DNA of 64,000 bases, taken from positions 1 through 64,000 of the forward strand of contig JAFXKY010000052.1 of assembly GCA_017531485.1 (NCBI GenBank), read 5' to 3'. This DNA comes from Eubacteriaceae bacterium (lineage in GTDB: Bacteria > Bacillota > Clostridia > Eubacteriales > Anaerofustaceae). The notes below the pieces were generated by a model. That model did not search any database. It saw nothing but the letters and a program-made list of their open reading frames with translations, and was not told the origin of the DNA. Shown in pieces: positions 1-64,000 of the stretch (the first letter of the stretch is position 1; every line of letters begins with the position of its first letter). A program made the position numbers and the translations under genes.

Positions 1-92
1 ACCTGTACCCATTCCGAACACAGAAGTTAAGCCCGCCCACGCCGAAGGTACTTGTCTGGTAACGGACCGGGAGACTAGGTAGTCGCGGGGTA
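1..92 (+). rRNA. rrf: 5S ribosomal RNA, 3' part (cut by window edge)
   Basis: The first bases carry the conserved 5S core (CCGAACACAGAAGTTAAGC) followed by the usual loop E and helix IV region and a G-rich 3' end. The 5' part lies outside the window. The 3' boundary is estimated from where the conserved sequence gives way to an AT-rich spacer, so it may be off by a few bases. This is probably the last gene of an rRNA operon reading into the window. Confidence 0.93.
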
Positions 93-112
93 TTTTTTTA
101 TTATTTTGTCCG

Positions 113-137
113 CCATCTGCTTCGGTAGGTGGTTTTT
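113..137 (+). terminator. Intrinsic terminator after 5S rRNA
   Basis: An 8-bp stem (CCATCTGC / GTAGGTGG, with two wobble pairs) around a TTCG tetraloop is followed by a T run. It sits just after the 5S gene and should end the rRNA transcript. Confidence 0.75.
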
Positions 138-201
138 ATTTGAAATTTATTACGCATGTGCTATAATTTATTTATAATCCAATTTTAATTTTATTGAAGC
201 T

Positions 202-909
202 ATGATTATGAGATATTTCAAATATAAAAATACTGCCAAAAATTATAATAATGCCTTAAAGGAACAGTACAAAACGTTAACCAAAGATGAAAAAGAGATT
301 GTCCGGAAAGAAAGAACTTGGCTTCGTCTTACATCAATCATTTCTCCGGGAATTTTTTGTATTGTCTGTATGTGGGGGATTATCCTTTTGAAACGCATTC
401 CTCGTCCGGATAATTTGTTTTGGATAATTATTTATTATGCCGGAATGTTGTTATTGGGATTTTTTGTCCTTATTGTAAGCGGACTTCTGACTTATGTTAT
501 GTCTATTCCTTTATTTAAAAAGATCGATTCATTTAATGTTCCATTGATGAAAAAAGACATTTTCTCTAAAGCATGTGCCCATTTGAGAGAATATTACGGA
601 TTAAATGAGCCTTATATCGTTACTAAATGTTATGATTCATCTGACGAATTGTTTCGTAATCATGATGTGTGTATATTTGTCGTAGAGGATGAATTGCGTA
701 TTACAGCAGATCTGGTACGTGGTTTTCTTTATGGTGAGCGAGATCTCGGTTGTTACTGCTTCAGACGAGATGAAATTTCTCTTACAAAGAAGAAAGATGG
801 AAATATTTTGGTTGCTGAGCTTAGATGTGGTGATACTTCATTTTCATTGGGATATCGTGCAAAATCATATATAGAAAAATACTTTTTTAATGAATACACT
901 CTGATTTAA
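202..909 (+). CDS. Hypothetical membrane protein, two TM segments
   Basis: The 235-residue product is not recognised. A charged N-terminal stretch (residues 1-42) is followed by two hydrophobic segments at about 44-64 and 72-100. A soluble C-terminal part of about 130 residues has mixed alpha/beta composition. The topology resembles small membrane proteins with a cytoplasmic sensing or scaffold domain, but no motif supports a function. No clear Shine-Dalgarno precedes the ATG, and an ATG two codons later (208) is equally possible. The gene is slightly richer in AT than its neighbours. It stands alone between the rRNA terminator and a convergent gene. Confidence 0.6.
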   Translation: MIMRYFKYKNTAKNYNNALKEQYKTLTKDEKEIVRKERTWLRLTSIISPGIFCIVCMWGIILLKRIPRPDNLFWIIIYYAGMLLLGFFVLIVSGLLTYVMSIPLFKKIDSFNVPLMKKDIFSKACAHLREYYGLNEPYIVTKCYDSSDELFRNHDVCIFVVEDELRITADLVRGFLYGERDLGCYCFRRDEISLTKKKDGNILVAELRCGDTSFSLGYRAKSYIEKYFFNEYTLI

Positions 910-925
910 TATATTACATTAAAAT

Positions 926-947
926 AAGGCAGGTCATCCTGCCTTTA
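926..947. terminator. Shared terminator between convergent genes
   Basis: A GGCAGG-TCAT-CCTGCC stem with A and T tracts on both sides lies between two convergent reading frames, so it can act in both directions. Confidence 0.7.
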
Positions 948-951
948 TGTT

Positions 952-2109
952 TTATTTTTCATCCTTCGTAGTGCCGTCCGAATTTAATTTCTGTTTAAAC
1001 GGATCGTAATTTATTGCGAAATCCTGTGCCATCATTGATTCGAGGGCGGATATTTCGCTGGAGATATCCAGGAAATCTTCTTCAAACATTGCGTCAAGCT
1101 GCTGTTCGTATGCGAGTACGAGTGTGTCGAGGATATTTTCGATATCTTTTCGTGCTTTCTTTACATTCGCACTGTTTGCTGACTGCGATTCAAGACGTCT
1201 GTAATCATCGAGGAGTTTGAGTGTCGTGGGAAGATAATAATTAAGGAACGTTCTGAGAATGTTCTTTTTCTCAGGCTTTTCTTCAAGGATTTTGAATATC
1301 TTCGCCGTAATTTCTTCGATACGTGCGATCTTTGACGATGTGTTTTCGTCTTTGATTTCGTCGTTGAGTTTTCTGATCTGGTCTATTGTTTCTTTATAGT
1401 TGCCGGTGAATTCTTCAACCGTGTCTTCCGTGTCATCTTCAACGACAACATTTGAGTTTCTCATAAATCTGCTTGTTGAAATGTCAAGATATGCCTTGTC
1501 TCCGAAAAATCCTTCGTCGATCATGTCTTCGAGGTCTTTGCAGGCTTTGTCATACGTAGTGGGGATCTTTGAGGCGATGGTTTCAATGAGGACAGAATCG
1601 CTTTCACCTATTATAGCAGCGTATTTCTTATATCTCTTGAGTTTTTTCTTTATTTCATTTCCCATGAAGAGCATTCCGAGTCCGCCGCCGAGGAATATTC
1701 CGCCGAGAGCCATGTCGCTTGCGTAGAATCCGTATGAAAGCATGTCCACAAGAGTTATAAGCCCCGATAACGAGAAAATGCCGCCGAAAACGTTGAGAAG
1801 AATTTGTTTTAATTTCATTCCTCCGCCTTTTTTCGGCTCCTTAGAAGTTTGTCTTTTATTGTCTTTTATTATCGTCGCATCCTGCGCTGAAGAACGCTTC
1901 TGCTGATTTGTCGACTGACCGAAATTCTGAGAATATCTTTGATTTTCGCGACGGATGTTTGATTGTGTCTGTTCGTACTCTTCGATCTGTTTTATTGTTT
2001 TTATTAAAAGATAAAGTCCCGCCGGCCACCAGAACATAAACGAAAAGATTATGCCTATGACCCTTCCGGGAGTGAGTGGATGATCGGAATTGTTGTTTTT
2101 CTGAGTCAT
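952..2109 (-). CDS. XpaC-like protein (5-bromo-4-chloroindolyl phosphate hydrolysis family)
   Basis: The 385-residue protein begins with a hydrophobic segment (about 13-38). A polar Gln/Ser/Asn-rich linker follows (about 45-95), then a TM hairpin rich in glycine (about 105-150). The soluble helical C-terminal half has the pattern seen in XpaC proteins (KYAAIIG near residue 163 and a following helical bundle). XpaC is named for an old phosphatase-related phenotype, and its molecular role is not settled. It often sits beside telA (tellurite-resistance family), but no telA is here. The start has a plausible AAGGCAGG ribosome site. The family assignment is by recognition of the C-terminal half and is moderately sure. 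Confidence 0.68.
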   Translation of the reverse strand: MTQKNNNSDHPLTPGRVIGIIFSFMFWWPAGLYLLIKTIKQIEEYEQTQSNIRRENQRYSQNFGQSTNQQKRSSAQDATIIKDNKRQTSKEPKKGGGMKLKQILLNVFGGIFSLSGLITLVDMLSYGFYASDMALGGIFLGGGLGMLFMGNEIKKKLKRYKKYAAIIGESDSVLIETIASKIPTTYDKACKDLEDMIDEGFFGDKAYLDISTSRFMRNSNVVVEDDTEDTVEEFTGNYKETIDQIRKLNDEIKDENTSSKIARIEEITAKIFKILEEKPEKKNILRTFLNYYLPTTLKLLDDYRRLESQSANSANVKKARKDIENILDTLVLAYEQQLDAMFEEDFLDISSEISALESMMAQDFAINYDPFKQKLNSDGTTKDEK

Positions 2110-2232
2110 TAATTGTCCTGCCTTAATTTATATATGCGTAGTCCGCTGATATAAATTATAAACATGAAAAAACACAAAGTCAATTAAAGGAACATTAAAT
2201 TTTAGATTAAATTCCATGTTCGTGGATATTTT

Positions 2233-2266
2233 TTATAAAACAAAGCGCCCGATAGTTGTGCCGGGC
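2233..2266 (-). terminator. Terminator after N-acetyltransferase gene
   Basis: On the minus strand a GCCCG...CGGGC stem with a 10-base loop is followed by a T-rich stretch just past the stop of the acetyltransferase gene. The stem is short, so strength is uncertain. Confidence 0.5.
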
Positions 2267-2273
2267 ATAGATC

Positions 2274-3095
2274 TTATTTTTTCAGATTTTCAAATTCTTC
2301 TCGGATGTCGACGCCGAAGATCTTTTTCATAGCGTCCATATATTCATTGTCGTCTTCAAGAACCGTTACAGTCTTCTGATGGTTTTCAACGACAGAAAGT
2401 TCTCTGCCCGTGAGGGAAACGCTGCCGTTTTTCGTTCTCATGTTCAGATTTGCCCTGTCACGGAAGCGTGCATTGGGTCCGACTCCGCACATGATGTTCG
2501 GTGCGATATAATCCACCGGCTTATATTCTGCGATGCCTGCCTGAAGCACGATCTTGGGCTGATTGTTGATCCGGGATTCTTCGGAGAGGCGGTAGAGATT
2601 AAACCAGTATTCACCGACGCGTTTCATCATGAATTTTTCGCCGTGAATGTCCTGCCACTCATCTTCCTTATATTCAACGATTCCCGGAGGCATTGCACCG
2701 CCGCCCACGTCGAAGTAATATTTCTTTCCCTCGAGTACGACGCAGCTTCCGCGGTGGAACACGGGGGCAACAGTTTCTTCCGTGGGCATGATCCTGCAGG
2801 GGACGCAGTATGCGTTGTATCCAAGCTCCTGAACGAGCTTGATGAAAAGTCCGTTTATTTCAAAGCAGTATCCGCCGCGTTTGTTGATAACGATCTTATT
2901 ATAAATATCTTCGATGTCGATGGAGATATCTTTGCCGAGAAGACCAACATCAAGAGTATCGAACGGTACGTGTGTCTGATGTGCGTAGATGAGTCTGTCG
3001 AGATAATCTTTGTCGAGTTTTTCCGGACGTGGCATTTCGATTCTTTCGAGATATGTGTCTACGCTCGGAAGGGGTGCATATAATCCTGAGTACAT
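2274..3095 (-). CDS. nat: Arylamine N-acetyltransferase
   Basis: Transfers acetyl from acetyl-CoA to aromatic amines or hydrazines through an acetyl-cysteine intermediate. The family catalytic triad is visible: Cys77 in RGGYCFE, His114 in the VFHRGS strand and Asp129 in YYFDVGGG. The length of 273 residues is typical. I chose the second in-frame ATG (3095) because an AAAAGGAG ribosome site lies 5 bases before it; the upstream ATG (3113) would overlap that site. In Clostridia these enzymes are monocistronic and their natural substrate is usually unknown. The neighbours give no clue. Confidence 0.93.
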   Translation of the reverse strand: MYSGLYAPLPSVDTYLERIEMPRPEKLDKDYLDRLIYAHQTHVPFDTLDVGLLGKDISIDIEDIYNKIVINKRGGYCFEINGLFIKLVQELGYNAYCVPCRIMPTEETVAPVFHRGSCVVLEGKKYYFDVGGGAMPPGIVEYKEDEWQDIHGEKFMMKRVGEYWFNLYRLSEESRINNQPKIVLQAGIAEYKPVDYIAPNIMCGVGPNARFRDRANLNMRTKNGSVSLTGRELSVVENHQKTVTVLEDDNEYMDAMKKIFGVDIREEFENLKK

Positions 3096-3302
3096 ATTTT
3101 CTCCTTTTAACATTTGATGATGAATAAATTATACGTTTATTTTAATATTTTTTCAATAATATCATATGTATTTTGTAAATTTGTTTAATAGTGGATATAA
3201 TAAGATGAGTGCTCCCCACAAAGCAGGGAACACTCAGAAATAAGAGGAAAGAAATGTCATGCGGTATATAATATGCTATTTTTGCGGCTTTGACATAAAA
3301 CA

Positions 3303-3331
3303 TTGAAAAATTACGGGTACTATGGTAAAAT
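3303..3331 (+). promoter_or_regulatory. SigA-type promoter for murT-gatD
   Basis: TTGAAA and TAAAAT are separated by 17 bases. This places the transcript start near 3340 and supports translation from the ATG at 3363 rather than from 3303. Confidence 0.65.
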
Positions 3332-3362
3332 ACTCCTGTCAATAAATTCTGAGGTAAATATA

Positions 3363-4745
3363 ATGAAAATGTTTTTTACTATGTTGCTTGTCAAACCGAT
3401 AATCTTCATAATGAATCTTCTCGGTTTTTCCGCAACCAACTTACCCGGTAACATCTGTCTGAAGATCTTCCCGGATATACTTGCACACTTCAAAATGCCG
3501 AAATACGTGATTTTTGTCACAGGCACCAACGGCAAGACGCTTTCCGCCATTACTATCAGCCACATTTTCCGTGAAAAGGGAATGACGGTAGTAAACAACA
3601 ACGAAGGCAGCAATCTCGATTCCGGGCTCATTTCAAAGCTCATCAAGAATTCAACATTCACAGGAAAGATCAAAGCCGATGCCGCAGTTCTGGAAGTTGA
3701 TGAAGATGCAACGGCAAAGATGTGCAATATCTTAAAGCCGAGCCACCTTATGATCACGAATATCTACCGTGACTCCATTTCCCGCAACGCTCATCCCGAA
3801 TTTGTTCTCAGAAAGCTCAGAAAAGTTCCGGGAGATGTTTGCCTTGTATTGAACGGTGACGACGCACTTTCCGGAATGCTCGGAACAGACGAAAACCGCA
3901 AAATATTCTATACTGTGGACAAGGCGCCCGACAGGGATGATAAATGCGAAAACCTCATCTGCGACATCCGCACATGCCCGGTCTGCCATATGCCCATTAA
4001 ATATGAATACATTCAGTTCCACCACATCGGCAAATTCCACTGCGAACATTGCGGATTCGAAATGCCCGAAGGTGATGTGCAGGCAGGGGATATTGATTAT
4101 GAAAAGAGAACTTTCGTCCTCCGCGAAAAAGACGGAAAAACGACGGAGTTTCCGTTCTCAACGGGAAATCTCTATGAAGTATATAACAATACTGCCATCG
4201 CCGCACTCTGCCTTGATCTCGGTTTTGACGGAAAATTCATTTCCGATTCAATAAAGAGTCTTTCGTCAACAGGCGGAAGATATAAGGAAGATGTTGCAAA
4301 CGACACGGCAATAATCTCAATGGTCGGAAAGAGCCAGAATCCGATATCATGCTCGCAGTCATTCGCAAAGGCGAAGATGATCGATGGCAAGAAGGTCATA
4401 ATCATCGCTATCAACGACCGCGTTTATGGCGGACACGACCACAACGAAGACACTTCATGGTTCTACGACACTGATTTCGAATTCCTCGTAAGCGATGATG
4501 TATTGCAGTATATAGTCGTGGGTCACAGAATGTACGACGTGGCGTTAAGGCTTGTCATGGCGGGGGCAGACGAAGATAAGATACTCCTCACGCCGGAATA
4601 TGACCTGTCAGCGGCGAAGATGGTGGATTATGACGCTGTAAAAGGCGGAAGCATACTTTATTTCTTTGAAGTATATTTCCGTGAATGGTCTGTAAAGATG
4701 AAAGAAGCATTACTCGCGGAGGCAAAAGCGCATGAAAAACATTAA
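3363..4745 (+). CDS. murT: Lipid II isoglutaminyl synthase, Mur-ligase subunit MurT
   Basis: With GatD, MurT amidates the D-Glu of lipid II, using ATP and glutamine-derived ammonia on the cytoplasmic face of the membrane. The 460-residue protein shows the Mur-ligase P-loop TGTNGKT (53-59). It also has a MurT-specific four-cysteine zinc ribbon (Cys205, Cys208, Cys227, Cys230) and the C-terminal domain with DTSWFYD (Asp363). That Asp is at the place of the MurT Asp that completes the catalytic triad of GatD in Staphylococcus. The motifs around GKSQNPISCSQ and an insertion rich in His/Asn before DTSW are divergent. A GAGGT site precedes ATG 3363, and the 3' end overlaps gatD by 14 bases. See the finding on GatD for why amidation is in doubt. 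Confidence 0.93.
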   Translation: MKMFFTMLLVKPIIFIMNLLGFSATNLPGNICLKIFPDILAHFKMPKYVIFVTGTNGKTLSAITISHIFREKGMTVVNNNEGSNLDSGLISKLIKNSTFTGKIKADAAVLEVDEDATAKMCNILKPSHLMITNIYRDSISRNAHPEFVLRKLRKVPGDVCLVLNGDDALSGMLGTDENRKIFYTVDKAPDRDDKCENLICDIRTCPVCHMPIKYEYIQFHHIGKFHCEHCGFEMPEGDVQAGDIDYEKRTFVLREKDGKTTEFPFSTGNLYEVYNNTAIAALCLDLGFDGKFISDSIKSLSSTGGRYKEDVANDTAIISMVGKSQNPISCSQSFAKAKMIDGKKVIIIAINDRVYGGHDHNEDTSWFYDTDFEFLVSDDVLQYIVVGHRMYDVALRLVMAGADEDKILLTPEYDLSAAKMVDYDAVKGGSILYFFEVYFREWSVKMKEALLAEAKAHEKH

Positions 4746-5472
4746 AATAAATTATATATGCCCTGAACTGTGTCATTTTTACGGTGACGCAGGAAATCTC
4801 CGCTACATCGAAAAGAAAGCGGAAATGATGGGAAACAGCGTTGAGATAATCGAAAGCTCACAGTTTGACGTTCCGCTTTTCGCCGGGGAAGGCTGTGATA
4901 TGGTTTATATCGGTGCGACGACGGAAGAATATGTCTTTGACGTTATGAATTATCTTAAAAAATATCGTCAGGCATTTGTGAACTATATCGAAAACGGCGG
5001 ATATGTTCTCGCGACGGGAAATACTCTGGAATGTTTTTATGAAACCATTACACGTGATGACGGAGAAGTTTTCGAAGCTCTCGGAATGTTTCCGCTTCAC
5101 GCCAAACAGTTTTATGGAAAAAGACATTCGTATAACGTAATTGCAAAATACGATGACCGCATCACCGTTGCAGGTTATAAAAACCTTTGCAGTGACACTG
5201 ATGAAAAGGTATATGAAAATTATCTTTTCAGAATAATTCGTGAAGCGGGAAAGAACGTCGAAGAAGGATGCGAAGGCATCCATTACAAAAATCTCTTTGC
5301 GACATATCTTCTCGGTCCCGTACTCCTTCAGAATCCCGAGTTCTCCGATGAGATATTCATGGGACTTTTCGGGGAAGACTTCAGAAAAGTGAGGATACCC
5401 TTTGAAGTTGAAGCGTACGAAAAGAGAGTAAACGACGTAATGAATTCAAAAAATCCTGATAAGAATGGTTGA
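4732..5472 (+). CDS. gatD: GatD-like glutamine amidotransferase subunit, catalytic residues missing
   Basis: The 246-residue protein aligns along its length with GatD, the glutaminase partner of MurT. Shared features are the N-terminal YGDAGN segment and the C-terminal EGIHYKNL...TYL-GP region. The nucleophile elbow, ICGGYQ in active GatD, reads ATGNTLE here, so Thr95 stands where the catalytic Cys should be. The TYLHGP motif reads TYLLGP, so Leu194 replaces the catalytic His. It therefore looks unable to hydrolyse glutamine, although the frame is intact and the gene is translationally coupled to murT. It could be a structural partner, or MurT could use free ammonia. Confidence 0.88.
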   Translation: MKNIKINYICPELCHFYGDAGNLRYIEKKAEMMGNSVEIIESSQFDVPLFAGEGCDMVYIGATTEEYVFDVMNYLKKYRQAFVNYIENGGYVLATGNTLECFYETITRDDGEVFEALGMFPLHAKQFYGKRHSYNVIAKYDDRITVAGYKNLCSDTDEKVYENYLFRIIREAGKNVEEGCEGIHYKNLFATYLLGPVLLQNPEFSDEIFMGLFGEDFRKVRIPFEVEAYEKRVNDVMNSKNPDKNG

Positions 5473-5477
5473 TTGAT

Positions 5478-6260
5478 ATGAAAATACTTGCACTCGGGGA
5501 TATTTTTGGCCGCCCCGGCAGAAAACTGATAGAATCATATGCCGCATCCGTAAAAAAAGAATTCGGAGCAGACTTCCTCATCGCCAACATCGAAAACGCT
5601 TCCGCAGGCAAAGGCGTCAGCGAAGCAAACGCGAAGGACCTCCTGAAGGTTGAGGCGGTGGATATGTACACTTCCGGAAACCACATCTGGGACAAAAAAG
5701 ACGTAAACAACATCCTTCAGGAAAGCGACAGGATCATCCGTCCTGCAAACTATCCCGATCCATGCACAGGTAAAGGCTATGGCATTTACCGCGTCGGAAA
5801 GAAAAGGATCGGCGTTGTTAATCTTTCGGGAAATGTATATATGAATAATCTTGATAATCCTTTTTTGACCTTCGACAAGATATACCAAAATATTAAAAAC
5901 GTCTGTGATATCATAATCGTAGATTTTCACGCTGAAGCAACGAGCGAGAAGATCGCTTTCGGATATTACGTATCCACCCGCGCAAATGCAGTCTACGGTA
6001 CACATACTCATGTTCAGACGGCAGATGAAAGGATTCTTGACAAACATACAGGTTACATTACCGACATCGGTATGTGCGGTCCGCTGGACGGCGTCATCGG
6101 TGTTGACAAAGACATAATTATCAAAAATTTCGTCACTCAGCGCCCCGTGAAGCACGAAGTTGCGGAAGGAGCAGTTCAGCTCAACGGCGTGGTGTTTGAA
6201 TTTGATGATGAGACCAATAAATGTATTTCCGTGGAGAGGGTGCGTAAGATATTCGGATAA
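5478..6260 (+). CDS. ymdB: YmdB family metallophosphoesterase
   Basis: This belongs to the calcineurin-like phosphoesterases typified by Bacillus YmdB, which hydrolyse 2',3'-cyclic nucleotides or cAMP and affect biofilm and RNA turnover. Metal-binding motifs are in place: GDIFGRPGR (8-16), NIENAS, TSGNHIWD (about 65-72), DFHAEATSEK (about 150) and GTHTHVQTAD (about 175-184). The length of 260 residues is usual. An ATG at 5478 is preferred over an upstream TTG (5469) that overlaps the end of gatD. The gene lies between gatD and spoVS; ymdB beside spoVS is the arrangement known from Bacillus. Confidence 0.93.
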   Translation: MKILALGDIFGRPGRKLIESYAASVKKEFGADFLIANIENASAGKGVSEANAKDLLKVEAVDMYTSGNHIWDKKDVNNILQESDRIIRPANYPDPCTGKGYGIYRVGKKRIGVVNLSGNVYMNNLDNPFLTFDKIYQNIKNVCDIIIVDFHAEATSEKIAFGYYVSTRANAVYGTHTHVQTADERILDKHTGYITDIGMCGPLDGVIGVDKDIIIKNFVTQRPVKHEVAEGAVQLNGVVFEFDDETNKCISVERVRKIFG

Positions 6261-6279
6261 TAATATTCAAGGAGTATCT

Positions 6280-6540
6280 ATGGAAATCTTAAAAGTATCT
6301 TCATCATCAAACCCCAACTCCGTTGCAGGAGCTCTTGCAGGGGTTATCCGCGGCAACAACACCGCTGAAGTCCAAGCAATCGGAGCAGGTGCGCTCAATC
6401 AGGCAGTCAAGGCTATTGCTATCGCAAGGGGATATGTTGCGCCGGGAGGAATCGATCTTGTATGTATTCCCGCATTTACTGAGGTGAACATCGACGGTTC
6501 CGGAAGAACGGGAATAAAGCTCATCGTCAGAGCCGGATGA
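6280..6540 (+). CDS. spoVS: Stage V sporulation protein S
   Basis: This 86-residue protein matches the highly conserved SpoVS/Alba-like family throughout: VSSSSNPNSVAGALAGVIR at the start, GAGALNQAVKAIAIARG in the middle and a GIKLIV end. SpoVS acts at a late stage of spore coat and engulfment development. It also binds nucleic acid and is kept in some non-sporulating bacteria, so it does not prove sporulation. An AAGGAG site lies 5 bases before the ATG. It follows ymdB by 19 bases and probably shares its transcript. Confidence 0.97.
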   Translation: MEILKVSSSSNPNSVAGALAGVIRGNNTAEVQAIGAGALNQAVKAIAIARGYVAPGGIDLVCIPAFTEVNIDGSGRTGIKLIVRAG

Positions 6541-6552
6541 ATAAAATAAATT

Positions 6553-6584
6553 GCATTGTGCCGTACGCACGATGCTTTTTTATT
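6553..6584 (+). terminator. Terminator after spoVS
   Basis: A GCATTGTGC / GCACGATGC stem is followed by a T-rich run, directly after the spoVS stop. Confidence 0.8.
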
Positions 6585-6601
6585 TGGCCGGGAAGATTAT
6601 T

Positions 6602-6615
6602 CGAAAACATTTTCG
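6602..6615. promoter_or_regulatory. Palindrome resembling a Gram-positive LexA box
   Basis: The 14-mer CGAAAACATTTTCG is the core of a 9+9 inverted repeat and agrees at 11 of 14 positions with the Bacillus LexA operator CGAACATATGTTCG. It lies upstream of the yigZ-ruvA-ruvB-queA run. It is about 20 bases upstream of the predicted -35, which is a less usual position for a repressor, so the call is tentative. Confidence 0.4.
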
Positions 6616-6633
6616 AATGAGGGAGATACTTTG

Positions 6634-6661
6634 TTGCATATACGAAAAAAGATGGTATAAT
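6634..6661 (+). promoter_or_regulatory. Promoter for yigZ-ruvAB-queA
   Basis: TTGCAT and TATAAT are separated by 16 bases and end 6 bases before the yigZ start codon. The leader is therefore almost absent, which fits initiation with a very short or missing untranslated region at yigZ. Confidence 0.6.
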
Positions 6662-6667
6662 AAAAGA

Positions 6668-7303
6668 ATGAAATCATATCTGACCGTAAAAGAAACAACA
6701 GAAAACACAATAATAATAAAGAAATCGGAATTCATCGGAAAAGTCATCCCTGTGTCAACGGAAGATGAAGCCATTGAAGCGTTAAACGCCGTCAGGAAGG
6801 AGCATTATAAGGCGACGCATAACTGCTATGCTTACATAATCGGTGAAAACAGCGGTATAGTCAAATTTTCCGACGACGGAGAACCGGCCCAGACGGCAGG
6901 AAAACCTATATATTCCGTAATGCAGCACAGAAATATCACCAACGCCCTTATCGTCGTGACAAGATATTTCGGCGGCATCAAATTAGGGGCAGGCGGCCTT
7001 GTAAGGGCATATTCCCAGGCAGCATCGGAAGTGCTGGATGTGTGCGTGGGGCTTGAATGTATATACAGCGACGTGGTAAATTTCAAGGTGGATTATTCCT
7101 TCTTCGGAAAGCTCTCTGCGGAGATCATAAACAGAAATTATAACCTCGGGGATGTTATTTACGCAGACGACGTGAATGTGACCGTATATGTCCCGAAGGA
7201 AGAAACACGTGAATTTATAGATTTTGTTTTCGATATGTCAAACGGAAATTATATGGGCGAACATATCGGAGAAAAACTCTTTGAAAAGGAAACAAAGGTA
7301 TAA
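6668..7303 (+). CDS. yigZ: YigZ/IMPACT family protein
   Basis: The 211-residue UPF0029 protein has the N-terminal IMPACT-type fold, with HNCYAYIIG, SDDGEPAQTAGKP and TRYFGGIKLGAGGLVRAY (about residues 55-120). A ferredoxin-like C-terminal domain follows. The biochemical role in bacteria is not defined; eukaryotic IMPACT acts in translational control. The ATG at 6668 is chosen because it begins the conserved family N-terminus and follows the promoter; longer versions would start upstream of the promoter. It is one base from ruvA. Confidence 0.92.
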   Translation: MKSYLTVKETTENTIIIKKSEFIGKVIPVSTEDEAIEALNAVRKEHYKATHNCYAYIIGENSGIVKFSDDGEPAQTAGKPIYSVMQHRNITNALIVVTRYFGGIKLGAGGLVRAYSQAASEVLDVCVGLECIYSDVVNFKVDYSFFGKLSAEIINRNYNLGDVIYADDVNVTVYVPKEETREFIDFVFDMSNGNYMGEHIGEKLFEKETKV

Positions 7304-7304
7304 T

Positions 7305-7913
7305 ATGTTTGAATATTTAAAGGGTAAGGTTTTTATTAACGACAACGACTCTTCCATCGTCGTGGAGTGCGGTGGAGTGGGGTATCTTCTCAACTGCTCA
7401 CTCAACACCATCGCCGAACTTCGCGGAAAAGAAGACGCGACGGTTTATACGTACATGAGCGTAAGTGACAACGGCATCTCCCTTTACGGCTTTGCAGGGA
7501 AAATGGAAAGAGAAGTTTTCCTCAGCCTTATTACCGTTCCGAAAGTCGGAGCGAGAAGTGCCGTACAGATACTCTCCCTTGATACTCCCGGAAATATCGT
7601 ATCATACGTTCTTTCAAAAGATATCAAGGCTATCTCAAAGGCGAGCGGCATAGGAAAGAAAACTGCGGAAACGATCATCGTAACGCTTTATGACAAATTT
7701 GAGAAACTCGCTCTTTTTTTCGGAAGCGAGGAGGAGTATTACTATTCTCCGGCAGACGAAACGGAAAATACAAGCGCTTCCGACGCTGTGGAAGCTCTCG
7801 TTGCGCTTGGATTTGATATGACGACTGCGAAGAAAGCAGTAAATTCCGTCAAGGATGAAAATATGACGAGTGAAGAGATCCTCGCTCTCGCTCTCGGAAA
7901 GATGGGAATATAA
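7305..7913 (+). CDS. ruvA: Holliday junction DNA helicase subunit RuvA
   Basis: RuvA tetramers bind four-way junctions and load RuvB for branch migration. This 202-residue protein has the N-terminal OB fold (MFEYLKGKVF onward) and the two helix-hairpin-helix motifs (VPKVGARSAVQIL and ASGIGKKTAETII). A linker and the small C-terminal RuvB-binding domain (AVEALVALGFD) complete it. The start is the ATG right after the yigZ stop. Its stop codon directly abuts the ruvB start, which indicates translational coupling. No ruvC is nearby. Confidence 0.97.
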   Translation: MFEYLKGKVFINDNDSSIVVECGGVGYLLNCSLNTIAELRGKEDATVYTYMSVSDNGISLYGFAGKMEREVFLSLITVPKVGARSAVQILSLDTPGNIVSYVLSKDIKAISKASGIGKKTAETIIVTLYDKFEKLALFFGSEEEYYYSPADETENTSASDAVEALVALGFDMTTAKKAVNSVKDENMTSEEILALALGKMGI

Positions 7914-8921
7914 ATGGATAAGGGAAAAAGATTTGTAACGACAAAAGAAACTCCCGTCGATGTGGAGATCGAAAAGTCTCTCCGTCCGAAATTCCTTGAT
8001 GATTATGTGGGGCAGGATAACGTAAAAGAAAGGCTCTCGATCTTCATCAAAGCAGCAAAAGAAAGAGGGGACGCGCTGGATCACGTTCTCCTTTACGGTC
8101 CGCCCGGGCTCGGAAAGACGACTCTTGCAGGAATCATTGCAAATGAGATGGGAGTAAATATCAAGATCACAAGCGGTCCCGCAATCGAAAAGCCGGGAGA
8201 TCTCGCGGCTATACTCACTTCCCTGAAGAAGAATGATGTATTGTTTATCGACGAGATCCACAGACTCAATAAGGTTGTTGAGGAAGTGCTGTATCCTGCA
8301 ATGGAGGATTTCAAGATAGATATCGTAATCGGAAAGGGCACAGGCTCCCGTTCACTTCGCCTTGAAGTGGCTCCCTTTACGCTTATCGGAGCGACGACAC
8401 GTGCAGGGCTTGTTTCTGCGCCGCTGAGAGACCGTTTCGGAATAATAAACCGACTTGATCTTTATAACGAAGAGGATCTTTGTAAGATCATTACAAGAAG
8501 CGCAGGCATCCTTGATTTTTCAATCGAACCGTCAGGCGCAAAAGAACTCGCTTCACGTTCACGAGGCACGCCCCGAATCGCTAACAGATTCTTAAAGAGG
8601 GTCAGGGACTTTGCGCAGGTAATGAAATGCGACAGTATTACAAAAGAGATCGCGGACAAGGCTCTCAGGCTTCTGGAAGTTGACGAAAAGGGCCTTGACA
8701 AGAATGATATACTGATTCTTGATACTATAATAAACAAATTCGGCGGTGGTCCCGTCGGACTTGATACTCTCGCCGCAGTAATAGGCGAGGAGAGGGACAC
8801 TATTGAGGATGTGTATGAACCGTATCTCATGCAGATCGGGTTTATCAACCGTACCGCAAGGGGAAGGGTTGCCCAGAAGGGCGCATACGAACATCTCGGA
8901 ATAGCGTATGGTGAAAATTAA
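7914..8921 (+). CDS. ruvB: Holliday junction branch migration ATPase RuvB
   Basis: This 335-residue AAA+ motor drives branch migration with RuvA. It shows Walker A ([10 protein letters not shown], about residue 62), Walker B (LFIDEIHRL) and sensor 1 with the arginine-finger region ([18 protein letters not shown]). The winged-helix C-terminal domain ends in [12 protein letters not shown]. The length is usual. The start abuts ruvA and the stop overlaps queA (TAATG). Confidence 0.98.
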
Positions 8922-9949
8922 TGAGTATGAAAACAAGTGATTTTGATTATGTTCTCCCGGAAGAACTCATTGCACAGACTCCTTCAAAAATCAGGGAAAT
9001 GAGCCGTCTTTTAGTCGTTGACAGAAAGACGGGAGAATTACACGACAAACATTTTTATGACATAATCGACTATATGGAAGAAGGCGACTGCCTCGTTCTG
9101 AACGATTCGAAGGTTATTCCCGCGAGGATCTACGGTGAAAAACAGGAGACCGGCGCGAAGATAGAGTTTCTTCTTCATAAGAATATCGAAGGTAACGTAT
9201 GGGAAGTTATGGCGAAACCGGGAAAAAGACTGAAGATCGGAACAGTCGTTAATTTCGGCGAAAGACTTTCCGCAACGGTCCTCGGAAAGAAGGAAGACGG
9301 ACTTATTGACGTTGAATTTTCATATGAAGGGACATTCTTTGAAATATTAAACGAGATCGGCGTCATGCCCCTTCCTCCGTACATCAAAGAAAAGCTTGAG
9401 GACAACGACCGCTATCAGACGGTATATGCCGGAAAATACGGCTCATCCGCCGCGCCGACTGCAGGGCTTCATATGAGTGAAGAGCTTCTTCAGAGGATCA
9501 TTGACAAAGGAATCCGTATCGCGAAGGTCACATTGAATGTAGGGCTGGGAACGTTCCTTCCCGTATCCGCAGACGACATCAGCGAGCATATTATGCACAG
9601 CGAGTTTTATGAAATAACGAAAGAAGCTTCCGACATCATCAACGAAACCAAGGCAAATGGAAAGAAAGTCATCGCTCTCGGAACCACAAGCGTCCGCACC
9701 ATTGAAAGCAGCGCGACATTCAACGGAAAAGTAATTCCCGAAACGAGAAATACGGATATATTCATCTATCCCGGCTATGAATTCAAGGTCGTGGACAAAC
9801 TCATAACGAACTTCCACCTTCCGAAGTCAACGCTTCTGATGCTGGTATCTGCGTTTTATGATAGGGAAAATACCCTTAAAGCCTATGAATATGCCGTAAA
9901 AGAAAAATATCGCTTTTTCAGCTTCGGTGATGCGAGTATGTTTATATAA
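8921..9949 (+). CDS. queA: tRNA preQ1(34) S-adenosylmethionine ribosyltransferase-isomerase
   Basis: QueA transfers the ribosyl moiety of SAM to preQ1 in tRNA anticodons, making epoxyqueuosine. The 342-residue protein carries the family signatures: [44 protein letters not shown] and [19 protein letters not shown]. In many Firmicutes ruvB-queA is followed by tgt, but here an unrelated transcript begins, so the transglycosylase must lie elsewhere. The ATG overlaps the ruvB stop; a second ATG two codons on is also possible. Confidence 0.97.
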
Positions 9950-9984
9950 TACTGGAAAAATATGCAAATATTATGAATAAATAC

Positions 9985-10012
9985 TTGATATTTATTAAAA
10001 TAAGTGTATAAT
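9985..10012 (+). promoter_or_regulatory. Promoter for ornithine carbamoyltransferase gene
   Basis: TTGATA and TATAAT are separated by 16 bases in an AT-rich spacer, about 27 bases before the GGAGG site of the gene. Confidence 0.65.
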
Positions 10013-10050
10013 TATGAATATAATTAATATCGATAACTATGGAGGACACC

Positions 10051-11034
10051 ATGCCCGTTAATTTAAAAGGACGTTCATTTTTAACACTCAAAGATTTCAA
10101 TAAAGAAGAGATAATGTATCTTCTCAACCTTTCAAAAGATCTCAAAGCTAAAAAGAGAATGGGGATCAAGGGAGATCTCCTTTCAGGAAAAAATATAGTT
10201 CTTCTCTTTGAAAAGACTTCCACAAGAACGAGATGTGCGTTTGAAGTTGCTGCATTTGACGAAGGCGCAAACGTAACATTCCTCACAAACAGCCAGATGG
10301 GCGTTAAGGAATCTATCGAAGACACAGCGAAAGTTCTCGGCAGAATGTACGACGGAATTGAATTCCGTGGATACAGCCAGAAGACAGTTGAAGACCTCGC
10401 TAAATACAGCGGAGTTCCCGTATTCAACGGCCTTACGGATGCCTGCCACCCGACACAGTTCCTTGCTGACATGATGACGATTCTCGAAAACGTAAACAAA
10501 CCGCTTTCTCATATCAAACTCACATTCGTGGGAGATGCAAAGAACAACGTTGCAAACTCACTCATGATCGGTTGCGCTATTCTCGGCGCTCACTATACGG
10601 CAGTTGCTCCGAAAGAATGCTGGCCGGATGAAAATCTCGTATCTGAAATGAAAGCTGTATGCGAACAGTCAGGCGGCACGATCACCATTTCCGAAGACAT
10701 CGCGGCTGTTGAAGGCAGCGATGCTGTTTATACGGATGTATGGGTATCAATGGGTGAAGGCGACAAATACGCTGAAAGAATCGCACTCCTTAAAGATTAC
10801 ACAGTAACGATGGATATGTTGAAAATGACGAAGAATGACGACGTTATTTTCCTTCACTGTCTGCCGTCATTCCACGACCTTGAAACAGAGATCGGAAAAG
10901 ACGTATATGAAAAATACGGCCTGAAAGAAATGGAAGTTACGGACGAAGTATTCAGAAGCAGATATTCAAAAGTATTTGACGAAGCTGAAAACAGACTTCA
11001 TACTATCAAAGCTGTAATGGTTGCGATGATCTAA
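10051..11034 (+). CDS. Ornithine carbamoyltransferase
   Basis: This enzyme interconverts ornithine plus carbamoyl phosphate with citrulline. The 327-residue protein has the carbamoyl-phosphate loop STRTR (57-61), DACHPTQ, the ornithine-binding [10 protein letters not shown] region and HCLPSFHD near the C-terminus. The length and the HCLP-FHD form resemble catabolic ArcB as much as anabolic ArgF, and no arcA, arcC or arg gene is nearby to decide. The start is the ATG at 10051 because GGAGG precedes it by 5 bases; an in-frame ATG at 10039 overlaps that site. It is monocistronic, with its own promoter and a strong terminator. Confidence 0.93.
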
Positions 11035-11066
11035 GTTTATCGTTTCGCCGGATGCGGCGTCAGAAT

Positions 11067-11115
11067 AAAAATCCCCTTCGGCAGCATTTAAGTACGTGCC
11101 GTCGGGGATTTTTGT
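11067..11115. terminator. Strong bidirectional terminator
   Basis: An AAAAATCCCC...GGGGATTTTT stem extends inward with a second helix (CGGCA / TGCCG) around an AT-rich loop. It lies between convergent genes and has T runs in both directions. Confidence 0.85.
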
Positions 11116-11130
11116 GGTTCTGATACGGAT

Positions 11131-11706
11131 TTAATAGTATGAAGACCAGTAATCGATATATTCCTGAAGTTCGCTGTCTACTTTGTCATAACATTTTTTC
11201 AGCTCTTCCCTGGATTTGTCATTGCCTTCAAGCATCGTCAGGATCGCTTTCATTCTTATGGATTTACTGAGTGCATCGTCGGTGATTATACCGGAGATCT
11301 CATCAAACCCTTCTTCATACGCTCCTTCACTTCTTTGTTTATGGTCATAAATCTCAAGCAAAGCCTCACGGGTAGATTCTGTGTTGTTTTTATCCGTAAT
11401 TTCATCGAGAAGGTAGCTGAATGCAATGTCCTCAGAATTTTCGGCAAGAGCTATTGCGTGATACATAAGCGATTCGTAATCATGGCCCGAATCAATGATA
11501 GCATTCATTTCTTCTATCAGTGTTCCGGCAGGAAGGGACATCAGCTCTTCAAACAACATATCCTCACCGTTTTCTTTATCTCCATACTTTTCAAATCTTG
11601 CCATAACTCTTTCATATGGATCTTTTTTTTCTGTGCAGGAGGAAAATGCAATGATCATCAATAGTGCGAGGAGTACTGCGATTATGGATTTTGCTCGTGT
11701 TTTCAT
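11131..11706 (-). CDS. Hypothetical lipoprotein
   Basis: The 191-residue protein has a signal peptide (residues 1-23) ending in a lipobox (AFSSC, Cys at about 24), so it should be lipid-anchored outside the membrane. The mature part is acidic and helical, with a rhythm of Glu/Asp and Leu/Ala that resembles short alpha-helical repeats of HEAT type. No family is recognised. An AGGAG site precedes the ATG. It stands alone between ornithine carbamoyltransferase and the DacF-like gene. Confidence 0.75.
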   Translation of the reverse strand: MKTRAKSIIAVLLALLMIIAFSSCTEKKDPYERVMARFEKYGDKENGEDMLFEELMSLPAGTLIEEMNAIIDSGHDYESLMYHAIALAENSEDIAFSYLLDEITDKNNTESTREALLEIYDHKQRSEGAYEEGFDEISGIITDDALSKSIRMKAILTMLEGNDKSREELKKCYDKVDSELQEYIDYWSSYY

Positions 11707-11807
11707 TTTTTTCTCCTATAATATAATATATTTTGCAATATTATTATATCATAAGAAAGATGCAAAACAAATGATTTTAAGGAATGTTTAAGGTTGAAAT
11801 ATATTTT

Positions 11808-12905
11808 TCAATAAACAATCCCCGCAAGTGCTTTTATCATTATTTCGAACACAGTATCCCGTTTTTCGATCTCTCTGTCAGAACGGAAAATTCCGAGGAG
11901 CACCCTCTCATCTCCGGCCATGAGGGCGTATCGGCCGAGCTCGGCAGAGTAATTTGTGGGCGCCTGAATGAACTCCGGAAGGAGATATTTTATTTTGCAG
12001 GTGCTTTTTTCTTCCTCCGTCAGTGGCGCGAAGACATCTTCGGGGAAAAATATGGGGTATGTCTTTTCATATCCGTCTTTTATCGGCACAGTGGCGATAT
12101 ACTGCCCTTTTGATGCGACTTTTACCATGGAATATTTTTTAAAAGCGTCTTCAAGGAGGGAAATGCTGTCGCCGTAATAGTCCGTGCTGTTAAGGACGAC
12201 GGATATGAGCATCATCCCGTCTTTTTCCGCGTAAGATACAAGGCATCTGCCTGCGTCATCCGTAAACCCTGTCTTTCCGCCGATTCCGTCCGGATACAGG
12301 GATCTTAATTTGTTTTTGTTATAAAACGTGACTGTCCTGCCATTTATTACGATGTCCTTTTTAGGGGAAGATACGATATCATAAAATATCTCGTTTTTTA
12401 TTGCATATGCGGCGATCTTCGCAAGGTCGCTTGCTGTGGTGTAGTGGTTTTTATCATCAAGACCGTGAGCATTGGCAAAGGAAGTGTTTTCGCAACCGAT
12501 CTCTTTTGCCTTTTTCGTCATCATTTCCGCAAATGTCTTCTCATCTCCCGCAATATGTTCGGCTATGGCAACTGCCCCGTCGTTTGCGGAAACGAAAAGA
12601 AGGGCGACTGTAAGGTCATGAAGTGTAAGCCTGTCGCCTTCCCGAAGCTCCATTCTTGAGCCCGGTGTAAGAGCGGCGTTTTTGCTTGCCGTTACAACGC
12701 TGTCGGCCAATCCTGATTCGATCGCCAATATCGCCGTCATTATCTTCGTCGTTGAAGCCATTGGAAGGGGATAAGTTTCGTTTTCGGCATGAAGGATACG
12801 CAGAGCAGAAGACTCAATGACGCACTCTGCCTTACTGTAAGAAAAGACTTCCGACGGAAGAAGGGTAGTTATTATGAGTATAAAAACAACAAATTTCTTT
12901 TTCAT
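11808..12905 (-). CDS. dacF: D-alanyl-D-alanine carboxypeptidase (DacF/PBP5 type)
   Basis: This S11-family penicillin-binding protein trims the terminal D-Ala of peptidoglycan stem peptides outside the cell. The 365-residue protein has a signal peptide (about 1-22) and all three serine-peptidase motifs: STTK (Ser51, Lys54), SAN (106-108) and KTG (211-213). A beta-rich C-terminal domain follows, but without an obvious amphipathic anchor helix. DacF is the forespore-expressed member of this family in Bacillus. The name is given by overall likeness, and a vegetative DacA-type role is possible. A GAGG site precedes the ATG. It is divergent from the sigG fragment. Confidence 0.9.
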   Translation of the reverse strand: MKKKFVVFILIITTLLPSEVFSYSKAECVIESSALRILHAENETYPLPMASTTKIMTAILAIESGLADSVVTASKNAALTPGSRMELREGDRLTLHDLTVALLFVSANDGAVAIAEHIAGDEKTFAEMMTKKAKEIGCENTSFANAHGLDDKNHYTTASDLAKIAAYAIKNEIFYDIVSSPKKDIVINGRTVTFYNKNKLRSLYPDGIGGKTGFTDDAGRCLVSYAEKDGMMLISVVLNSTDYYGDSISLLEDAFKKYSMVKVASKGQYIATVPIKDGYEKTYPIFFPEDVFAPLTEEEKSTCKIKYLLPEFIQAPTNYSAELGRYALMAGDERVLLGIFRSDREIEKRDTVFEIMIKALAGIVY

Positions 12906-13028
12906 ATCAAACCTCGCATATGTTTACTTATATGTAAAGATCTTTCCAAATATAACACCGCGTATATTATGATATGTTTCAGGGAACATTTACTAATAAA
13001 GATCGCATAAAACATACGGAGGTGAAAT

Positions 13029-13328
13029 GTGCAGAGTAAAGTAGAGCTGAGCATGGTAACCACATCTGCTCTTCCGAAAATGGATAACATACAGGCAGGA
13101 GTGCTTCTGACAAGAATAAAAAACGGCGAAGAGGAACTTAAAGATGAATTCATAAAGGCGAACCTTCGGCTTGTTCTCAGCGTAGTGCAGAAATTTGCCG
13201 GAAGAAGGGAAAATCCCGACGACATCTTTCAGATAGGATGCGTTGGGCTGATAAAAGCCATAGATAATTTTGATATGAGTTTCGGGGTCAAATTTTCCAC
13301 CTATGCCGTGCCGACGGATGTTTTTTGA
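13029..13328 (+). pseudogene. sigG: Sporulation sigma factor SigG, truncated after region 2
   Basis: The first 95 residues match forespore sigma factor G closely: the diagnostic N-terminus (KVELSMVTTSALPKM), NLRLVLSVVQKF, DDIFQIGCVGLIKAIDNFD and VKFSTYAVP. Homology then ends at once. The next codons give TDVF and a stop, where SigG continues with the rest of region 2 and all of regions 3 and 4 (about 150 residues missing). No remainder is seen downstream or elsewhere in the window. The start is GTG at 13029 with GGAGGT 5 bases before it. Loss of the -35-binding region should abolish function. It could be a decayed gene, a misassembly junction, or one half of a gene split by an inserted element. 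Confidence 0.88.
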
Positions 13329-13333
13329 GGAAA

Positions 13334-13426
13334 CGAAAAAAGAGGTGCCTGAGCAACCTCTTTCTCCGGTGTGGAACTTATATGAAACTGTCGTTAGCAA
13401 TTTGGACTATACGAGTACCTCACGTT
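13334..13426 (-). ncRNA. Candidate small RNA on the minus strand
   Basis: On the minus strand a promoter (TTAACA, 17 bases, TATGAT; plus-strand positions 13433-13461) precedes about 93 bases with no reading frame of note. These end in an AAAGAGGT / ACCTCTTT hairpin and a T run. The hairpin is T-rich only on the minus strand, so it does not serve sigG. No RNA family is recognised. It begins within 120 bases of the sigG break. Confidence 0.4.
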
Positions 13427-13544
13427 GTATGTATCATAACACAAATTTTTCTGTTTGTTAAGACTATTCTGAAAAAACAATCTTTTTTGTGCTTGAAATA
13501 CAATTCGGGCTATATGAAAGAAATCCTTTTTGTTTTAATACGCC

Positions 13545-13571
13545 AAAAAAGAGATGCTTTCGCATCTCTTT
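13545..13571 (-). terminator. Terminator of first UROD-fold gene
   Basis: An AGAGATGC-TTTC-GCATCTCT stem with a T run on the minus strand lies just past the stop codon. Confidence 0.8.
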
Positions 13572-13575
13572 TGTA

Positions 13576-14595
13576 TTATTTGTAAATTGTGTGGCCGTAA
13601 ACCCAGACTTCGTCCTGAACCCATGCGTTTACCTGCGGGATCATCGGATCTCCGAATGCTCCTGTTGCGCCGCCGCAGAAGATGAATCCGCCGTTTTTAG
13701 CGTATTTGTCGATTGAATCCCTTACACTCTGACGAACATATTCTTCGTCACATTCTGGCCATGTGAGAGGCGGAACCCAGTCCCAGCCGCCGACAACTGT
13801 GAGAGTGCCTTTATATTTGTCGATTACTGCTGCGAGGTCGTTGTCTGTCTGTGCCGGATCCCAGAGATCTACTCCGAAGTCGATCATGTCGGGAACGAAA
13901 TCTTCGCATCTGCCGCAGTTGTGGAATTCTACCAATACGCCGTATTCCTTAGCGATCTTTGCCTGCTGTGCATAGAACGGTTTTAAGAGTTCCTGATACA
14001 TCGGAACAGAAACGAACGGGTTGAGCTTCGTAGCTGAGTCGTCTGCCATGTTGAATACGTCCGGTTTGTAGTATTCCATAGTATTCTTGATGATGGGGAG
14101 ATATACGTCTGTGATGTACTGGAAAAGTTCTTTTACTTCTTCCGGTTCTTCATACATAGCGCAAAGACCTTCGTTGAATCCCATGAATCCCATGAGCTGC
14201 TGGAAGAGTCCGATGCCGCCGCCTGAGAACATCATTGTTTCTTCTCTGTTGATGCCTGCTTTTTCGATATCTCTCTTAGCCTGCAATTCCCAGTCGATGT
14301 CGTTGGGTGTGGGGGCTTTGATAACTTCTCTCCACTTTGTGATGTCGTCAAGGATGAAGTTGTTCGGTTCCGGGAGTGATGCCCAGCCTGTTTCTTCGTT
14401 TGCTACGTGCGGAACGCCCCACGGGTCCTTACCGCCTTTGGGTCCGAAGTGGCTCATGTCAAATACCGGCGCGCTTACTGTCTTTGTCGGGTGTGTGCCG
14501 TGCCATTCTTCACCGAACATTGTGTAAAACGGAACGTATTCCGGAATTTCGCCTCTGATGACTGCAAGATAATTCTCTTTTGGATTCATTGCCAT
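13576..14595 (-). CDS. Uroporphyrinogen decarboxylase-fold protein, MtaA/MtbA-like (copy 1)
   Basis: The 339-residue protein has the UROD barrel fold shared by heme-pathway HemE and by the zinc-dependent methylcobamide methyltransferases. It carries the methyltransferase-type zinc motif His-x-Cys in FHNCGRCEDF (about 233-242). A downstream Cys in FIFCGGATG (about 310) could be the third ligand. It lacks HemE context. It probably transfers a methyl group to or from a corrinoid protein or a thiol, but no corrinoid protein, MtxB partner or activator lies nearby, so the substrate is unknown. AAGGAG precedes the ATG. Most of its residues are shared with the next gene upstream on the same strand. 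Confidence 0.85.
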   Translation of the reverse strand: MAMNPKENYLAVIRGEIPEYVPFYTMFGEEWHGTHPTKTVSAPVFDMSHFGPKGGKDPWGVPHVANEETGWASLPEPNNFILDDITKWREVIKAPTPNDIDWELQAKRDIEKAGINREETMMFSGGGIGLFQQLMGFMGFNEGLCAMYEEPEEVKELFQYITDVYLPIIKNTMEYYKPDVFNMADDSATKLNPFVSVPMYQELLKPFYAQQAKIAKEYGVLVEFHNCGRCEDFVPDMIDFGVDLWDPAQTDNDLAAVIDKYKGTLTVVGGWDWVPPLTWPECDEEYVRQSVRDSIDKYAKNGGFIFCGGATGAFGDPMIPQVNAWVQDEVWVYGHTIYK

Positions 14596-14642
14596 AGTTT
14601 TATTCTCCTTTATTTTATTTGTATGGTCTTACCATTTACCTT

Positions 14643-14671
14643 ATGCTATCACATTATATTTTGTTTGTTAA
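14643..14671 (-). promoter_or_regulatory. Extended -10 promoter of UROD-fold copy 1
   Basis: On the minus strand TTAACA, 17 bases, then TGATAGCAT (extended -10). The stretch TGTGATAGCAT is identical in the promoter of copy 2. An ATGGT-AAG-ACCAT hairpin (14623-14635) begins at the predicted transcript start. Confidence 0.6.
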
Positions 14672-14790
14672 TACCAAAATGCTCTGTTTTTAAAAGATTG
14701 GATTTTTCGTACTATTAAGGGCTTTTCAGATATGGCGGTTTTGTGAAAATGATACCAATGATTATAAATTCAAAACAGTACAATTATAAA

Positions 14791-14818
14791 CAAAAAGGCA
14801 CCGCTGGCGGTGCCTTTT
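14791..14818 (-). terminator. Terminator of second UROD-fold gene
   Basis: A perfect GGCACCGC / GCGGTGCC stem with a T run on the minus strand lies directly after the stop codon. Confidence 0.85.
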
Positions 14819-14826
14819 GTGAAATA

Positions 14827-15846
14827 TTATTTATAGATTTCGTGTCCGTATACCCACACTTCGTCTTTGACCCACGCATTGACCTGCGGGATGATGGGAT
14901 CTCCGTATGCGCCTGTTGCGCCGCCTGTGAAGATATATCCACCGTTTTTGGCGTATTTGTCGATTGAATCCCTTACACTCTGACGTACGTATTCTTCGTC
15001 ACATTCCGGCCATGTCATCGGCGGAACCCAGTCCCAGCCGCCGACGACGGTGAGTGTTCCCTTATATTTTTCGATGATGCTGACAAGGTCGTTTTCGGGT
15101 TGTGCCGGATCCCAGAGATCTACTCCGAAGTCGATCATATCGGGGATATAATCTTCGCATCTTCCGCAGTTGTGGAATGCTACGAGAACTCCGTATTCTT
15201 TAGCGATCTTTGTCTGCTGTGCGTAGAACGGTTTTAAGAGTTCCTGATACATCGGAACAGAAACGAACGGGTTGAGCTTCGTCGCTGAGTCATCTGCGAG
15301 GTTGAAAACGTCAGGACGATAATATTCCATTGTGTTTTTGATGATGGGGAGATATACGTCTGTGATATACTGGAAAAGCTCCTTTACTTCTTCAGGTTCT
15401 TCATGCATAGCGCAAAGACCTTCGCTGAAACCCATGAATGCCATGAGCTGCTGGAAAAGGCCGATGCCGCCGCCGGAATATACCATTGTTTCGTTACGGT
15501 TGATCGCCGCTTTTTCATAATCTCTCTTTGCCTGCAATTCCCAGTCGATGTCGTTGGGAATGGGGGCTTTGATCACTTCTCTCCATTTTGTGATGTCGTC
15601 GAGAATGAAATTATTCGGCTCGGGGAGTGATGCGAAGCCTGTTTCTTCGTTTGCTACGTGCGGAACGCCCCACGGATCCTTGCCGCCTTTAGGTCCGAAG
15701 TGACTCATGTCAAAAACAGGTGCGTGAACTGATTTTGTCTGCTGTGTGCCGTTCCACGGCTGACCGAACATGGTGTAAAACGGGAGATATTCGGGAATCT
15801 CGCCTCTGATGACTGCCATGTAATTTTCTTTTGCATTCATGCCCAT
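14827..15846 (-). CDS. Uroporphyrinogen decarboxylase-fold protein, MtaA/MtbA-like (copy 2)
   Basis: The 339-residue protein is a close duplicate of the gene at 13576-14595, collinear over the full length with no gaps. It keeps the zinc motif His-x-Cys in FHNCGRCEDY. At the place of the candidate third ligand it has Thr (YIFTGGATG) where copy 1 has Cys. I chose the ATG at 15846 because AAGGAG precedes it; a longer frame to 15942 runs back through the promoter. Each copy has its own promoter and terminator, so they are separate transcription units. Likely function as for copy 1, perhaps with a different substrate. Confidence 0.85.
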   Translation of the reverse strand: MGMNAKENYMAVIRGEIPEYLPFYTMFGQPWNGTQQTKSVHAPVFDMSHFGPKGGKDPWGVPHVANEETGFASLPEPNNFILDDITKWREVIKAPIPNDIDWELQAKRDYEKAAINRNETMVYSGGGIGLFQQLMAFMGFSEGLCAMHEEPEEVKELFQYITDVYLPIIKNTMEYYRPDVFNLADDSATKLNPFVSVPMYQELLKPFYAQQTKIAKEYGVLVAFHNCGRCEDYIPDMIDFGVDLWDPAQPENDLVSIIEKYKGTLTVVGGWDWVPPMTWPECDEEYVRQSVRDSIDKYAKNGGYIFTGGATGAYGDPIIPQVNAWVKDEVWVYGHEIYK

Positions 15847-15880
15847 TGTAAATTCTCCTTTATGTAGTTTTGTCAAAATA

Positions 15881-15909
15881 ATGCTATCACATGTGGACGA
15901 TTTTGTTAA
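15881..15909 (-). promoter_or_regulatory. Extended -10 promoter of UROD-fold copy 2
   Basis: On the minus strand TTAACA, 17 bases, then TGATAGCAT. The -35, spacing and extended -10 match copy 1 while the spacer sequences mostly differ, so the promoter elements are conserved by selection or recent duplication. Confidence 0.6.
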
Positions 15910-15995
15910 GTATTTAAACAAATAAAATTCAAGATTGGACAAGTGGTACTATAACATTTTGTTTTTAACAGAATTTTTTTGTCCGTGCGGTACCA

Positions 15996-16026
15996 ATAAA
16001 AAACACCTTCCGTTAAAGGAAGGTGT
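15996..16026 (-). terminator. Terminator of sufCB
   Basis: An ACACCTTCC / GGAAGGTGT stem with a T run on the minus strand lies 7 bases after the sufB stop. Confidence 0.85.
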
Positions 16027-16033
16027 CGGGATA

Positions 16034-16957
16034 TTATTTTAAGAAACCGTTTACGATATGTTCTTCAGCTTCAGCTTCCGTAAGTCCGAGAGTCATGAGC
16101 TTGATGAGCTGTTCGCCAGCGATCTTGCCGATTGCGGCTTCATGGATGAGAGAAGCTTCGACATTGTTAGCTTCGATCTGCGGAATTGCAGCAACAACTG
16201 CATCACCCATAACGATGGCATCACATTCTGTGTGGCCGTTGCATCTGTTGTTACCTTTTACGTTTGATGTGAAGAGCTGTTTTGATTTGTCTTTCGCGAT
16301 GGAACGTGAAACAACGTGAGCTGAGCAGTCAAGGCCGTTCATTTCGATAACGAAGTCTGTCTTTGCGTACTGTTCGCCGTGTGTCATGAGTTTTTCGGTA
16401 ACGATAAGAGTAGCTTTGTCATCGAGGACTGCTGTTGTTACGCGGTCTGTTGAGTCGATGCCTTTGATCTGTGTCGTTTCCATTTCCATGTATCCGCCTT
16501 CAGCGATGTTGATGACAGTTTTCGGGTTCATTACTCTTCCGCCTGTTCCGTCGCCGTCGCCGTAATGTTTTTCAACGTATTTGATCTTTGCGTTTTTGCC
16601 TACGTGGAATGTGTGGATACCGTCATGCTTTGAAAGGTCAGCACCACAGTTGTGGATACCGCATCCGGCGATGATGACTACGTCTGCGTCTTCTCCGATG
16701 AAAAAGTCGTTATATACGAATTCTGTGATTCCCGATTCGCTGATAACTACGGGGATGTGTACGCTTTCGTTCTTTGTTCCGGGCTTGATGATGATATCAA
16801 TGCCTGTGCCGTCTTCTTTTGAAACGATGTCGATGTTTGCCGTCGTGTTTCTGCCTGCTGATTCACCGTTGGCACGGATGTTGTATGCGCCTTTGGGAAT
16901 TTTTTCGAGTCCGGCAACTTCTTTGAGTAAGTTTAACTGAATAGCATCCATTGCCAT
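16034..16957 (-). CDS. sufB: SufB-like iron-sulfur cluster scaffold (minimal SUF/SMS type)
   Basis: The 307-residue protein of the SufB/SufD family is much shorter than classical SufB (about 465 residues). It is nearly all beta-helix core: CGIHNCGADLSKHDGIH, MNPKTVINIAEGG and the C-terminal EASLIHEAAIGKIAGEQLIKL with LTEAEAEEHIVNGF. Together with SufC it should form the scaffold on which Fe-S clusters are built. A short SufB paired only with SufC matches the minimal two-gene SUF system proposed as ancestral and found in many anaerobes. The start overlaps the sufC stop (TAATG). No sufD, sufS or sufU is adjacent. Confidence 0.9.
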   Translation of the reverse strand: MAMDAIQLNLLKEVAGLEKIPKGAYNIRANGESAGRNTTANIDIVSKEDGTGIDIIIKPGTKNESVHIPVVISESGITEFVYNDFFIGEDADVVIIAGCGIHNCGADLSKHDGIHTFHVGKNAKIKYVEKHYGDGDGTGGRVMNPKTVINIAEGGYMEMETTQIKGIDSTDRVTTAVLDDKATLIVTEKLMTHGEQYAKTDFVIEMNGLDCSAHVVSRSIAKDKSKQLFTSNVKGNNRCNGHTECDAIVMGDAVVAAIPQIEANNVEASLIHEAAIGKIAGEQLIKLMTLGLTEAEAEEHIVNGFLK

Positions 16958-17688
16958 TATTTATCTTCCTCCGTGTTCTTTTCTGTAGCTTTGCATCCTG
17001 ATGCAACATATAAAAGTTCAGGAAGGACTTCTTCCTTTGTTCCCACTTTCTTGAGCTGTCCGCCTGAAAGGAGAATGATCTTGTCCGCAATATTGAGGAT
17101 CCTTTCCTGATGGGAAATGATCATGATGGAGCCCTGGATTTTTTCGTAGAGGTTTTCAAAAACAGAAATGATGTTGTTGAAGCTCCAAAGGTCGATGCCC
17201 GCTTCCGGTTCGTCGAAGATAGTGAGCTGAGCTTCTCTTGCGAGGACTGTTGCGATCTCGATACGTTTGAGTTCGCCGCCTGAGAGAGATGCATTTACTT
17301 CGCGGTTGATGTAATCCTTGGCGCAAAGACCTACTTCAGAGAGGTATTCACAAGCTGCCGCAACTGAGAGTTTTGAGTTGCCTGATGCGATTGTGATGAG
17401 GTCTCTTACTGTAATGCCTTTGAAGCGTACGGGCTGCTGGAATGCGAAGCTGATTCCTTTTTTCGCTCTTTCCGTGATGGAAAGTTCAGTGATGTCTTCT
17501 CCGTTGAAAAGGATCTGACCGCTTGTCGGTGTGACGATGCCGGCGATGATCTTCGCCAGTGTTGACTTACCGCTGCCGTTGGGGCCTGTGATCGCGATAA
17601 ATCTTTCATTTATATTGAGATTTATATCCTTGAGGATCTCTTTTCCGCCTTCTTCTGCTGTGTAGCAAATATTTTTAAGTTCTAACAT
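16957..17688 (-). CDS. sufC: SufC, ATPase of Fe-S cluster assembly
   Basis: This 243-residue ABC-type ATPase energises the SufB scaffold in the cytoplasm. Visible motifs are Walker A GPNGSGKST (35-43), the Q-loop (AFQQPVRF), signature LSGGELKRIEI, Walker B LTIFDEPEAGIDLW and the switch His in MIISHQ. The acidic DEPEAGID is typical of SufC. GGAGG precedes the ATG, and sufB follows with overlapping codons. It is divergent from the lar genes across a 180-base gap. Confidence 0.95.
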   Translation of the reverse strand: MLELKNICYTAEEGGKEILKDINLNINERFIAITGPNGSGKSTLAKIIAGIVTPTSGQILFNGEDITELSITERAKKGISFAFQQPVRFKGITVRDLITIASGNSKLSVAAACEYLSEVGLCAKDYINREVNASLSGGELKRIEIATVLAREAQLTIFDEPEAGIDLWSFNNIISVFENLYEKIQGSIMIISHQERILNIADKIILLSGGQLKKVGTKEEVLPELLYVASGCKATEKNTEEDK

Positions 17689-17809
17689 GATACCTCCGCT
17701 TATATAGCTATGTTATAAATATAATACCACATAAGACGACTAAAATCCATCAGAATTGTGCAATTTTGAGTGAAAATTTTACTTTGCACAAGTAAGTTTA
17801 TGCCGCTTC

Positions 17810-17838
17810 TTGACCGTGAGGGATTTTGCTGTTAAAAT
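17810..17838 (+). promoter_or_regulatory. Promoter of larEBC
   Basis: TTGACC, 17 bases, TAAAAT, ending 33 bases before the larE start codon. Confidence 0.65.
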
Positions 17839-17871
17839 TAGATAAACAAATAAAAAATACGGTGGTTTGAT

Positions 17872-18615
17872 ATGGATATACAAAATTTTTTCGAAGAAAA
17901 TCAAAAAGTTGCCATCGCCTTCTCAGGCGGAACAGACTCCACATACCTTCTCTTTGAAGCGGTGGATGCAGGTTGCGACGTGCATGCGTTTTTCGTGAAG
18001 AGCGCATTCAATCCGCAGTGGCAGCAGGACAAGGCTGAAGAACTTGCAAAGCTGTTTTTAACGAATATGACTATAATTTACGCAGATGTTCTCGGAGAAG
18101 AAGACATCGTAAAGAATAAAGATGACAGATGTTATCATTGCAAGAAAGCGATCCTTTCATACGTGAAAAGCGCCGCGTCCCATGCAGGTTATGATATCGT
18201 CATTGACGGCACAAATGCAAGCGACGATCCGGATTGCCGTCCCGGAATGAAAGCTATCGAAGAACTCGGAATAATCTCGCCGCTCCGCCTTTGTGGCATC
18301 ACGAAAGAGGAAGTCATGAGAAGAAGCGAAGAGTTCAATCTCCCCACAAAAGACGACAAGAGTTACAGCTGCCTTGCGACGAGGATCCCGTCTCCGACGA
18401 AGATCACATACAACGCGCTTGAAAAGATAGAAGAAGCGGAAAACAAGATGTGGAATATGGGCTTCAAGGATTATCGTGTACGTTTCCACGGCAATCTCGC
18501 AAGGATCGAGGTTGCGAAAGATGAGCTTCCAATGCTTCTTGAAAAGAGTGCGGAAGTTACGGATGCCCTCGGTGAATATTTCAAATACGTCACCCTTGAC
18601 TTAAAAGGAAGATAA
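17872..18615 (+). CDS. larE: LarE, ATP-dependent sulfur insertase for the nickel-pincer cofactor
   Basis: LarE adenylates and then thiolates the pyridinium biscarboxylate precursor of the NPN cofactor. The 247-residue protein has the PP-loop AFSGGTDSTYLL (16-27), CYHCK (87-91) and CLATRIP (Cys167). In the Lactobacillus enzyme the Cys of the matching CLASR motif is the sacrificial sulfur donor. No additional cysteines follow Cys167, which argues for the sacrificial rather than the cluster-binding LarE type. It is followed by larB after one base. Confidence 0.93.
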   Translation: MDIQNFFEENQKVAIAFSGGTDSTYLLFEAVDAGCDVHAFFVKSAFNPQWQQDKAEELAKLFLTNMTIIYADVLGEEDIVKNKDDRCYHCKKAILSYVKSAASHAGYDIVIDGTNASDDPDCRPGMKAIEELGIISPLRLCGITKEEVMRRSEEFNLPTKDDKSYSCLATRIPSPTKITYNALEKIEEAENKMWNMGFKDYRVRFHGNLARIEVAKDELPMLLEKSAEVTDALGEYFKYVTLDLKGR

Positions 18616-18616
18616 T

Positions 18617-19369
18617 ATGGATAAGGAATATATTGTAAAGCTCCTCGAAGGAGTAAAGAACGGAGATGTGGACATTTCCGATGCGGTGGAGAAGATATCT
18701 TATGAGCCGTATTCAGACATTGATTACGCAAAGATCGACAACAACCGCAAGCTTGTGCAGAATGTAGGGGAAGTGATCTACGGTGAATCAAAAACTCACG
18801 AACAGATCATCGGTATCGTATCAAAAATGAAGCAGTCCGATAATTCCGAGATCCTCATCACCCGCCTTGACAAAGACAAGGCGGAGGAAGTATCAAAGCA
18901 TTTTGAGATGAGATATGATAAGAATTCACGCATGGGCATAGTATGCGGAGAAAAGGTTGTGCCGTCGGGAAATGACGTGCATATACTCTGCGCGGGAACG
19001 AGCGATCTTCCCGTTGCGGAAGAAGCGGCGCTGACGCTTGAATTTCTCGGACATAATGCGGTGAGGATCTATGACGTAGGCGTTGCGGGGCTTCACAGGC
19101 TTCTTTCCCACGTTGATGAGATCTCAAAAGCGAAGGTCATCATCGTCATCGCCGGCATGGAAGGCGCACTTGCGAGTGTTGTCGGCGGACTTACTTCAGC
19201 TCCCGTCATCGCCGTTCCCACATCCATCGGATATGGCGCAAACTTCGGCGGTCTCAGCGCACTCCTTTCAATGCTTAATTCCTGCGCAAGCGGAGTCGGA
19301 GTTGTCAACATTGACAACGGCTTCGGCGCAGCGATGCTCGCAAACAGGATCCTCGGGAGAAAAGCATGA
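18617..19369 (+). CDS. larB: LarB, nicotinate adenine dinucleotide carboxylase/hydrolase
   Basis: LarB carries out the first step of NPN cofactor synthesis: it carboxylates the pyridinium of NaAD and splits the phosphoanhydride. The 250-residue protein has a variable helical N-terminus and a PurE-like C-terminal half, with ILCAGTSDLPVAEEAA, YDVGVAGLHRLL, AGMEGALASVVGG and PTSIGYGANFGG. AAGGAAG precedes the ATG. The stop overlaps the larC start. Confidence 0.95.
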   Translation: MDKEYIVKLLEGVKNGDVDISDAVEKISYEPYSDIDYAKIDNNRKLVQNVGEVIYGESKTHEQIIGIVSKMKQSDNSEILITRLDKDKAEEVSKHFEMRYDKNSRMGIVCGEKVVPSGNDVHILCAGTSDLPVAEEAALTLEFLGHNAVRIYDVGVAGLHRLLSHVDEISKAKVIIVIAGMEGALASVVGGLTSAPVIAVPTSIGYGANFGGLSALLSMLNSCASGVGVVNIDNGFGAAMLANRILGRKA

Positions 19370-20550
19370 AGATACTTTATTTTGACTGCAAGATGGGCGC
19401 TTCCGGGGATATGATCCTCGGTGCGCTTTATGAACTCGCCCCGAACGGGGACAAGATAATCGAAAAGCTCAATTCTTTTTTCGAAGATGTAAACGTTACT
19501 GTTTCCGACCGTGAAAAGCTCGGAACGTGGGGAAAACATATCAAAGTCGAAATCGGCGGAGTTGAGGAAGAGAGCATTGACTCAGACGGACATGACCACG
19601 ATCATGATCATTCACACTCCCACGCGACGAGAATGCATATTTACGACAACATCGAATCGCTTCCCATAGATGACGGTGTGAAGGTGCATGCACTTGATAT
19701 ATTCAATTCCGTCCTCAGAGCGGAGTCGGTGGTGCATAAGACAAGCGTGTCCAAGGTTCATCTTCATGAGCTGGGAAATTTAGATGCAATAATCGATATC
19801 GTCGGTGCCTGCATGATGATCGAAGATATCGGTCCGGACAAGATAATATGTTCTCACTTAAACGTGGGAAGCGGATTTGTGAGATGTGCTCACGGGATCG
19901 TTCCCGTGCCTGCACCGGCAACGACGATCCTTCTTGAAGGAATGAAGGTGTATTCCTCGGATATAAGAGGGGAGCTTACCACTCCCACAGGTGCAGCGAT
20001 CCTGGGACATTTCTGTGAAGAATATATCCCCATGCCGCCGATGAACATCAAAAAAAGCGGCATCGGCGTCGGCAACAAGGATTTTGAACTTCCGAATGTG
20101 CTGAGGGCATTTGTCGGGGAAGCGGAAGAAGATAATTCCGTCAGCGAGCTTATCGCCACTCTTGATGACATAACAAGTGAACAATTATCATTCGCCACAG
20201 AGATATTGATGCAAAACGGAGCGCTGGATGCGTACATAACGCCCATCACCATGAAAAAGGGAAGATCGGCGTTTATGCTGACTTGTCTTGTTAAAAAAGG
20301 ACGTGAGAAAGAATTTGCATCCCTTATCTTTAAGTACACTACCACCATCGGCATCCGTTACCGTGAATACAGCCGCTTTACTCTTTCAAGAAAGATCATT
20401 ACGAAAGACACAAAATTCGGTCCTTTGAGATATAAACTTTCCGAAGGATACGGAGTGAAGAGGGAAAAGGCAGAATTTGACGACCTGAAAAAGATCAGTG
20501 TTGAAACAGGGCTTTCAATTGATGAAATAAAATCTCAGATCGAAGAATAA
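19366..20550 (+). CDS. larC: LarC, nickel insertase for the nickel-pincer cofactor
   Basis: LarC inserts nickel into the pincer nucleotide in a CTP-dependent reaction. The 394-residue protein begins with the family hallmark YFDCKMGASGDMILGAL. It has a His/Asp-rich nickel-binding loop (76-91) and HLHELGNLDAIIDIVG, then runs without interruption into the C-terminal LarC2 domain. In Lactobacillus plantarum a ribosomal frameshift joins LarC1 and LarC2; here they are one frame. No larA or larA-like racemase is in the window, so the enzyme that uses the cofactor is encoded elsewhere. Confidence 0.95.
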   Translation: MKILYFDCKMGASGDMILGALYELAPNGDKIIEKLNSFFEDVNVTVSDREKLGTWGKHIKVEIGGVEEESIDSDGHDHDHDHSHSHATRMHIYDNIESLPIDDGVKVHALDIFNSVLRAESVVHKTSVSKVHLHELGNLDAIIDIVGACMMIEDIGPDKIICSHLNVGSGFVRCAHGIVPVPAPATTILLEGMKVYSSDIRGELTTPTGAAILGHFCEEYIPMPPMNIKKSGIGVGNKDFELPNVLRAFVGEAEEDNSVSELIATLDDITSEQLSFATEILMQNGALDAYITPITMKKGRSAFMLTCLVKKGREKEFASLIFKYTTTIGIRYREYSRFTLSRKIITKDTKFGPLRYKLSEGYGVKREKAEFDDLKKISVETGLSIDEIKSQIEE

Positions 20551-20565
20551 ACTACGGAGGTATAC

Positions 20566-22656
20566 ATGAAGAGAATTTTATCACTCACATTCTTACTGCT
20601 CATCTTCATGTCGGTTTTTCCGGCAAGCGTATTTGCTCAGTGGGCGATCCTTGATCCGGCAAAAGCCAAGGGCAGTAACTACACCCAGTCCGATGCATAC
20701 GCAAAGGCCCTTGATGCGGTATTCGCAGGAGACATCGACATTTACAAGGAGATCGGCTGCAAGACCGAGCAGAATATGAAGCTCGGATACTCAATGAGTA
20801 CCTCAACGAAATATTATATCAAGAGCAAAGCCACAGGAACTGTATATTGGGGGATGCAGTGTTATGCATATGCCAATGCTGTCTATAACAAGCTTTTCGG
20901 GGAAATGCCATATCAAGGACTTTCCAAATTCCATCATTCAAGATATGTAATGAAAGGCAGTGGCGGAAAGAATACTCTTTCATATCAGGAATTTGTCAAT
21001 GCGGGAATAAGAAGCGGAGCTTACATAAGGACAACACCGAATTCCAATAACTCCTATAACGGCGGCGACGGACATTCGATGGTCCTTCTGAGCTATGACT
21101 CAAAAGGCGTTGTTTACATCGAAGGCAACTCTGACGGAAAAGGGCTTGTAAGGATATTCAACCAGACATGGGAAGAATTCAACAAGACGGAGCTCAAAGG
21201 CGTAAAGAGATATCTCTGTCATATCATTCAGGCAAACGACAGCTATTACGAACAGCATTATCCTGAAAACGTTGAAGAAAAGGCATACATCGCGCAGTGC
21301 GAGTTTTATCCTTCTTCATATAAGATCAAGGCTGTTAATCCCGCAAATCTGAGAAATATGCCCTGTAACTCAAATACAAATGCAGCATCAAAAATTCTTG
21401 TGAATGAACTTCCTGTTGGAACAACATTCACCGCAACGGGAATTTATAAGAATACGGAAGGCAATTATTGGTACAGAGTATTATACAACAACAAAACATA
21501 TTATCTCTATGCCAAGAACACAACAGCTGTCGAAATTATTCCTGATGCTGTTCTTACGGGAGCGAAATATCCGACGACGCTTATCAAAGGAAATTCGTAT
21601 ACGCTTGAAGGAAAAGTATCTTCCACATATTCAACTCTGACACACCTTACAGGTCAGGTACTGAATTCTTCCGGAAAGGTTGTCGGTTCAAAGCAAGTCA
21701 AAGTCACCAACAACTCTTATTCCATCAAAAACAGCGAACTTGATACCTCAATTAAGTTCGGAAGCCTTGTTGACGGAAAATACAGACTTGTGCTTCTCGC
21801 TGATGTAATGACGTACTATGTTTCAAATACTCAGAAGCTCGAAGGTGTCGGTGTTTGTCAGACTCTTCTCAATAAGGAATTCACAGTCCATGAACATAAA
21901 TATTCCGCATCAGGTTACGAATCAGCTCATCCGCACCGTGCTATGTCAAAATGTTCCTGTGGAGATGTAAAATACGGTGCTGCGAACTACAAAACGAGCG
22001 TGAAAGTCACGGCTCCGAGCTGCAAGGCGGAAGGAAAGAGGGAAACTGTCTGCGCAACGTGCGGATATGTTGAAAATACGGAGATTCTCGTAAAGCTCAC
22101 GCATGGCGAAACTTATGAAAAAGTAATTAATCCGACGTGCAGTGTGGAGGGAAGAAAAGAATATCGCTGTAAAGTTTGTGATGCGGTGGTATCATACGAT
22201 ATTATCCCAAGGCTCAGCCACAGCGGGATCCACACAGAAGTGACTGATGCGACTTGCAGTAAGGAAGGTAAGAAGGAATCTATCTGCGGAGTATGTAACG
22301 AAGTTCTTGCGACGGAAGTTATTCCGAAAAAATCACATACGATTACCGTCATAAACAGCTCTCCGACATATTCGGGAGATAAGTACTGCAGTGTATGTGA
22401 TACCGTTGTCGAAAAAGGAGACATCATCGAAATAATATATTTTCTTGGGGATGTGAACAGTGACGGCAAAGTAAATGCTCTCGATGCAACACAGATCCTG
22501 CGTTATGCCAACAATAAATCCTCCGTTCTTACGGGATGCGTAAAGGGGGATGAAAAGTTCCTTTCTGCGGATGTAAACAAAGACGGCAAAATCAACGCCC
22601 TTGATGCAACGCAGATACTGAGATATGCGAACAATAAAAGTTCGGTTCTGAAATAA
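20566..22656 (+). CDS. Secreted dockerin protein with papain-like N-terminal domain
   Basis: The 696-residue protein has a signal peptide (1-24). The N-terminal domain (about 60-230) has the Cys-His-Asn order of NlpC/CHAP or papain-like enzymes: Cys99 in WGMQCYAYANAV, His170 in GDGHSMVLL and Asn188 in IEGNSDG. Next comes an SH3-like segment with NLRNMPC (about 263-330) and a beta-sandwich-like region. Three zinc-ribbon-like repeats follow (patterns of Thr-x-Cys ... Cys-x-x-Cys, about 455-615), and then a type I dockerin pair of calcium loops (DVNSDGKVNALD and DVNKDGKINALD). It probably acts on the cell wall or on extracellular polymers, docked to a cohesin protein. GGAGG precedes the ATG. Confidence 0.85.
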   Translation: MKRILSLTFLLLIFMSVFPASVFAQWAILDPAKAKGSNYTQSDAYAKALDAVFAGDIDIYKEIGCKTEQNMKLGYSMSTSTKYYIKSKATGTVYWGMQCYAYANAVYNKLFGEMPYQGLSKFHHSRYVMKGSGGKNTLSYQEFVNAGIRSGAYIRTTPNSNNSYNGGDGHSMVLLSYDSKGVVYIEGNSDGKGLVRIFNQTWEEFNKTELKGVKRYLCHIIQANDSYYEQHYPENVEEKAYIAQCEFYPSSYKIKAVNPANLRNMPCNSNTNAASKILVNELPVGTTFTATGIYKNTEGNYWYRVLYNNKTYYLYAKNTTAVEIIPDAVLTGAKYPTTLIKGNSYTLEGKVSSTYSTLTHLTGQVLNSSGKVVGSKQVKVTNNSYSIKNSELDTSIKFGSLVDGKYRLVLLADVMTYYVSNTQKLEGVGVCQTLLNKEFTVHEHKYSASGYESAHPHRAMSKCSCGDVKYGAANYKTSVKVTAPSCKAEGKRETVCATCGYVENTEILVKLTHGETYEKVINPTCSVEGRKEYRCKVCDAVVSYDIIPRLSHSGIHTEVTDATCSKEGKKESICGVCNEVLATEVIPKKSHTITVINSSPTYSGDKYCSVCDTVVEKGDIIEIIYFLGDVNSDGKVNALDATQILRYANNKSSVLTGCVKGDEKFLSADVNKDGKINALDATQILRYANNKSSVLK

Positions 22657-22667
22657 ATTATGTTCTG

Positions 22668-22697
22668 AAAATCCGGGAATAAACTCCCGGATTTTTC
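22668..22697 (+). terminator. Terminator after first dockerin gene
   Basis: An AATCCGGGA / TCCCGGATT stem is followed by a T run 11 bases past the stop. Confidence 0.85.
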
Positions 22698-22809
22698 TGT
22701 TATGAAAAATGTTTAATAATGCTGACCGGTATGCCCGTTGACGATATGTATAAAAATAAAAGCAAAAACAGAGAAATTGTCTTGATTTCAATGTTTTTGC
22801 TGAATAATA

Positions 22810-22838
22810 TTGATCTGTTTATTGATATGTTTTATAAT
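22810..22838 (+). promoter_or_regulatory. Promoter of second dockerin gene
   Basis: TTGATC, 17 bases, TATAAT, about 30 bases before the start codon. It shows that the second gene is transcribed on its own as well as following a terminator. Confidence 0.65.
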
Positions 22839-22867
22839 TATACCATAAATTGAAAAGGAGCCAGAAT

Positions 22868-24367
22868 ATGAAGAAAATACTGAGTCTGTTTTTAATTTTG
22901 TTTGTTCTTGCAGCGGTGTTGCCGGCGAATACTTTTGCCGCTGAAAGCGATGTTGAAGCGTACCTTGGAAAATGCACACAGCTTCCGTCCTCCGCGGTGT
23001 TTCAGGCTAAGAAAGGAAAGGAGATAACCCTTAATTTCAGAAATATGCCCTGCAGCGAAGATACAAACAAGGCTTCGGAAATTCTATTTTCCGTGACTTA
23101 TAAAAAAGACGATCCCCGCACGGACTTTACGGCAACGGCATTTTATATCAATACGGAAGACAACGGATGGTATAAAACCACATATAACGGTGTGGAATGT
23201 TATGTATTTGCCGACAACACTCAGTCTTCGGGAGGATATGCAAACGCCACCACAACCGGCATGAAATACCCTACGGAGCACTTTCTCGGAAAGAAGTTTG
23301 ATCTCGAAGGAATCATCAGCGTTACCGGTTCAAGACTGATCGCTCTTGAAGCGAATCTGGTTCGTGTGGAAAACGGAAAAAGCGAAACGATCACTACCTG
23401 TAAGGAAGAAGACAGCAGTCTTCTTTCCGGTGGCACATTCAATATCAAGGGAAGTATGCTTGCTTCGAAATTTAAATTTGAGGAACTTCCGGAAGGTAAT
23501 TATTACCTTAATTATGTGATTTACGTTAACGGATATTATGTAGACAAAGACGGTCACAGAAAGATTTATACCGCCGACAAAGCCATCCTCATGGAAGACT
23601 TTACCGTAACGGAGCATATCTGCAAGTTTGAGAAAACTCATACCACCACATCATGGCATCCTCACAGGGAAACGGAAATATGCCACGGATGCGGAGAAGA
23701 AAGGGAAATTGAAGGAACAGAAACCTTCACAACAAAGACAAAGGTTATAAAGGCGGCAACGTGTTTGCAGGAAGGAAAGCTTCAGGAACTCTGCGTGCGC
23801 TGTAATTCAATTCTCGGAACGGAGGTTATTCCGAAAGAAAATCATACTCCCGTTACAGTAAACAAGACAGATACTTATACCGGAGATGTGGTTTGTTCGG
23901 TATGTAATACTCTTCTTGAAAAAGGAACAGACATCACCGATCATAAGCACAGACCGGTTCATACGGGAGAATATGAAGATGATCATCCTCACAGAGAAAT
24001 AATCAGATGTTTCTGCGGTATGGAAAGCTATGGTGAAGAGCATTTTGAAACGGAAATCATAAACAAGACGGATGTATATACCGGTGATGAGGTATGTGTA
24101 ACCTGCGGTGAAGTGGTTGCCGGAGGCGAAGAAATCGTTGAGAAAGAGTATGCGTCAGGGGATGTGAACAGTGACGGCAAAGTAAATGCCCTTGATGCAA
24201 CACAGATCCTGCGTTATGCGAATAACAAATCTTCCGTTCTCACAGGATGCGAAAAGGGATCGGCTATGTTTATGACGGCGGATGTGAACCGTGACGGTAA
24301 GATCAATGCACTTGACGCTACACAGATCTTGCGTTATGCAAACAACAAATCGTCAGTACTCAAATAA
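22868..24367 (+). CDS. Secreted dockerin protein without peptidase domain
   Basis: The 499-residue paralog of the preceding gene has a signal peptide (about 1-26). It has an SH3-like NLRNMPC segment, the same beta-sandwich-like region (MKYPTEHFLGKKFDLEG) and zinc-ribbon-like Cys pairs. The dockerin has calcium loops that are nearly identical in sequence to those of its neighbour. It lacks the papain-like domain, so it may be a binding or scaffold-associated module. I chose the ATG at 22868 because AAAAGGAG precedes it; an in-frame start at 22850 overlaps that site. Confidence 0.83.
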   Translation: MKKILSLFLILFVLAAVLPANTFAAESDVEAYLGKCTQLPSSAVFQAKKGKEITLNFRNMPCSEDTNKASEILFSVTYKKDDPRTDFTATAFYINTEDNGWYKTTYNGVECYVFADNTQSSGGYANATTTGMKYPTEHFLGKKFDLEGIISVTGSRLIALEANLVRVENGKSETITTCKEEDSSLLSGGTFNIKGSMLASKFKFEELPEGNYYLNYVIYVNGYYVDKDGHRKIYTADKAILMEDFTVTEHICKFEKTHTTTSWHPHRETEICHGCGEEREIEGTETFTTKTKVIKAATCLQEGKLQELCVRCNSILGTEVIPKENHTPVTVNKTDTYTGDVVCSVCNTLLEKGTDITDHKHRPVHTGEYEDDHPHREIIRCFCGMESYGEEHFETEIINKTDVYTGDEVCVTCGEVVAGGEEIVEKEYASGDVNSDGKVNALDATQILRYANNKSSVLTGCEKGSAMFMTADVNRDGKINALDATQILRYANNKSSVLK

Positions 24368-24373
24368 ACTAAC

Positions 24374-24402
24374 AAGACAGCTCTCTTCAGGGCTGTCTTT
24401 TG
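24374..24402 (+). terminator. Terminator after second dockerin gene
   Basis: A GACAGC...GCTGTC stem and T run lie immediately after the stop. Confidence 0.75.
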
Positions 24403-24404
24403 TA

Positions 24405-24434
24405 ATAAAAAATCCGGGTCTGAAGCCCGGATTT
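24405..24434 (-). terminator. Terminator of dnaE-zapA unit
   Basis: An AATCCGGG / CCCGGATT stem with a T run on the minus strand lies just past the zapA stop. Confidence 0.8.
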
Positions 24435-24440
24435 TCTATG

Positions 24441-24974
24441 CTATTCGTCTAATAAGGATTTTCTTGTCTGCACGAGTTCGATCTGCGATTCGATGAGCTT
24501 GTTCTGCATTTCCGCGAGAGAGCGTTTGTTCTGCTCAAATTCGTTTCTGAGGGAATTGAATTTGTTGCGGTATTCTTCGATGAGACCCGTAAGCTCACGG
24601 TTTTCAAGTTCCATTCTTTCCAGACGTGTTTCGAGTGTCTTGATCTTTTCTTCGTTTTCTTCGATCTCTGACATTGCCGTTGAAAGACGGTCTTTGTAGT
24701 TGAGCATTATCTGATAACCTTCTTCATCGACCTTTGAACGCAATCCTTCAAGCTCGTCTTTCGTCGTCAGGAGTTCATCACTGACGTTCAGAAGCGCCAG
24801 AACCGCCGCGCTGAAGTTGTTAATGAAAGGATTCGCAGCTTTGATCTGCTTGACCATGCTATCAACGAAAGATGCAACATTATCAACCCTTTCAGGATCA
24901 TCATCCGTCAGAACGGAGATGGGACTACCGAGTATATTTACAGTAACCTTACGTTTTTCTTTGTTAATATCCAT
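24441..24974 (-). CDS. zapA: ZapA-like cell division protein
   Basis: ZapA binds FtsZ and bundles protofilaments at the division ring. The 177-residue protein has the N-terminal ZapA domain (VTVNILGSPISVLTDDD, then VDSMVKQI and the AAVLALLNVSDEL helix). A coiled coil of about 90 residues (about 70-165) follows, rich in Glu, Leu and Arg. It is longer than the classical 85-110 residues, a form common in Firmicutes. An AAAGGA site precedes the ATG. It lies downstream of dnaE on the same strand. Confidence 0.88.
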   Translation of the reverse strand: MDINKEKRKVTVNILGSPISVLTDDDPERVDNVASFVDSMVKQIKAANPFINNFSAAVLALLNVSDELLTTKDELEGLRSKVDEEGYQIMLNYKDRLSTAMSEIEENEEKIKTLETRLERMELENRELTGLIEEYRNKFNSLRNEFEQNKRSLAEMQNKLIESQIELVQTRKSLLDE

Positions 24975-25064
24975 ATCTTAGTCCTTTCAATAAATGTGAA
25001 TTAATTATAATGTTTTTTTTTGCGAATTACAACTGTTTTTTTTATTTTACGACACCGTATTCGG

Positions 25065-28000
25065 CTAATCTATGAGTTTTACGTTTTCTTTTCCGATCAC
25101 GCTTCTCATTTTTGCAAGGACAGTCATGTTTCTCGTGACATACAGCTCTTTGGGAACTGAGAATTTCTTTTTATTTTCGCGGTTGTAGATTATTACTCTC
25201 ACATCCCCGGGATTTTCCTGCATGATGCCTTTGAGTTCTCCGAGCGCACTGTTTAAATTGCGGTCAAGCATTATCATCACCGACGCCCCTTCGGGAATTA
25301 CGTTAAGCTGCTTCGGCTTTGGCTCTTCTTTTGGCGGCTGCTGTGGCGGCGGAGTCGGTTTTTCGGGTGCTTTGGGCTGTTGGGAAGCTCTTTCCTGAGC
25401 CTTCTTTGCTGCGTTTTTCACCGCCTGTGATGCGCTTTTTTTCGAAATCGGCTTGATGGAATATATATCATCTTCGTTTCGCATGTCCGCGACCACGTCG
25501 GCAACGATGGAGATGGATTCATCGCGCTTGTTTATCTTACCTTTGATGAGTACGGGAGCGTCTTCCTTTAAACTGTAATGATATTTTTCATACGTTTTGG
25601 GGAATACCGTGACTTCAAAGCTTGAATACATATCCTCAATTTCCACAAACGCCATGAAGTCGCCTTTTTTCGTCGTGATGGATTTGACGCTGCGGATGAG
25701 GGCGCCGACGATTACGGGCATTCCGTCTTCGATCTCGGAGAATTTGTCGTGGCTTTCAGCATTTTCATCTTCTTCATCCTCGTCGCTGTTTGGCATGAGG
25801 GAAATGAGGTCGGTGGAAGCGTATTTTTCAATGATGTCGTGGTATTTATTCAGCGGATGTCCTGAAATATAAATTCCGAGGGCTTCCTTTTCGAAGGCGA
25901 GAAGCTCGTTCTGTTCGAGCTCTCTGACATTTTTGATCTCCGGAAGACCGAGAGAAACCGGAGTTTCCGATGCTCCTCCGATCATGTCGAGAAGACTTAA
26001 CTGACCTTCGATGTTCTGCTTTCTCTGACGTGTGACTCCGTCGATATAGTCCGAGAAGATCGCAAGAAGATCTCCTCTTCTGTGTCCGAGAGAGTCGAAA
26101 GCACCGCTTTTGATGAGGGCTTCGACGCCTCTCTTGTTGAGGCTCTTGAAGGGCATCTTCTTTACGAAATCCGCAAAGTCGATGAACCTGCCCTTTTCGT
26201 TGCGGGCCTGAATGATCTCTTCGACGGCGGTTTCACCGAGCCCTTTGAGGGCGAGAAGACCGTAGCGGACTTTTCCGTCAACAACGCTGAAACGCTGAAG
26301 GGACTCGTTGATGTCGGGAGCGAGAAGACCGATGTCCATATCTTTTAAGTTCTGGATATATTTGGCGATCTTTTCATCGCTGCCGATAACGCTTGTCATA
26401 AGCGCCGCCATGAATTCTGCAGGGTAATATGTCTTTAAGTATGCTGTCTGATAAGTAACGAGGGCATATGCCGCCGCGTGAGACTTATTGAAGGCGTAAC
26501 TTGCGAAGTCGATCATTTCATCAAAGATCTTGTTCGCGGAAGCTTCGTCAACGCCGTTTTTTACGCATCCCATAACTCCCTGGGATTCGTCACCATAAAC
26601 AAAGATCTTTCTTTCCGCCTGCATTACGTCAAGCTTCTTCTTTGCCATGGCACGTCTTACAAGGTCGCTCTGTCCCATGGAATATCCCGCCAGGTCACGA
26701 ACGATCTGCATAACCTGCTCCTGATATACCATACAGCCGTATGTTACGTTTAAGATCGGCTCAAGTGCCATGTGGGTATACTGAATTCCCGAAGGATTCT
26801 TTTTGTTTGCGACGTATGTGTCGATATACTGCATCGGGCCCGGTCTGTAAAGGGCGATGCCTGCGATGATGTCTTCGAAGGTGTCCGGCTTTAAGTTCTG
26901 CAGGAACTGTCGCATACCTGCGCTTTCAAGCTGGAATACACCCATTGTGTCACCTCTTGCGATGAGGTTATATACGTTAGCGTCGTCGATGGGGAGAGTG
27001 TTGACGTCTAATCTTATCCCTCTTGAATGATATACGTTTTCGACGGCGTCTTTGATGACCGTGAGGGTTCTCAGTCCGAGGAAGTCCATTTTCAACAGCC
27101 CGAGTTCTTCGATTGTCGTCATGGTGAACTGCGTCGCAAGGTTTCCGTCAACGGCATAAAGCGGAACGTATTCACGGATGGGGATGTCGGTGATAACGAC
27201 GCCTGCGGCATGGGTGGAAGTGTGTCTGGGAGTGCCTTCGAGGGCCATGCTGATCTCGATGAGCTTTCCGATTGCTTCGTCGTCTTCCGCCATCTGGGCG
27301 AGTTCGGGGTTTTCTTTCAGTGATTCTTCAATGGAGATGCCGAGCTTTTTCGGAATTGCCTTTGCTACTTTGTCGCAGTCGGAATATGACATTCCGAGAG
27401 CCCTTCCGACGTCACGGATTGCGTTTTTCGCGCCGAGAGTACCGAAGGTTACGATCTGGGCTACGTTGTTTGCGCCGTATTTATCGACGACGTATTCGAT
27501 TACCTTGTGGCGGTTTTCGTAACAGAAGTCAACGTCGATATCAGGCATTGATACACGTTCGATGTTAAGGAATCTCTCGAAGATGAGGGAATATTTTATC
27601 GGGTCGATGTCCGTAATTCCCAAAGCATAACATGCAACGCTTCCCGCGGCGCTGCCTCGTCCGGGACCTACGGAGATGCCGTGGTCTTTTGCGTATTTGA
27701 TGAAGTCATAAACGATGAGGATATAATCATTGAATCCCATCTTGTCGATGACTGAAAGCTCATATTCAAGCCTTTCCATGAGTTCGTCGTCCACCACTTC
27801 ATAACGACGGTGTACCCCTTCCACAGCCATTTGTCTGAGGAATTCCTTGGCTGTAAGGCCACCGGGGACGTCGTAACGTGGGAGGTGATAATTATGAAAC
27901 TCAAACTCTACGTTGCATCTGTCGGCGATGAGGGCAGTGTTTGTGATGGATTCGGGAGCATAGGAAAAAAGCTCCTTCATCTCGTCTTCCGTCTTGATGT

Positions 28001-28733
28001 AAAACGAATCTCCGGAGAATTTCAGACGTTTCGGATCGTTTACCGTTGCGGCAGTCTGTACGCAGAGGAGGATATCGTGATGATATGCGTCTTCCTTGTT
28101 AATGTAATGAGCGTCGTTCGTTGCCACAAGACCGAGGGAATATTCTTCCGCGAACTTGATGAGCGTTTCGTTGGCAGTTTTTTCATCTTCCATTCCGTGA
28201 TCCTGAATTTCGATGAAGAGATTGTCCTTGCCGTAAATGTCGATGAGCTTTTCAAGGTCTTCTCTCGCCGCGGGGATGTCTCCGCGGATTATTTTCTGCG
28301 GAACCTTTCCTGCGATGCATCCCGTAAGGGCGATGAGCCCTTTGGAATACTGCCTTAACAGGTCAAAGTCAACTCTCGGTTTGCGGTAAAACCCGTCGGT
28401 ATAAGACGCGGAAACGATCTTGGCGAGGTTGGTATAACCTTCGTTTGTTTCCGCAAGGAGAACAAGGTGATAATTCTCAAGGTCGATACGGCCTTCTTTC
28501 TGGTACATACTTCTTTCACTCATATATACCTCGCAGCCGATGATTGGCTTGATGCCTTGTTTTTTACATTCTTTATAAAAATCAATGACGCCGAACATTA
28601 CGCCGTGATCCGTTATGGCGCAGGCTGTCATTCCCAGTTCTTTTACTCTCTTTACGAGCTTTTTGATATTGCAGAAGCCGTCAAGGAGCGAAAATTGTGT
28701 GTGCACGTGAAGGTGCGCAAATGTATTTTCCAT
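25065..28733 (-). CDS. dnaE: DNA polymerase III alpha subunit DnaE
   Basis: This 1222-residue replicative polymerase of the DnaE1-like type has an N-terminal PHP domain (HLHVHTQFSLLDG, GCEVYMSERS). The C-family polymerase core has GPGRGSAAGS and the metal-binding MPDIDVDF, then FNKSHAAAYALVTYQTAYLK. Tandem helix-hairpin-helix motifs and an OB fold (about 985-1080) follow. A Pro/Lys-rich linker (about 1110-1150) leads to a small C-terminal domain. GAGGT precedes the ATG. It runs in the same direction as zapA, 90 bases apart. Confidence 0.97.
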   Translation of the reverse strand: MENTFAHLHVHTQFSLLDGFCNIKKLVKRVKELGMTACAITDHGVMFGVIDFYKECKKQGIKPIIGCEVYMSERSMYQKEGRIDLENYHLVLLAETNEGYTNLAKIVSASYTDGFYRKPRVDFDLLRQYSKGLIALTGCIAGKVPQKIIRGDIPAAREDLEKLIDIYGKDNLFIEIQDHGMEDEKTANETLIKFAEEYSLGLVATNDAHYINKEDAYHHDILLCVQTAATVNDPKRLKFSGDSFYIKTEDEMKELFSYAPESITNTALIADRCNVEFEFHNYHLPRYDVPGGLTAKEFLRQMAVEGVHRRYEVVDDELMERLEYELSVIDKMGFNDYILIVYDFIKYAKDHGISVGPGRGSAAGSVACYALGITDIDPIKYSLIFERFLNIERVSMPDIDVDFCYENRHKVIEYVVDKYGANNVAQIVTFGTLGAKNAIRDVGRALGMSYSDCDKVAKAIPKKLGISIEESLKENPELAQMAEDDEAIGKLIEISMALEGTPRHTSTHAAGVVITDIPIREYVPLYAVDGNLATQFTMTTIEELGLLKMDFLGLRTLTVIKDAVENVYHSRGIRLDVNTLPIDDANVYNLIARGDTMGVFQLESAGMRQFLQNLKPDTFEDIIAGIALYRPGPMQYIDTYVANKKNPSGIQYTHMALEPILNVTYGCMVYQEQVMQIVRDLAGYSMGQSDLVRRAMAKKKLDVMQAERKIFVYGDESQGVMGCVKNGVDEASANKIFDEMIDFASYAFNKSHAAAYALVTYQTAYLKTYYPAEFMAALMTSVIGSDEKIAKYIQNLKDMDIGLLAPDINESLQRFSVVDGKVRYGLLALKGLGETAVEEIIQARNEKGRFIDFADFVKKMPFKSLNKRGVEALIKSGAFDSLGHRRGDLLAIFSDYIDGVTRQRKQNIEGQLSLLDMIGGASETPVSLGLPEIKNVRELEQNELLAFEKEALGIYISGHPLNKYHDIIEKYASTDLISLMPNSDEDEEDENAESHDKFSEIEDGMPVIVGALIRSVKSITTKKGDFMAFVEIEDMYSSFEVTVFPKTYEKYHYSLKEDAPVLIKGKINKRDESISIVADVVADMRNEDDIYSIKPISKKSASQAVKNAAKKAQERASQQPKAPEKPTPPPQQPPKEEPKPKQLNVIPEGASVMIMLDRNLNSALGELKGIMQENPGDVRVIIYNRENKKKFSVPKELYVTRNMTVLAKMRSVIGKENVKLID

Positions 28734-28873
28734 AGTGTTACCTCATATGTTTTAAAGTATATCATAATTCTTCCGTCCGAGAAAGTCCGAAGTCGCAAAA
28801 TATCACCTTAAAGTTTCTGAAAAATATTCTATATACCGCATCTTCGGAATAAATTATAAAAAAGGAGAAGATC

Positions 28874-29083
28874 ATGGACAAATATGATTACATTATGAAA
28901 TACGTTCCCGGAAGGTCGGAACTTCCGTCTTTGGAAGAAAGAAGAAAAGATATTGTTGCGGCTGATAGAGAAGATGCAGAGAAGATATTAACCGATGCGG
29001 CGCTTTCTGCGATTGAAAGTATGCTGAGTATGTGTGCGATGGTGTACATGAAATGCATGGAATGGGAGAAGGAAAAATTTTAA
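28874..29083 (+). CDS. Small hypothetical protein
   Basis: A 69-residue acidic protein, probably helical, with no recognisable family. Support comes from a strong AAAAAGGAG site 6 bases before the ATG and a composition (many Glu, Lys, Met) unlike random translation. It sits alone between dnaE (divergent) and yccF. Confidence 0.6.
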   Translation: MDKYDYIMKYVPGRSELPSLEERRKDIVAADREDAEKILTDAALSAIESMLSMCAMVYMKCMEWEKEKF

Positions 29084-29159
29084 TCGGGATTTAATCAGAA
29101 TTTAATCTTTTTTTAATCTTTCTGTGAGAAAATTTCACCTGAAAGGAAAGGTGAAATTT

Positions 29160-29534
29160 ATGAGAATTCTCGGAAATATAATATGGCTTATTTGCGGAGG
29201 GTGGTTTTACTGCCTTTCTTGGTTTGTTTCGGGCTGTCTGTGGTGTCTGTCTGTAGTGGGAATGCCGTGGGGAGTGCAGTGCTTTAAATATGCAAGGCTG
29301 TTTCTCGCGCCTATGGGACTGGAAACTCATTACCGCGGCGGTCTCTTCAGCGGGATAGCAAATATAATATGGTTTGTCTTTTTCGGAATCCCTCTTGCGG
29401 TCGAAGCCGCAGGGATAGGTATCGCGCTCTGTGTAAGCATTATAGGTATACCATGGGGAATACAATGCTTCAAGATCGCCGCGTTTTCTCTCATGCCCTT
29501 CGGAAGCAGGGTCAGAAGAGAGCATATCTTTTAG
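29160..29534 (+). CDS. yccF: YccF-family inner membrane protein
   Basis: This 124-residue protein has two copies of the YccF domain, each with a hydrophobic hairpin and the ending GMPWGVQCFKYA or GIPWGIQCFKIA followed by a Pro-Phe-Gly type tail. It is an integral membrane protein of unknown function. I chose the ATG at 29160 because it starts the conserved MRILGNIIW sequence and is preceded by AAAGGTG. A predicted sigA promoter for miaA follows it. Confidence 0.88.
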   Translation: MRILGNIIWLICGGWFYCLSWFVSGCLWCLSVVGMPWGVQCFKYARLFLAPMGLETHYRGGLFSGIANIIWFVFFGIPLAVEAAGIGIALCVSIIGIPWGIQCFKIAAFSLMPFGSRVRREHIF

Positions 29535-29552
29535 CGGCGGCACGTGTTTTGT

Positions 29553-29581
29553 TTGATTTAAAGATAATATTATGATAAAAT
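29553..29581 (+). promoter_or_regulatory. Promoter for miaA
   Basis: TTGATT, 17 bases, TAAAAT. The last bases overlap the first bases of a terminator-like stem (29580-29612). Confidence 0.5.
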
Positions 29582-29612
29582 GAGTCTGTCTGTAATGCAG
29601 ACTCATTTTTAT
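29580..29612 (+). terminator. Terminator between yccF and miaA, possibly an attenuator
   Basis: A 9-bp ATGAGTCTG / CAGACTCAT stem is followed by a T run. It can end the yccF transcript. Because the miaA promoter overlaps it, a transcript from that promoter would begin inside the stem and escape termination. Confidence 0.75.
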
Positions 29613-29629
29613 GTTTCAAGGAAAAGATT

Positions 29630-30559
29630 ATGGATATCAATATTGCCATTGCAGGCGCCACAGCAAGCGGAAAAACGGCACTGTCCGTTGAATTTGCCCT
29701 GAGAAACAACTGCGGGATCATTTCCGCCGACGTCATGCAGTCGTATAAATATATGGATATAGGTACGGCGAAAGTCCGCAGCGATGAAACAAAGGGCGTT
29801 ATGCATTATATGGTGGATAAGTATGATCCGAAATATAACGTCAATATCGCAGGATTTACTTCCGACGCGCTTTTATGCCGCGACGAGATCGTCCGTTCGG
29901 GCAAAACGCCTCTCATGGTCGGCGGAAGCGGGCTTTATATGGACAGCATTCTTTATTCTTCATATGACTACTCAACGGACAGTCCGGAAGATGAAGAATA
30001 CAGGGCTCATCTCGAAGGTCTTGCGGCCGAACACGGAGTTGAGTACGTTCACGATATGTTAAAGAAGGTGGATCCGGTATATGCGGAAAACACCCACCCC
30101 AATAACCTCAAACGCGTCATCCGCGCCCTCGAAGTCTTTCACCTCAGCGGAGCGAGAAAGAGCGAGATGGTAAAAGAAAAGTCTTTCAGAGAGAAGACAT
30201 ATTATTTTGCAATAGATATGCCACGTGAAAAGCTTTATGACAGGATCGACAGAAGGGTGGACATCATGGTTTCCGAAGGCCTTTTCGAAGAGGTCAGAAG
30301 TCTTCTTGATATGGGGTGCGAAAGGGAACACAACAGCATGCAGGCCATCGGATACAAGCAGGTCATAGAGATGTTTGACGGACTCATTGAGGAAAATGAA
30401 TGTATAGAAAAGATAAAGAAACTCAGCAGGAATTACGCCAAAAGACAGCTTACGTGGTTCAGGGGAAACAATGACATAATATGGCTCGATGTTGAAAAAT
30501 TCGGGACAGTCGAAGAAATATGTGAATATATGGAAGGGATAATATATGAGAATAAATAA
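29630..30559 (+). CDS. miaA: tRNA dimethylallyltransferase MiaA
   Basis: MiaA prenylates A37 of tRNAs that read UNN codons. The 309-residue protein has the P-loop GATASGKTAL (8-17), SADVMQSYKYMDIGTAKV, GGSGLYMDSIL, HPNNLKRVIRALE and AIGYKQV, all family signatures. An AAGGAAAAG site precedes the ATG. Its 3' end overlaps the next gene by 14 bases. The spacing suggests a two-gene operon with the PLP lyase. Confidence 0.97.
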   Translation: MDINIAIAGATASGKTALSVEFALRNNCGIISADVMQSYKYMDIGTAKVRSDETKGVMHYMVDKYDPKYNVNIAGFTSDALLCRDEIVRSGKTPLMVGGSGLYMDSILYSSYDYSTDSPEDEEYRAHLEGLAAEHGVEYVHDMLKKVDPVYAENTHPNNLKRVIRALEVFHLSGARKSEMVKEKSFREKTYYFAIDMPREKLYDRIDRRVDIMVSEGLFEEVRSLLDMGCEREHNSMQAIGYKQVIEMFDGLIEENECIEKIKKLSRNYAKRQLTWFRGNNDIIWLDVEKFGTVEEICEYMEGIIYENK

Positions 30560-31790
30560 TGATATCTTAATGGAAATAGAACAGTGCGAAAGAAGCCTCG
30601 CTGAAAGATTTGCGGAGATCGACAGGATCTGTTTTGTGAATCAGGTGAAAGTTCTTAACGCAATGCAGAAATATAACCTCGCGGAAAGACACTTCACAGC
30701 AACGACGGGATATGCATACACAGACGAAGGCCGTGACATAACAGAAGAGATCTTCGCAGAAGTTTTCGGCGGCGAAAAAGCTCTTGTCCGTCCGCAGATC
30801 GTGTCCGGAACACACGCGATCTCCCTCGCTCTCTTCGGAGTTCTCCGTCCGGGAGATGAGATGCTGTCAATCACATCAGCTCCCTATGACACCATCCAGA
30901 CGGCGATCGGAATGAATGACTCCGCAAAAGGTCAGGGCACCCTCAAGGAATACGGTGTTACATATTCCCAGACGGAATTTGACGAAAACGGCGAGATCGA
31001 CCTTGATGCGGCATGCGCAGCAATAAACGAAAGGACAAAGGTCGTCTTCATGCAGCGTTCCACGGGATATTCAAAAAGAAAGGCTCTCGGAATAAATGAC
31101 ATTGAAAAGGCAGTAAATAGAGTCAGAAGCGTGAAAGAAGACGTATGTATCATTCTTGACAACTGCTACGGCGAATTCCTCGACACCCGCGAACCTCTCG
31201 ATGTTGACGTTGACCTCATCGCAGGAAGCCTTATCAAGAACCCCGGCGGCGGCATCGCCCAGACAGGCGGATACGTCATCGGTAAGGAAAAATACGTGAC
31301 TCTTGCAGCAGCAAGGCTTACAAGCCCGGGAATCGCATTTGAAGTCGGTGCGAATATGGGCGTTATCCGTTCATACCTTCAGGGACTTTTCTATGCACCG
31401 AAAGTGGTTTCAGGTGCTATCAAAGGCGCGATCCTCACAGCGAAACTCATGGAAGACAGAGGTTATGAAGTCTTCCCGAGATATACCGACGAAAGAAGCG
31501 ACATCATTCAGGCCGTCGTTCTCGGAAGCGAAGAGATGATCATTAAATACTGCCGCGGGATCCAGTCCGCTTCTCCCGTTGATTCATACGTTTATCCCGA
31601 ACCGTGGGATATGCCCGGATATGACAGCCCGATAATCATGGCGGCAGGAAATTTCGTTTCGGGTTCGTCCATCGAGCTTTCTGCGGATGCGCCCATCAAA
31701 GAGCCGTATATAATTTATCAGCAGGGCGGTCTTACTTATGAGCACGCAAAAGTGGGACTTATGTATGCACTTGAGAACATCACAAAATAG
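30546..31790 (+). CDS. PLP-dependent lyase, YnbB/'aluminium resistance' family
   Basis: The 414-residue fold-type I PLP enzyme is often annotated as a methionine gamma-lyase family protein. The PLP lysine is in GSLIKNPGGG (about residue 229), preceded by the LDNCYGEF aspartate motif. The sequence VRPQIVSGTHAISLALFGVLRPGDEML is characteristic of this family. Bacillus ynbB also lies beside translation and tRNA genes. The physiological substrate is not established. GAAGGGA precedes the ATG within miaA. A strong terminator ends the unit. Confidence 0.9.
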   Translation: MRINNDILMEIEQCERSLAERFAEIDRICFVNQVKVLNAMQKYNLAERHFTATTGYAYTDEGRDITEEIFAEVFGGEKALVRPQIVSGTHAISLALFGVLRPGDEMLSITSAPYDTIQTAIGMNDSAKGQGTLKEYGVTYSQTEFDENGEIDLDAACAAINERTKVVFMQRSTGYSKRKALGINDIEKAVNRVRSVKEDVCIILDNCYGEFLDTREPLDVDVDLIAGSLIKNPGGGIAQTGGYVIGKEKYVTLAAARLTSPGIAFEVGANMGVIRSYLQGLFYAPKVVSGAIKGAILTAKLMEDRGYEVFPRYTDERSDIIQAVVLGSEEMIIKYCRGIQSASPVDSYVYPEPWDMPGYDSPIIMAAGNFVSGSSIELSADAPIKEPYIIYQQGGLTYEHAKVGLMYALENITK

Positions 31791-31825
31791 TGTGTGATAT
31801 ATAAAGGATAAAATCTGTTATTTTT

Positions 31826-31856
31826 AGCCGGATATTGAGAAAATCCGGCTTTTTTG
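31826..31856 (+). terminator. Terminator of miaA operon
   Basis: An AGCCGGAT / ATCCGGCT stem is followed by a run of T residues. Confidence 0.87.
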
Positions 31857-31917
31857 TACGAAGGATTTTGAATGTGCATTTGTGAACATTCTGAAAAATA
31901 AAAAATCTAAAAAACTA

Positions 31918-31946
31918 TTGAAATGACGGGGAGGACAGAGTACAAT
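31918..31946 (+). promoter_or_regulatory. Promoter of BMP lipoprotein gene
   Basis: TTGAAA, 17 bases, TACAAT. The spacer contains TGACGGGGAGGA, similar to TGACAGAGGAGGA in the promoter of the next gene. Confidence 0.6.
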
Positions 31947-31956
31947 AGGGGCGTAT

Positions 31957-31971
31957 GATGTAAAAAACATC
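31957..31971 (+). other. Leader stem-loop near predicted mRNA 5' end (BMP gene)
   Basis: GATGT-AAAAA-ACATC can fold about 4-5 bases from the predicted transcript start and before the AGGAGG site. It may protect the 5' end of the mRNA. Confidence 0.45.
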
Positions 31972-31989
31972 GAATTTCAGGAGGAAAAA

Positions 31990-33099
31990 ATGAAAAAACT
32001 TTTAGCAGTTTTACTCGCAGGTTTAATGCTTCTCTCTTTCGCAGCATGCGGAGATAAAGAAGACGAAAACACAGCAATCGAACTCGCACTTGTTACAGAC
32101 AAAGGCACAATCGATGACCGTTCATTCAACCAGGGTGCTTGGGAAGGTCTTGTTAAGTATGCAACAGAAAACAACATCACTTACCAGTATTACCAGCCGG
32201 TAGAACAGTCAATGAACTCTTACTACGACACAATTAAAATTGCAGTTGATGCAGGCGCTAAAGTTGTAGTATGCCCGGGCTACCTTTTCGAAAACGCTGT
32301 ACACAAAGCACAGAAAGACTTCCCGGAAGTAAAATTCATCTTCATTGACGGCGCTCCCAGCAACGTAACAGATGCATCTACAATGGCTACATACGACAAC
32401 ACTGATCCGGATTACACAATCGCTGAAAACACATACTCAATCTTCTACAAAGAAGAACAGGCTGGTTTCCTCGCTGGTTATGCAGCAGTTAAAGAAGGCT
32501 TCACAAAGCTCGGCTTCATGGGCGGTATGGCAGTTCCTGCAGTAGTACGTTTCGGTTATGGTTATGTTCAGGGTGCTGAATACGCTGCAAAAGAAATGGG
32601 CGTTGAAGTAGAAATGAAATACCACTACACAGGCGACTTCTCAGCTACACCGGAAGCACAGGCTAAAGCAGCAGCTTGGTACACATCAGGCACAGAAATC
32701 ATCTTCGGTTGCGGTGGTGCAGTTGGTAACTCAGCAATGGCAGCAGCTACAGCAGCAGGCGGCAAATACGTTATCGGCGTAGACGTTGACCAGTCAGGCG
32801 AAAGTGATACAGTTATCACATCAGCAATGAAAGACCTTGCTAAATCAGTATATGATGGTATCGCAGCATTCTATGCAGGCACATTCCCGGGCGGAAAGAG
32901 TCTCTCACTCGGTGCTGACGTTAACGGCGTAGGTCTTCCGATGGCTACATCTAAATTCACAACATTCACACAGGCTGATTACGATGCAATCTATGCAGCA
33001 CTCGCAGCTGATACAGACGGTATCGCATCAACAATGGTAACAGAAGCTGAAGACGCAACAAAACTCCCCGTAACAAAAGTTACAGTAGTTTTAGACTAA
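31990..33099 (+). CDS. BMP-family nucleoside-binding lipoprotein
   Basis: The 369-residue lipoprotein has a signal peptide with lipobox (FAAC, Cys20). It is a member of the PnrA/BMP family of solute-binding proteins: TDKGTIDDRSFNQGAWEGL, PGYLFENAVHKAQKDFPEVKF, EEQAGFLAGYAA, GFMGGMAVPAV and VIGVDVDQS. It delivers purine nucleosides to an ABC importer on the outer face of the membrane. Matching permeases and ATPase lie at 60738-64000, not beside it. Codon use is extremely uniform (ACA for Thr, GCA and GCT for Ala, C-ending Phe/Tyr/Ile), as in very abundant proteins. AGGAGG precedes the ATG. Confidence 0.94.
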   Translation: MKKLLAVLLAGLMLLSFAACGDKEDENTAIELALVTDKGTIDDRSFNQGAWEGLVKYATENNITYQYYQPVEQSMNSYYDTIKIAVDAGAKVVVCPGYLFENAVHKAQKDFPEVKFIFIDGAPSNVTDASTMATYDNTDPDYTIAENTYSIFYKEEQAGFLAGYAAVKEGFTKLGFMGGMAVPAVVRFGYGYVQGAEYAAKEMGVEVEMKYHYTGDFSATPEAQAKAAAWYTSGTEIIFGCGGAVGNSAMAAATAAGGKYVIGVDVDQSGESDTVITSAMKDLAKSVYDGIAAFYAGTFPGGKSLSLGADVNGVGLPMATSKFTTFTQADYDAIYAALAADTDGIASTMVTEAEDATKLPVTKVTVVLD

Positions 33100-33113
33100 T
33101 TCAAAGCTTTATC

Positions 33114-33140
33114 GGGACATCCGTAAGGATGTCCTTTTTT
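33114..33140 (+). terminator. Terminator after BMP gene
   Basis: GGACATCC-GTAA-GGATGTCC plus a T run. Confidence 0.85.
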
Positions 33141-33228
33141 ATATTTAAAGTTGCTTATAAAGGCATCTATGTATACTCTGCACAAATTATTAATGACAAT
33201 AATGAACTAAATTCGTATTAGTTGTCCG

Positions 33229-33258
33229 TTGAATGACAGAGGAGGATTTTGATATAAT
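33229..33258 (+). promoter_or_regulatory. Promoter of UROD-fold copy 3
   Basis: TTGAAT, 18 bases, TATAAT, with TG one base before the -10 (extended type). Confidence 0.6.
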
Positions 33259-33270
33259 ACCGACAGATAT

Positions 33271-33287
33271 GGCAGTTATGTGCTGCC
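33271..33287 (+). other. Leader stem-loop near predicted mRNA 5' end (UROD copy 3)
   Basis: GGCAG-TTATGTG-CTGCC folds about 6 bases from the predicted transcript start and upstream of the GGAGG site. Confidence 0.45.
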
Positions 33288-33311
33288 TGAAAATTTGGAG
33301 GTAAATACATT

Positions 33312-34379
33312 ATGCAGAGAATTCCTTTTTCTAAAGACGAATTAGTAGTAAAAGGCGAATACCCGTCAGCATTCAGAGGCTTCCCGGGAACAAAGATCCT
33401 TTCTACACCGATCACACCGAGAGAACACTACACAGCAACAGTTATCGAAGGCAAAACACCGATCTGGCACCCGATGACAAGTGACTACATCACACTCGTT
33501 CCGAAACACATTCCTGATAACACAGCACGTGCTCTTATCATGGACGCTGAACCGCTCCTCGAAGAAGAAAGAGGCGGAAAAGATATGTTCGGTATCGAAT
33601 GGGTATACGTACCGGCAGCTAACGGCTCAATGGTACAGCCGGGCACACCGCTCCTTGAAGATGCAAACGAATGGGAAGAAAAACTCGTTTGGCCGAACAT
33701 CGAAGAATGGGATTGGGCAGGCAGCGCTGAAAGAAATAAATCATACCTCGGCGAAGGCAGAGCAGTTAACGTTTGGATCATGAACGGTATGTTCGAAAGA
33801 CTTATCTCTTTCATGGACTTCGAAGGTGCTGTAACAGCTCTTATCGACGAAGATCAGCAGGATGCAGTTCACGCTCTCTTCACAAAACTCTGTGATCTCT
33901 ATGAAAAGATCATCGACAAATTCATCGAATGCTATGGCATGTCACAGCTCCTCTTCCACGATGACTGGGGTTCAATGCGTGCACCGTTCTTCTCACTCGC
34001 TACATGCCAGGAAATGCTCGTTCCGTACATCAGAAGAATCGCTGATTACTGCCACTCAAAAGGCTGCTCATTCGAACTTCACTCTTGCGGCGCTAACGAA
34101 ATGCTCGTTCCGGCTATGATCGAAGCTCACGTTGACGTATGGACACCGATGGCTAACATCAATGACGTACCGGCTCTCTATGAAAAATATGGTGATCAGA
34201 TCCACTTCGGATACTCAGCACCGATGCTTCCGCCGGATGCTACAGATGAACAGAGATACGAAGTTGCTAAGAACTACGTAGAAAAATTCACACAGCCGAA
34301 CAAATACACAATCGCAGGCGCAATGGATCCGAAGGTAAGAGAATACATCTACCAGCTCAGCCGTGAAAAACTCAACTAA
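33312..34379 (+). CDS. Uroporphyrinogen decarboxylase-fold protein, distant copy 3
   Basis: The 355-residue UROD-superfamily protein is clearly divergent from the pair at 13.6-15.8 kb. The His-x-Cys zinc motif is present in FELHSCGANEML (about 256-267). The C-terminal segment has AGAMDP where copy 1 has a Cys-Gly-Gly, so no third cysteine ligand is seen. FHDDWGSMRAPFFS and DVWTPMANINDVPALYEKYG match the family of uncharacterised UROD-like proteins found with methyltransferase systems in anaerobes. Codon use is as strongly biased as in the preceding BMP gene. GGAGG precedes the ATG. Function is unknown; a methyl-transfer role is inferred from the family. Confidence 0.83.
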   Translation: MQRIPFSKDELVVKGEYPSAFRGFPGTKILSTPITPREHYTATVIEGKTPIWHPMTSDYITLVPKHIPDNTARALIMDAEPLLEEERGGKDMFGIEWVYVPAANGSMVQPGTPLLEDANEWEEKLVWPNIEEWDWAGSAERNKSYLGEGRAVNVWIMNGMFERLISFMDFEGAVTALIDEDQQDAVHALFTKLCDLYEKIIDKFIECYGMSQLLFHDDWGSMRAPFFSLATCQEMLVPYIRRIADYCHSKGCSFELHSCGANEMLVPAMIEAHVDVWTPMANINDVPALYEKYGDQIHFGYSAPMLPPDATDEQRYEVAKNYVEKFTQPNKYTIAGAMDPKVREYIYQLSREKLN

Positions 34380-34403
34380 TTTGTTGCATATATAAGCAAT
34401 ATC

Positions 34404-34428
34404 AGGGATGCGAAAGCATCCCTTTTTC
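34404..34428 (+). terminator. Terminator after UROD copy 3
   Basis: AGGGATGC-GAAA-GCATCCCT plus a T run. Confidence 0.87.
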
Positions 34429-34437
34429 ATTGAATTA

Positions 34438-35697
34438 TTATTTTATCGCCATTTCCAAAACACACTCTCTGCCGACGGTGGTGTTGTCTTTTTTATTGTC
34501 GCGAAGTTCTGCTGTTGGATGCGGAGAAGTTTCGTAGCGGTAGTCCATGCCTTTTCGGGAAATATATTCATTTATTACCATATGGGAGGGTACGTCGTCT
34601 GTGGATCTGTTTACGTGATTCTGGAAGAGGATGAATCGGTTATTCTGAGAGTCTCCGGCATTTTCATAGTTTTCATAATTGCTCGTGCAATACATACTTC
34701 TGTTCATCACATCCCTTACGTATTCCACATTCTGCGAGAATTTCAGAAGCTCGGGGAATTCGCCGTTGGGAATGACTTGTTTCCAATGCTTGTTTTCGTA
34801 TTTCATAAGCAGGTTTGCCGCTTTATGAAGATGAGCGATCTCTCTTATGAAGAAATTCTCCCAGATGGATTTTACATACGGGTCTTTTTCGTCTTCGTAG
34901 CAGGAATAATAAAGGTAACATTCCGTATATTCATGCTCGAGGAGTTTCTCAAAGAAAGTGCATTTCGGGTCGATGAGGGATTCATAGTGGCTGACGTGCT
35001 GTTCTTCGATAAGTCCGATCTCCTGATAAAGCTTTCGTCCTATGTCGTTTTCGTAAAAGCCTGCGATGTTCATATAATAATTCATTGTCTGCTGTTCCGC
35101 GGCGGTGATGATCGCGACGTTCAGTCTTGTAATGGGGGAAGCGGTCTTGTTTTCGATGGGATATTTTACGTTGTCAAACGGATGACGATGTTCTGATATC
35201 GTCGGGCGGCCGGGCATGATTTCCGTATATCTCCCGACGAGATGTTCCGCATAAATGCCTCTGTCAATTTCGAGCAGGTCGGCGTAACGGTAAAGGTGGT
35301 CAAAGTCTTCGAGAAGGGCAAAATCGAGGGCGTTTTTGACGTTGATGTCCGGTTCTCTCTTTGCGAGGAGGGCAGTCAGGTCAACGGCGAGCTGTTCGTA
35401 AGAGATGGTGTGTTCAAGGGGGCTTTCGTCAATGGGTTTCAGGCAGGAGAGGATCTTCTGCTGGGACTGTTCACTCCTTCTGACCATGGCGAGCTCTCTT
35501 CTGAGGTCGTTGTCGGGAGTGTTTCTCGCAAAGCAGTGAGAGAATTTCACCGCTTCGAATTCCGTGCCGTTCATGAGGATTATTCTCAGTTTCGTGAACG
35601 GGTCTGTTTCGTTTTTATTGTAGCTTTTGGGATAAATGCTTCTCCAGTCGTCAATGGTGGAGAGCATCTCCACAGGTCTTTCATTAAATGGATTCAT
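34438..35697 (-). CDS. Ferritin-like diiron-type protein, unknown function
   Basis: The 419-residue protein has no family I can name. Its middle (about 100-305) has four to five long helices carrying Glu and ExxH motifs in the order expected of a ferritin-like bundle: Glu130 (ALLEDFDH), Glu201 (AAEQQTMNYYM), Glu231/His234 (IEEQHVSH), Glu254-256 (LLEHE) and Glu286/His289 (REIAHLH). This suggests a carboxylate-bridged metal site, perhaps an oxygen- or peroxide-scavenging rubrerythrin relative. The N-terminal 90 residues and the C-terminal 110 residues are of unknown fold. No rubredoxin Cys pairs are present. GGAGAG precedes the ATG. It is transcribed alone, opposite its neighbours. Confidence 0.7.
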   Translation of the reverse strand: MNPFNERPVEMLSTIDDWRSIYPKSYNKNETDPFTKLRIILMNGTEFEAVKFSHCFARNTPDNDLRRELAMVRRSEQSQQKILSCLKPIDESPLEHTISYEQLAVDLTALLAKREPDINVKNALDFALLEDFDHLYRYADLLEIDRGIYAEHLVGRYTEIMPGRPTISEHRHPFDNVKYPIENKTASPITRLNVAIITAAEQQTMNYYMNIAGFYENDIGRKLYQEIGLIEEQHVSHYESLIDPKCTFFEKLLEHEYTECYLYYSCYEDEKDPYVKSIWENFFIREIAHLHKAANLLMKYENKHWKQVIPNGEFPELLKFSQNVEYVRDVMNRSMYCTSNYENYENAGDSQNNRFILFQNHVNRSTDDVPSHMVINEYISRKGMDYRYETSPHPTAELRDNKKDNTTVGRECVLEMAIK

Positions 35698-35831
35698 TAT
35701 GGCTCTCCTTTTTTGTGGGGATAGTAATATTCTTCTCTGAAATAAAAATATTATTATTCATATTCGGGGGAAGTATGTTATTTTTTTGAAAAATATGATA
35801 TACTTACTCCAATAACACTTCGAGGAAAATC

Positions 35832-36824
35832 ATGAAAAAAATACTTCTTATAGCAACCGGCGGAACGATCGCGAGCTGTGAAGGCGAAAACGGCATGGCT
35901 CCCGTAATCGATTCGAAAGGCATCATCGCAAGCGTTCCCGAACTTAAAGATATTTGTTATGTAGACACTTTCCAGCTTTACAATCTCGACAGCACCAATA
36001 TGCGTTATGAGCACTGGCTCGGCATTGCAAGGACGGTTGAGGAGTTTTACGACAATTATGACGGATTTATCATCACTCACGGCACCGACACTATGGCATA
36101 TACTGCCGCGGCGCTTTCGTATCTTATCCAGAACAATAAAAAACCTATCGTCCTTACGGGCTCTCAGAAGTCCATTTTCGAAAAGGACAGCGATGCGAGA
36201 AATAATCTCATCGACGCGTTTGTGTATGCGACGGATGACGATTCACACCTGACGCATATCGTATTTGACGGCGCAGTCATCGCTGCGACAAGGGCACGTA
36301 AAGTCCGTACAAAGAGCTTCAATGCATTTTTAAGCATTGACTATCCGAATGTGGCTGTGCTTCGTGACCACAGACTTATTCATTACATTATCGAAGACGT
36401 AAAAGAAGAATATCCGACTTTCTATCACACTCTCGAGCCGAGGATCTTCCTTCTCAAGCTCGTTCCGGGGCTCGATGCGTCAATATTCGAATATCTCAAA
36501 GAACATTATGTTGCTCTCATCATCGAAAGTTTCGGCGTCGGCGGAGTTCCTTGTTATGAAGATGAAAGCTTCATTTCAGCAATCGCTGACTGGACGCAGA
36601 GCGGCAGGACACTTGTGATGACCACACAGGTTACTCACGAAGGCAGTGATATGCAGAGATATGAAGTAGGGTATGTCGTAAAGAACACGTATGACATCCT
36701 TGAAGCATATGATATGACTCTCGAAAGCGTCATCGCAAAGCTCATGTGGATCCTTCCGCAGACGTATGAGCCGGAAAAGATAAGGGAAATGTTCTATAAC
36801 CCGATTCATAAAGACATATTATGA
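35832..36824 (+). CDS. ansA: Type I L-asparaginase
   Basis: Hydrolyses asparagine to aspartate and ammonia in the cytoplasm. The 330-residue protein has the nucleophile Thr in ATGGTIAS (Thr12) and the second motif ITHGTDTMAYTAAAL (Thr85, Asp86). VLTGSQKSIFEKDSDARNNLIDAF follows. There is no signal peptide, which fits type I. CGAGGA precedes the ATG. The stop overlaps the start of the next small gene. Confidence 0.95.
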   Translation: MKKILLIATGGTIASCEGENGMAPVIDSKGIIASVPELKDICYVDTFQLYNLDSTNMRYEHWLGIARTVEEFYDNYDGFIITHGTDTMAYTAAALSYLIQNNKKPIVLTGSQKSIFEKDSDARNNLIDAFVYATDDDSHLTHIVFDGAVIAATRARKVRTKSFNAFLSIDYPNVAVLRDHRLIHYIIEDVKEEYPTFYHTLEPRIFLLKLVPGLDASIFEYLKEHYVALIIESFGVGGVPCYEDESFISAIADWTQSGRTLVMTTQVTHEGSDMQRYEVGYVVKNTYDILEAYDMTLESVIAKLMWILPQTYEPEKIREMFYNPIHKDIL

Positions 36825-37096
36825 TGGATTTTCTGATGGTATATGCCATTGTGATAAATGCCGTTTCTTTCTTTGCTATGGGCATAGACAAGAAAAGAGC
36901 GATAGAAGGGGAGTACCGCATAAGTGAAGGAAAGCTGATATTTATGGCAGCGATCGGCGGCGCTGTGGGACTTATGGCGGGGATGTATGCATATTCCCAC
37001 AAGACCCAGAAGAAAAAATTTACTGTGGGCGTTCCCGTTATAATCATCATTCATATCATTATCGGCATGGCTCTGCTTATATATTCAAATATGTAA
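36821..37096 (+). CDS. DUF1294 membrane protein
   Basis: This 91-residue protein has the DUF1294 pattern: a first TM segment, the short loop GIDKKRAIEGEYRISEGKL, a second glycine-rich TM (MAAIGGAVGLMAGMYAYSHKTQKKKF) and a third TM. Function is unknown. It overlaps the asparaginase stop by 4 bases, so it is translationally coupled, though no functional link is known. Confidence 0.9.
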   Translation: MMDFLMVYAIVINAVSFFAMGIDKKRAIEGEYRISEGKLIFMAAIGGAVGLMAGMYAYSHKTQKKKFTVGVPVIIIIHIIIGMALLIYSNM

Positions 37097-37138
37097 TAAA
37101 GTAACAAAGGCATTGTCAGCGGATGAAGATTTCATTTG

Positions 37139-37167
37139 TTGACATATGTCATAAACAAAAGTATAAT
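37139..37167 (+). promoter_or_regulatory. Consensus sigA promoter with operator-like palindrome
   Basis: TTGACA, 17 bases, TATAAT: a perfect consensus match. The 12-bp perfect palindrome TGACATATGTCA (37140-37151) overlaps the -35, and flanking TTTGTT / AACAAA extend the symmetry, so a repressor site is likely. Confidence 0.75.
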
Positions 37168-37211
37168 AAATTCAACAGTCCATGGGACAAAGCAATATTT
37201 TGAGGTGAAAA

Positions 37212-38876
37212 ATGAAAACAGTAATTATCGGCGGCGTTGCAGGCGGTGCTTCAGCTGCTGCAAGACTCAGAAGACTCGACGAAAAAGGCGAGATCATCGT
37301 TTTAGAAAGAGGACAGTACGTTTCATTCGCTAACTGCGGACTTCCGTATTATATCGGCGGAACGATCAAAGAACAGTCAAAACTTACTCTCCAGACTCCC
37401 GCAAGCTTCAAATCAAGATTCAACATTGATGTAAGGGTTCTTAATGAAGCCGTAAGCATCGATCCGGAAAAGAAGAGCGTAACGATCAGAAAAGTTGACT
37501 CAGGCGAAGTTTATGAAGAAAATTACGACAACCTTATCCTTTCACCGGGCGCAGAACCCAACAGGCCCGCAATCGAAGGAATCGGTAACGAAAACGTATT
37601 TACGCTCCGCAACATCCCCGATACATTAAAGATCAAAGCATATATCGACGAACACAGCCCCAAGAGCGCTGTTATCGTAGGCGGCGGATATATCGGCATC
37701 GAAATGGCTGAAAACCTCGTTGCCGCAGGAATCGAAGTAAGCGTAGTTGAAAGAAGTGAACACATCATCAATGCCCTTGACTTTGACATGGCTGCTGAAG
37801 TTCAGAAATATCTCCGCGACAAAGGCGTTAAACTTTATCTCAACAGCAGTGCAAATGCTATCACCAAAAACGGCGTTGTTATCGAAGGCGGCGAAATAAA
37901 TGCAGACATCGTTATCATGGCTGTCGGCGTTACACCGGAAACAAGCCTCGCAAAAGCCTGCGGAATCGAAACAAACGCACGCGGATCCATCCTCGTAAAC
38001 GAAAAAATGCAGACAAACATCGAAGGTATTTATGCAGTAGGCGATGCTGTGGAAGTAATCAACTACATCACCAGACAGCCTGCATTCATTCCTCTCGCAG
38101 GTCCCGCAAACAAGATGGGCAGAATCGCTGCTGACAATATCGCAGGATATGAAAGCGTATATGAAGGAACAATGGGTTCATCAGTAATCAAAGTATTTGA
38201 TATGACGGTTGCAATGACAGGTCTTACGGAAGAAGCTGCGAAAGCTGCAGGATATGATTACGACAAGACATACACATACTCCGCATCAAACGCATCTTAT
38301 TATCCGGGCGGCATCAATATGTCTATCAAACTCATCTGGGACAAAAAGACACTTTCAGTTCTCGGCTCTCAGATCGTAGGCTTCAACGGCGTTGACAAAC
38401 GCATGGACGTTATCGCAACGGTTATCCGTCTTGGCGGAAAGGTTACAGACCTCGCAAAACTTGAACTTTGCTACGCTCCGCCGTTCAGCAGCGCAAAAGA
38501 CCCGGTCAATATGGCGGGATTTGTTGCTGAAAACGTGATCAGCGGAAAAGTAAAACAGTTCTTCTGGCATGATGTCGCAGAACTTCCGAGAGACGGAAGC
38601 GTTGTCCTTCTCGATACGAGAACACCTGCGGAAGTTTCACGCGGCAAGATCGACGGATTCATGAATATTCCTGTTGACAATCTCCGTGAACGAATCGACG
38701 AGATCCCCACAGGCAAACCGGTTTACGTTCATTGTCACAGCGGGCTCCGCAGCTATATCGCATGCATGATCCTCGCAGGACTGGGATTTGACTGCTATAA
38801 CCTCGCAGGCGGCTGGAGATTCTATGAAGCAGTGATCAACGAAAAAACGGTTGTTGACCATCCGTGTTATTTCTAA
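37212..38876 (+). CDS. CoA-disulfide reductase with C-terminal rhodanese domain
   Basis: The 554-residue flavoprotein belongs to the CoADR-RHD family. It has the FAD-binding GGVAGGASAAARLRR (7-21) and redox Cys42 in SFANCGLPYYIGG. An NAD(P)H-binding GGGYIGIEMAENL (about 157-169) and GIYAVGDAVE follow. The C-terminal rhodanese domain (about 460-545) has active Cys508 in HCHSGLRSY. Such enzymes reduce CoA disulfides or per- and polysulfides and link thiol balance to sulfur metabolism. AGGTG precedes the ATG. The strong promoter and the palindrome over its -35 suggest repressor control, perhaps by thiol or redox state. Confidence 0.93.
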   Translation: MKTVIIGGVAGGASAAARLRRLDEKGEIIVLERGQYVSFANCGLPYYIGGTIKEQSKLTLQTPASFKSRFNIDVRVLNEAVSIDPEKKSVTIRKVDSGEVYEENYDNLILSPGAEPNRPAIEGIGNENVFTLRNIPDTLKIKAYIDEHSPKSAVIVGGGYIGIEMAENLVAAGIEVSVVERSEHIINALDFDMAAEVQKYLRDKGVKLYLNSSANAITKNGVVIEGGEINADIVIMAVGVTPETSLAKACGIETNARGSILVNEKMQTNIEGIYAVGDAVEVINYITRQPAFIPLAGPANKMGRIAADNIAGYESVYEGTMGSSVIKVFDMTVAMTGLTEEAAKAAGYDYDKTYTYSASNASYYPGGINMSIKLIWDKKTLSVLGSQIVGFNGVDKRMDVIATVIRLGGKVTDLAKLELCYAPPFSSAKDPVNMAGFVAENVISGKVKQFFWHDVAELPRDGSVVLLDTRTPAEVSRGKIDGFMNIPVDNLRERIDEIPTGKPVYVHCHSGLRSYIACMILAGLGFDCYNLAGGWRFYEAVINEKTVVDHPCYF

Positions 38877-38879
38877 ATA

Positions 38880-38908
38880 AAAAACGGCAGTAAAATGCCG
38901 TTTTTTTA
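38880..38908 (+). terminator. Terminator after CoA-disulfide reductase
   Basis: An AAAACGGCA / TGCCGTTTT stem and T run lie a few bases past the stop. Confidence 0.85.
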
Positions 38909-38998
38909 GTATAGATTATTAAAATTTGATTAAATTTATTGCTTTTTCGTGGGGGTAGCATATAATTGAGTTGCAAATATATTACACAGGAGGCAAAA

Positions 38999-39754
38999 AT
39001 GAAAAAGTTAATATGTATGGTGCTTGTGCTGATGTTTGTGTCCGGTTTGTATGCATGCGGTGAAAAAGCTCCGGAAATCAGACCTGTCTACGGACCGTTT
39101 TCGTTGGTGGATGGAAAGTTATCCCTTGAAGGTGTTTCGATGGGAGATGATCCAGAAGAAGCGAAAAATGTCGTTGAAGGCAGAAATCTCGGAAGGATGG
39201 AATCGCACCTGTCTTCGGAAGAGCGCGCTTTTGAGGTTTTTATGGACACCGAAAAAGAATCCGGTGGGATTTCTTACAACGTTCTGTCGTATTCTGCGGG
39301 ATTGAAGGACAACGTTGTCAATGTGATTTCTGCGGGATTTCAGCATGATGATGTTGACGATTCCTTGCTGAACGACCCTGAAAAGTTGAGAAAAACCATT
39401 GACGACTTCTTTGCTCCGTATAAGTCAGCTGCGTCAGAAATGGAGAACGTCCTCATAACTAAGCTTCCGACGATTGAATATTTCGTAGATGAAAACGGAA
39501 ACAGAGAGGATACGGTGTTCTCATACGGCGGAAATGAGATATACACCATGGTATTTGTTGATGGAGAGAGTATAAAAGTGTCCTCAAGAAAAGAAGCGGC
39601 AAATATGGAAGGCGCAACGATCCTTGAAATAAATTTTTATGCTCAGAGCCTTACCGCGGCGGCTGTTGACTATTATCTCAATGATGATGGGCAGACATAT
39701 ATGGGAGAGTTGAGTGTATTTGTAACGGTTATGCCTGCAGAAATGCTTCCGTGA
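38999..39754 (+). CDS. Hypothetical lipoprotein
   Basis: The 251-residue protein has a signal peptide ending in a lipobox (LYAC, Cys19). The N-terminal mature part (VDGKLSLEGVSMGDDPEEA) resembles the start of extracytoplasmic lipoproteins with a two-lobed beta fold. No family or function is recognised. AGGAGG precedes the ATG at 38999, so the longer frame from 38966 is not used. A promoter-like TTGCTT, 16 bases, TATAAT lies upstream, at about 38940-38967. Confidence 0.78.
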   Translation: MKKLICMVLVLMFVSGLYACGEKAPEIRPVYGPFSLVDGKLSLEGVSMGDDPEEAKNVVEGRNLGRMESHLSSEERAFEVFMDTEKESGGISYNVLSYSAGLKDNVVNVISAGFQHDDVDDSLLNDPEKLRKTIDDFFAPYKSAASEMENVLITKLPTIEYFVDENGNREDTVFSYGGNEIYTMVFVDGESIKVSSRKEAANMEGATILEINFYAQSLTAAAVDYYLNDDGQTYMGELSVFVTVMPAEMLP

Positions 39755-39777
39755 CGGATGATCGTGTTTATATAACA

Positions 39778-39803
39778 AAAGCCACCTGTAAAAGGTGGCT
39801 TTG
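39778..39803 (+). terminator. Terminator after lipoprotein gene
   Basis: AAAGCCACC-TGTAAAA-GGTGGCTTT stem. Confidence 0.75.
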
Positions 39804-39844
39804 TCGTTTGGGTTGTATATATTATGATAAATGCCATAAAAAAA

Positions 39845-39920
39845 TGGCTCCCCAGGTAGGACTTGAACCTACGACCTCTCGGTTAACAGCCGATTGCTCC
39901 ACCGATTGAGCTACTGAGGA
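39845..39920 (-). tRNA. tRNA-Asn (GTT)
   Basis: The minus strand folds as a complete cloverleaf. It has a 7-bp acceptor stem with one G-T pair, D arm TAGCTC...GGAGC, anticodon GTT in CTGTTAA, T arm GGTTCAAGTCC and an encoded CCA end. The anticodon reads Asn codons AAC and AAU. Confidence 0.97.
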
Positions 39921-39984
39921 ACGCTCTTTACTCTGACTATTATACTCACTTTTTCGGGTTTGTCAATAGTAAAATGAAAGTTTT

Positions 39985-40488
39985 TTATTTTTCTTCCGTC
40001 TTTATCTCTTTGATGTGAAGGACGATCTGGGATAGGTCGGTATTTTCATCCACCTTGAATTTGAGGGATTCGTCGCAGTCGGCTTTTATTATGACATTTC
40101 CGTCGGAGGATGACATACTGAGGGATTCAAGAAGGTCGTAGTCACCTTCGTTTATCATGCTGAGGGCGCCTTCTTCTGCTTTTGCGGAGTATATTATAAG
40201 GGAAAAGTCTTCTTTGTCTTCATCGGAGAAGGAGAGTTCATAATAAGGAAGTTTGTCGCCGTTTTTCTCTTCGGGCCTTAATTTTATTATTATCCTTTCG
40301 CTTCCGAGCAGGTTCATGGCGGAAATCTCCTCGATCTCGCAGGAAACAGACTTCTCTCCGCCGGAGTGGTGAGAAGAGATGTGATAAGAATCATTCTCAT
40401 CGGAAGAATATTTTTGTATATTTTGGCAGGAGGAGAGTGGTATAATAATGAAAATGAGAGAAAATAAAATTGATAATTTGCGTATCAT
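39985..40488 (-). CDS. Hypothetical lipoprotein
   Basis: The 167-residue protein has a signal peptide and lipobox (PLSSC, Cys at about 21). The mature part is acidic and Ser-rich, with a short His/Ser stretch. The beta-rich remainder contains HIKEIKTEEK at the end, reminiscent of small secreted beta domains. No family is recognised. GAGG precedes the ATG at 40488, and a longer frame to 40545 lacks a ribosome site. It is divergent from recD2. Confidence 0.7.
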   Translation of the reverse strand: MIRKLSILFSLIFIIIPLSSCQNIQKYSSDENDSYHISSHHSGGEKSVSCEIEEISAMNLLGSERIIIKLRPEEKNGDKLPYYELSFSDEDKEDFSLIIYSAKAEEGALSMINEGDYDLLESLSMSSSDGNVIIKADCDESLKFKVDENTDLSQIVLHIKEIKTEEK

Positions 40489-40635
40489 ATAAAACCTCGC
40501 GTATCTTTTGTTTTTATTTTTCTCATAATGCAACATTTTATACATTAATTTGAAAAATAATTATTTTTGCGAAATCTGTTTAAAAAATATTGTTTGAAGA
40601 CAATCTGTATGATATAATTATTTCAAGGAGAGGAT

Positions 40636-42846
40636 ATGGAAAAGTTCAGCGGAGTTGTAAGCAGAATACTTTTTTACAACGAGGATAACGGTTACAGCGT
40701 AATAGAATTTGAATCGGACGGCGCCATCCTTGCTGCTGCGGGAACGGCAGTGAAGCTGAATGTGGGCGAGAAGATCGAGATCGAAGGTGTCTGGCAGGAT
40801 CACCCGAAATACGGTATGCAGATAAAGATCAAGGATCTCTCCACCGTCAGGGCGACGGATCTTGACAGCATCAGAAATTATCTTTCAGGCGGTCTGGTTA
40901 CGGGAATCGGTCCCGTCAGGGCGCAGGAACTCATCGAGCGTTTCGGGGAAGATGTCCTTGATATCATCGAATTCGAGCCGAACAGACTGACAGAGATCAG
41001 AGGGATCGGGCCGCACACCGCAGAAACTATCCATAATTCCTATATGGAGCACGTAAGCGAAAGATATGTCGTTATGGAGCTTTCAAAAATAGGACTTTCC
41101 GCCAATATGGCAATAAAGCTCTTCAAGCGTTACGGTAAAAGCGCTGTGGATGTGATATATCAGAATCCTTACAAGCTTATCGACGACGTAAACGGAATCG
41201 GCTTTTTAAGGGCTGATGCGATCGCCATGCAGATCGGATTTGATAAAAATTCTCCCGTGAGGATCTCCGCCGCAATACGTTACAGGATGAATAATTCCGC
41301 GGTTTCCGGGAATACGTATATTCCGTATGATGAACTCATCTCTTCATGCAGTACTGCCCTCGGAATCGGGGAAGATGATGTGGAAGATCTTCTCGGAAAG
41401 ATGATAACTTCCGGAAGGGTCATGATCGACGAACGCGGAGAAGAGAAAAGGTGCTTTTTAAGGCATTATTATGAATGTGAAAAGCTTTGTGCCCATGTAA
41501 TAAACGATCTTGTCAACACTCCCGGCGAAGACATCGAGGAAGTGTGGGACATAATCGGACAGTATGAGAAATACACTCTCATAACCCTCGCGGAAGAACA
41601 GAGAATGGCTGTAAAGACAGCAGTAACCAACCACTTCAGCATCATCACCGGCGGTCCCGGAACAGGTAAGACCACCATTATCAAGGCGATAGTTTATCTT
41701 CTCGGAAGATTCGGTAAGACATTCGCCCTTGCGGCACCTACAGGCAGGGCGGCGAAGAGGATGAGTGAAGCGTGCGGAGAAGCTGCGGGAACCATCCACA
41801 GACTGCTGAAATATGAATACTCAGGCGAAGAAGACATCTCCCTTTCGGGAAATTTCGGACGAAACGAAGAGAATCTTCTCGATTATGACGTGATTATCGT
41901 CGATGAGATAAGTATGGTGGATGTGAATCTTCTGTCAAATCTCCTGAAGGCGATAGATGTGGAAAGAACTTCCCTCATATTCGTTGGCGACGCAAGACAG
42001 CTTCCGTCCATCGGTGCGGGAAACGTGCTTTCCGACCTTCTTGGGGTGGAGAGGGTTCCGAAATGCGAACTCAGGCAGGTTTTCAGACAAAAAGAGCAGA
42101 GCCTTATCGTGACGAATGCGCACCGCATCAACGAAGGACTTCTGCCTGAAATATCAAAAGACAATCACGAATTTGCCATGCTGAATGTGGCAACTCAGCA
42201 AAAGATCGCGCAGGCGGTTCTGAAGCTTGTGGAAAGCAACAGTTTTGACTGCCGCAGGCTTATTGCGGAAGACAGGCTTCAGATCCTTTCCCCGTTTAAA
42301 AAAGGGGAGGCGGGGGTGCTGAACCTGAATGAGAAGATTCAGGAGATAATGAATCCGGCTTCTGAGGAGACGGAAGAGATCATCGTCGGAAATTACAGGA
42401 TCAGAAACAATGATAAAGTAATGCAGACGAAGAATGACTATAATATCCGGTGGACGAATATAAATACACACGAAACGGGAAAAGGCGTTTTCAACGGGGA
42501 TATGGGATATGTAAATCATATCGACAAGTCCACAGGGGAAATACACGTATTGTACGAAGGCGAAAGGAGAGTAATCTACGACCAGACAAACAGCGACAGC
42601 CTTATTCTGGCGTATGCAATAACCATTCATAAGAGTCAGGGAAGCGAATTTGACTGCGTGATAATTCCCGTGTTCAAGGCGAGCATGAGCTTTCTTACGA
42701 GGAATATAATTTATACCGCCGTAACGAGAGCGAAAAAACGCGTCATCCTCATCGGGGAAGGCGATGCGCTGAGAATGATGGTCAGAAACGACCGTTCGTC
42801 GGAGAGACTTTCGGCTCTGGGAGATTTCCTCTCGGATCTGGGATAA
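40636..42846 (+). CDS. recD2: RecD2 ATP-dependent 5'-3' DNA helicase
   Basis: The 736-residue SF1B helicase, a RecBC-independent form of RecD, is involved in replication fork and mismatch repair in Gram-positive bacteria. It has an N-terminal OB-like domain and helix-hairpin-helix repeats (TGIGPVRAQEL, IRGIGPHTAETI, VNGIGFLRADAI). Walker A GGPGTGKTT is at about 338-347 and Walker B is in DVIIVDEISMVD. C-terminal motifs V and VI are in YAITIHKSQGSEF and YTAVTRAKKRV. AAGGAG precedes the ATG. Confidence 0.96.
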   Translation: MEKFSGVVSRILFYNEDNGYSVIEFESDGAILAAAGTAVKLNVGEKIEIEGVWQDHPKYGMQIKIKDLSTVRATDLDSIRNYLSGGLVTGIGPVRAQELIERFGEDVLDIIEFEPNRLTEIRGIGPHTAETIHNSYMEHVSERYVVMELSKIGLSANMAIKLFKRYGKSAVDVIYQNPYKLIDDVNGIGFLRADAIAMQIGFDKNSPVRISAAIRYRMNNSAVSGNTYIPYDELISSCSTALGIGEDDVEDLLGKMITSGRVMIDERGEEKRCFLRHYYECEKLCAHVINDLVNTPGEDIEEVWDIIGQYEKYTLITLAEEQRMAVKTAVTNHFSIITGGPGTGKTTIIKAIVYLLGRFGKTFALAAPTGRAAKRMSEACGEAAGTIHRLLKYEYSGEEDISLSGNFGRNEENLLDYDVIIVDEISMVDVNLLSNLLKAIDVERTSLIFVGDARQLPSIGAGNVLSDLLGVERVPKCELRQVFRQKEQSLIVTNAHRINEGLLPEISKDNHEFAMLNVATQQKIAQAVLKLVESNSFDCRRLIAEDRLQILSPFKKGEAGVLNLNEKIQEIMNPASEETEEIIVGNYRIRNNDKVMQTKNDYNIRWTNINTHETGKGVFNGDMGYVNHIDKSTGEIHVLYEGERRVIYDQTNSDSLILAYAITIHKSQGSEFDCVIIPVFKASMSFLTRNIIYTAVTRAKKRVILIGEGDALRMMVRNDRSSERLSALGDFLSDLG

Positions 42847-42855
42847 ATGCAAATG

Positions 42856-42873
42856 TCATCGCGGAAGCGGTGA
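42856..42873 (+). other. Hairpin between recD2 and hpf
   Basis: TCATCGC-GGAA-GCGGTGA forms a 7-bp stem with a tetraloop, followed by an A/T-rich stretch without a proper T run. It may be a weak terminator or an hpf leader element. Confidence 0.4.
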
Positions 42874-42900
42874 TAAAATAAATAAAACGGAGGAAAAGCT

Positions 42901-43434
42901 ATGAAACTCGAAATCAATGCTGCTAAACTCAATGTTAAAAACTACATCATCGAGGAGGCTGAAAAACGAATTGAAAAGCTTGGCAAGTACTTCTCCGAAG
43001 ACGCTGTTGTAAACGTAGCGTTCAAGGGTGAAGGCAACAAAACGAAGAAGGTGGAAATTTCTGTCAGACTTCGCACAGGCATCCTCCGCAGCGAGGCATC
43101 GGATGATGATGTCAGAGCTGCACTCGACAAAGCCATCGACAAGTTCGAACGTCAGTTGGTAAAACACAAAGGCAAACTCAAAAACAAGAACAACGATTCC
43201 ATCAGATATGAAAATATCGCCGAACCGGAAAGTGCAGGAGATAATGATATCGAAGGAAGAATCGTCAAAAACAAGAGTTATGTCCTTGAACCTATGGATG
43301 AAGTGGAAGCATGCTTACAGCTTGAGCTCCTCGGACACTCATTCTTTATGTTCCTCAACAAAGAAACTGACAAGGTTTGTGTCGTATATAAGAGAGATGA
43401 CGGCGACTATGGTTTGATTGAAGCAAATTTATAG
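42901..43434 (+). CDS. hpf: Ribosome hibernation promoting factor, long form
   Basis: Long HPF dimerises 70S ribosomes into inactive 100S particles in slow growth. The 177-residue protein has the N-terminal ribosome-binding domain (1-95). A charged linker follows, and then the C-terminal dimerisation domain (about 118-175) with KSYVLEPMDEVEACLQLELLGHSFFMFLN. AGGAGG-like ACGGAGG precedes the ATG. Confidence 0.96.
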   Translation: MKLEINAAKLNVKNYIIEEAEKRIEKLGKYFSEDAVVNVAFKGEGNKTKKVEISVRLRTGILRSEASDDDVRAALDKAIDKFERQLVKHKGKLKNKNNDSIRYENIAEPESAGDNDIEGRIVKNKSYVLEPMDEVEACLQLELLGHSFFMFLNKETDKVCVVYKRDDGDYGLIEANL

Positions 43435-43487
43435 TGTGAAAAGTGCAATTTACTCTTTAAACTAAAATAAATATATGTTAAAATAAT

Positions 43488-43511
43488 ACGGGGTTAACTT
43501 TTAACCCCGTA
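43488..43511 (+). terminator. Terminator-like stem after hpf
   Basis: ACGGGGTTAA / TTAACCCCGT is a perfect stem with a short loop, followed by a weak T-rich stretch. It ends 25 bases before the next start codon. Confidence 0.6.
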
Positions 43512-43536
43512 TATTTGTATGTTTGGAAGGTATCTC

Positions 43537-46278
43537 ATGTTTTTAGTAGCTATCGTTATTCTGGCAATAATTATAGGATTTGTCAGAAAAGGAAATCTCT
43601 CTAATGTAATAAAGGCGGACCTTAAAGTGCCGTTCCTGTTTTTCCTTTCTCTTATCCTGTTTGTGGTTATAGAGGCAGGAAACGCGGCAGGCTGGGCGAT
43701 CGTGGTGGAATATTCATTATGGCTCAGATTTGTTGCTTATCTCGTTTTGATCTCAAGTATATTCTTTAATATTCAGACATTCGACATCTGGCCCCTTCTC
43801 CTTCTCATGGGTACGGTTGCGAACTTTATGGCGATCTTTGCAAACGTCGGAAAAATGCCCGTTTCCGAACAGGCTCTCGCAATCGCGGGAATCGACGTTG
43901 CGGTTGTTGAAGCAAGCAATTATCTCGAAATTGCAAGCTCATCAACGATGTTCTCGTTCCTCGGAAGCAATATCCCCATTCCCCTTCCGGGAATCTTTGC
44001 GCAGGTAATTTCTGTCGGAACGCTCCTCGTGGGACTCGGCGCATTCGGATATATTCAGGAACTCATGCTCGGAAAGATCGTTCCCATTGTTGACGAAGAT
44101 GATGAAGAAGATGAGGATGATATTGATGAAGTGACGGAAGAGATAACCGAAGCTGCTAAGGAAGAACCTCAGGAAGAAAAGGAAGAAGTATCAGAGATCT
44201 TTGACGAAGAAGTGAAGGAAGTTATTCTGGAAACAGTTGAAGAAAATGCCGCAGCGGAAGCAGAAGTCATCGAAGTTGTTCAGGCTGAGGAAACTGTTGA
44301 AGAAGCCGAAGATGATACGGATGATTACGAAGACTATGACGATTATTTCGATTATGACGACGAAGAAGACGAAACTCCGTCCGATCTTTTCAAGGATGTT
44401 GACGAACAGTTCGCTTCACCCATCGTGATCGAAGAAGATATCGTCGAAGTTACTGTCGACGAAGAAATTCCCGACTTTGAAGAAATAATCGAAGATTCTG
44501 CTGTTGAAGAAGCTGTCATTGAAGAAGTTGTTGAAGAAGCGGCTGAAGAGGAAGTAACTGACGAACCGGTCGTTGAAGAAGTTGTCGAAGAATACATTTC
44601 TGCTCCGGAAGTTACATACGACGAAGTTCAGGAAATTGCGGAAGTTGAAGAAATAATCGTTGTTGCTGACGACGTAAACGATGCTCTGACGGAAGAAGTC
44701 ATCGAAGAGATCATCGATGAAGTCCACGAAGAAGTTATCGAAACGATAGAAGACGAAGAACTCGCGGAAGAACTTGAAGAAGTAACTCAGGATATTATCG
44801 AAGAAGTTGCGGAAGATGAACTCGAAACAGAAATCGAATACGAAGCTGAGGAAGAGATCATTGATATCATCGAAGAAACTCCCGTCGAAGTTATCGAAGA
44901 AGCCGTTTCCGAAGAAGTGATCGAAGAAACAGCTCAGGAAGAAAACGACGAACTCGACATCACATTCGATGAAGAAGGCGACTTTGAGATCGTAGGTCTT
45001 GATGATTATGAAGATAATTACAGCTTCCTCGTTTCTGATGATGACGAAGACGGATTCTCATTTGAAGAACCGGCTGTGGTTGAAGAAACTGCGTCAGAAG
45101 AACCCAATCAGGAAGAACCGGAAGACGATGAATTCGCGGATGACGAAGAGTATGATCCGGAACTCGAAGCTATCTTTGATGCGATCCGTTCATCAATCGA
45201 CGACAGTGCATCAGCAAGGGATGCGGTCGACTTCGGAAGCGATTTTGACCTGCCCATGAGCGTTGAATACGCAACTGCGGAATCATTCTTTGAAAATATG
45301 GACAGCGCGGAAGAAGATGACGAACCGATGATCACTCTCGACGACATTCAGCCCGTTGAACCTGAGGAAGATATCGTGATCGAACCGATCATTGAAGATA
45401 TTGTTGAAGACGTGGCAGAAGATGTGGTTATCGAAGAAGCTGCGGAAGTGATCGAAGAAACCGTTGAAGAAACCGTTGAAGAAACCGTAGTCGAACCGGT
45501 CGTTGAGGAAATGATCGAAGAGGCTGTTATTGAAGAGATCGTTCCGGAAGTTGAAGAAGAGGTCATCACTGCAGAAGAACCTGTTGAAGAAGTTGTCTCC
45601 GAAGAGATTATCGAAGACGTTATTATCGAAGAACCCATCGTTGAAGACGTGGTTGAAGAAGATATTGTTGACGAACCGGTGATCGAAGATGTTATTATCG
45701 CAGAAGTGCCGGAAGAAGCCGTTGAAGAAACTATCATCGACGAACCTGCCATTGAAAAGATCATCGAAGAGATCATCTCTCAGGGCAAAGAAGAACCGGT
45801 TATCGAGATCTCAGACGACGACCTCTCTCATATCATCGACGAGATCATGGAAGATACATCATTCGGCGCAGTAAAAGAAGAAAAAGCCGAAGTCGAAGAA
45901 ATCGTATCTGAACCGACTGTTGAAGATATCGGACTTGATGATATTATCGACATCATTTCTGACGACATCGACATCGAAATCTCTGCAGAACCTGTTGAAG
46001 ACGTCGTTGAAGACATCGTTCTTCAGGAAGACAAGGCTGTTGAAGAAGCAGTCAGGGAAGTTATCGAAACGGCAGAAAAAGACGAAGCTCAGTCCGACAG
46101 CCAGTATATTATCGTTGACGGCAAGATAGTGGAAAACCCGAATTACAAATTCCGCAAGAGCGCGAAAAACCGCTTCGCGGATAAGGATGAGGCTCTCTTT
46201 ACGGAAGCATCCTCAAGAAGACGCAGACGTGAAGGCGGCAGAAGATCCACATTCGAAATCAAGGATGATGAAGAATAA
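43537..46278 (+). CDS. DUF5317-like membrane protein with giant acidic repeat tail
   Basis: The 913-residue protein falls into three parts. Residues 1-185 contain five or six TM segments, with GNLSNVIKADLK, PLLLLMGTVANFMAIFANVGKMPVS and LPGI, a pattern like DUF5317. Residues about 190-860 are almost wholly Glu, Val, Ile, Ala and Asp, with irregular repeats of VEEVIEE, EEPVVEE and IIEDVVED, interrupted by short segments such as DDYEDNYSFLVSDD. The C-terminal 45 residues are basic, with five consecutive Arg. No function is known. The start is the ATG at 43537 because GGAAGG lies 6 bases before it. It may be a membrane-anchored polyanionic scaffold. Confidence 0.8.
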   Translation: MFLVAIVILAIIIGFVRKGNLSNVIKADLKVPFLFFLSLILFVVIEAGNAAGWAIVVEYSLWLRFVAYLVLISSIFFNIQTFDIWPLLLLMGTVANFMAIFANVGKMPVSEQALAIAGIDVAVVEASNYLEIASSSTMFSFLGSNIPIPLPGIFAQVISVGTLLVGLGAFGYIQELMLGKIVPIVDEDDEEDEDDIDEVTEEITEAAKEEPQEEKEEVSEIFDEEVKEVILETVEENAAAEAEVIEVVQAEETVEEAEDDTDDYEDYDDYFDYDDEEDETPSDLFKDVDEQFASPIVIEEDIVEVTVDEEIPDFEEIIEDSAVEEAVIEEVVEEAAEEEVTDEPVVEEVVEEYISAPEVTYDEVQEIAEVEEIIVVADDVNDALTEEVIEEIIDEVHEEVIETIEDEELAEELEEVTQDIIEEVAEDELETEIEYEAEEEIIDIIEETPVEVIEEAVSEEVIEETAQEENDELDITFDEEGDFEIVGLDDYEDNYSFLVSDDDEDGFSFEEPAVVEETASEEPNQEEPEDDEFADDEEYDPELEAIFDAIRSSIDDSASARDAVDFGSDFDLPMSVEYATAESFFENMDSAEEDDEPMITLDDIQPVEPEEDIVIEPIIEDIVEDVAEDVVIEEAAEVIEETVEETVEETVVEPVVEEMIEEAVIEEIVPEVEEEVITAEEPVEEVVSEEIIEDVIIEEPIVEDVVEEDIVDEPVIEDVIIAEVPEEAVEETIIDEPAIEKIIEEIISQGKEEPVIEISDDDLSHIIDEIMEDTSFGAVKEEKAEVEEIVSEPTVEDIGLDDIIDIISDDIDIEISAEPVEDVVEDIVLQEDKAVEEAVREVIETAEKDEAQSDSQYIIVDGKIVENPNYKFRKSAKNRFADKDEALFTEASSRRRRREGGRRSTFEIKDDEE

Positions 46279-46288
46279 TTATAAAGAC

Positions 46289-46317
46289 AAAGACAGGCGA
46301 AAGCCCGTCTTTTTTAT
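46289..46317 (+). terminator. Terminator after acidic protein gene
   Basis: An AAGAC-A-GGC / GCC-C-GTCTT stem with GAAA loop and a T run follows the stop by 11 bases. Confidence 0.75.
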
Positions 46318-46398
46318 GCGATGATTTTAACCAGATTCAGATTAAAACAGTACCTTTGCTGAAAATCATGCTATTATATGTGAAAAAGGAGAATTTTT

Positions 46399-46641
46399 AT
46401 GGGTGAAGAATCAAATAAATGGATGGATAACCTGATGTATAACATTACATATCTCAGGAAATCTCTCGGATTGTCTGAAAAACAAATGGCAGATATTCCC
46501 GGCATAGGGGGCGGCAGCCTGAAGAAGATCGAAAAGGGGATATTTCCCGAAAGGATGAGTGTCGAAGTCCTGCACAGGATAAAGACAAATTTCTGCAGAA
46601 GTTCAGATGATTTTTCAGAAGGCAAGTTCGGGGAAATCTGA
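46399..46641 (+). CDS. Small helix-turn-helix protein
   Basis: This 80-residue protein has an XRE-like helix-turn-helix: NITYLRKSLGLSEKQMADIPGI (helices 1-2) and GGGSLKKIEKGIFPERMSVEVL (helix 3 onward). The turn region GIGGG is unusual. It could be a small DNA-binding regulator, target unknown. AAAAGGAG precedes the ATG. Its stop codon directly touches the convergent spoIIP stop, leaving no terminator between them. Confidence 0.72.
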   Translation: MGEESNKWMDNLMYNITYLRKSLGLSEKQMADIPGIGGGSLKKIEKGIFPERMSVEVLHRIKTNFCRSSDDFSEGKFGEI

Positions 46642-47610
46642 TCATTCCCCCTGACTTGCCGTAATGACCTCACCGAGGCTTCTTCCGAGATATACCGCCG
46701 CGCATCTCGCTTCTGCCACCGTCGTCAGGTTGCTGCCTACTTCGAACAACATGGAGTTGGGGCGGAATTCGAGGTTGTACTTATACGGGCGGTCCATATT
46801 GCGTCTGAAAAGACCGGGGTAAAGCTCGTTCATCTTCTTTTGCAGGGTGCTTCCGAAGGCTCTCATATTGTCTATATACTTACTTTTCGTACTCATTACA
46901 AACATTATACTTGCGCATTTCTGCCCGTTTATTTCCGTCAGATAGACCTGTCTGTTTGCTTCGTTGTTGGCGAGTCCGTCGCGGTGGATATCGAAGATGT
47001 ATTCTATGGAAGGATATTTCTCGACGGCGGCTTTTGCGACGTCGTAGGAGCGGTCGTACGCGGAGTCATAGGGTTGATCGAGGATCTTGGTTATGTGCAG
47101 GACCTGGATTCCGTATTCATCATGCAAAACTTCCGAAACGATGCTTCCCACTGACAGGAGGTTTTTATTTTTGTCCGTACTTCTCCAGCTCGACGGTTTT
47201 TCGCCTTCCTTCATAAGGTAGCTTTCCGTTGTGTGGGTGTGATAGATGAGAACTTTCGGCTGTCCGCTATGAAGATCTTCGGAGTTTATTGCGGACAGGT
47301 CGGAATATTTCGATGTGTCGCTGTCGGCAGTGGGGGAATTATCGTCTATTATATCTGCGGTGCCGCTTATTGGGGAGGATGGCTGCCTGTAAGAAAGCAT
47401 GGATATATTCGGCGACAATACATTCATCCCCACATAATCCGAAAGGCTCATGCTTGTCTTTTCTTTCGGTACAGAAAAGCTTGCATCAATGGCACGGATC
47501 GAAATATCTTTCATGACTTCTTCCCACGCATCCGGATCGGAAACGCTCATGGGGATGTTAAGGAGTATTACCGCGAGGAGTAAATATGTATAACTGTATC
47601 TTCTTTTCAT
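46642..47610 (-). CDS. spoIIP: Stage II sporulation protein P
   Basis: SpoIIP is a peptidoglycan amidase and endopeptidase that, with SpoIID, drives engulfment of the forespore. The 322-residue protein has an N-terminal TM anchor (about 7-22) and a linker. The catalytic domain starts at VLIYHTHTTESY, which holds the conserved His pair, with FDIHRDGLAN and NLEFRPNSMLFEVGSNLTTVAEA carrying the metal-binding Glu. GAGGA precedes the ATG. It usually follows gpr; no gpr is here. Together with a broken sigG it bears on whether this strain can sporulate. Confidence 0.94.
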   Translation of the reverse strand: MKRRYSYTYLLLAVILLNIPMSVSDPDAWEEVMKDISIRAIDASFSVPKEKTSMSLSDYVGMNVLSPNISMLSYRQPSSPISGTADIIDDNSPTADSDTSKYSDLSAINSEDLHSGQPKVLIYHTHTTESYLMKEGEKPSSWRSTDKNKNLLSVGSIVSEVLHDEYGIQVLHITKILDQPYDSAYDRSYDVAKAAVEKYPSIEYIFDIHRDGLANNEANRQVYLTEINGQKCASIMFVMSTKSKYIDNMRAFGSTLQKKMNELYPGLFRRNMDRPYKYNLEFRPNSMLFEVGSNLTTVAEARCAAVYLGRSLGEVITASQGE

Positions 47611-47629
47611 AGTTCCTCTTTTCTTTTTG

Positions 47630-47657
47630 TTGACAGATTGGATTTTAGTGATATAAT
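47630..47657 (+). promoter_or_regulatory. Strong promoter upstream of a structured RNA
   Basis: TTGACA, 16 bases, TATAAT. It reads toward rpsT but lies 200 bases upstream of it, and the rpsT gene has a second, closer promoter. Confidence 0.7.
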
Positions 47658-47663
47658 ATATGT

Positions 47664-47810
47664 ATATGCCGCTTCATTCGGTTTAAGCATTACAATAGCT
47701 CGTCGTAAGGTAAAATAAAGTCCTTTTGGTGACAGGACTTTAACGTGTCTCAGATTTTGTTTTACGAGGGGCAGAATGGGTGTGTAATATTGTAAAAAAG
47801 TGCATTTTTT
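47664..47810 (+). ncRNA. Structured RNA, candidate small RNA or rpsT leader
   Basis: No reading frame is present. The region folds into a continuous 14-bp helix (47703-47716 with 47754-47767, three G-U pairs). The helix encloses an 8-bp hairpin (47717-47724 with 47734-47741) and a 12-base single-stranded stretch. An outer 7-bp helix (47673-47679 with 47774-47780) surrounds it across a large asymmetric internal loop. A weak AAAAA-TGCA-TTTTT terminator-like element lies at about 47795-47810. No known RNA family is recognised. Both ends are estimates. Confidence 0.5.
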
Positions 47811-47812
47811 GC

Positions 47813-47841
47813 TTGCATTTAAGCCGGATTAGTGGTAGAAT
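47813..47841 (+). promoter_or_regulatory. Proximal promoter of rpsT
   Basis: TTGCAT, 17 bases, TAGAAT, ending 35 bases before the rpsT start. Confidence 0.65.
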
Positions 47842-47876
47842 TATTTCTGCTTGAAGTTTAATAGGAGGTGACTGTC

Positions 47877-48140
47877 TTGGCTAATATTAAGTCAGCAAAG
47901 AAAAGAGCGCTCACCAGTGAAAAGAAAAGACTTTCTAATAGAATGGTGAAGACAAACTTAAAAACTGTGGAAAAACAGTTTCTTGCAGCTGTTGAAAGCG
48001 GAGATGTAGAAGCTGCTACACTCGCTTGCAAGGAAGCTACAAAGAAATATGATATGGCTGCTACCAAGGGTGTTATTCACAAGAACGCAGCTGATAGAAA
48101 AAAAGCTCAGTTCGCAAAGAAATTAGCAACAATCGCATAA
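47877..48140 (+). CDS. rpsT: 30S ribosomal protein S20
   Basis: This 87-residue primary 16S-binding protein is basic and helical, beginning (M)ANIKSAKKRALTSEKKR as in nearly all S20 proteins. That conserved beginning fixes the start at the TTG at 47877, with a strong AGGAGG 8 bases before it; an upstream in-frame GTG overlaps the ribosome site. A rare start codon in rpsT is also known in Escherichia coli (UUG), where it takes part in autoregulation. Confidence 0.96.
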   Translation: MANIKSAKKRALTSEKKRLSNRMVKTNLKTVEKQFLAAVESGDVEAATLACKEATKKYDMAATKGVIHKNAADRKKAQFAKKLATIA

Positions 48141-48146
48141 TAAATT

Positions 48147-48177
48147 AACCTTGGAGTATACTCTTCAAGGTTTTTTT
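48147..48177 (+). terminator. Terminator of rpsT
   Basis: An AACCTTG / CAAGGTT stem with a T run. Confidence 0.85.
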
Positions 48178-48229
48178 ATTACATTCAGGATGATAATGGC
48201 AGAATCCTGCTTTATAAATAAAGATAAAT

Positions 48230-48643
48230 ATGACAGAAAAAGAATTGTATTACGGGGACAGCACGTTTGTTTACGGCATCGGGTGCGATGTTTTTGACCT
48301 GAGGCGGCTGGAAGGGATGAGTGAAGAAAAACTTTCTCTTATGGGAAAAAGGATATTTCACGACGAAGAGATAAGGGAATTTGAGCTCGCAGGCGACAAG
48401 GCCCGCTTTCTTGCCGTCAGGTTCTCACTCAAGGAGAGCATAGCCAAATCCGTAAAAACAGGCTTCAGAGGCTTTTCAATGCGGGATATGCGCATCATAA
48501 AGACGGAGCTTGGTGCGCCTGAGGTATTGTGTTACGGAAGATTTAAAGATATAATATATGAAAAGGGCATCGTTAAAATTGAGGTTTCCGTTTCTCATGA
48601 CGGAGGACTTGTGTTTACGAATGCGATAGCACTGAAAAAATAA
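48230..48643 (+). CDS. acpS: Holo-ACP synthase-like 4'-phosphopantetheinyl transferase
   Basis: This enzyme transfers phosphopantetheine from CoA to acyl carrier protein. The 137-residue protein has the metal-binding Asp in YGIGCDVFDLRRL and the second motif RFSLKESIAKSVKTG, with Glu and Lys as in AcpS. The VSVSHDGGLVFTNAIA end also fits. The sequence around the first motif is divergent from the common GIDIVEI, so specificity for a non-standard carrier protein is possible. The ribosome site is weak. fmdE follows after a short gap. Confidence 0.85.
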   Translation: MTEKELYYGDSTFVYGIGCDVFDLRRLEGMSEEKLSLMGKRIFHDEEIREFELAGDKARFLAVRFSLKESIAKSVKTGFRGFSMRDMRIIKTELGAPEVLCYGRFKDIIYEKGIVKIEVSVSHDGGLVFTNAIALKK

Positions 48644-48657
48644 GAAGGAGATAAACA

Positions 48658-49044
48658 ATGGACGAAAAATTATTGGAAAGAGCAGAAGAGTTTCACGGTC
48701 ATATGTGCGGAGGGCTTACTATCGGTCTTCGTACGGGACTTCTCGCGCAGAAATTATTCAGCGAAATTTCATTCAGAAACGCTGAGATCATCGTTACTTC
48801 AAAGACTTCAGCATGCCCCAAAGACGGGCTTATGGTAGTTCTCGGCGTCCGCCCGGACAACAGAACACTTGAAATCAATCCGGATCTTGACTGCGATTAT
48901 AAGTTTTATGACATTATTGATGAAAAGACAGTAAAAGTATTCATGAAAGAGCTTCCGGAAGGCGTTACAAGAGAACAGAGCGCGAAGTTTTACCGCGAAG
49001 CTGAAGATGAAGCGATCTTCAGATGGGAAATAATTGAAGAATAA
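48658..49044 (+). CDS. FmdE-family protein
   Basis: The 128-residue protein resembles the N-terminal domain of formylmethanofuran dehydrogenase subunit E: FHGHMCGGLTIGLRTG (12-27), with a metal-binding His and Cys, and TSKTSACPKDGLMVVLG. In non-methanogens these proteins are of unknown function and are sometimes linked to molybdenum or tungsten enzymes. It lacks the C-terminal zinc ribbon of full-length FmdE. A strong AGAAGGAG site precedes the ATG. It overlaps comF by about 11 bases. Confidence 0.85.
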   Translation: MDEKLLERAEEFHGHMCGGLTIGLRTGLLAQKLFSEISFRNAEIIVTSKTSACPKDGLMVVLGVRPDNRTLEINPDLDCDYKFYDIIDEKTVKVFMKELPEGVTREQSAKFYREAEDEAIFRWEIIEE

Positions 49045-49774
49045 TTTCTCCGGATTGAAAGAGCAGCTCCTGTCAGCAATATTTCCCAAAGGTGGAAGCT
49101 GTGCGGGATGCGGCAGGATACTTTTTCATGAAGACATTTTGTGTGATAAATGCAGCAACGATCTCCCCGAAGCGGAATTTTTCTGCGAAAGGTGCGGAAG
49201 GCTGATACGGGAAAAGGGAGTATGTGCCGGATGCGTTGACGGAATAAGCAAGTGGGACATGGCGTATTGTCTGTATGAATATTCTTTCCCTGCGGATGAG
49301 ATGATAATAAACATGAAATATCACTCAAAGCCGTATCTTTCGGAATATCTTGGCAGAAAGCTTGGAGAGATGCTGAAGAAAAAGGTGAAAGAGAAAGAAT
49401 TTGACGTCATTACTTTTATCCCATCGGCCGCTGAAAGGCTTTCAGAGCGCGGATATAATCAGGCGGAGCTTCTTGCGGAGGAAGTGGGGAAAGTGATGAA
49501 TATCCCCGTCAGAACGCTTATCGGGACGGAAGATACACCGCATCAGGTGGGACTTGCTGCCGCTGAGAGATACAAGAACGCCCGTGACAGATTCTCATTT
49601 GTGGAAAGTGGGGATATCTCCAAAATGAAGATAATCCTCATCGACGACGTTATGACAACAGGCGCGACTATGGCCGCGGCGTCGGAGGTCTTAAGGGAGA
49701 ATGGATGTGAGTATATTCTCGCAGCGACGGTTGCCCAGACTTTGTCGGAAGTGGTAAAAGAAGGGGACGTGTAA
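49034..49774 (+). CDS. comF: ComF-family phosphoribosyltransferase-like protein
   Basis: This 246-residue ComF homolog has an N-terminal zinc-finger region with Cys pairs (CAGCGRILFHEDILCDKC and CERCGR...CAGC) and a PRT domain with the PRPP-binding IILIDDVMTTGATMAAA loop. ComF acts in DNA uptake in competent bacteria but is widespread without competence. The start is most likely the TTG at 49034, within the end of fmdE, preceded by GGGA; a TTG at 49055 is an alternative. The coupling suggests co-expression with fmdE. Confidence 0.88.
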   Translation: MKNNFSGLKEQLLSAIFPKGGSCAGCGRILFHEDILCDKCSNDLPEAEFFCERCGRLIREKGVCAGCVDGISKWDMAYCLYEYSFPADEMIINMKYHSKPYLSEYLGRKLGEMLKKKVKEKEFDVITFIPSAAERLSERGYNQAELLAEEVGKVMNIPVRTLIGTEDTPHQVGLAAAERYKNARDRFSFVESGDISKMKIILIDDVMTTGATMAAASEVLRENGCEYILAATVAQTLSEVVKEGDV

Positions 49775-49775
49775 A

Positions 49776-50393
49776 ATGGCGGAAAACAGATTCGAGATGA
49801 TGAGGGATTACTGGCGGAATGAATTCCTGAAACTTGATCATGACGAACTCATAAGCCGTTTCGGGCTTGAGTGTGACGGAGAGAAGATATATATTACATA
49901 TTATTCCCGCAAGTACTTTATTGATCTTACAGACGGTTACATTGCCGAGGTCGGTCATTCCGAAAACGAAGTGCCGTTCGGGCCGCTGATGAGCATATAT
50001 CACCTGTTTTATTTCTCAAAGCCTCATGCGAAGGTCAGGGGAGAGTTTGTGCCGTTTCGGAATGTAAAAAACGCATCGCCCTTTGCTCCGAATTTCGAAA
50101 AGTCCGTCAGGGAAGGCCTTGCCGCAAAGTTTGACGGAAAGAAAGATCTTCTCATTTCTGCCTGCGAAAAGCTCGGCGGAAGGAAGATACCGCAGGGGGA
50201 TGTGGGGTATATATTTTATGCGTTCGAGGAGATAATGCCGGTCATGATGGTGTTCTGGGACGGGGATGACGAATTTCCTGCTCAGGCCAATATTCTCTTT
50301 GATGCGGACATCACGGATTTCCTTCACGAAGAGACCGTCTGCTGTATCGGCGGAGATCTTATAGACAGACTTGTGGAAATGTCAGGAATGTAA
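49776..50393 (+). CDS. DUF3786 protein
   Basis: The 205-residue protein matches the DUF3786 pattern: an N-terminal helix with RDYWRNEF, a beta region with YYSRKYFIDLTDG, GPLMSIYHLFYF, and MPVMMVFWDGDDEFPAQANILFD near the end. The family occurs in anaerobes near corrinoid or Fe-S methyltransferase genes, but no function is assigned. It begins one base after the comF stop. The last gene of the acpS-fmdE-comF run, it is followed by a terminator. Confidence 0.85.
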   Translation: MAENRFEMMRDYWRNEFLKLDHDELISRFGLECDGEKIYITYYSRKYFIDLTDGYIAEVGHSENEVPFGPLMSIYHLFYFSKPHAKVRGEFVPFRNVKNASPFAPNFEKSVREGLAAKFDGKKDLLISACEKLGGRKIPQGDVGYIFYAFEEIMPVMMVFWDGDDEFPAQANILFDADITDFLHEETVCCIGGDLIDRLVEMSGM

Positions 50394-50398
50394 TATAA

Positions 50399-50426
50399 GG
50401 CCTGTGAAAAAAAACAGGCTTTTTTG
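50399..50426 (+). terminator. Terminator after DUF3786 gene
   Basis: A GCCTGT...ACAGGC stem with A-rich loop and T run. Confidence 0.8.
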
Positions 50427-50512
50427 TTTTGCGAATTCATCATTTTTAAGTGTATTTTATTAATGTAAACGTTTTCTCATCAAATTTTAATAATTCTTTG
50501 GGGTACAAAATA

Positions 50513-50541
50513 TTGACAGGAAAGGCAATTTCATATATGCT
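50513..50541 (+). promoter_or_regulatory. Promoter of hypothetical membrane-anchored protein
   Basis: TTGACA, 17 bases, TATGCT, about 40 bases before the start codon. Confidence 0.65.
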
Positions 50542-50581
50542 GTAACTACAAAGATATTTTGAATCTAAAAGGAGAAAAGCT

Positions 50582-51547
50582 ATGAAACTGACAAAAGGAA
50601 TGAAGATATTCTGGATATTCATCGCAGTCGGACTGGTATTCAGTATGATCATGGTAGTTGCCGGAGACAATCCGTTTTTGTTCAGCAACTATCAGTTGGA
50701 AAAAGAGTTTGATGAAGAATATATCGGTGAAATGGCAGATGTGATACTTTCAGTGGTTCCGGGAAGTACGGCCGATGAAATGAACGATGCCGTCAAAAGA
50801 GTATGCGACAGGAACATGATCGTAGTTTCTTCTGTGGATTACTCATCTCTTCCCGACGACGAAACTCAATTTTCACACTATGTACCGTATTACGATACGG
50901 TGACCATGGCAGGTATGAAAGATAATTATCCTATAAACAACTTACACGCGGAATTTTACAACGATGAGCTTGCGGTTGTCACATATCGTCTCAACACTTA
51001 TTCTTCAAGGGCGGATAACGGCAGGAAGTCGCTGTGGCGTCAACAGCAGATCATGAGCGGACTTTCTGAAAGTCTTGCTGCGGCGGGATATAAGAAAGTT
51101 GATGATATAAAATATTATGAATGGGAAAGTTCTCTTAATGTCAACGGCGCAGGTTTCGGATGGGTTGAAAAGAATAATGCGATTTACAGCGGAAGTCCTG
51201 TATTTTCCTTATTTTATAGTGGCTATCTGCTTTTTACAGACTACAGCGAGGAAAGCGACAACATGTTAAGCTACTATATGAGTCCGGATGAAGAAAATAT
51301 CATAGCTGTTATTCCGAAGGACCTTTGCGGTGACGAAGAGTGTCTGTATTCACGTGGTTCGCACAGGGATGACAGATATGCGGAAGTTTATGTGATCTGT
51401 TACAACAAAGATATTATCACAAAATTAAAAGATGACGGAGCAGATATTGTGAATCACTATTCACCCGCAGATTCTGTAGAGAATTTCATCCTCATAGATA
51501 AAATGGGAGCGGAAGAATTCTGCAACACATATGAACGGGAAAGATAA
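50582..51547 (+). CDS. Hypothetical membrane-anchored protein
   Basis: The 321-residue protein has an N-terminal TM segment (about 9-29) that is probably an uncleaved signal anchor. The extracytoplasmic part is mixed alpha/beta and Tyr-rich. No motif is recognised. A strong AAAAGGAG site precedes the ATG. It stands alone and is bounded by a strong terminator shared with the pyruvate carboxylase gene. Confidence 0.75.
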   Translation: MKLTKGMKIFWIFIAVGLVFSMIMVVAGDNPFLFSNYQLEKEFDEEYIGEMADVILSVVPGSTADEMNDAVKRVCDRNMIVVSSVDYSSLPDDETQFSHYVPYYDTVTMAGMKDNYPINNLHAEFYNDELAVVTYRLNTYSSRADNGRKSLWRQQQIMSGLSESLAAAGYKKVDDIKYYEWESSLNVNGAGFGWVEKNNAIYSGSPVFSLFYSGYLLFTDYSEESDNMLSYYMSPDEENIIAVIPKDLCGDEECLYSRGSHRDDRYAEVYVICYNKDIITKLKDDGADIVNHYSPADSVENFILIDKMGAEEFCNTYERER

Positions 51548-51553
51548 AACAAA

Positions 51554-51575
51554 AGACTGTGGAAAATTCCACAGT
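51554..51575. terminator. Bidirectional terminator
   Basis: A 10-bp perfect stem GACTGTGGAA / TTCCACAGTC lies between convergent genes, with T-rich sequence on both sides. Confidence 0.85.
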
Positions 51576-51588
51576 CCTTATTTTTTAT

Positions 51589-54500
51589 TTACGCAAGCTC
51601 GATGATAAGCTCGCCTGCCTTTACATTCTGTCCTGTCTGAACATGGATGGTCTTTATTGTTCCGTCGGCTTTAGCGAGGATCTCCGTTTCCATCTTCATG
51701 GCTTCAACAACTGCTACAGACTGACCTTTTTTGACCGTATCGGCTTCTTTTACGAGAACTTTCACGATATTTCCCGGAATGGGGGAGCCGACGTGTTTTT
51801 CGTTCTTTTCGTCTGCCATTTTGATCTGCATACGATGCTGTGTTGAAACGGCCTGTTTGTCTTCAATGACGATCTCTCTGCGGAAGCCGTCAACTTCGTA
51901 TACGAGGCTTCTGAAACCGTCGCTGTCCACGTTGCCCATAGAGATGAGTTTGATGATCTTGTCGTGGCCTTCGTGTCCGCCGTTATATTCAAATGATTCG
52001 CCTTCGTTAAGACCGTAGAAGAATACGTCGGAAGGCATGGTGATGAAATCACCGTATCCCTGAAGGAACTTGATGTAATCCTCATATACCTGCGGATAGA
52101 TCGCAGCCGCCGTTACGGCATTGTCCGTGAGGTTTACGTTATATTTTTCCTTGAAGGTCTTTCTGATTCCGTCGAAATCCGTATCCGGAAGGAGAAGACC
52201 CGGGCGAACGTCGATATAATCCGCGCCTTTTAAGACGATCTCTCTCATCTTCGGATCGAATCCGCCTTCGGGCTGCCCGATGTTTCCTTTATAGAAGTCA
52301 ACGACTGAATCCGGGAACGCAAGGGAAGCGCCTTTTTCGAAGATGTTTTCTTTTGTGAGTCCGTTCTGGAGCATGAAGATCGCCATATCGCCGACAACCT
52401 TGCTTGACGGAGTTACTTTGATGATGTCGCCGAAAAGCTCGTTTGCGTCTTTATAACGGTCGAGGACTTCCGTGAAGCGGTGTCCCATACCAAAGCTGTC
52501 TACCTGAGCCTTGAGGTTTGAGTACTGACCGCCGGGGACTTCGTATTTGTAAATAAGCGTCATATTCGTCTTCATGCCGCTTTCGAACTGTCCGTAAACA
52601 GGGCGGATCTTTTCGAAATATGTGCTTATTTCTTCGAGGTGGTCCGGATTGAGGGCAGGTTTTCTTTCGTTTGCGTCCAGAGCCGCAACCACGCTGTTCA
52701 TTGACGGCTGGCTTGTGAGCCCGCTCATTGATTCAATGGCTGCGTCAACGATGTCAACGCCTGCGTTTGATGCGTAAAGAAGGCTTGCTACGCCGTTGCC
52801 TGAAGTATCGTGGGTGTGGAGATGAACGGGGATACTTATCTCGCTCTTGAGGGCGCTGACGAGCTCATAAGCTGCCTGCGGCTTCAGAAGTCCGCTCATG
52901 TCCTTGATTGCGAGGATGTGTGCTCCCATGCTTTCGACTTCTTTGGCTTTTTTGATGTAATAATCAAGAGTATATTTCGTTCTGTTTTTGTCGAGGATGT
53001 CGCCGGTATAACAAAGGGCTACTTCTGCGATCTTTCCTTCCCTGAGGACCTGTTCGCAGCTGAGCTTGATCTGATCCAGCCAGTTAAGGGAGTCGAAGAT
53101 CCTGAAAACGTCGATTCCTTCCTGCGCGCTTCTGTGAACGAATTCTCTGATCAGGTTATCGGGATAGTTGGTATAACCGACTGCGTTTGATGAACGAAGG
53201 AGCATCTGGAAGAGGATATTGGGGATCCTTTCCCTGAGGAGCTTGAGACGTGTCCACGGAGATTCCTTCAAGAAGCGGTATGATGTGTCGAATGTTGCGC
53301 CGCCCCACATTTCAAGGCTGAAGAGGTCGGATTCTTTGGCTGCGATCTCGTCGGCGATTCCGAGCATATCCACTGTTCTCATTCTTGTTGCGTGAAGGGA
53401 CTGATGTGCATCGCGGAGAGTTGTGTCCGTGAAGAGGAGGGAATTTGTGTTTTTGATGAATTCCACTACTCCTTCTGGTCCTTTTTCTTCGAGAATCTGC
53501 TTTGTTCCTTTCGGTTTGAGTTCGTTAGCAACGGTTCTCGGTTTTACTATGTCGAAAACAGGCTTTGCACCTTTTCTTTCAATGCTCTTTTCGGAAACGT
53601 ACTGCAGGAGTTTATATTCCCTGTCGTCCCATAATGTGAGGTTGAAGAGTTCCGGGTGACGGTCGATGAAGTTCGTGTTGAAGTTTCCTGAGCGGAAGTC
53701 TTTGTGTTCGAGGACGTTGATGAGGAAGTCCTTGTTTGTCTTTACTCCTTCGACGACGCATTCCTTTAAAAGACGGAGCATCTTCGTTCTTGCCTTTTCG
53801 AAGGTGCGGTCGTATGTAGTCATCTTAACGAGAAGGCTGTCGAAATACGGTGTGATGACCGATCCCGTAAATCCGTTTCCGCCGTCAAGACGTACGCCCG
53901 GTCCGCCGCCTGTCTTGTATACTTCGATCTTGCCCGTGTCGGGAAGGAAGTTGTTTCTTACGTTTTCTGTTGTGATACGACATTCGATTGCCGTGCAGGA
54001 ATGAGTGATGTCGTCCTGAGAAGAGATTCCGATCTCCGGATCTGAAAGGCGGTGACCTTCTGCGATCTGAATCTGTGCCTGAACGATGTCGATGCCTGTT
54101 GCCACTTCTGTGATGGTGTGTTCAACCTGAATACGGGGGTTTACTTCGATGAAGTAATGATTGCCGCTTTCGTCAAGAAGGAATTCCACCGTTCCTGCAT
54201 TCTGATATCCTACGTGGCGCATTACTTTCAGCGCGTCTTCGCAAAGGGCTTTTCTCGTCTTGTCGTCGATGGAAAGGCAGGGAGTGATCTCGATGATCTT
54301 CTGATGACGGCGCTGAATGGAGCAGTCCCTTTCGTAAAGGTGAACGACGTTGCCGTGTTTGTCCGCAAGGATCTGCACTTCAACGTGGCGTGGGGAGGAG
54401 ATATATTTTTCAACAAAAACTTCTCCGTCGCCGAATGCCTTTTCCGCTTCCCTTACTGCCGCATCAAAGAGTTCCTGAAGATCTTCTTCTCTTTCGCAGA

Positions 54501-55011
54501 TCCTCATTCCTCTTCCGCCGCCGCCTGCTGCGGCTTTGATCATTACGGGATAGCCGATGTCGCGGCAGACGTATTTCGCTTCTTCAGCATTTGCGACGCT
54601 CTTTCCGTCGATTACCCTTATTCCCGCTTCGATAGCTGCGTTTTTAGCATTTACTTTATTTCCTAACAGATCAATGACCTGAGATGTCGGTCCGATAAAT
54701 TCAATTCCCGCATTGGCACAGATCTCTGCGAAATGTGCGTTCTCCGCAAGAAAACCGTATCCCGGGTGGATGGCGTCGCATCCTCGTGAGATTGCAACGT
54801 CAAGGATCGCTTCCATGTTAAGGTAAGCGTCGGTGGGTGTCTTCTTGCTTTTAATGAGGTATGCTTCGTCAGCTTTACTGCGGAAGAGGGAGAGTTTGTC
54901 TTCTTCACAGTATACCGCAACGGCTTTCATTCCGAGTTCCTGAACGGCACGGATGATTCGTATTGCGATCTCGCCGCGGTTAGCAATAAGTACTTTCTTG
55001 AATTCTTTCAT
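51589..55011 (-). CDS. pyc: Pyruvate carboxylase
   Basis: This biotin enzyme makes oxaloacetate from pyruvate and bicarbonate. The single 1140-residue chain has a biotin carboxylase domain (1-450) with GGGGRGMR, ERDCSIQRRHQK and FIEVNPRIQVEHTITE. The carboxyltransferase domain (about 530-830) has FTDTTLRDAHQS and LHTHDTSGNG. The C-terminal biotinyl domain has VVEAMKMETEI (Lys at about 1105). The length fits the four-domain enzyme of Gram-positive bacteria. AGGAGG precedes the ATG. It is transcribed alone. Confidence 0.98.
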   Translation of the reverse strand: MKEFKKVLIANRGEIAIRIIRAVQELGMKAVAVYCEEDKLSLFRSKADEAYLIKSKKTPTDAYLNMEAILDVAISRGCDAIHPGYGFLAENAHFAEICANAGIEFIGPTSQVIDLLGNKVNAKNAAIEAGIRVIDGKSVANAEEAKYVCRDIGYPVMIKAAAGGGGRGMRICEREEDLQELFDAAVREAEKAFGDGEVFVEKYISSPRHVEVQILADKHGNVVHLYERDCSIQRRHQKIIEITPCLSIDDKTRKALCEDALKVMRHVGYQNAGTVEFLLDESGNHYFIEVNPRIQVEHTITEVATGIDIVQAQIQIAEGHRLSDPEIGISSQDDITHSCTAIECRITTENVRNNFLPDTGKIEVYKTGGGPGVRLDGGNGFTGSVITPYFDSLLVKMTTYDRTFEKARTKMLRLLKECVVEGVKTNKDFLINVLEHKDFRSGNFNTNFIDRHPELFNLTLWDDREYKLLQYVSEKSIERKGAKPVFDIVKPRTVANELKPKGTKQILEEKGPEGVVEFIKNTNSLLFTDTTLRDAHQSLHATRMRTVDMLGIADEIAAKESDLFSLEMWGGATFDTSYRFLKESPWTRLKLLRERIPNILFQMLLRSSNAVGYTNYPDNLIREFVHRSAQEGIDVFRIFDSLNWLDQIKLSCEQVLREGKIAEVALCYTGDILDKNRTKYTLDYYIKKAKEVESMGAHILAIKDMSGLLKPQAAYELVSALKSEISIPVHLHTHDTSGNGVASLLYASNAGVDIVDAAIESMSGLTSQPSMNSVVAALDANERKPALNPDHLEEISTYFEKIRPVYGQFESGMKTNMTLIYKYEVPGGQYSNLKAQVDSFGMGHRFTEVLDRYKDANELFGDIIKVTPSSKVVGDMAIFMLQNGLTKENIFEKGASLAFPDSVVDFYKGNIGQPEGGFDPKMREIVLKGADYIDVRPGLLLPDTDFDGIRKTFKEKYNVNLTDNAVTAAAIYPQVYEDYIKFLQGYGDFITMPSDVFFYGLNEGESFEYNGGHEGHDKIIKLISMGNVDSDGFRSLVYEVDGFRREIVIEDKQAVSTQHRMQIKMADEKNEKHVGSPIPGNIVKVLVKEADTVKKGQSVAVVEAMKMETEILAKADGTIKTIHVQTGQNVKAGELIIELA

Positions 55012-55201
55012 GTGCTACCTCCTGTGTTTTTCTTACATAAATTATACAATATTTATGCGTTAATGTAAATCCGTTATTGTAATGTTTTGAACAAATTATA
55101 CACTTCTGTTATTGCTGTTTTCTTCGTTTTTTTTAATTTGATATGATACTCGCCGAACCTTAAAATAACCTTTATGAATTATTAAAATATGATTAAATGT
55201 T

Positions 55202-55230
55202 TTGACTTTTCCGAATATATGTAGTAGCAT
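55202..55230 (+). promoter_or_regulatory. Promoter of first GPH-type transporter
   Basis: TTGACT, 17 bases, TAGCAT. The -10 TAGCAT is the same as in the two UROD-fold genes at 14-16 kb. Confidence 0.55.
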
Positions 55231-55235
55231 GAAAT

Positions 55236-55265
55236 CGGAACAGAAGATGATTTTATAATGTTCCG
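55236..55265 (+). other. Leader inverted repeat CGGAACA...TGTTCCG
   Basis: A 7-bp perfect inverted repeat with a 16-base loop begins at the predicted transcript start. The same arms occur in the leader of the third transporter (58752-58780). Confidence 0.5.
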
Positions 55266-55294
55266 CACAATTTCATTAAAAGAGAGGAGAAAAA

Positions 55295-56728
55295 ATGGAA
55301 AACGGATATGTTGACAAGAGATTAAGGCGCAAGAGCCTTAACTGGTACGCGGCGATGAATATAGCAAATATATTCATCAGTCAGTTCGCGCTTATGTATT
55401 TCAGTTCATTCGTGAGCTACCTTTTCGAAGATTATTCGGTGTATGAGAAAATTTCTTCCGTAACGTCATACGCAGCGTATGTCAAACTGGCGGCGCTTGT
55501 CGCGGGAGCGTATCTTGCGCAGAAGATGTTCTTCACTACAGGAAAGATCACCCCGCTTTATAAAAAGGTAAGGTGGATTCTGTTTATTGCAACGGCAGGT
55601 TGCTTTGTTGATGTAAGTTTCCTCGGAGCAGGATTCAGTATGGTATATTATCCGGTAGTATATCTTGTATATCAGGCGGGCATAGCACTTCTCAGCCCGA
55701 TTCAGATAGCGATGTTCCTTATTCTCGCAGGCGCTGACATGGATGACAGGGTATACGCTACGTCAAGGACGGTCATCACAGGCTTTTTCGCGACGTTCAT
55801 CGGTTCATTTATTCTCAGTAACGTGACGAATCTGTTTTTATACACTGCAGACGGAATGATGAATATGTGGGGATATCTTATCGCGTCGGCAGTCATGGGA
55901 GCAATCTTCCTTATCGGCTCCGAGCTTATCATAAGAAATATCTCGTCCGTTGAAGAGGAAACTTCCCATCTTCCGCGAAATCCGGTTTCCCGCAGCAGCT
56001 TCGGGGAAATGGTGAAGGATGTGTTTACAAATGCTCCTTATGCAGCATACTGGATCCACTCGCTTGCGAGCTATATCGCTTCTGCAATCACATCATCCCT
56101 CGTAATGTATTACTGGTGGGGTATCGGAGCATTCGCAGATTATGCTCTCGGATCATCGATCACTTCTATGATCTCGGTTTTCGGTTCTCCCGTCGTCGCC
56201 CTTGCGGCAAAGAAATTCCTCGGAAAGAAGAAAGCGCTTTACGTTTCCGCGGTCATGGAAGTTGTAATGAGGCTTATGTCATTTGTGGCACTCAAAATCA
56301 GCATCTGGGCGTTCTGCGTAACGAACGGACTTGCGATGGTCATGGGCGCGATCAACAACGCGTACGGGCTGAATTATTCCCTCGACTCCGCAGAGATCTC
56401 CATGAGAAAGACGGGAAGGGATTCGAGGATATTCATGGTGAGTATGCTCAGCGTTTCTTCTTATATTTCAAGCTTTATCGCTTCCCCCGCAAGGAACTTC
56501 ATTATGGATGTTATAGGGTATGACGAAGTAAATTCTTACAGGATCCTCGGAAGTACGGTGCCCGATGCGTTATGGGAAGTCGTCGGCGGAAAGCTTGCGG
56601 TATGCATGAGTGTGATCCCGGCAATGATCGCGCTTGTGGGAGCGATCTGTCTGTTCGTAATGTATAAGACGAGTGATGAAGAAGCGGTCGTCAATGCGAT
56701 TGAAAACGAAAAATATCTCAGGATGTAA
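55295..56728 (+). CDS. GPH/MFS-type transporter (paralog 1)
   Basis: The 477-residue integral membrane protein has about 12 hydrophobic segments and the general pattern of the glycoside-pentoside-hexuronide cation symporter group. It resembles the two genes that follow, in particular LAGADMDDRVYATSRT, FGEMVKDVFTNAPY, FLGKKKALYVSAVMEVV and the NAYGLNYSLDSAEISMRKTGRDSR cytoplasmic loop, but it is much more divergent. Substrate unknown. AGAGGAG precedes the ATG. It has its own promoter and terminator. Confidence 0.82.
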   Translation: MENGYVDKRLRRKSLNWYAAMNIANIFISQFALMYFSSFVSYLFEDYSVYEKISSVTSYAAYVKLAALVAGAYLAQKMFFTTGKITPLYKKVRWILFIATAGCFVDVSFLGAGFSMVYYPVVYLVYQAGIALLSPIQIAMFLILAGADMDDRVYATSRTVITGFFATFIGSFILSNVTNLFLYTADGMMNMWGYLIASAVMGAIFLIGSELIIRNISSVEEETSHLPRNPVSRSSFGEMVKDVFTNAPYAAYWIHSLASYIASAITSSLVMYYWWGIGAFADYALGSSITSMISVFGSPVVALAAKKFLGKKKALYVSAVMEVVMRLMSFVALKISIWAFCVTNGLAMVMGAINNAYGLNYSLDSAEISMRKTGRDSRIFMVSMLSVSSYISSFIASPARNFIMDVIGYDEVNSYRILGSTVPDALWEVVGGKLAVCMSVIPAMIALVGAICLFVMYKTSDEEAVVNAIENEKYLRM

Positions 56729-56739
56729 TATCTCTCTTG

Positions 56740-56764
56740 CAGGGCTTTGTGCCCTGTTTTTTTA
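56740..56764 (+). terminator. Terminator after first transporter
   Basis: CAGGGC-TTTGT-GCCCTG stem and T run. Confidence 0.83.
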
Positions 56765-57088
56765 TTAAAAAAAACGGATTGGATCTTCGCCGTTCAGAGT
56801 GTATTGATTAATGGGGTTTTGATAGTTGAAGGATGAACAAATGCAAATATGTTCAAAAATAAACAGTAAAGTTCATATAAGTATACTGTTTATCAAGCCA
56901 TTTATTCAACAGTACTTAAACATTATTTTGAATGAACCAATATTAGTTTCAAGATACAAAGAACTTTCAAAAACGACGGTTTTTCTTGGTCACGCGGTAC
57001 GTAGCTTTTATTTTTTAAGGGTGTTAAAATAGTGCCATGAAGCCGCGGAATATCCGCGACGTAAAAAATTATTCAAGGAGAAATCATA
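56765..57088 (+). other. Intergenic region with promoter and leader stem-loop
   Basis: This is a gene-free stretch of 324 bases, AT-rich and without convincing coding potential; the short open frame inside lacks a ribosome site. Near its 3' end is a -10-like TAAAAT (57025-57030). After it, about 7 bases from the expected transcript start, comes a CGCGG-AATAT-CCGCG stem-loop (57044-57058). An AAGGAG site follows for the next gene. I see nothing else in it. Confidence 0.5.
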
Positions 57089-58519
57089 ATGGCAAACCAG
57101 GAAAATCGTATCAGCAGTTTTAACCTGAACGTATACGCTTTCTACGGCGTATTCCAGAACTGGGGCTTCTGGGTACCGTTCCTCTATGGACAGATGTACA
57201 TGACGAACTACCTCGGAATTCCTATCGCTATCACAGCTACAATCCTTTCAGTAGCAAAACTCATCGACTTCTGCTTCTCAGTAGTAGCAGGCGGTATCGT
57301 ACAGTCAGCAAACCTCAAAAAAGGTAAATTCCTCCCGTGGATGAAAACGCTCCGTTTCGTAATCGCAACAGGCGCTATTCTCCAGATGATGCCTGTCACA
57401 ATCGTAGGATCATGGCCGATCGGTCTTAAAGCAGCTATCGTTGCAGTAGGTTACTGCATGATGCACTGCTCAATGAACTTCATGGCAACATGCCAGTACG
57501 GTGTAATGCCGCTTCTCGCAGGTTCTAACATGGATGACCGTATCAAGATGACAACAAGACAGACACAGGTCAACTCTGCATCTTCTATCATCCTTTCATT
57601 CGGTACAGTTCCCCTTATCACCCTCGTTGGTAAACTCGTTGGCAACGAAGCTATGGGTTACACGATCGTAACAGCAGTATGTACTCTCTTCCTTATCACA
57701 GGCGTTCAGCTCATGGACAAGGCAGTTGGTCCGCTCGACAAACCGAGAGATCCTTCTCTTCCGGCACCGCCGAAAGTAAAAGTAAAAGACATGGTAGCTG
57801 CTATCTTCACAAACGACCAGATGATCATCTACATGCTCTATCAGGTAGTTAACCAGACAGGTACATACATCGTTTCAGGTATGGCAATGTACTACTGGCA
57901 GGTAGTTATGAACCAGTGGGGACTTTACTCAATCGCTACAGGTATCACAACATGCCTCGGATTCGTATTCGCTATGTTCATCCCGGCAATCGGTAAAAAA
58001 CTCGGTAAGAAAAAAGCTATCCTTGCTAACACAGCAGTTCTCGTTCTCGCTAAAGTAGTTATGGCTACAATGGGTCTCAAATCAATCTGGTGGATGGCAG
58101 CAGCAACAGCTCTCCAGTCAGCAGGTATGTACCTCACAATGGCATTCGGCGTAAACTACTACCTCGATATCGGTGAATACGGTTACTACAAGACAGGCAA
58201 AGACTTCAGAACACTTTCAATGTCAATGATGAACATCCCGATGAAGATCTCTATGGCTCTTGGCGGAGCTATCGGTGGATACGTACTCGCTTGGATCGGA
58301 TTCGACGGATGGAACGCTCAGTACATGGCCGGCACACTTGACAGAACACTTGCTGAATTCGAAGCATTCCGTAAGACATTCATGGTGATCTACGCATTCG
58401 TTCCTGCTGCATTCGCAGTAGTAGCAGTAGCAATCTTCATGTTCGGTTATAAGATCACAGACGAAGACGCTAAATTCTACGCTCAGGAAAACGCTAAGAA
58501 AATGGCAGCTCAGATGTAA
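57089..58519 (+). CDS. GPH/MFS-type transporter (paralog 2)
   Basis: The 476-residue membrane protein has about 12 TM segments. Cytoplasmic signatures are AGSNMDDRIKMTTRQTQVNS (between TM4 and TM5), PSLPAPPKVKVKDMVAAIFTNDQM, GKKLGKKKAILAN and YLDIGEYGYYKTGKDFR. The loop motifs place it with GPH-type symporters (melibiose carrier group), but the substrate is unknown. Codon use is extremely uniform, with ACA, GCA, GTA and C-ending codons, like the BMP gene. It is nearly identical in large parts to the next gene. AAGGAG precedes the ATG. Confidence 0.87.
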   Translation: MANQENRISSFNLNVYAFYGVFQNWGFWVPFLYGQMYMTNYLGIPIAITATILSVAKLIDFCFSVVAGGIVQSANLKKGKFLPWMKTLRFVIATGAILQMMPVTIVGSWPIGLKAAIVAVGYCMMHCSMNFMATCQYGVMPLLAGSNMDDRIKMTTRQTQVNSASSIILSFGTVPLITLVGKLVGNEAMGYTIVTAVCTLFLITGVQLMDKAVGPLDKPRDPSLPAPPKVKVKDMVAAIFTNDQMIIYMLYQVVNQTGTYIVSGMAMYYWQVVMNQWGLYSIATGITTCLGFVFAMFIPAIGKKLGKKKAILANTAVLVLAKVVMATMGLKSIWWMAAATALQSAGMYLTMAFGVNYYLDIGEYGYYKTGKDFRTLSMSMMNIPMKISMALGGAIGGYVLAWIGFDGWNAQYMAGTLDRTLAEFEAFRKTFMVIYAFVPAAFAVVAVAIFMFGYKITDEDAKFYAQENAKKMAAQM

Positions 58520-58561
58520 TCTGATGTAAAAAATGTAAAAATTTGGTGTAAACCGACTAAA

Positions 58562-58590
58562 AGGGCAGAGTTGTCTCTGCTCTTTTTTTA
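58562..58590 (+). terminator. Terminator after second transporter
   Basis: GGGCAGAG-TTGT-CTCTGCTC plus T run. Confidence 0.85.
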
Positions 58591-58703
58591 ATTGGCGGAA
58601 AATGGCTTAGTTAGGCCAAAATAACGGGTTTTAATAAATTTGAATATTTTCCGAATGGTTTTAGAGTATAAAAACATTAATGCAGATATTCTTTTTATTT
58701 GGT

Positions 58704-58735
58704 TTGACAGTACATAGACGAAAACCGTTTAAAAT
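58704..58735 (+). promoter_or_regulatory. Promoter region of third transporter
   Basis: TTGACA is clear at 58704. The -10 is ambiguous: TTTAAA at 18 bases spacing or TAAAAT at 20. Confidence 0.45.
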
Positions 58736-58751
58736 GGTAAACTGTACATGT

Positions 58752-58780
58752 CGGAACAGTCCGAGTCAGGGTATGTTCCG
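58752..58780 (+). other. Leader inverted repeat CGGAACA...TGTTCCG
   Basis: The arms are the same 7 bases as before the first transporter, with a 15-base loop of different sequence, again just after the expected transcript start. Confidence 0.5.
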
Positions 58781-58812
58781 GAAAATCATTATTTCATTAA
58801 GGAGAAATCATA

Positions 58813-60243
58813 ATGGCAAACCAGGAAAATCGTGTAAGCAGCTTCCAGCTTAACGTATACGCTTTCTACGGCGTATTCCAGAACTGGGGATTCTGGGTTC
58901 CGTTCCTCTATGGTCAGCAGTACATGACCAACTATCTCGGAATTCCTATTGCTATCACAGCATCAATCCTCTCAGTAGCAAAGATCATCGACTTCTGTGT
59001 ATCACTCGTAGCAGGTGGTATCGTACAGTCAGCAAACCTCAAAAAAGGTAAATTCCTCCCGTGGATGAGAACACTTCGTTTCGTCATCGCAACAGGCGCT
59101 ATCCTTCAGATGATGCCGGCAGCATGGGTATCAACATGGCCGGTAGTTCTTAAAGGCGCTATGGTAGCAGTTGGTTACTGCATGATGCACTGCTCAATGA
59201 ACTTCATGGCAACATGTCAGTTCGGTGTAATGCCGCTCATCGCAGGTTCTAACATGGATGACCGTATCAAGATGACAACAAGACAGACACAGGTTAACTC
59301 TGCATCTTCTATCATCCTTTCATTCGGTTGCGTTCCGCTCATCACACTCGTTGGTACACTCGTTGGCAGCGAAGCTATGGGTTACACAATCGTTACAGCT
59401 TGTGCAACACTCTTCCTCATCGTAGGCGTTGAACTTCTTACAAAAGCAGTTGGTCCGCTCGACAAACCGAGAGATCCTTCTCTTCCGGCACCGCCGAAAG
59501 TAAAAGTAAAAGACATGATCACAGCTATCTTCACAAACGACCAGATGGTAATCTACATGCTTTACCAGGTTGTTAACCAGACAGGTACATACATCGTACA
59601 GGGTATGACAATGTACTACTGGCAGGTAGTTATGAACCAGTGGGGACTTTACGCAATCGGTACAGGTCTCACAACATGCCTCGGATTCGTATTCGCTATG
59701 TTTATCCCGGCAATCGGTAAGAAACTCGGTAAGAAAAAATCAATCATCGCTAACACATGCGTACTCTTAATTGCTAAAGTTATCATGGCAACAATGGGTC
59801 TCAAATCAATCTGGTGGATGGTAGCAGCAACAGGTCTCCAGTCAGCTGGTATGTACCTCACAATGGCATTCGGCGTAAACTACTACCTCGACATCGGTGA
59901 ATATGGTTACTACAAGACAGGCAAAGACTTCAGAACACTCTCTATGTCAATGCAGAACATCCCGATGAAAGTCGCTATGGCACTCGGTGGTGCAATCGGT
60001 GGTTACGTACTCGCGTTCATCGGCTTCGACGGATGGAACGGTCAGTACATGGCTGGTACACTCGACAGATCACTTGAAGCATTCGAAGCATTCCGTAAGA
60101 CATTCATCACAATCTACGCTGTAGTTCCTGCAATCTTCGCAGTAGTAGCAGTAGCAATCTTCATGTTCGGTTACAAGATCACAGACGAAGACGCTAAATT
60201 CTACGCTCAGGAAAACGCTAAAAGAAAAGCAGCTGAACTCTAA
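58813..60243 (+). CDS. GPH/MFS-type transporter (paralog 3)
   Basis: The 476-residue protein is of the same length as the preceding transporter, with most residues identical and no gaps, so it is a recent tandem duplicate. Differences cluster in TM segments (for example around residues 110-125 and 195-210), which may reflect a change in substrate. It has the same cytoplasmic motifs and the same strongly biased codon set. AAGGAG precedes the ATG in an identical 15-base context. It has its own promoter, leader and terminator. Confidence 0.87.
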   Translation: MANQENRVSSFQLNVYAFYGVFQNWGFWVPFLYGQQYMTNYLGIPIAITASILSVAKIIDFCVSLVAGGIVQSANLKKGKFLPWMRTLRFVIATGAILQMMPAAWVSTWPVVLKGAMVAVGYCMMHCSMNFMATCQFGVMPLIAGSNMDDRIKMTTRQTQVNSASSIILSFGCVPLITLVGTLVGSEAMGYTIVTACATLFLIVGVELLTKAVGPLDKPRDPSLPAPPKVKVKDMITAIFTNDQMVIYMLYQVVNQTGTYIVQGMTMYYWQVVMNQWGLYAIGTGLTTCLGFVFAMFIPAIGKKLGKKKSIIANTCVLLIAKVIMATMGLKSIWWMVAATGLQSAGMYLTMAFGVNYYLDIGEYGYYKTGKDFRTLSMSMQNIPMKVAMALGGAIGGYVLAFIGFDGWNGQYMAGTLDRSLEAFEAFRKTFITIYAVVPAIFAVVAVAIFMFGYKITDEDAKFYAQENAKRKAAEL

Positions 60244-60257
60244 TTCAGTGAATTAAA

Positions 60258-60284
60258 AGGTGGAGTTATCTCCACCTTTTTTAT
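60258..60284 (+). terminator. Terminator after third transporter
   Basis: AAGGTGGAG-TTAT-CTCCACCTT plus T run. Confidence 0.87.
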
Positions 60285-60318
60285 TTGCAAAATAAAAGTA
60301 AGTGAAGGGAACCTGCAC

Positions 60319-60567
60319 TTACATAAAATATTCACTGACATCAGTCTTTACGTTATATTCTTTTCTTATTTTCAGAACCACAGAACCGTCTTTGTCGACG
60401 GTTTCTTCCGTGATCTGATATCTCGTGCCTTTATTTTCGAGATCCTGTTTATATCTTTCCGCTTCCTTCATATTAAGCTCTTTTGCCTCCAAAGCGGAAA
60501 GAGCGAGATCCTCTTTTTGTGAAAATACAAGCGTCTGGAAAATGCATCCTGAGCGTACTCTTTTCAT
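60319..60567 (-). CDS. Small hypothetical protein
   Basis: An 82-residue soluble protein, Lys/Glu-rich and probably helical in the middle with a C-terminal beta strand pair. No family is recognised. The ATG at 60567 is chosen because GGAGGT lies 7 bases before it; an in-frame GTG at 60576 overlaps that site. A TATAAT at about 60650 on the minus strand is a likely -10. Confidence 0.65.
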   Translation of the reverse strand: MKRVRSGCIFQTLVFSQKEDLALSALEAKELNMKEAERYKQDLENKGTRYQITEETVDKDGSVVLKIRKEYNVKTDVSEYFM

Positions 60568-60690
60568 GGTATTCACCTCCCTTCGTTTTCAGAGAGATGA
60601 TGAGAACATAATAAGTTGCTATGCACTCCCGTGAAGATATTATACCATAATATTTTATTCGTTCGTAAGTGAAAAATGCCTTATTTGCGC

Positions 60691-60730
60691 AAAAAAAACA
60701 GGACCACTGATGTATGTGGACCTGTTTTTT
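60691..60730. terminator. Terminator of nucleoside ABC importer operon
   Basis: A CAGG-A-CCAC / GTGG-A-CCTG stem with one A-A mismatch and T runs on both sides lies just past the last permease stop. Confidence 0.82.
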
Positions 60731-60737
60731 ATCTGAA

Positions 60738-61691
60738 TTATCTCTGTTCTTTGTCGTAAGGTGTACCGCAGGCTTTCGGTGCCTGAGAGTTCTTGGATGT
60801 GAATATAAGAACGATGATAGTTGCGATGTACGGTGCCATTTTGTAGAAGTTTGTCGGGATGTTCAGCGCTACCATGAACGGGATCGTTGAATATGCGCTT
60901 GCAAGTGTCTTCATAAGTCCGAAGAAGATAGCTGCGAAGAAGATCTTCATCGGTTTCCACTGACCGAAGATGAGAACTGCGATGGCAAGGAATCCGTAGC
61001 CAGCAACGGAGGCGTTGAAGTTTACTGATGTGGGAACGACGAAGATAAGTCCGCCCATACCGCCGAGAAGACCGGAGATGATAACTCCGGCATAACGGAT
61101 CTTGTATACGTTTACGCCGACTGAGTCTGCAGCCTGCGGGAATTCACCGCACGCACGAAGACGAAGGCCGAATTTTGTCTTATAAAGTAAGAACCATGAT
61201 ACTACGAGGATCAACACTCCGATATAAGTTGAGATGTACGCATTTTTAAAGAACATTCCGCCGAGGATGGGGATCTTTGAAAGAATGGGTACTTCCTTGA
61301 TCTGGAACTGGTTGATGAATGAAACCTGCTGAACCTGCTGGATGATTCTTGCTGTGTAGATAGCGAATGCCGGAGCGAATGTATTGATCGCTGTACCGCT
61401 GATTGTCTGGTCAGCATTCATGTTGATTGATGCGTAAGCGTGAAGCAGGGACACGATCATGCCTGTGATGCCCGCAACGAGGAGTGAGAGGATGAATACG
61501 GGCTGTCCCGGAAGGATCGGCTGAACGTATTTCATAAAGAGAACTCCCGCAAAAGCTCCGAGGATCATGATGCCTTCCATTGCGATGTTTGTAACGCCGC
61601 TTCGTTCTGAGAAGAGTGCGCCGAGGGCTACGACCAGAAGCGGGATGGAGAAGATCATTGTCTGCTGGATAATGAAGTAAAAGATACTCAT
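60738..61691 (-). CDS. Nucleoside ABC transporter permease (NupQ/BmpC type)
   Basis: The 317-residue membrane permease of the branched-chain/nucleoside family has about 9 TM segments. Signatures are VALGALFSERSGVTNIAMEGIM near the N-terminus, TISGTAINTFAPAFAIY and the EAA-like FGLRLRACGEFPQAADSVGVNVYKIRYAGVIISGLLGGMGG. It should pair with the upstream permease, one subunit each, to import purine or pyrimidine nucleosides. The start overlaps the end of the upstream permease gene by 4 bases. Confidence 0.92.
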   Translation of the reverse strand: MSIFYFIIQQTMIFSIPLLVVALGALFSERSGVTNIAMEGIMILGAFAGVLFMKYVQPILPGQPVFILSLLVAGITGMIVSLLHAYASINMNADQTISGTAINTFAPAFAIYTARIIQQVQQVSFINQFQIKEVPILSKIPILGGMFFKNAYISTYIGVLILVVSWFLLYKTKFGLRLRACGEFPQAADSVGVNVYKIRYAGVIISGLLGGMGGLIFVVPTSVNFNASVAGYGFLAIAVLIFGQWKPMKIFFAAIFFGLMKTLASAYSTIPFMVALNIPTNFYKMAPYIATIIVLIFTSKNSQAPKACGTPYDKEQR

Positions 61692-62824
61692 TTCTCTTCA
61701 CCTGCTACTTTCTTTTGTTCTTTGTTGTTCTTTTTGGATTTGATCTTGGTAAGGATGTTCTTGAATGCTGCAGAGAATGCACTGCAGTAAATGATCGTTG
61801 CGATGATGATGTTGATAACTTCTGTTACGTATCCGTATCTCTGCATGAAGAATCCGCCCTGACGGAGGTAAGCGATGAATGTGCCTGCGAGGAAGATTCC
61901 GCCCGGATTTGAAAGACCGAGGAGAGCTACAGCGATGCCGTCAAAGCCGTCCTGCGGAAGAACGTCGACAACGGAGATGTATTTACCTGTGTTTGCGAGG
62001 TGAGCAAGTCCGCCTGCAAGGCCTGAAAGAGCACCTGCGATTACCATTGATAAGATAATGCATTTCTTTTCGTTGATGCCGGCATATTTACCTGCGTTCT
62101 GGTTGTAACCGCAGGCTTTGAGTTCGTAACCGAATGTTGTCTTGTTGAGGACGATGTATACGATAACTACGCATGCGATTGCGATAAGGATAGAAGCTGA
62201 GATGCTGCTGTCCGGGAAGATCAGATCAAGTCCTGCCCTGGGGATGTATGAACGGGGAGGAACTGTCTGGTTTCTCGTTGAGTCATAGATCGGTGAGAGG
62301 GGGATGAGGTGGTTTACGAGATATACGCCGATGTAGTTCATCATGATCGCCGTAATAACTTCGTTAACGTTTCTCGTCGCTTTCAGAAGTCCCGGAACGA
62401 ATGCCCAGAGCGCACCTGCGAGGGCTGAACCTGCGAGGGCTACGATCCAGAGAACTGAAGAGGGGATGAATGTCCATGTTGCGCTGATGTAGATACCTAC
62501 GAATGCGCCGACGAGGTACTGTCCCGAACCTCCGATGTTGAAAAGACCTGTCTTGAACGCAAAACCTACTGAAAGACCTGTCATGATGATAGGTGTTGCG
62601 AGATAAAATACGTTTCCGAGGCTCTTCATGCCGTCTGCAAATCCGCCTGTGAGAAGGGCGATAAGTCCGTCGAATGCGTATTTGCTGTTTGCGAAAATGA
62701 GCATTACAAATCCTACTGCAAGACCGAAAATAATGGCCATAATGGAGGATGCGAAGCTCTTGAATCCTTCTGTGCTTACGAAGGCATTGAATTTAGCGTG
62801 TAAGTTGGATGTTTTCTTCTGCAT
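61688..62824 (-). CDS. Nucleoside ABC transporter permease (NupP/BmpB type)
   Basis: The 378-residue partner permease has a longer N-terminus, about 9-10 TM segments and the signatures FKTGLFNIGGSGQYLVGA, RNVNEVITAIMMNYIGVYLVNHL and the EAA-like FGYELKACGYNQNAGKYAGINEKK. It ends in a Lys-rich tail. It overlaps the ATPase gene by one base and the downstream permease by four, a compact operon order ATPase-permease-permease. The BMP lipoprotein at 31990 is the likely binding protein. Confidence 0.92.
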   Translation of the reverse strand: MQKKTSNLHAKFNAFVSTEGFKSFASSIMAIIFGLAVGFVMLIFANSKYAFDGLIALLTGGFADGMKSLGNVFYLATPIIMTGLSVGFAFKTGLFNIGGSGQYLVGAFVGIYISATWTFIPSSVLWIVALAGSALAGALWAFVPGLLKATRNVNEVITAIMMNYIGVYLVNHLIPLSPIYDSTRNQTVPPRSYIPRAGLDLIFPDSSISASILIAIACVVIVYIVLNKTTFGYELKACGYNQNAGKYAGINEKKCIILSMVIAGALSGLAGGLAHLANTGKYISVVDVLPQDGFDGIAVALLGLSNPGGIFLAGTFIAYLRQGGFFMQRYGYVTEVINIIIATIIYCSAFSAAFKNILTKIKSKKNNKEQKKVAGEEK

Positions 62825-64000
62825 TATTTAACCTCCATCTTCTTGGAACCTGCCATATAAAGACCGAGTTCTTTAACGTCGACCTGTTTCGGGTCAAACT
62901 CACCGACGATCTCGCCTTCGTAAATAACGAGGATACGGTCGCTGAGGTTCATTACTTCGTCAAGTTCGAGGGAAATGAGAAGTACTGCCTTGCCGTTGTC
63001 GCGCTGTTCGACGATCTTTGAGTGGATGTATTCGATAGCACCTACGTCAAGACCACGTGTGGGCTGAACGGCGATAAGAAGGTCAGGATCTTTTGTGATC
63101 TCGCGGGCGATGATAGCTTTCTGCTGGTTACCGCCGGACATGCTTCTTACTGTCGTGATGGGGCCCTGTCCGCTTCTGATGTCGAACTGTTCGATGAGCT
63201 TTGTAGCGTTTTCGCGGATCTTGTCAAACTGCAGAAGTCCTTTTTTCTGGAATTTCGGTGTGAAGTATTCCTGAAGGATAAGGTTTTCTTCGAGGGAGTA
63301 TTCAAGCACGAGACCGTCTTTATGTCTGTCCTGAGGAATGTGTGAAATACCTTTGACAGAACGGCTTCTGATAGAAGCTTTGGAGATGTCTTCGCCGTTT
63401 AATGTGACTGTGCCGGATGAGATGGGCATGATGCCTGAAAGAGCGTAAGCAAGCTCTGTCTGGCCGTTGCCGTCAATACCTGCGATACAGAGGATCTCAC
63501 CTTTTTTAACGTCGAAAGTAACGTTGTTGAGTTTATTTTTCTGTGCGTTCTTGTTTGTTTTGAGGCAAAGGTCTTTTACTGACAAAACAGCTTCTCCCGG
63601 ATTGGCGTCTTCTTTTGAAACCTGGAGCTGAACTTTTCTTCCGACCATCATTTCGGACATTTCTTCGGCAGTCGTCTTTGATACGTCGACTGTGTCAATA
63701 TATTTACCTTTTCTGAGGATCGTGCAGCGGTCTGCGACCTGTTTGATTTCGTTGAGCTTATGAGTGATGAAGATGATTGATTTGCCTTCCTGGGCAAGTT
63801 TTCTCATGATCTTGATAAGTTCTTCGATTTCCTGAGGTGTAAGAACGGCTGTCGGTTCGTCGAAAATGAGGATGTCGTTGTCGCGATAGATCATTTTGAG
63901 GATCTCTACTCGCTGCTGCATACCTACTGTAATGTCGTCGATCTTGCTGTCCGGATCTACCATGAGGCGGTACTGCGTTGAAAGTTCCATTACTTTCTCT
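62824..64000 (-). CDS. Nucleoside ABC transporter ATP-binding protein (N-terminus beyond window)
   Basis: The visible 392 residues lack the start and the first Walker A. The first nucleotide-binding domain shows a signature VGMQQRVEI, Walker [16 protein letters not shown] and switch ITHKL. The second has the degenerate Walker [11 protein letters not shown], signature [14 protein letters not shown] and Walker [13 protein letters not shown] (Gln-Pro for Glu-Pro), which is normal in this tandem-domain family. The gene continues past the right edge, so an in-frame ATG at 63990 is not the real start. Confidence 0.93.

Follow-up and report, generated by a model that had tools for sequence, protein, structure and literature searches.

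The lipid II isoglutaminyl synthase MurT/GatD, represented by the complexes of S. aureus (6gs2/7q8e), S. pneumoniae (6fqb) and S. pyogenes (9sq9), is the closest described system to the locus considered here, with which it has in common the two-gene order, the GatD fold and the zinc-ribbon MurT domains. In S. aureus GatD, the catalytic C94 occupies a strained backbone conformation (PMC5871853), and the C94G, C94S, C94A and H189A variants lose glutamine-dependent activity (PMC3266927, PMC5871853, PMC6113224). In S. pneumoniae MurT, N85 is assigned to the acceptor carboxylate and D112/E113 to Mg2+ (PMC6085368; for residue roles also PMC6113224), and a further MurT Asp (S. aureus D349, S. pneumoniae D355) is proposed to complete the GatD triad (PMC6113224, PMC6085368); activity is severely reduced by D349N in S. 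aureus (PMC6113224) and reduced, but not abolished, by D355A in S. pneumoniae (PMC6085368). Neither S. aureus MurT nor GatD is active alone (PMC3266927 Table 2). With GatD C94G as its partner, S. aureus MurT can no longer amidate lipid II from glutamine but does so at pH 8.5 when supplied with NH3 or NH4Cl (PMC3266927 Table 2); at pH 7.5 the complex makes no use of ammonia (PMC3266927). Human CPS1, an unrelated synthetase, likewise uses ammonia and carries an inactive glutaminase-like domain, in this case within a single chain and with a Cys to Ser change (PMC4655335).

The window, a stretch of 64,000 nucleotides from an Eubacteriaceae bacterium (contig JAFXKY010000052.1), holds a pair of this kind on its forward strand. 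The murT gene (3363–4745, ATG at 3363) encodes a MurT-type Mur ligase of 460 aa, and its stop codon lies within gatD (4732–5472), which encodes a homolog of 246 aa; the 14 nt overlap and the uninterrupted GatD frame bear out the sequence-only reading, in which both frames were intact and coupled. The ligase matches Mur_ligase_M, MurT_C (E 6e-20) and S. aureus MurT 7q8e (E 4e-49), and its AlphaFold model has a pLDDT of 88. The smaller protein matches the GATase_3 profile (E 9e-12) and the S. aureus GatD structures 5n9m/6gs2 (E 3e-14). Its AlphaFold model (pLDDT 92.6) adopts the class I glutamine amidotransferase fold, with Foldseek matches to GatD, HisH and PdxT structures, the top solved match being the GatD of 6gs2 (E 4e-18, TM 0.82). 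Both proteins score well short of the NCBIfam equivalog cut-offs (GatD 54 of 400 bits, MurT 166 of 800 bits). The smaller protein is a genuine homolog of GatD. Upstream of murT, on the opposite strand, lies an arylamine N-acetyltransferase-type gene (2274–3113); a genome of the same genus, G001, has two such genes there (L037:2262-3086 and 3207-4013).

The catalytic Cys-His of class I glutamine amidotransferases is absent from the window GatD. The nucleophile region aligns with that of S. aureus without gaps (LAT-G-NTLECF vs LTI-C-GGYQFL), which places Gly96 (codon GGA, 5017–5019, +) at the position of C94, and Leu194 (codon CTC, 5311–5313, +) takes the position of H189 (TYLLGP vs TYLHGP). The sequence-only reading was thus right that both residues are missing and that Leu replaces the His, but its assignment of the Cys position to Thr95 was one residue off. 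Gly96 forms the turn between strand 91–95 and helix 96–102 in the AlphaFold model, and the ungapped alignment together with this model rules out Thr95 as the nucleophile. Cys101, which had also been raised as a residue that might occupy the nucleophile position, is placed by alignment and model inside the helix, five residues along, and lacks conservation; for these two reasons it is no substitute. The GatD motifs of G001 are identical at 78% protein identity, so a sequencing error is unlikely.

We found MurT_C in 89 of 120 related genomes and recovered 88 MurT and 87 GatD proteins, those of the window included. A maximum-likelihood tree of 86 MurTs, built independently of GatD states, separates 36 canonical proteins from a single branch with 50 members, that of the window among them (SH-aLRT 99). 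This branch remains intact (99) among 91 MurTs when broad outgroups from Actinomycetota, Chloroflexota and Melainabacteria are added, and the support for its sublineages in that tree is 99 for A1, to which the window belongs, 95 for A2 and 100 for B. A GatD tree calculated without the active-site columns gives the same split, with one change needed. At the Cys position all 50 GatDs recovered from the branch (9 A1, 5 A2, 36 B) carry Gly, and the catalytic His is missing from each of the 49 with data for that site, which matches the earlier suggestion of a distinct, putatively glutaminase-dead GatD lineage. In the literature searched, the coverage of which is partial and leaves novelty unproven, we found no description of a naturally glutaminase-dead GatD lineage. 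The branch covers several families of the class as well as MAGs titled Clostridia, Oscillospiraceae and Erysipelotrichaceae (titles taken from a contig scan with a single P-loop pattern, 49 named loci), and a canonical pair occurs in 0 of 13 genomes of the window's own family. Across 398 genomes drawn evenly from the phylum, with the Pfam score as a rough sorter, the majority of MurT matches fell within the canonical score range; among the seven lowest-scoring complete new MurTs that were inspected, those of G249, a genome of another class, and G326 fall in the same branch. No GatD was recovered for the low-scoring MurTs of G205 and G217 from this draw.

Within the lineage gatD adjoins murT in 49 of 51 cases and lies 752 nt away in one, and one contig yielded no GatD. 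Relative to G001, GatD has a pN/pS of 0.18 and MurT one of 0.17, with synonymous sites near saturation; taken with the invariant residues described below and the adjacency of the genes, these values show that the pair is not decaying, and together with the motifs of G001 they counter an explanation by sequencing error or pseudogene. The loss of the glutaminase residues is old and common to the lineage, and the pair is held under purifying selection.

The invariant MurT residues of the branch comprise the P-loop Gly and Lys (G54, G57 and K58 of GTNGKT, residues 54–59, 3522–3539, +), N84, E111, D113/E114, D137, R141, K323 and the four zinc-ribbon cysteines Cys205, Cys208, Cys227 and Cys230 (3975–4052, +), the last of which are invariant in canonical MurTs also. 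The S. pneumoniae equivalents are N85 for N84, D112/E113 for D113/E114, D136 for D137, R140 for R141 and K321 for K323. Since no residue with a known part in ligation varies within the lineage, the description of the remaining MurT motifs as drifted was too strong. The retained zinc ribbon, P-loop and DTSW Asp on which the same reading relied are indeed all present, and Asp363 (4449–4451, +) aligns with D349/D355 in the comparison with 7q8e, but this Asp is incidental to the window and not a property of the lineage, being found in 5 of 14 MurTs of sublineage A (window included) and replaced by Asn in 37 of 37 of sublineage B. The equivalents of S. pneumoniae D139 and E143 are lost throughout the branch; their replacement in S. 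pneumoniae has a minor effect, and the loop that carries them is proposed as an ammonia channel (PMC6085368). What changed is thus the glutaminase site together with the proposed ammonia-channel loop of MurT.

If the pair makes no amide, it would be a relic of MurT/GatD with a scaffolding or regulatory role, as the loss of every recognised glutaminase residue, and in most of the lineage of the MurT Asp too, could suggest; the invariance of the MurT residues for ATP and magnesium across so divergent a lineage and the purifying selection on both genes make this unlikely. We consider it more doubtful still that glutamine continues to be used, whether through hydrolysis by unrecognised residues or through a separate glutaminase that feeds the complex. 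Arg131, which corresponds to the glutamine-binding R128 of S. aureus, is retained in the window and in 13 of 14 A pairs overall, and would fit such use, but the GGG oxyanion motif is altered in GatDs of the lineage, no conserved Cys lies at or near the elbow, and C94S is inactive in S. aureus (PMC6113224). For a feeding glutaminase, the window's genome offers only one further GATase_3 match, the his-operon protein HisH, a candidate that we rejected.

Of the readings in which MurT remains a ligase, we hold with moderate confidence that this is an old MurT/GatD lineage that no longer hydrolyses glutamine and draws on free ammonia instead. GatD would have ended its production of ammonia and would be retained as an obligatory non-catalytic subunit, on the proposal that it stays because MurT needs the complex for activity. 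Sequence comparison shows the loss of all recognisable glutaminase chemistry, its shared descent and the retention of the MurT ligase residues and of an adjacent GatD; the acceptor, the use of ammonia and the activity itself we infer. Besides these points, the reading is favoured by the minor effect in S. pneumoniae of replacing the two loop positions that are lost, by the purifying selection on both genes and by the recurrence of Cys loss in other branches. The S. aureus C94G complex offers the nearest likeness, with Gly at the same nucleophile position (PMC3266927), although it carries an engineered single change whereas the present lineage is natural and has lost the His and often the MurT Asp too. 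An inactive glutaminase-like domain is similarly kept in CPS1 (PMC4655335), an ammonia user. The precedent of C94G at the same time weakens the ammonia reading, as that complex used ammonia only at pH 8.5. Moreover, loss of the glutaminase alone leaves unexplained a set of lineage-wide MurT changes, namely an Arg after the DE pair (11/14 in A and 36/36 in B, the window MurT itself having Asp there), the conversion of RYGE to RN[AG]x, with RN or RQ in place of RY, and a KNP loop longer by two residues in the entire lineage (vs 0/37 canonical MurTs).

These changes adjoin the contact residues for ATP, Mg2+ and the acceptor, and they invite the alternative that MurT is an active ligase with a changed reaction, using another amine (an amino acid or diamine) or another carboxyl, with GatD as a non-hydrolytic or amine-binding partner. 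Sublineage B speaks for this, since numerous residues of both subunits have become invariant in it, among them acidic ones close to the former glutamine site (in window numbering, Glu at 64 and 126 and Asp at 135), in addition to its loss of the R128 equivalent. Against it, the Asn that contacts the acceptor and the D/E pair have not changed, and we regard this alternative, the main rival of the ammonia reading, as possible but tentative.

The distribution of pairs within genomes is also relevant to a changed reaction. The window's genome (2.17 Mb, 95% complete) contains no canonical MurT/GatD pair; the search for a second pair, which had been proposed as a check, returned one (C7:33052-34170, −) whose GatD likewise has neither Cys (VIGTTIALF) nor His (TNALGP). 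Two or three divergent pairs of the lineage occur per genome in this genome (G000), G001 and G007, and in G031 and G062 a canonical pair is accompanied by one of sublineage B. Divergent pairs that share a genome are not all likely to be doing the same job, and coexistence of either kind implies that at least one sublineage may do something else. It is conceivable, though we would not rank it as probable, that at least one sublineage, possibly that of the window, is a new peptidoglycan ligase that attaches a non-ammonia amine to the D-glutamate alpha-carboxyl (or to another carboxyl), with the former glutaminase as a non-hydrolytic partner.

Gene neighbourhoods support a role of the pairs in the wall and leave the substrate unnamed. 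The B pair of the window's genome has a PBP transpeptidase and a peptidoglycan-binding M14 peptidase nearby, the pair of G017 an FtsW/RodA-type gene, MinD and a PBP, and the B loci of one family a phosphoglucomutase-family (GlmM-like) gene. An alanine racemase gene follows the A1 pairs of G004 and G010, and an ornithine racemase-like gene the B pair of G118, which would suit a changed amine; this linkage is seen at only three examined loci and fits any wall enzyme, and the neighbours of the window pair, YmdB and SpoVS, carry no information on substrate. Elsewhere in the window's genome (C56, L165:1423-4153), a second MurE-type ligase adjoins a diaminobutyrate-2-oxoglutarate transaminase (EctB type). 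The MurE diamino-acid motif of this genome is DNSR, close to the mDAP type, and is irrelevant to the nucleophile.

Loss of the GatD Cys has also occurred outside the lineage. In G133, G212 and G268 (L147, L148, L149) a separate Cys to Gly change is found with the His kept, beside a drifted MurT from which the DE pair and the lysine of KNP are missing. The Cys is Ser in G079 and G115, Gly in G097 and the second pair of G081, Ala in G186, and Ser with a His to Gln change in G368; several of these losses (Ser, Gly or Ala) stand beside an otherwise canonical MurT. On the MurT tree the separate losses number seven, of which at least six are forced by starred branches, some rows having no GatD to check. 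A natural MurT-GatD fusion of 860 aa is encoded at L062:486-3065 (G068), its GatD part having Gly for Cys with the His kept, and canonical-looking MurTs with no GatD ORF within the flank examined occur at L111, L124 (Gastranaerophilales) and L109.

Annotation by homology predicts glutamine-dependent formation of D-iso-glutamine wherever murT/gatD occurs; by its sequences, a large branch of Clostridia relatives cannot be using the known glutamine route. In these bacteria the wall is probably modified with free ammonia or another amine. Amidation at the carboxyl concerned affects transpeptidation (PMC3266927), NOD2 senses a muropeptide that bears D-iso-glutamine, and Ruminococcus and Ruminiclostridium are left without a type in a 2024 review of gut peptidoglycan (PMC11382707). 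The lineage amounts to a natural C94G experiment, in which the question of why MurT needs GatD becomes directly testable.
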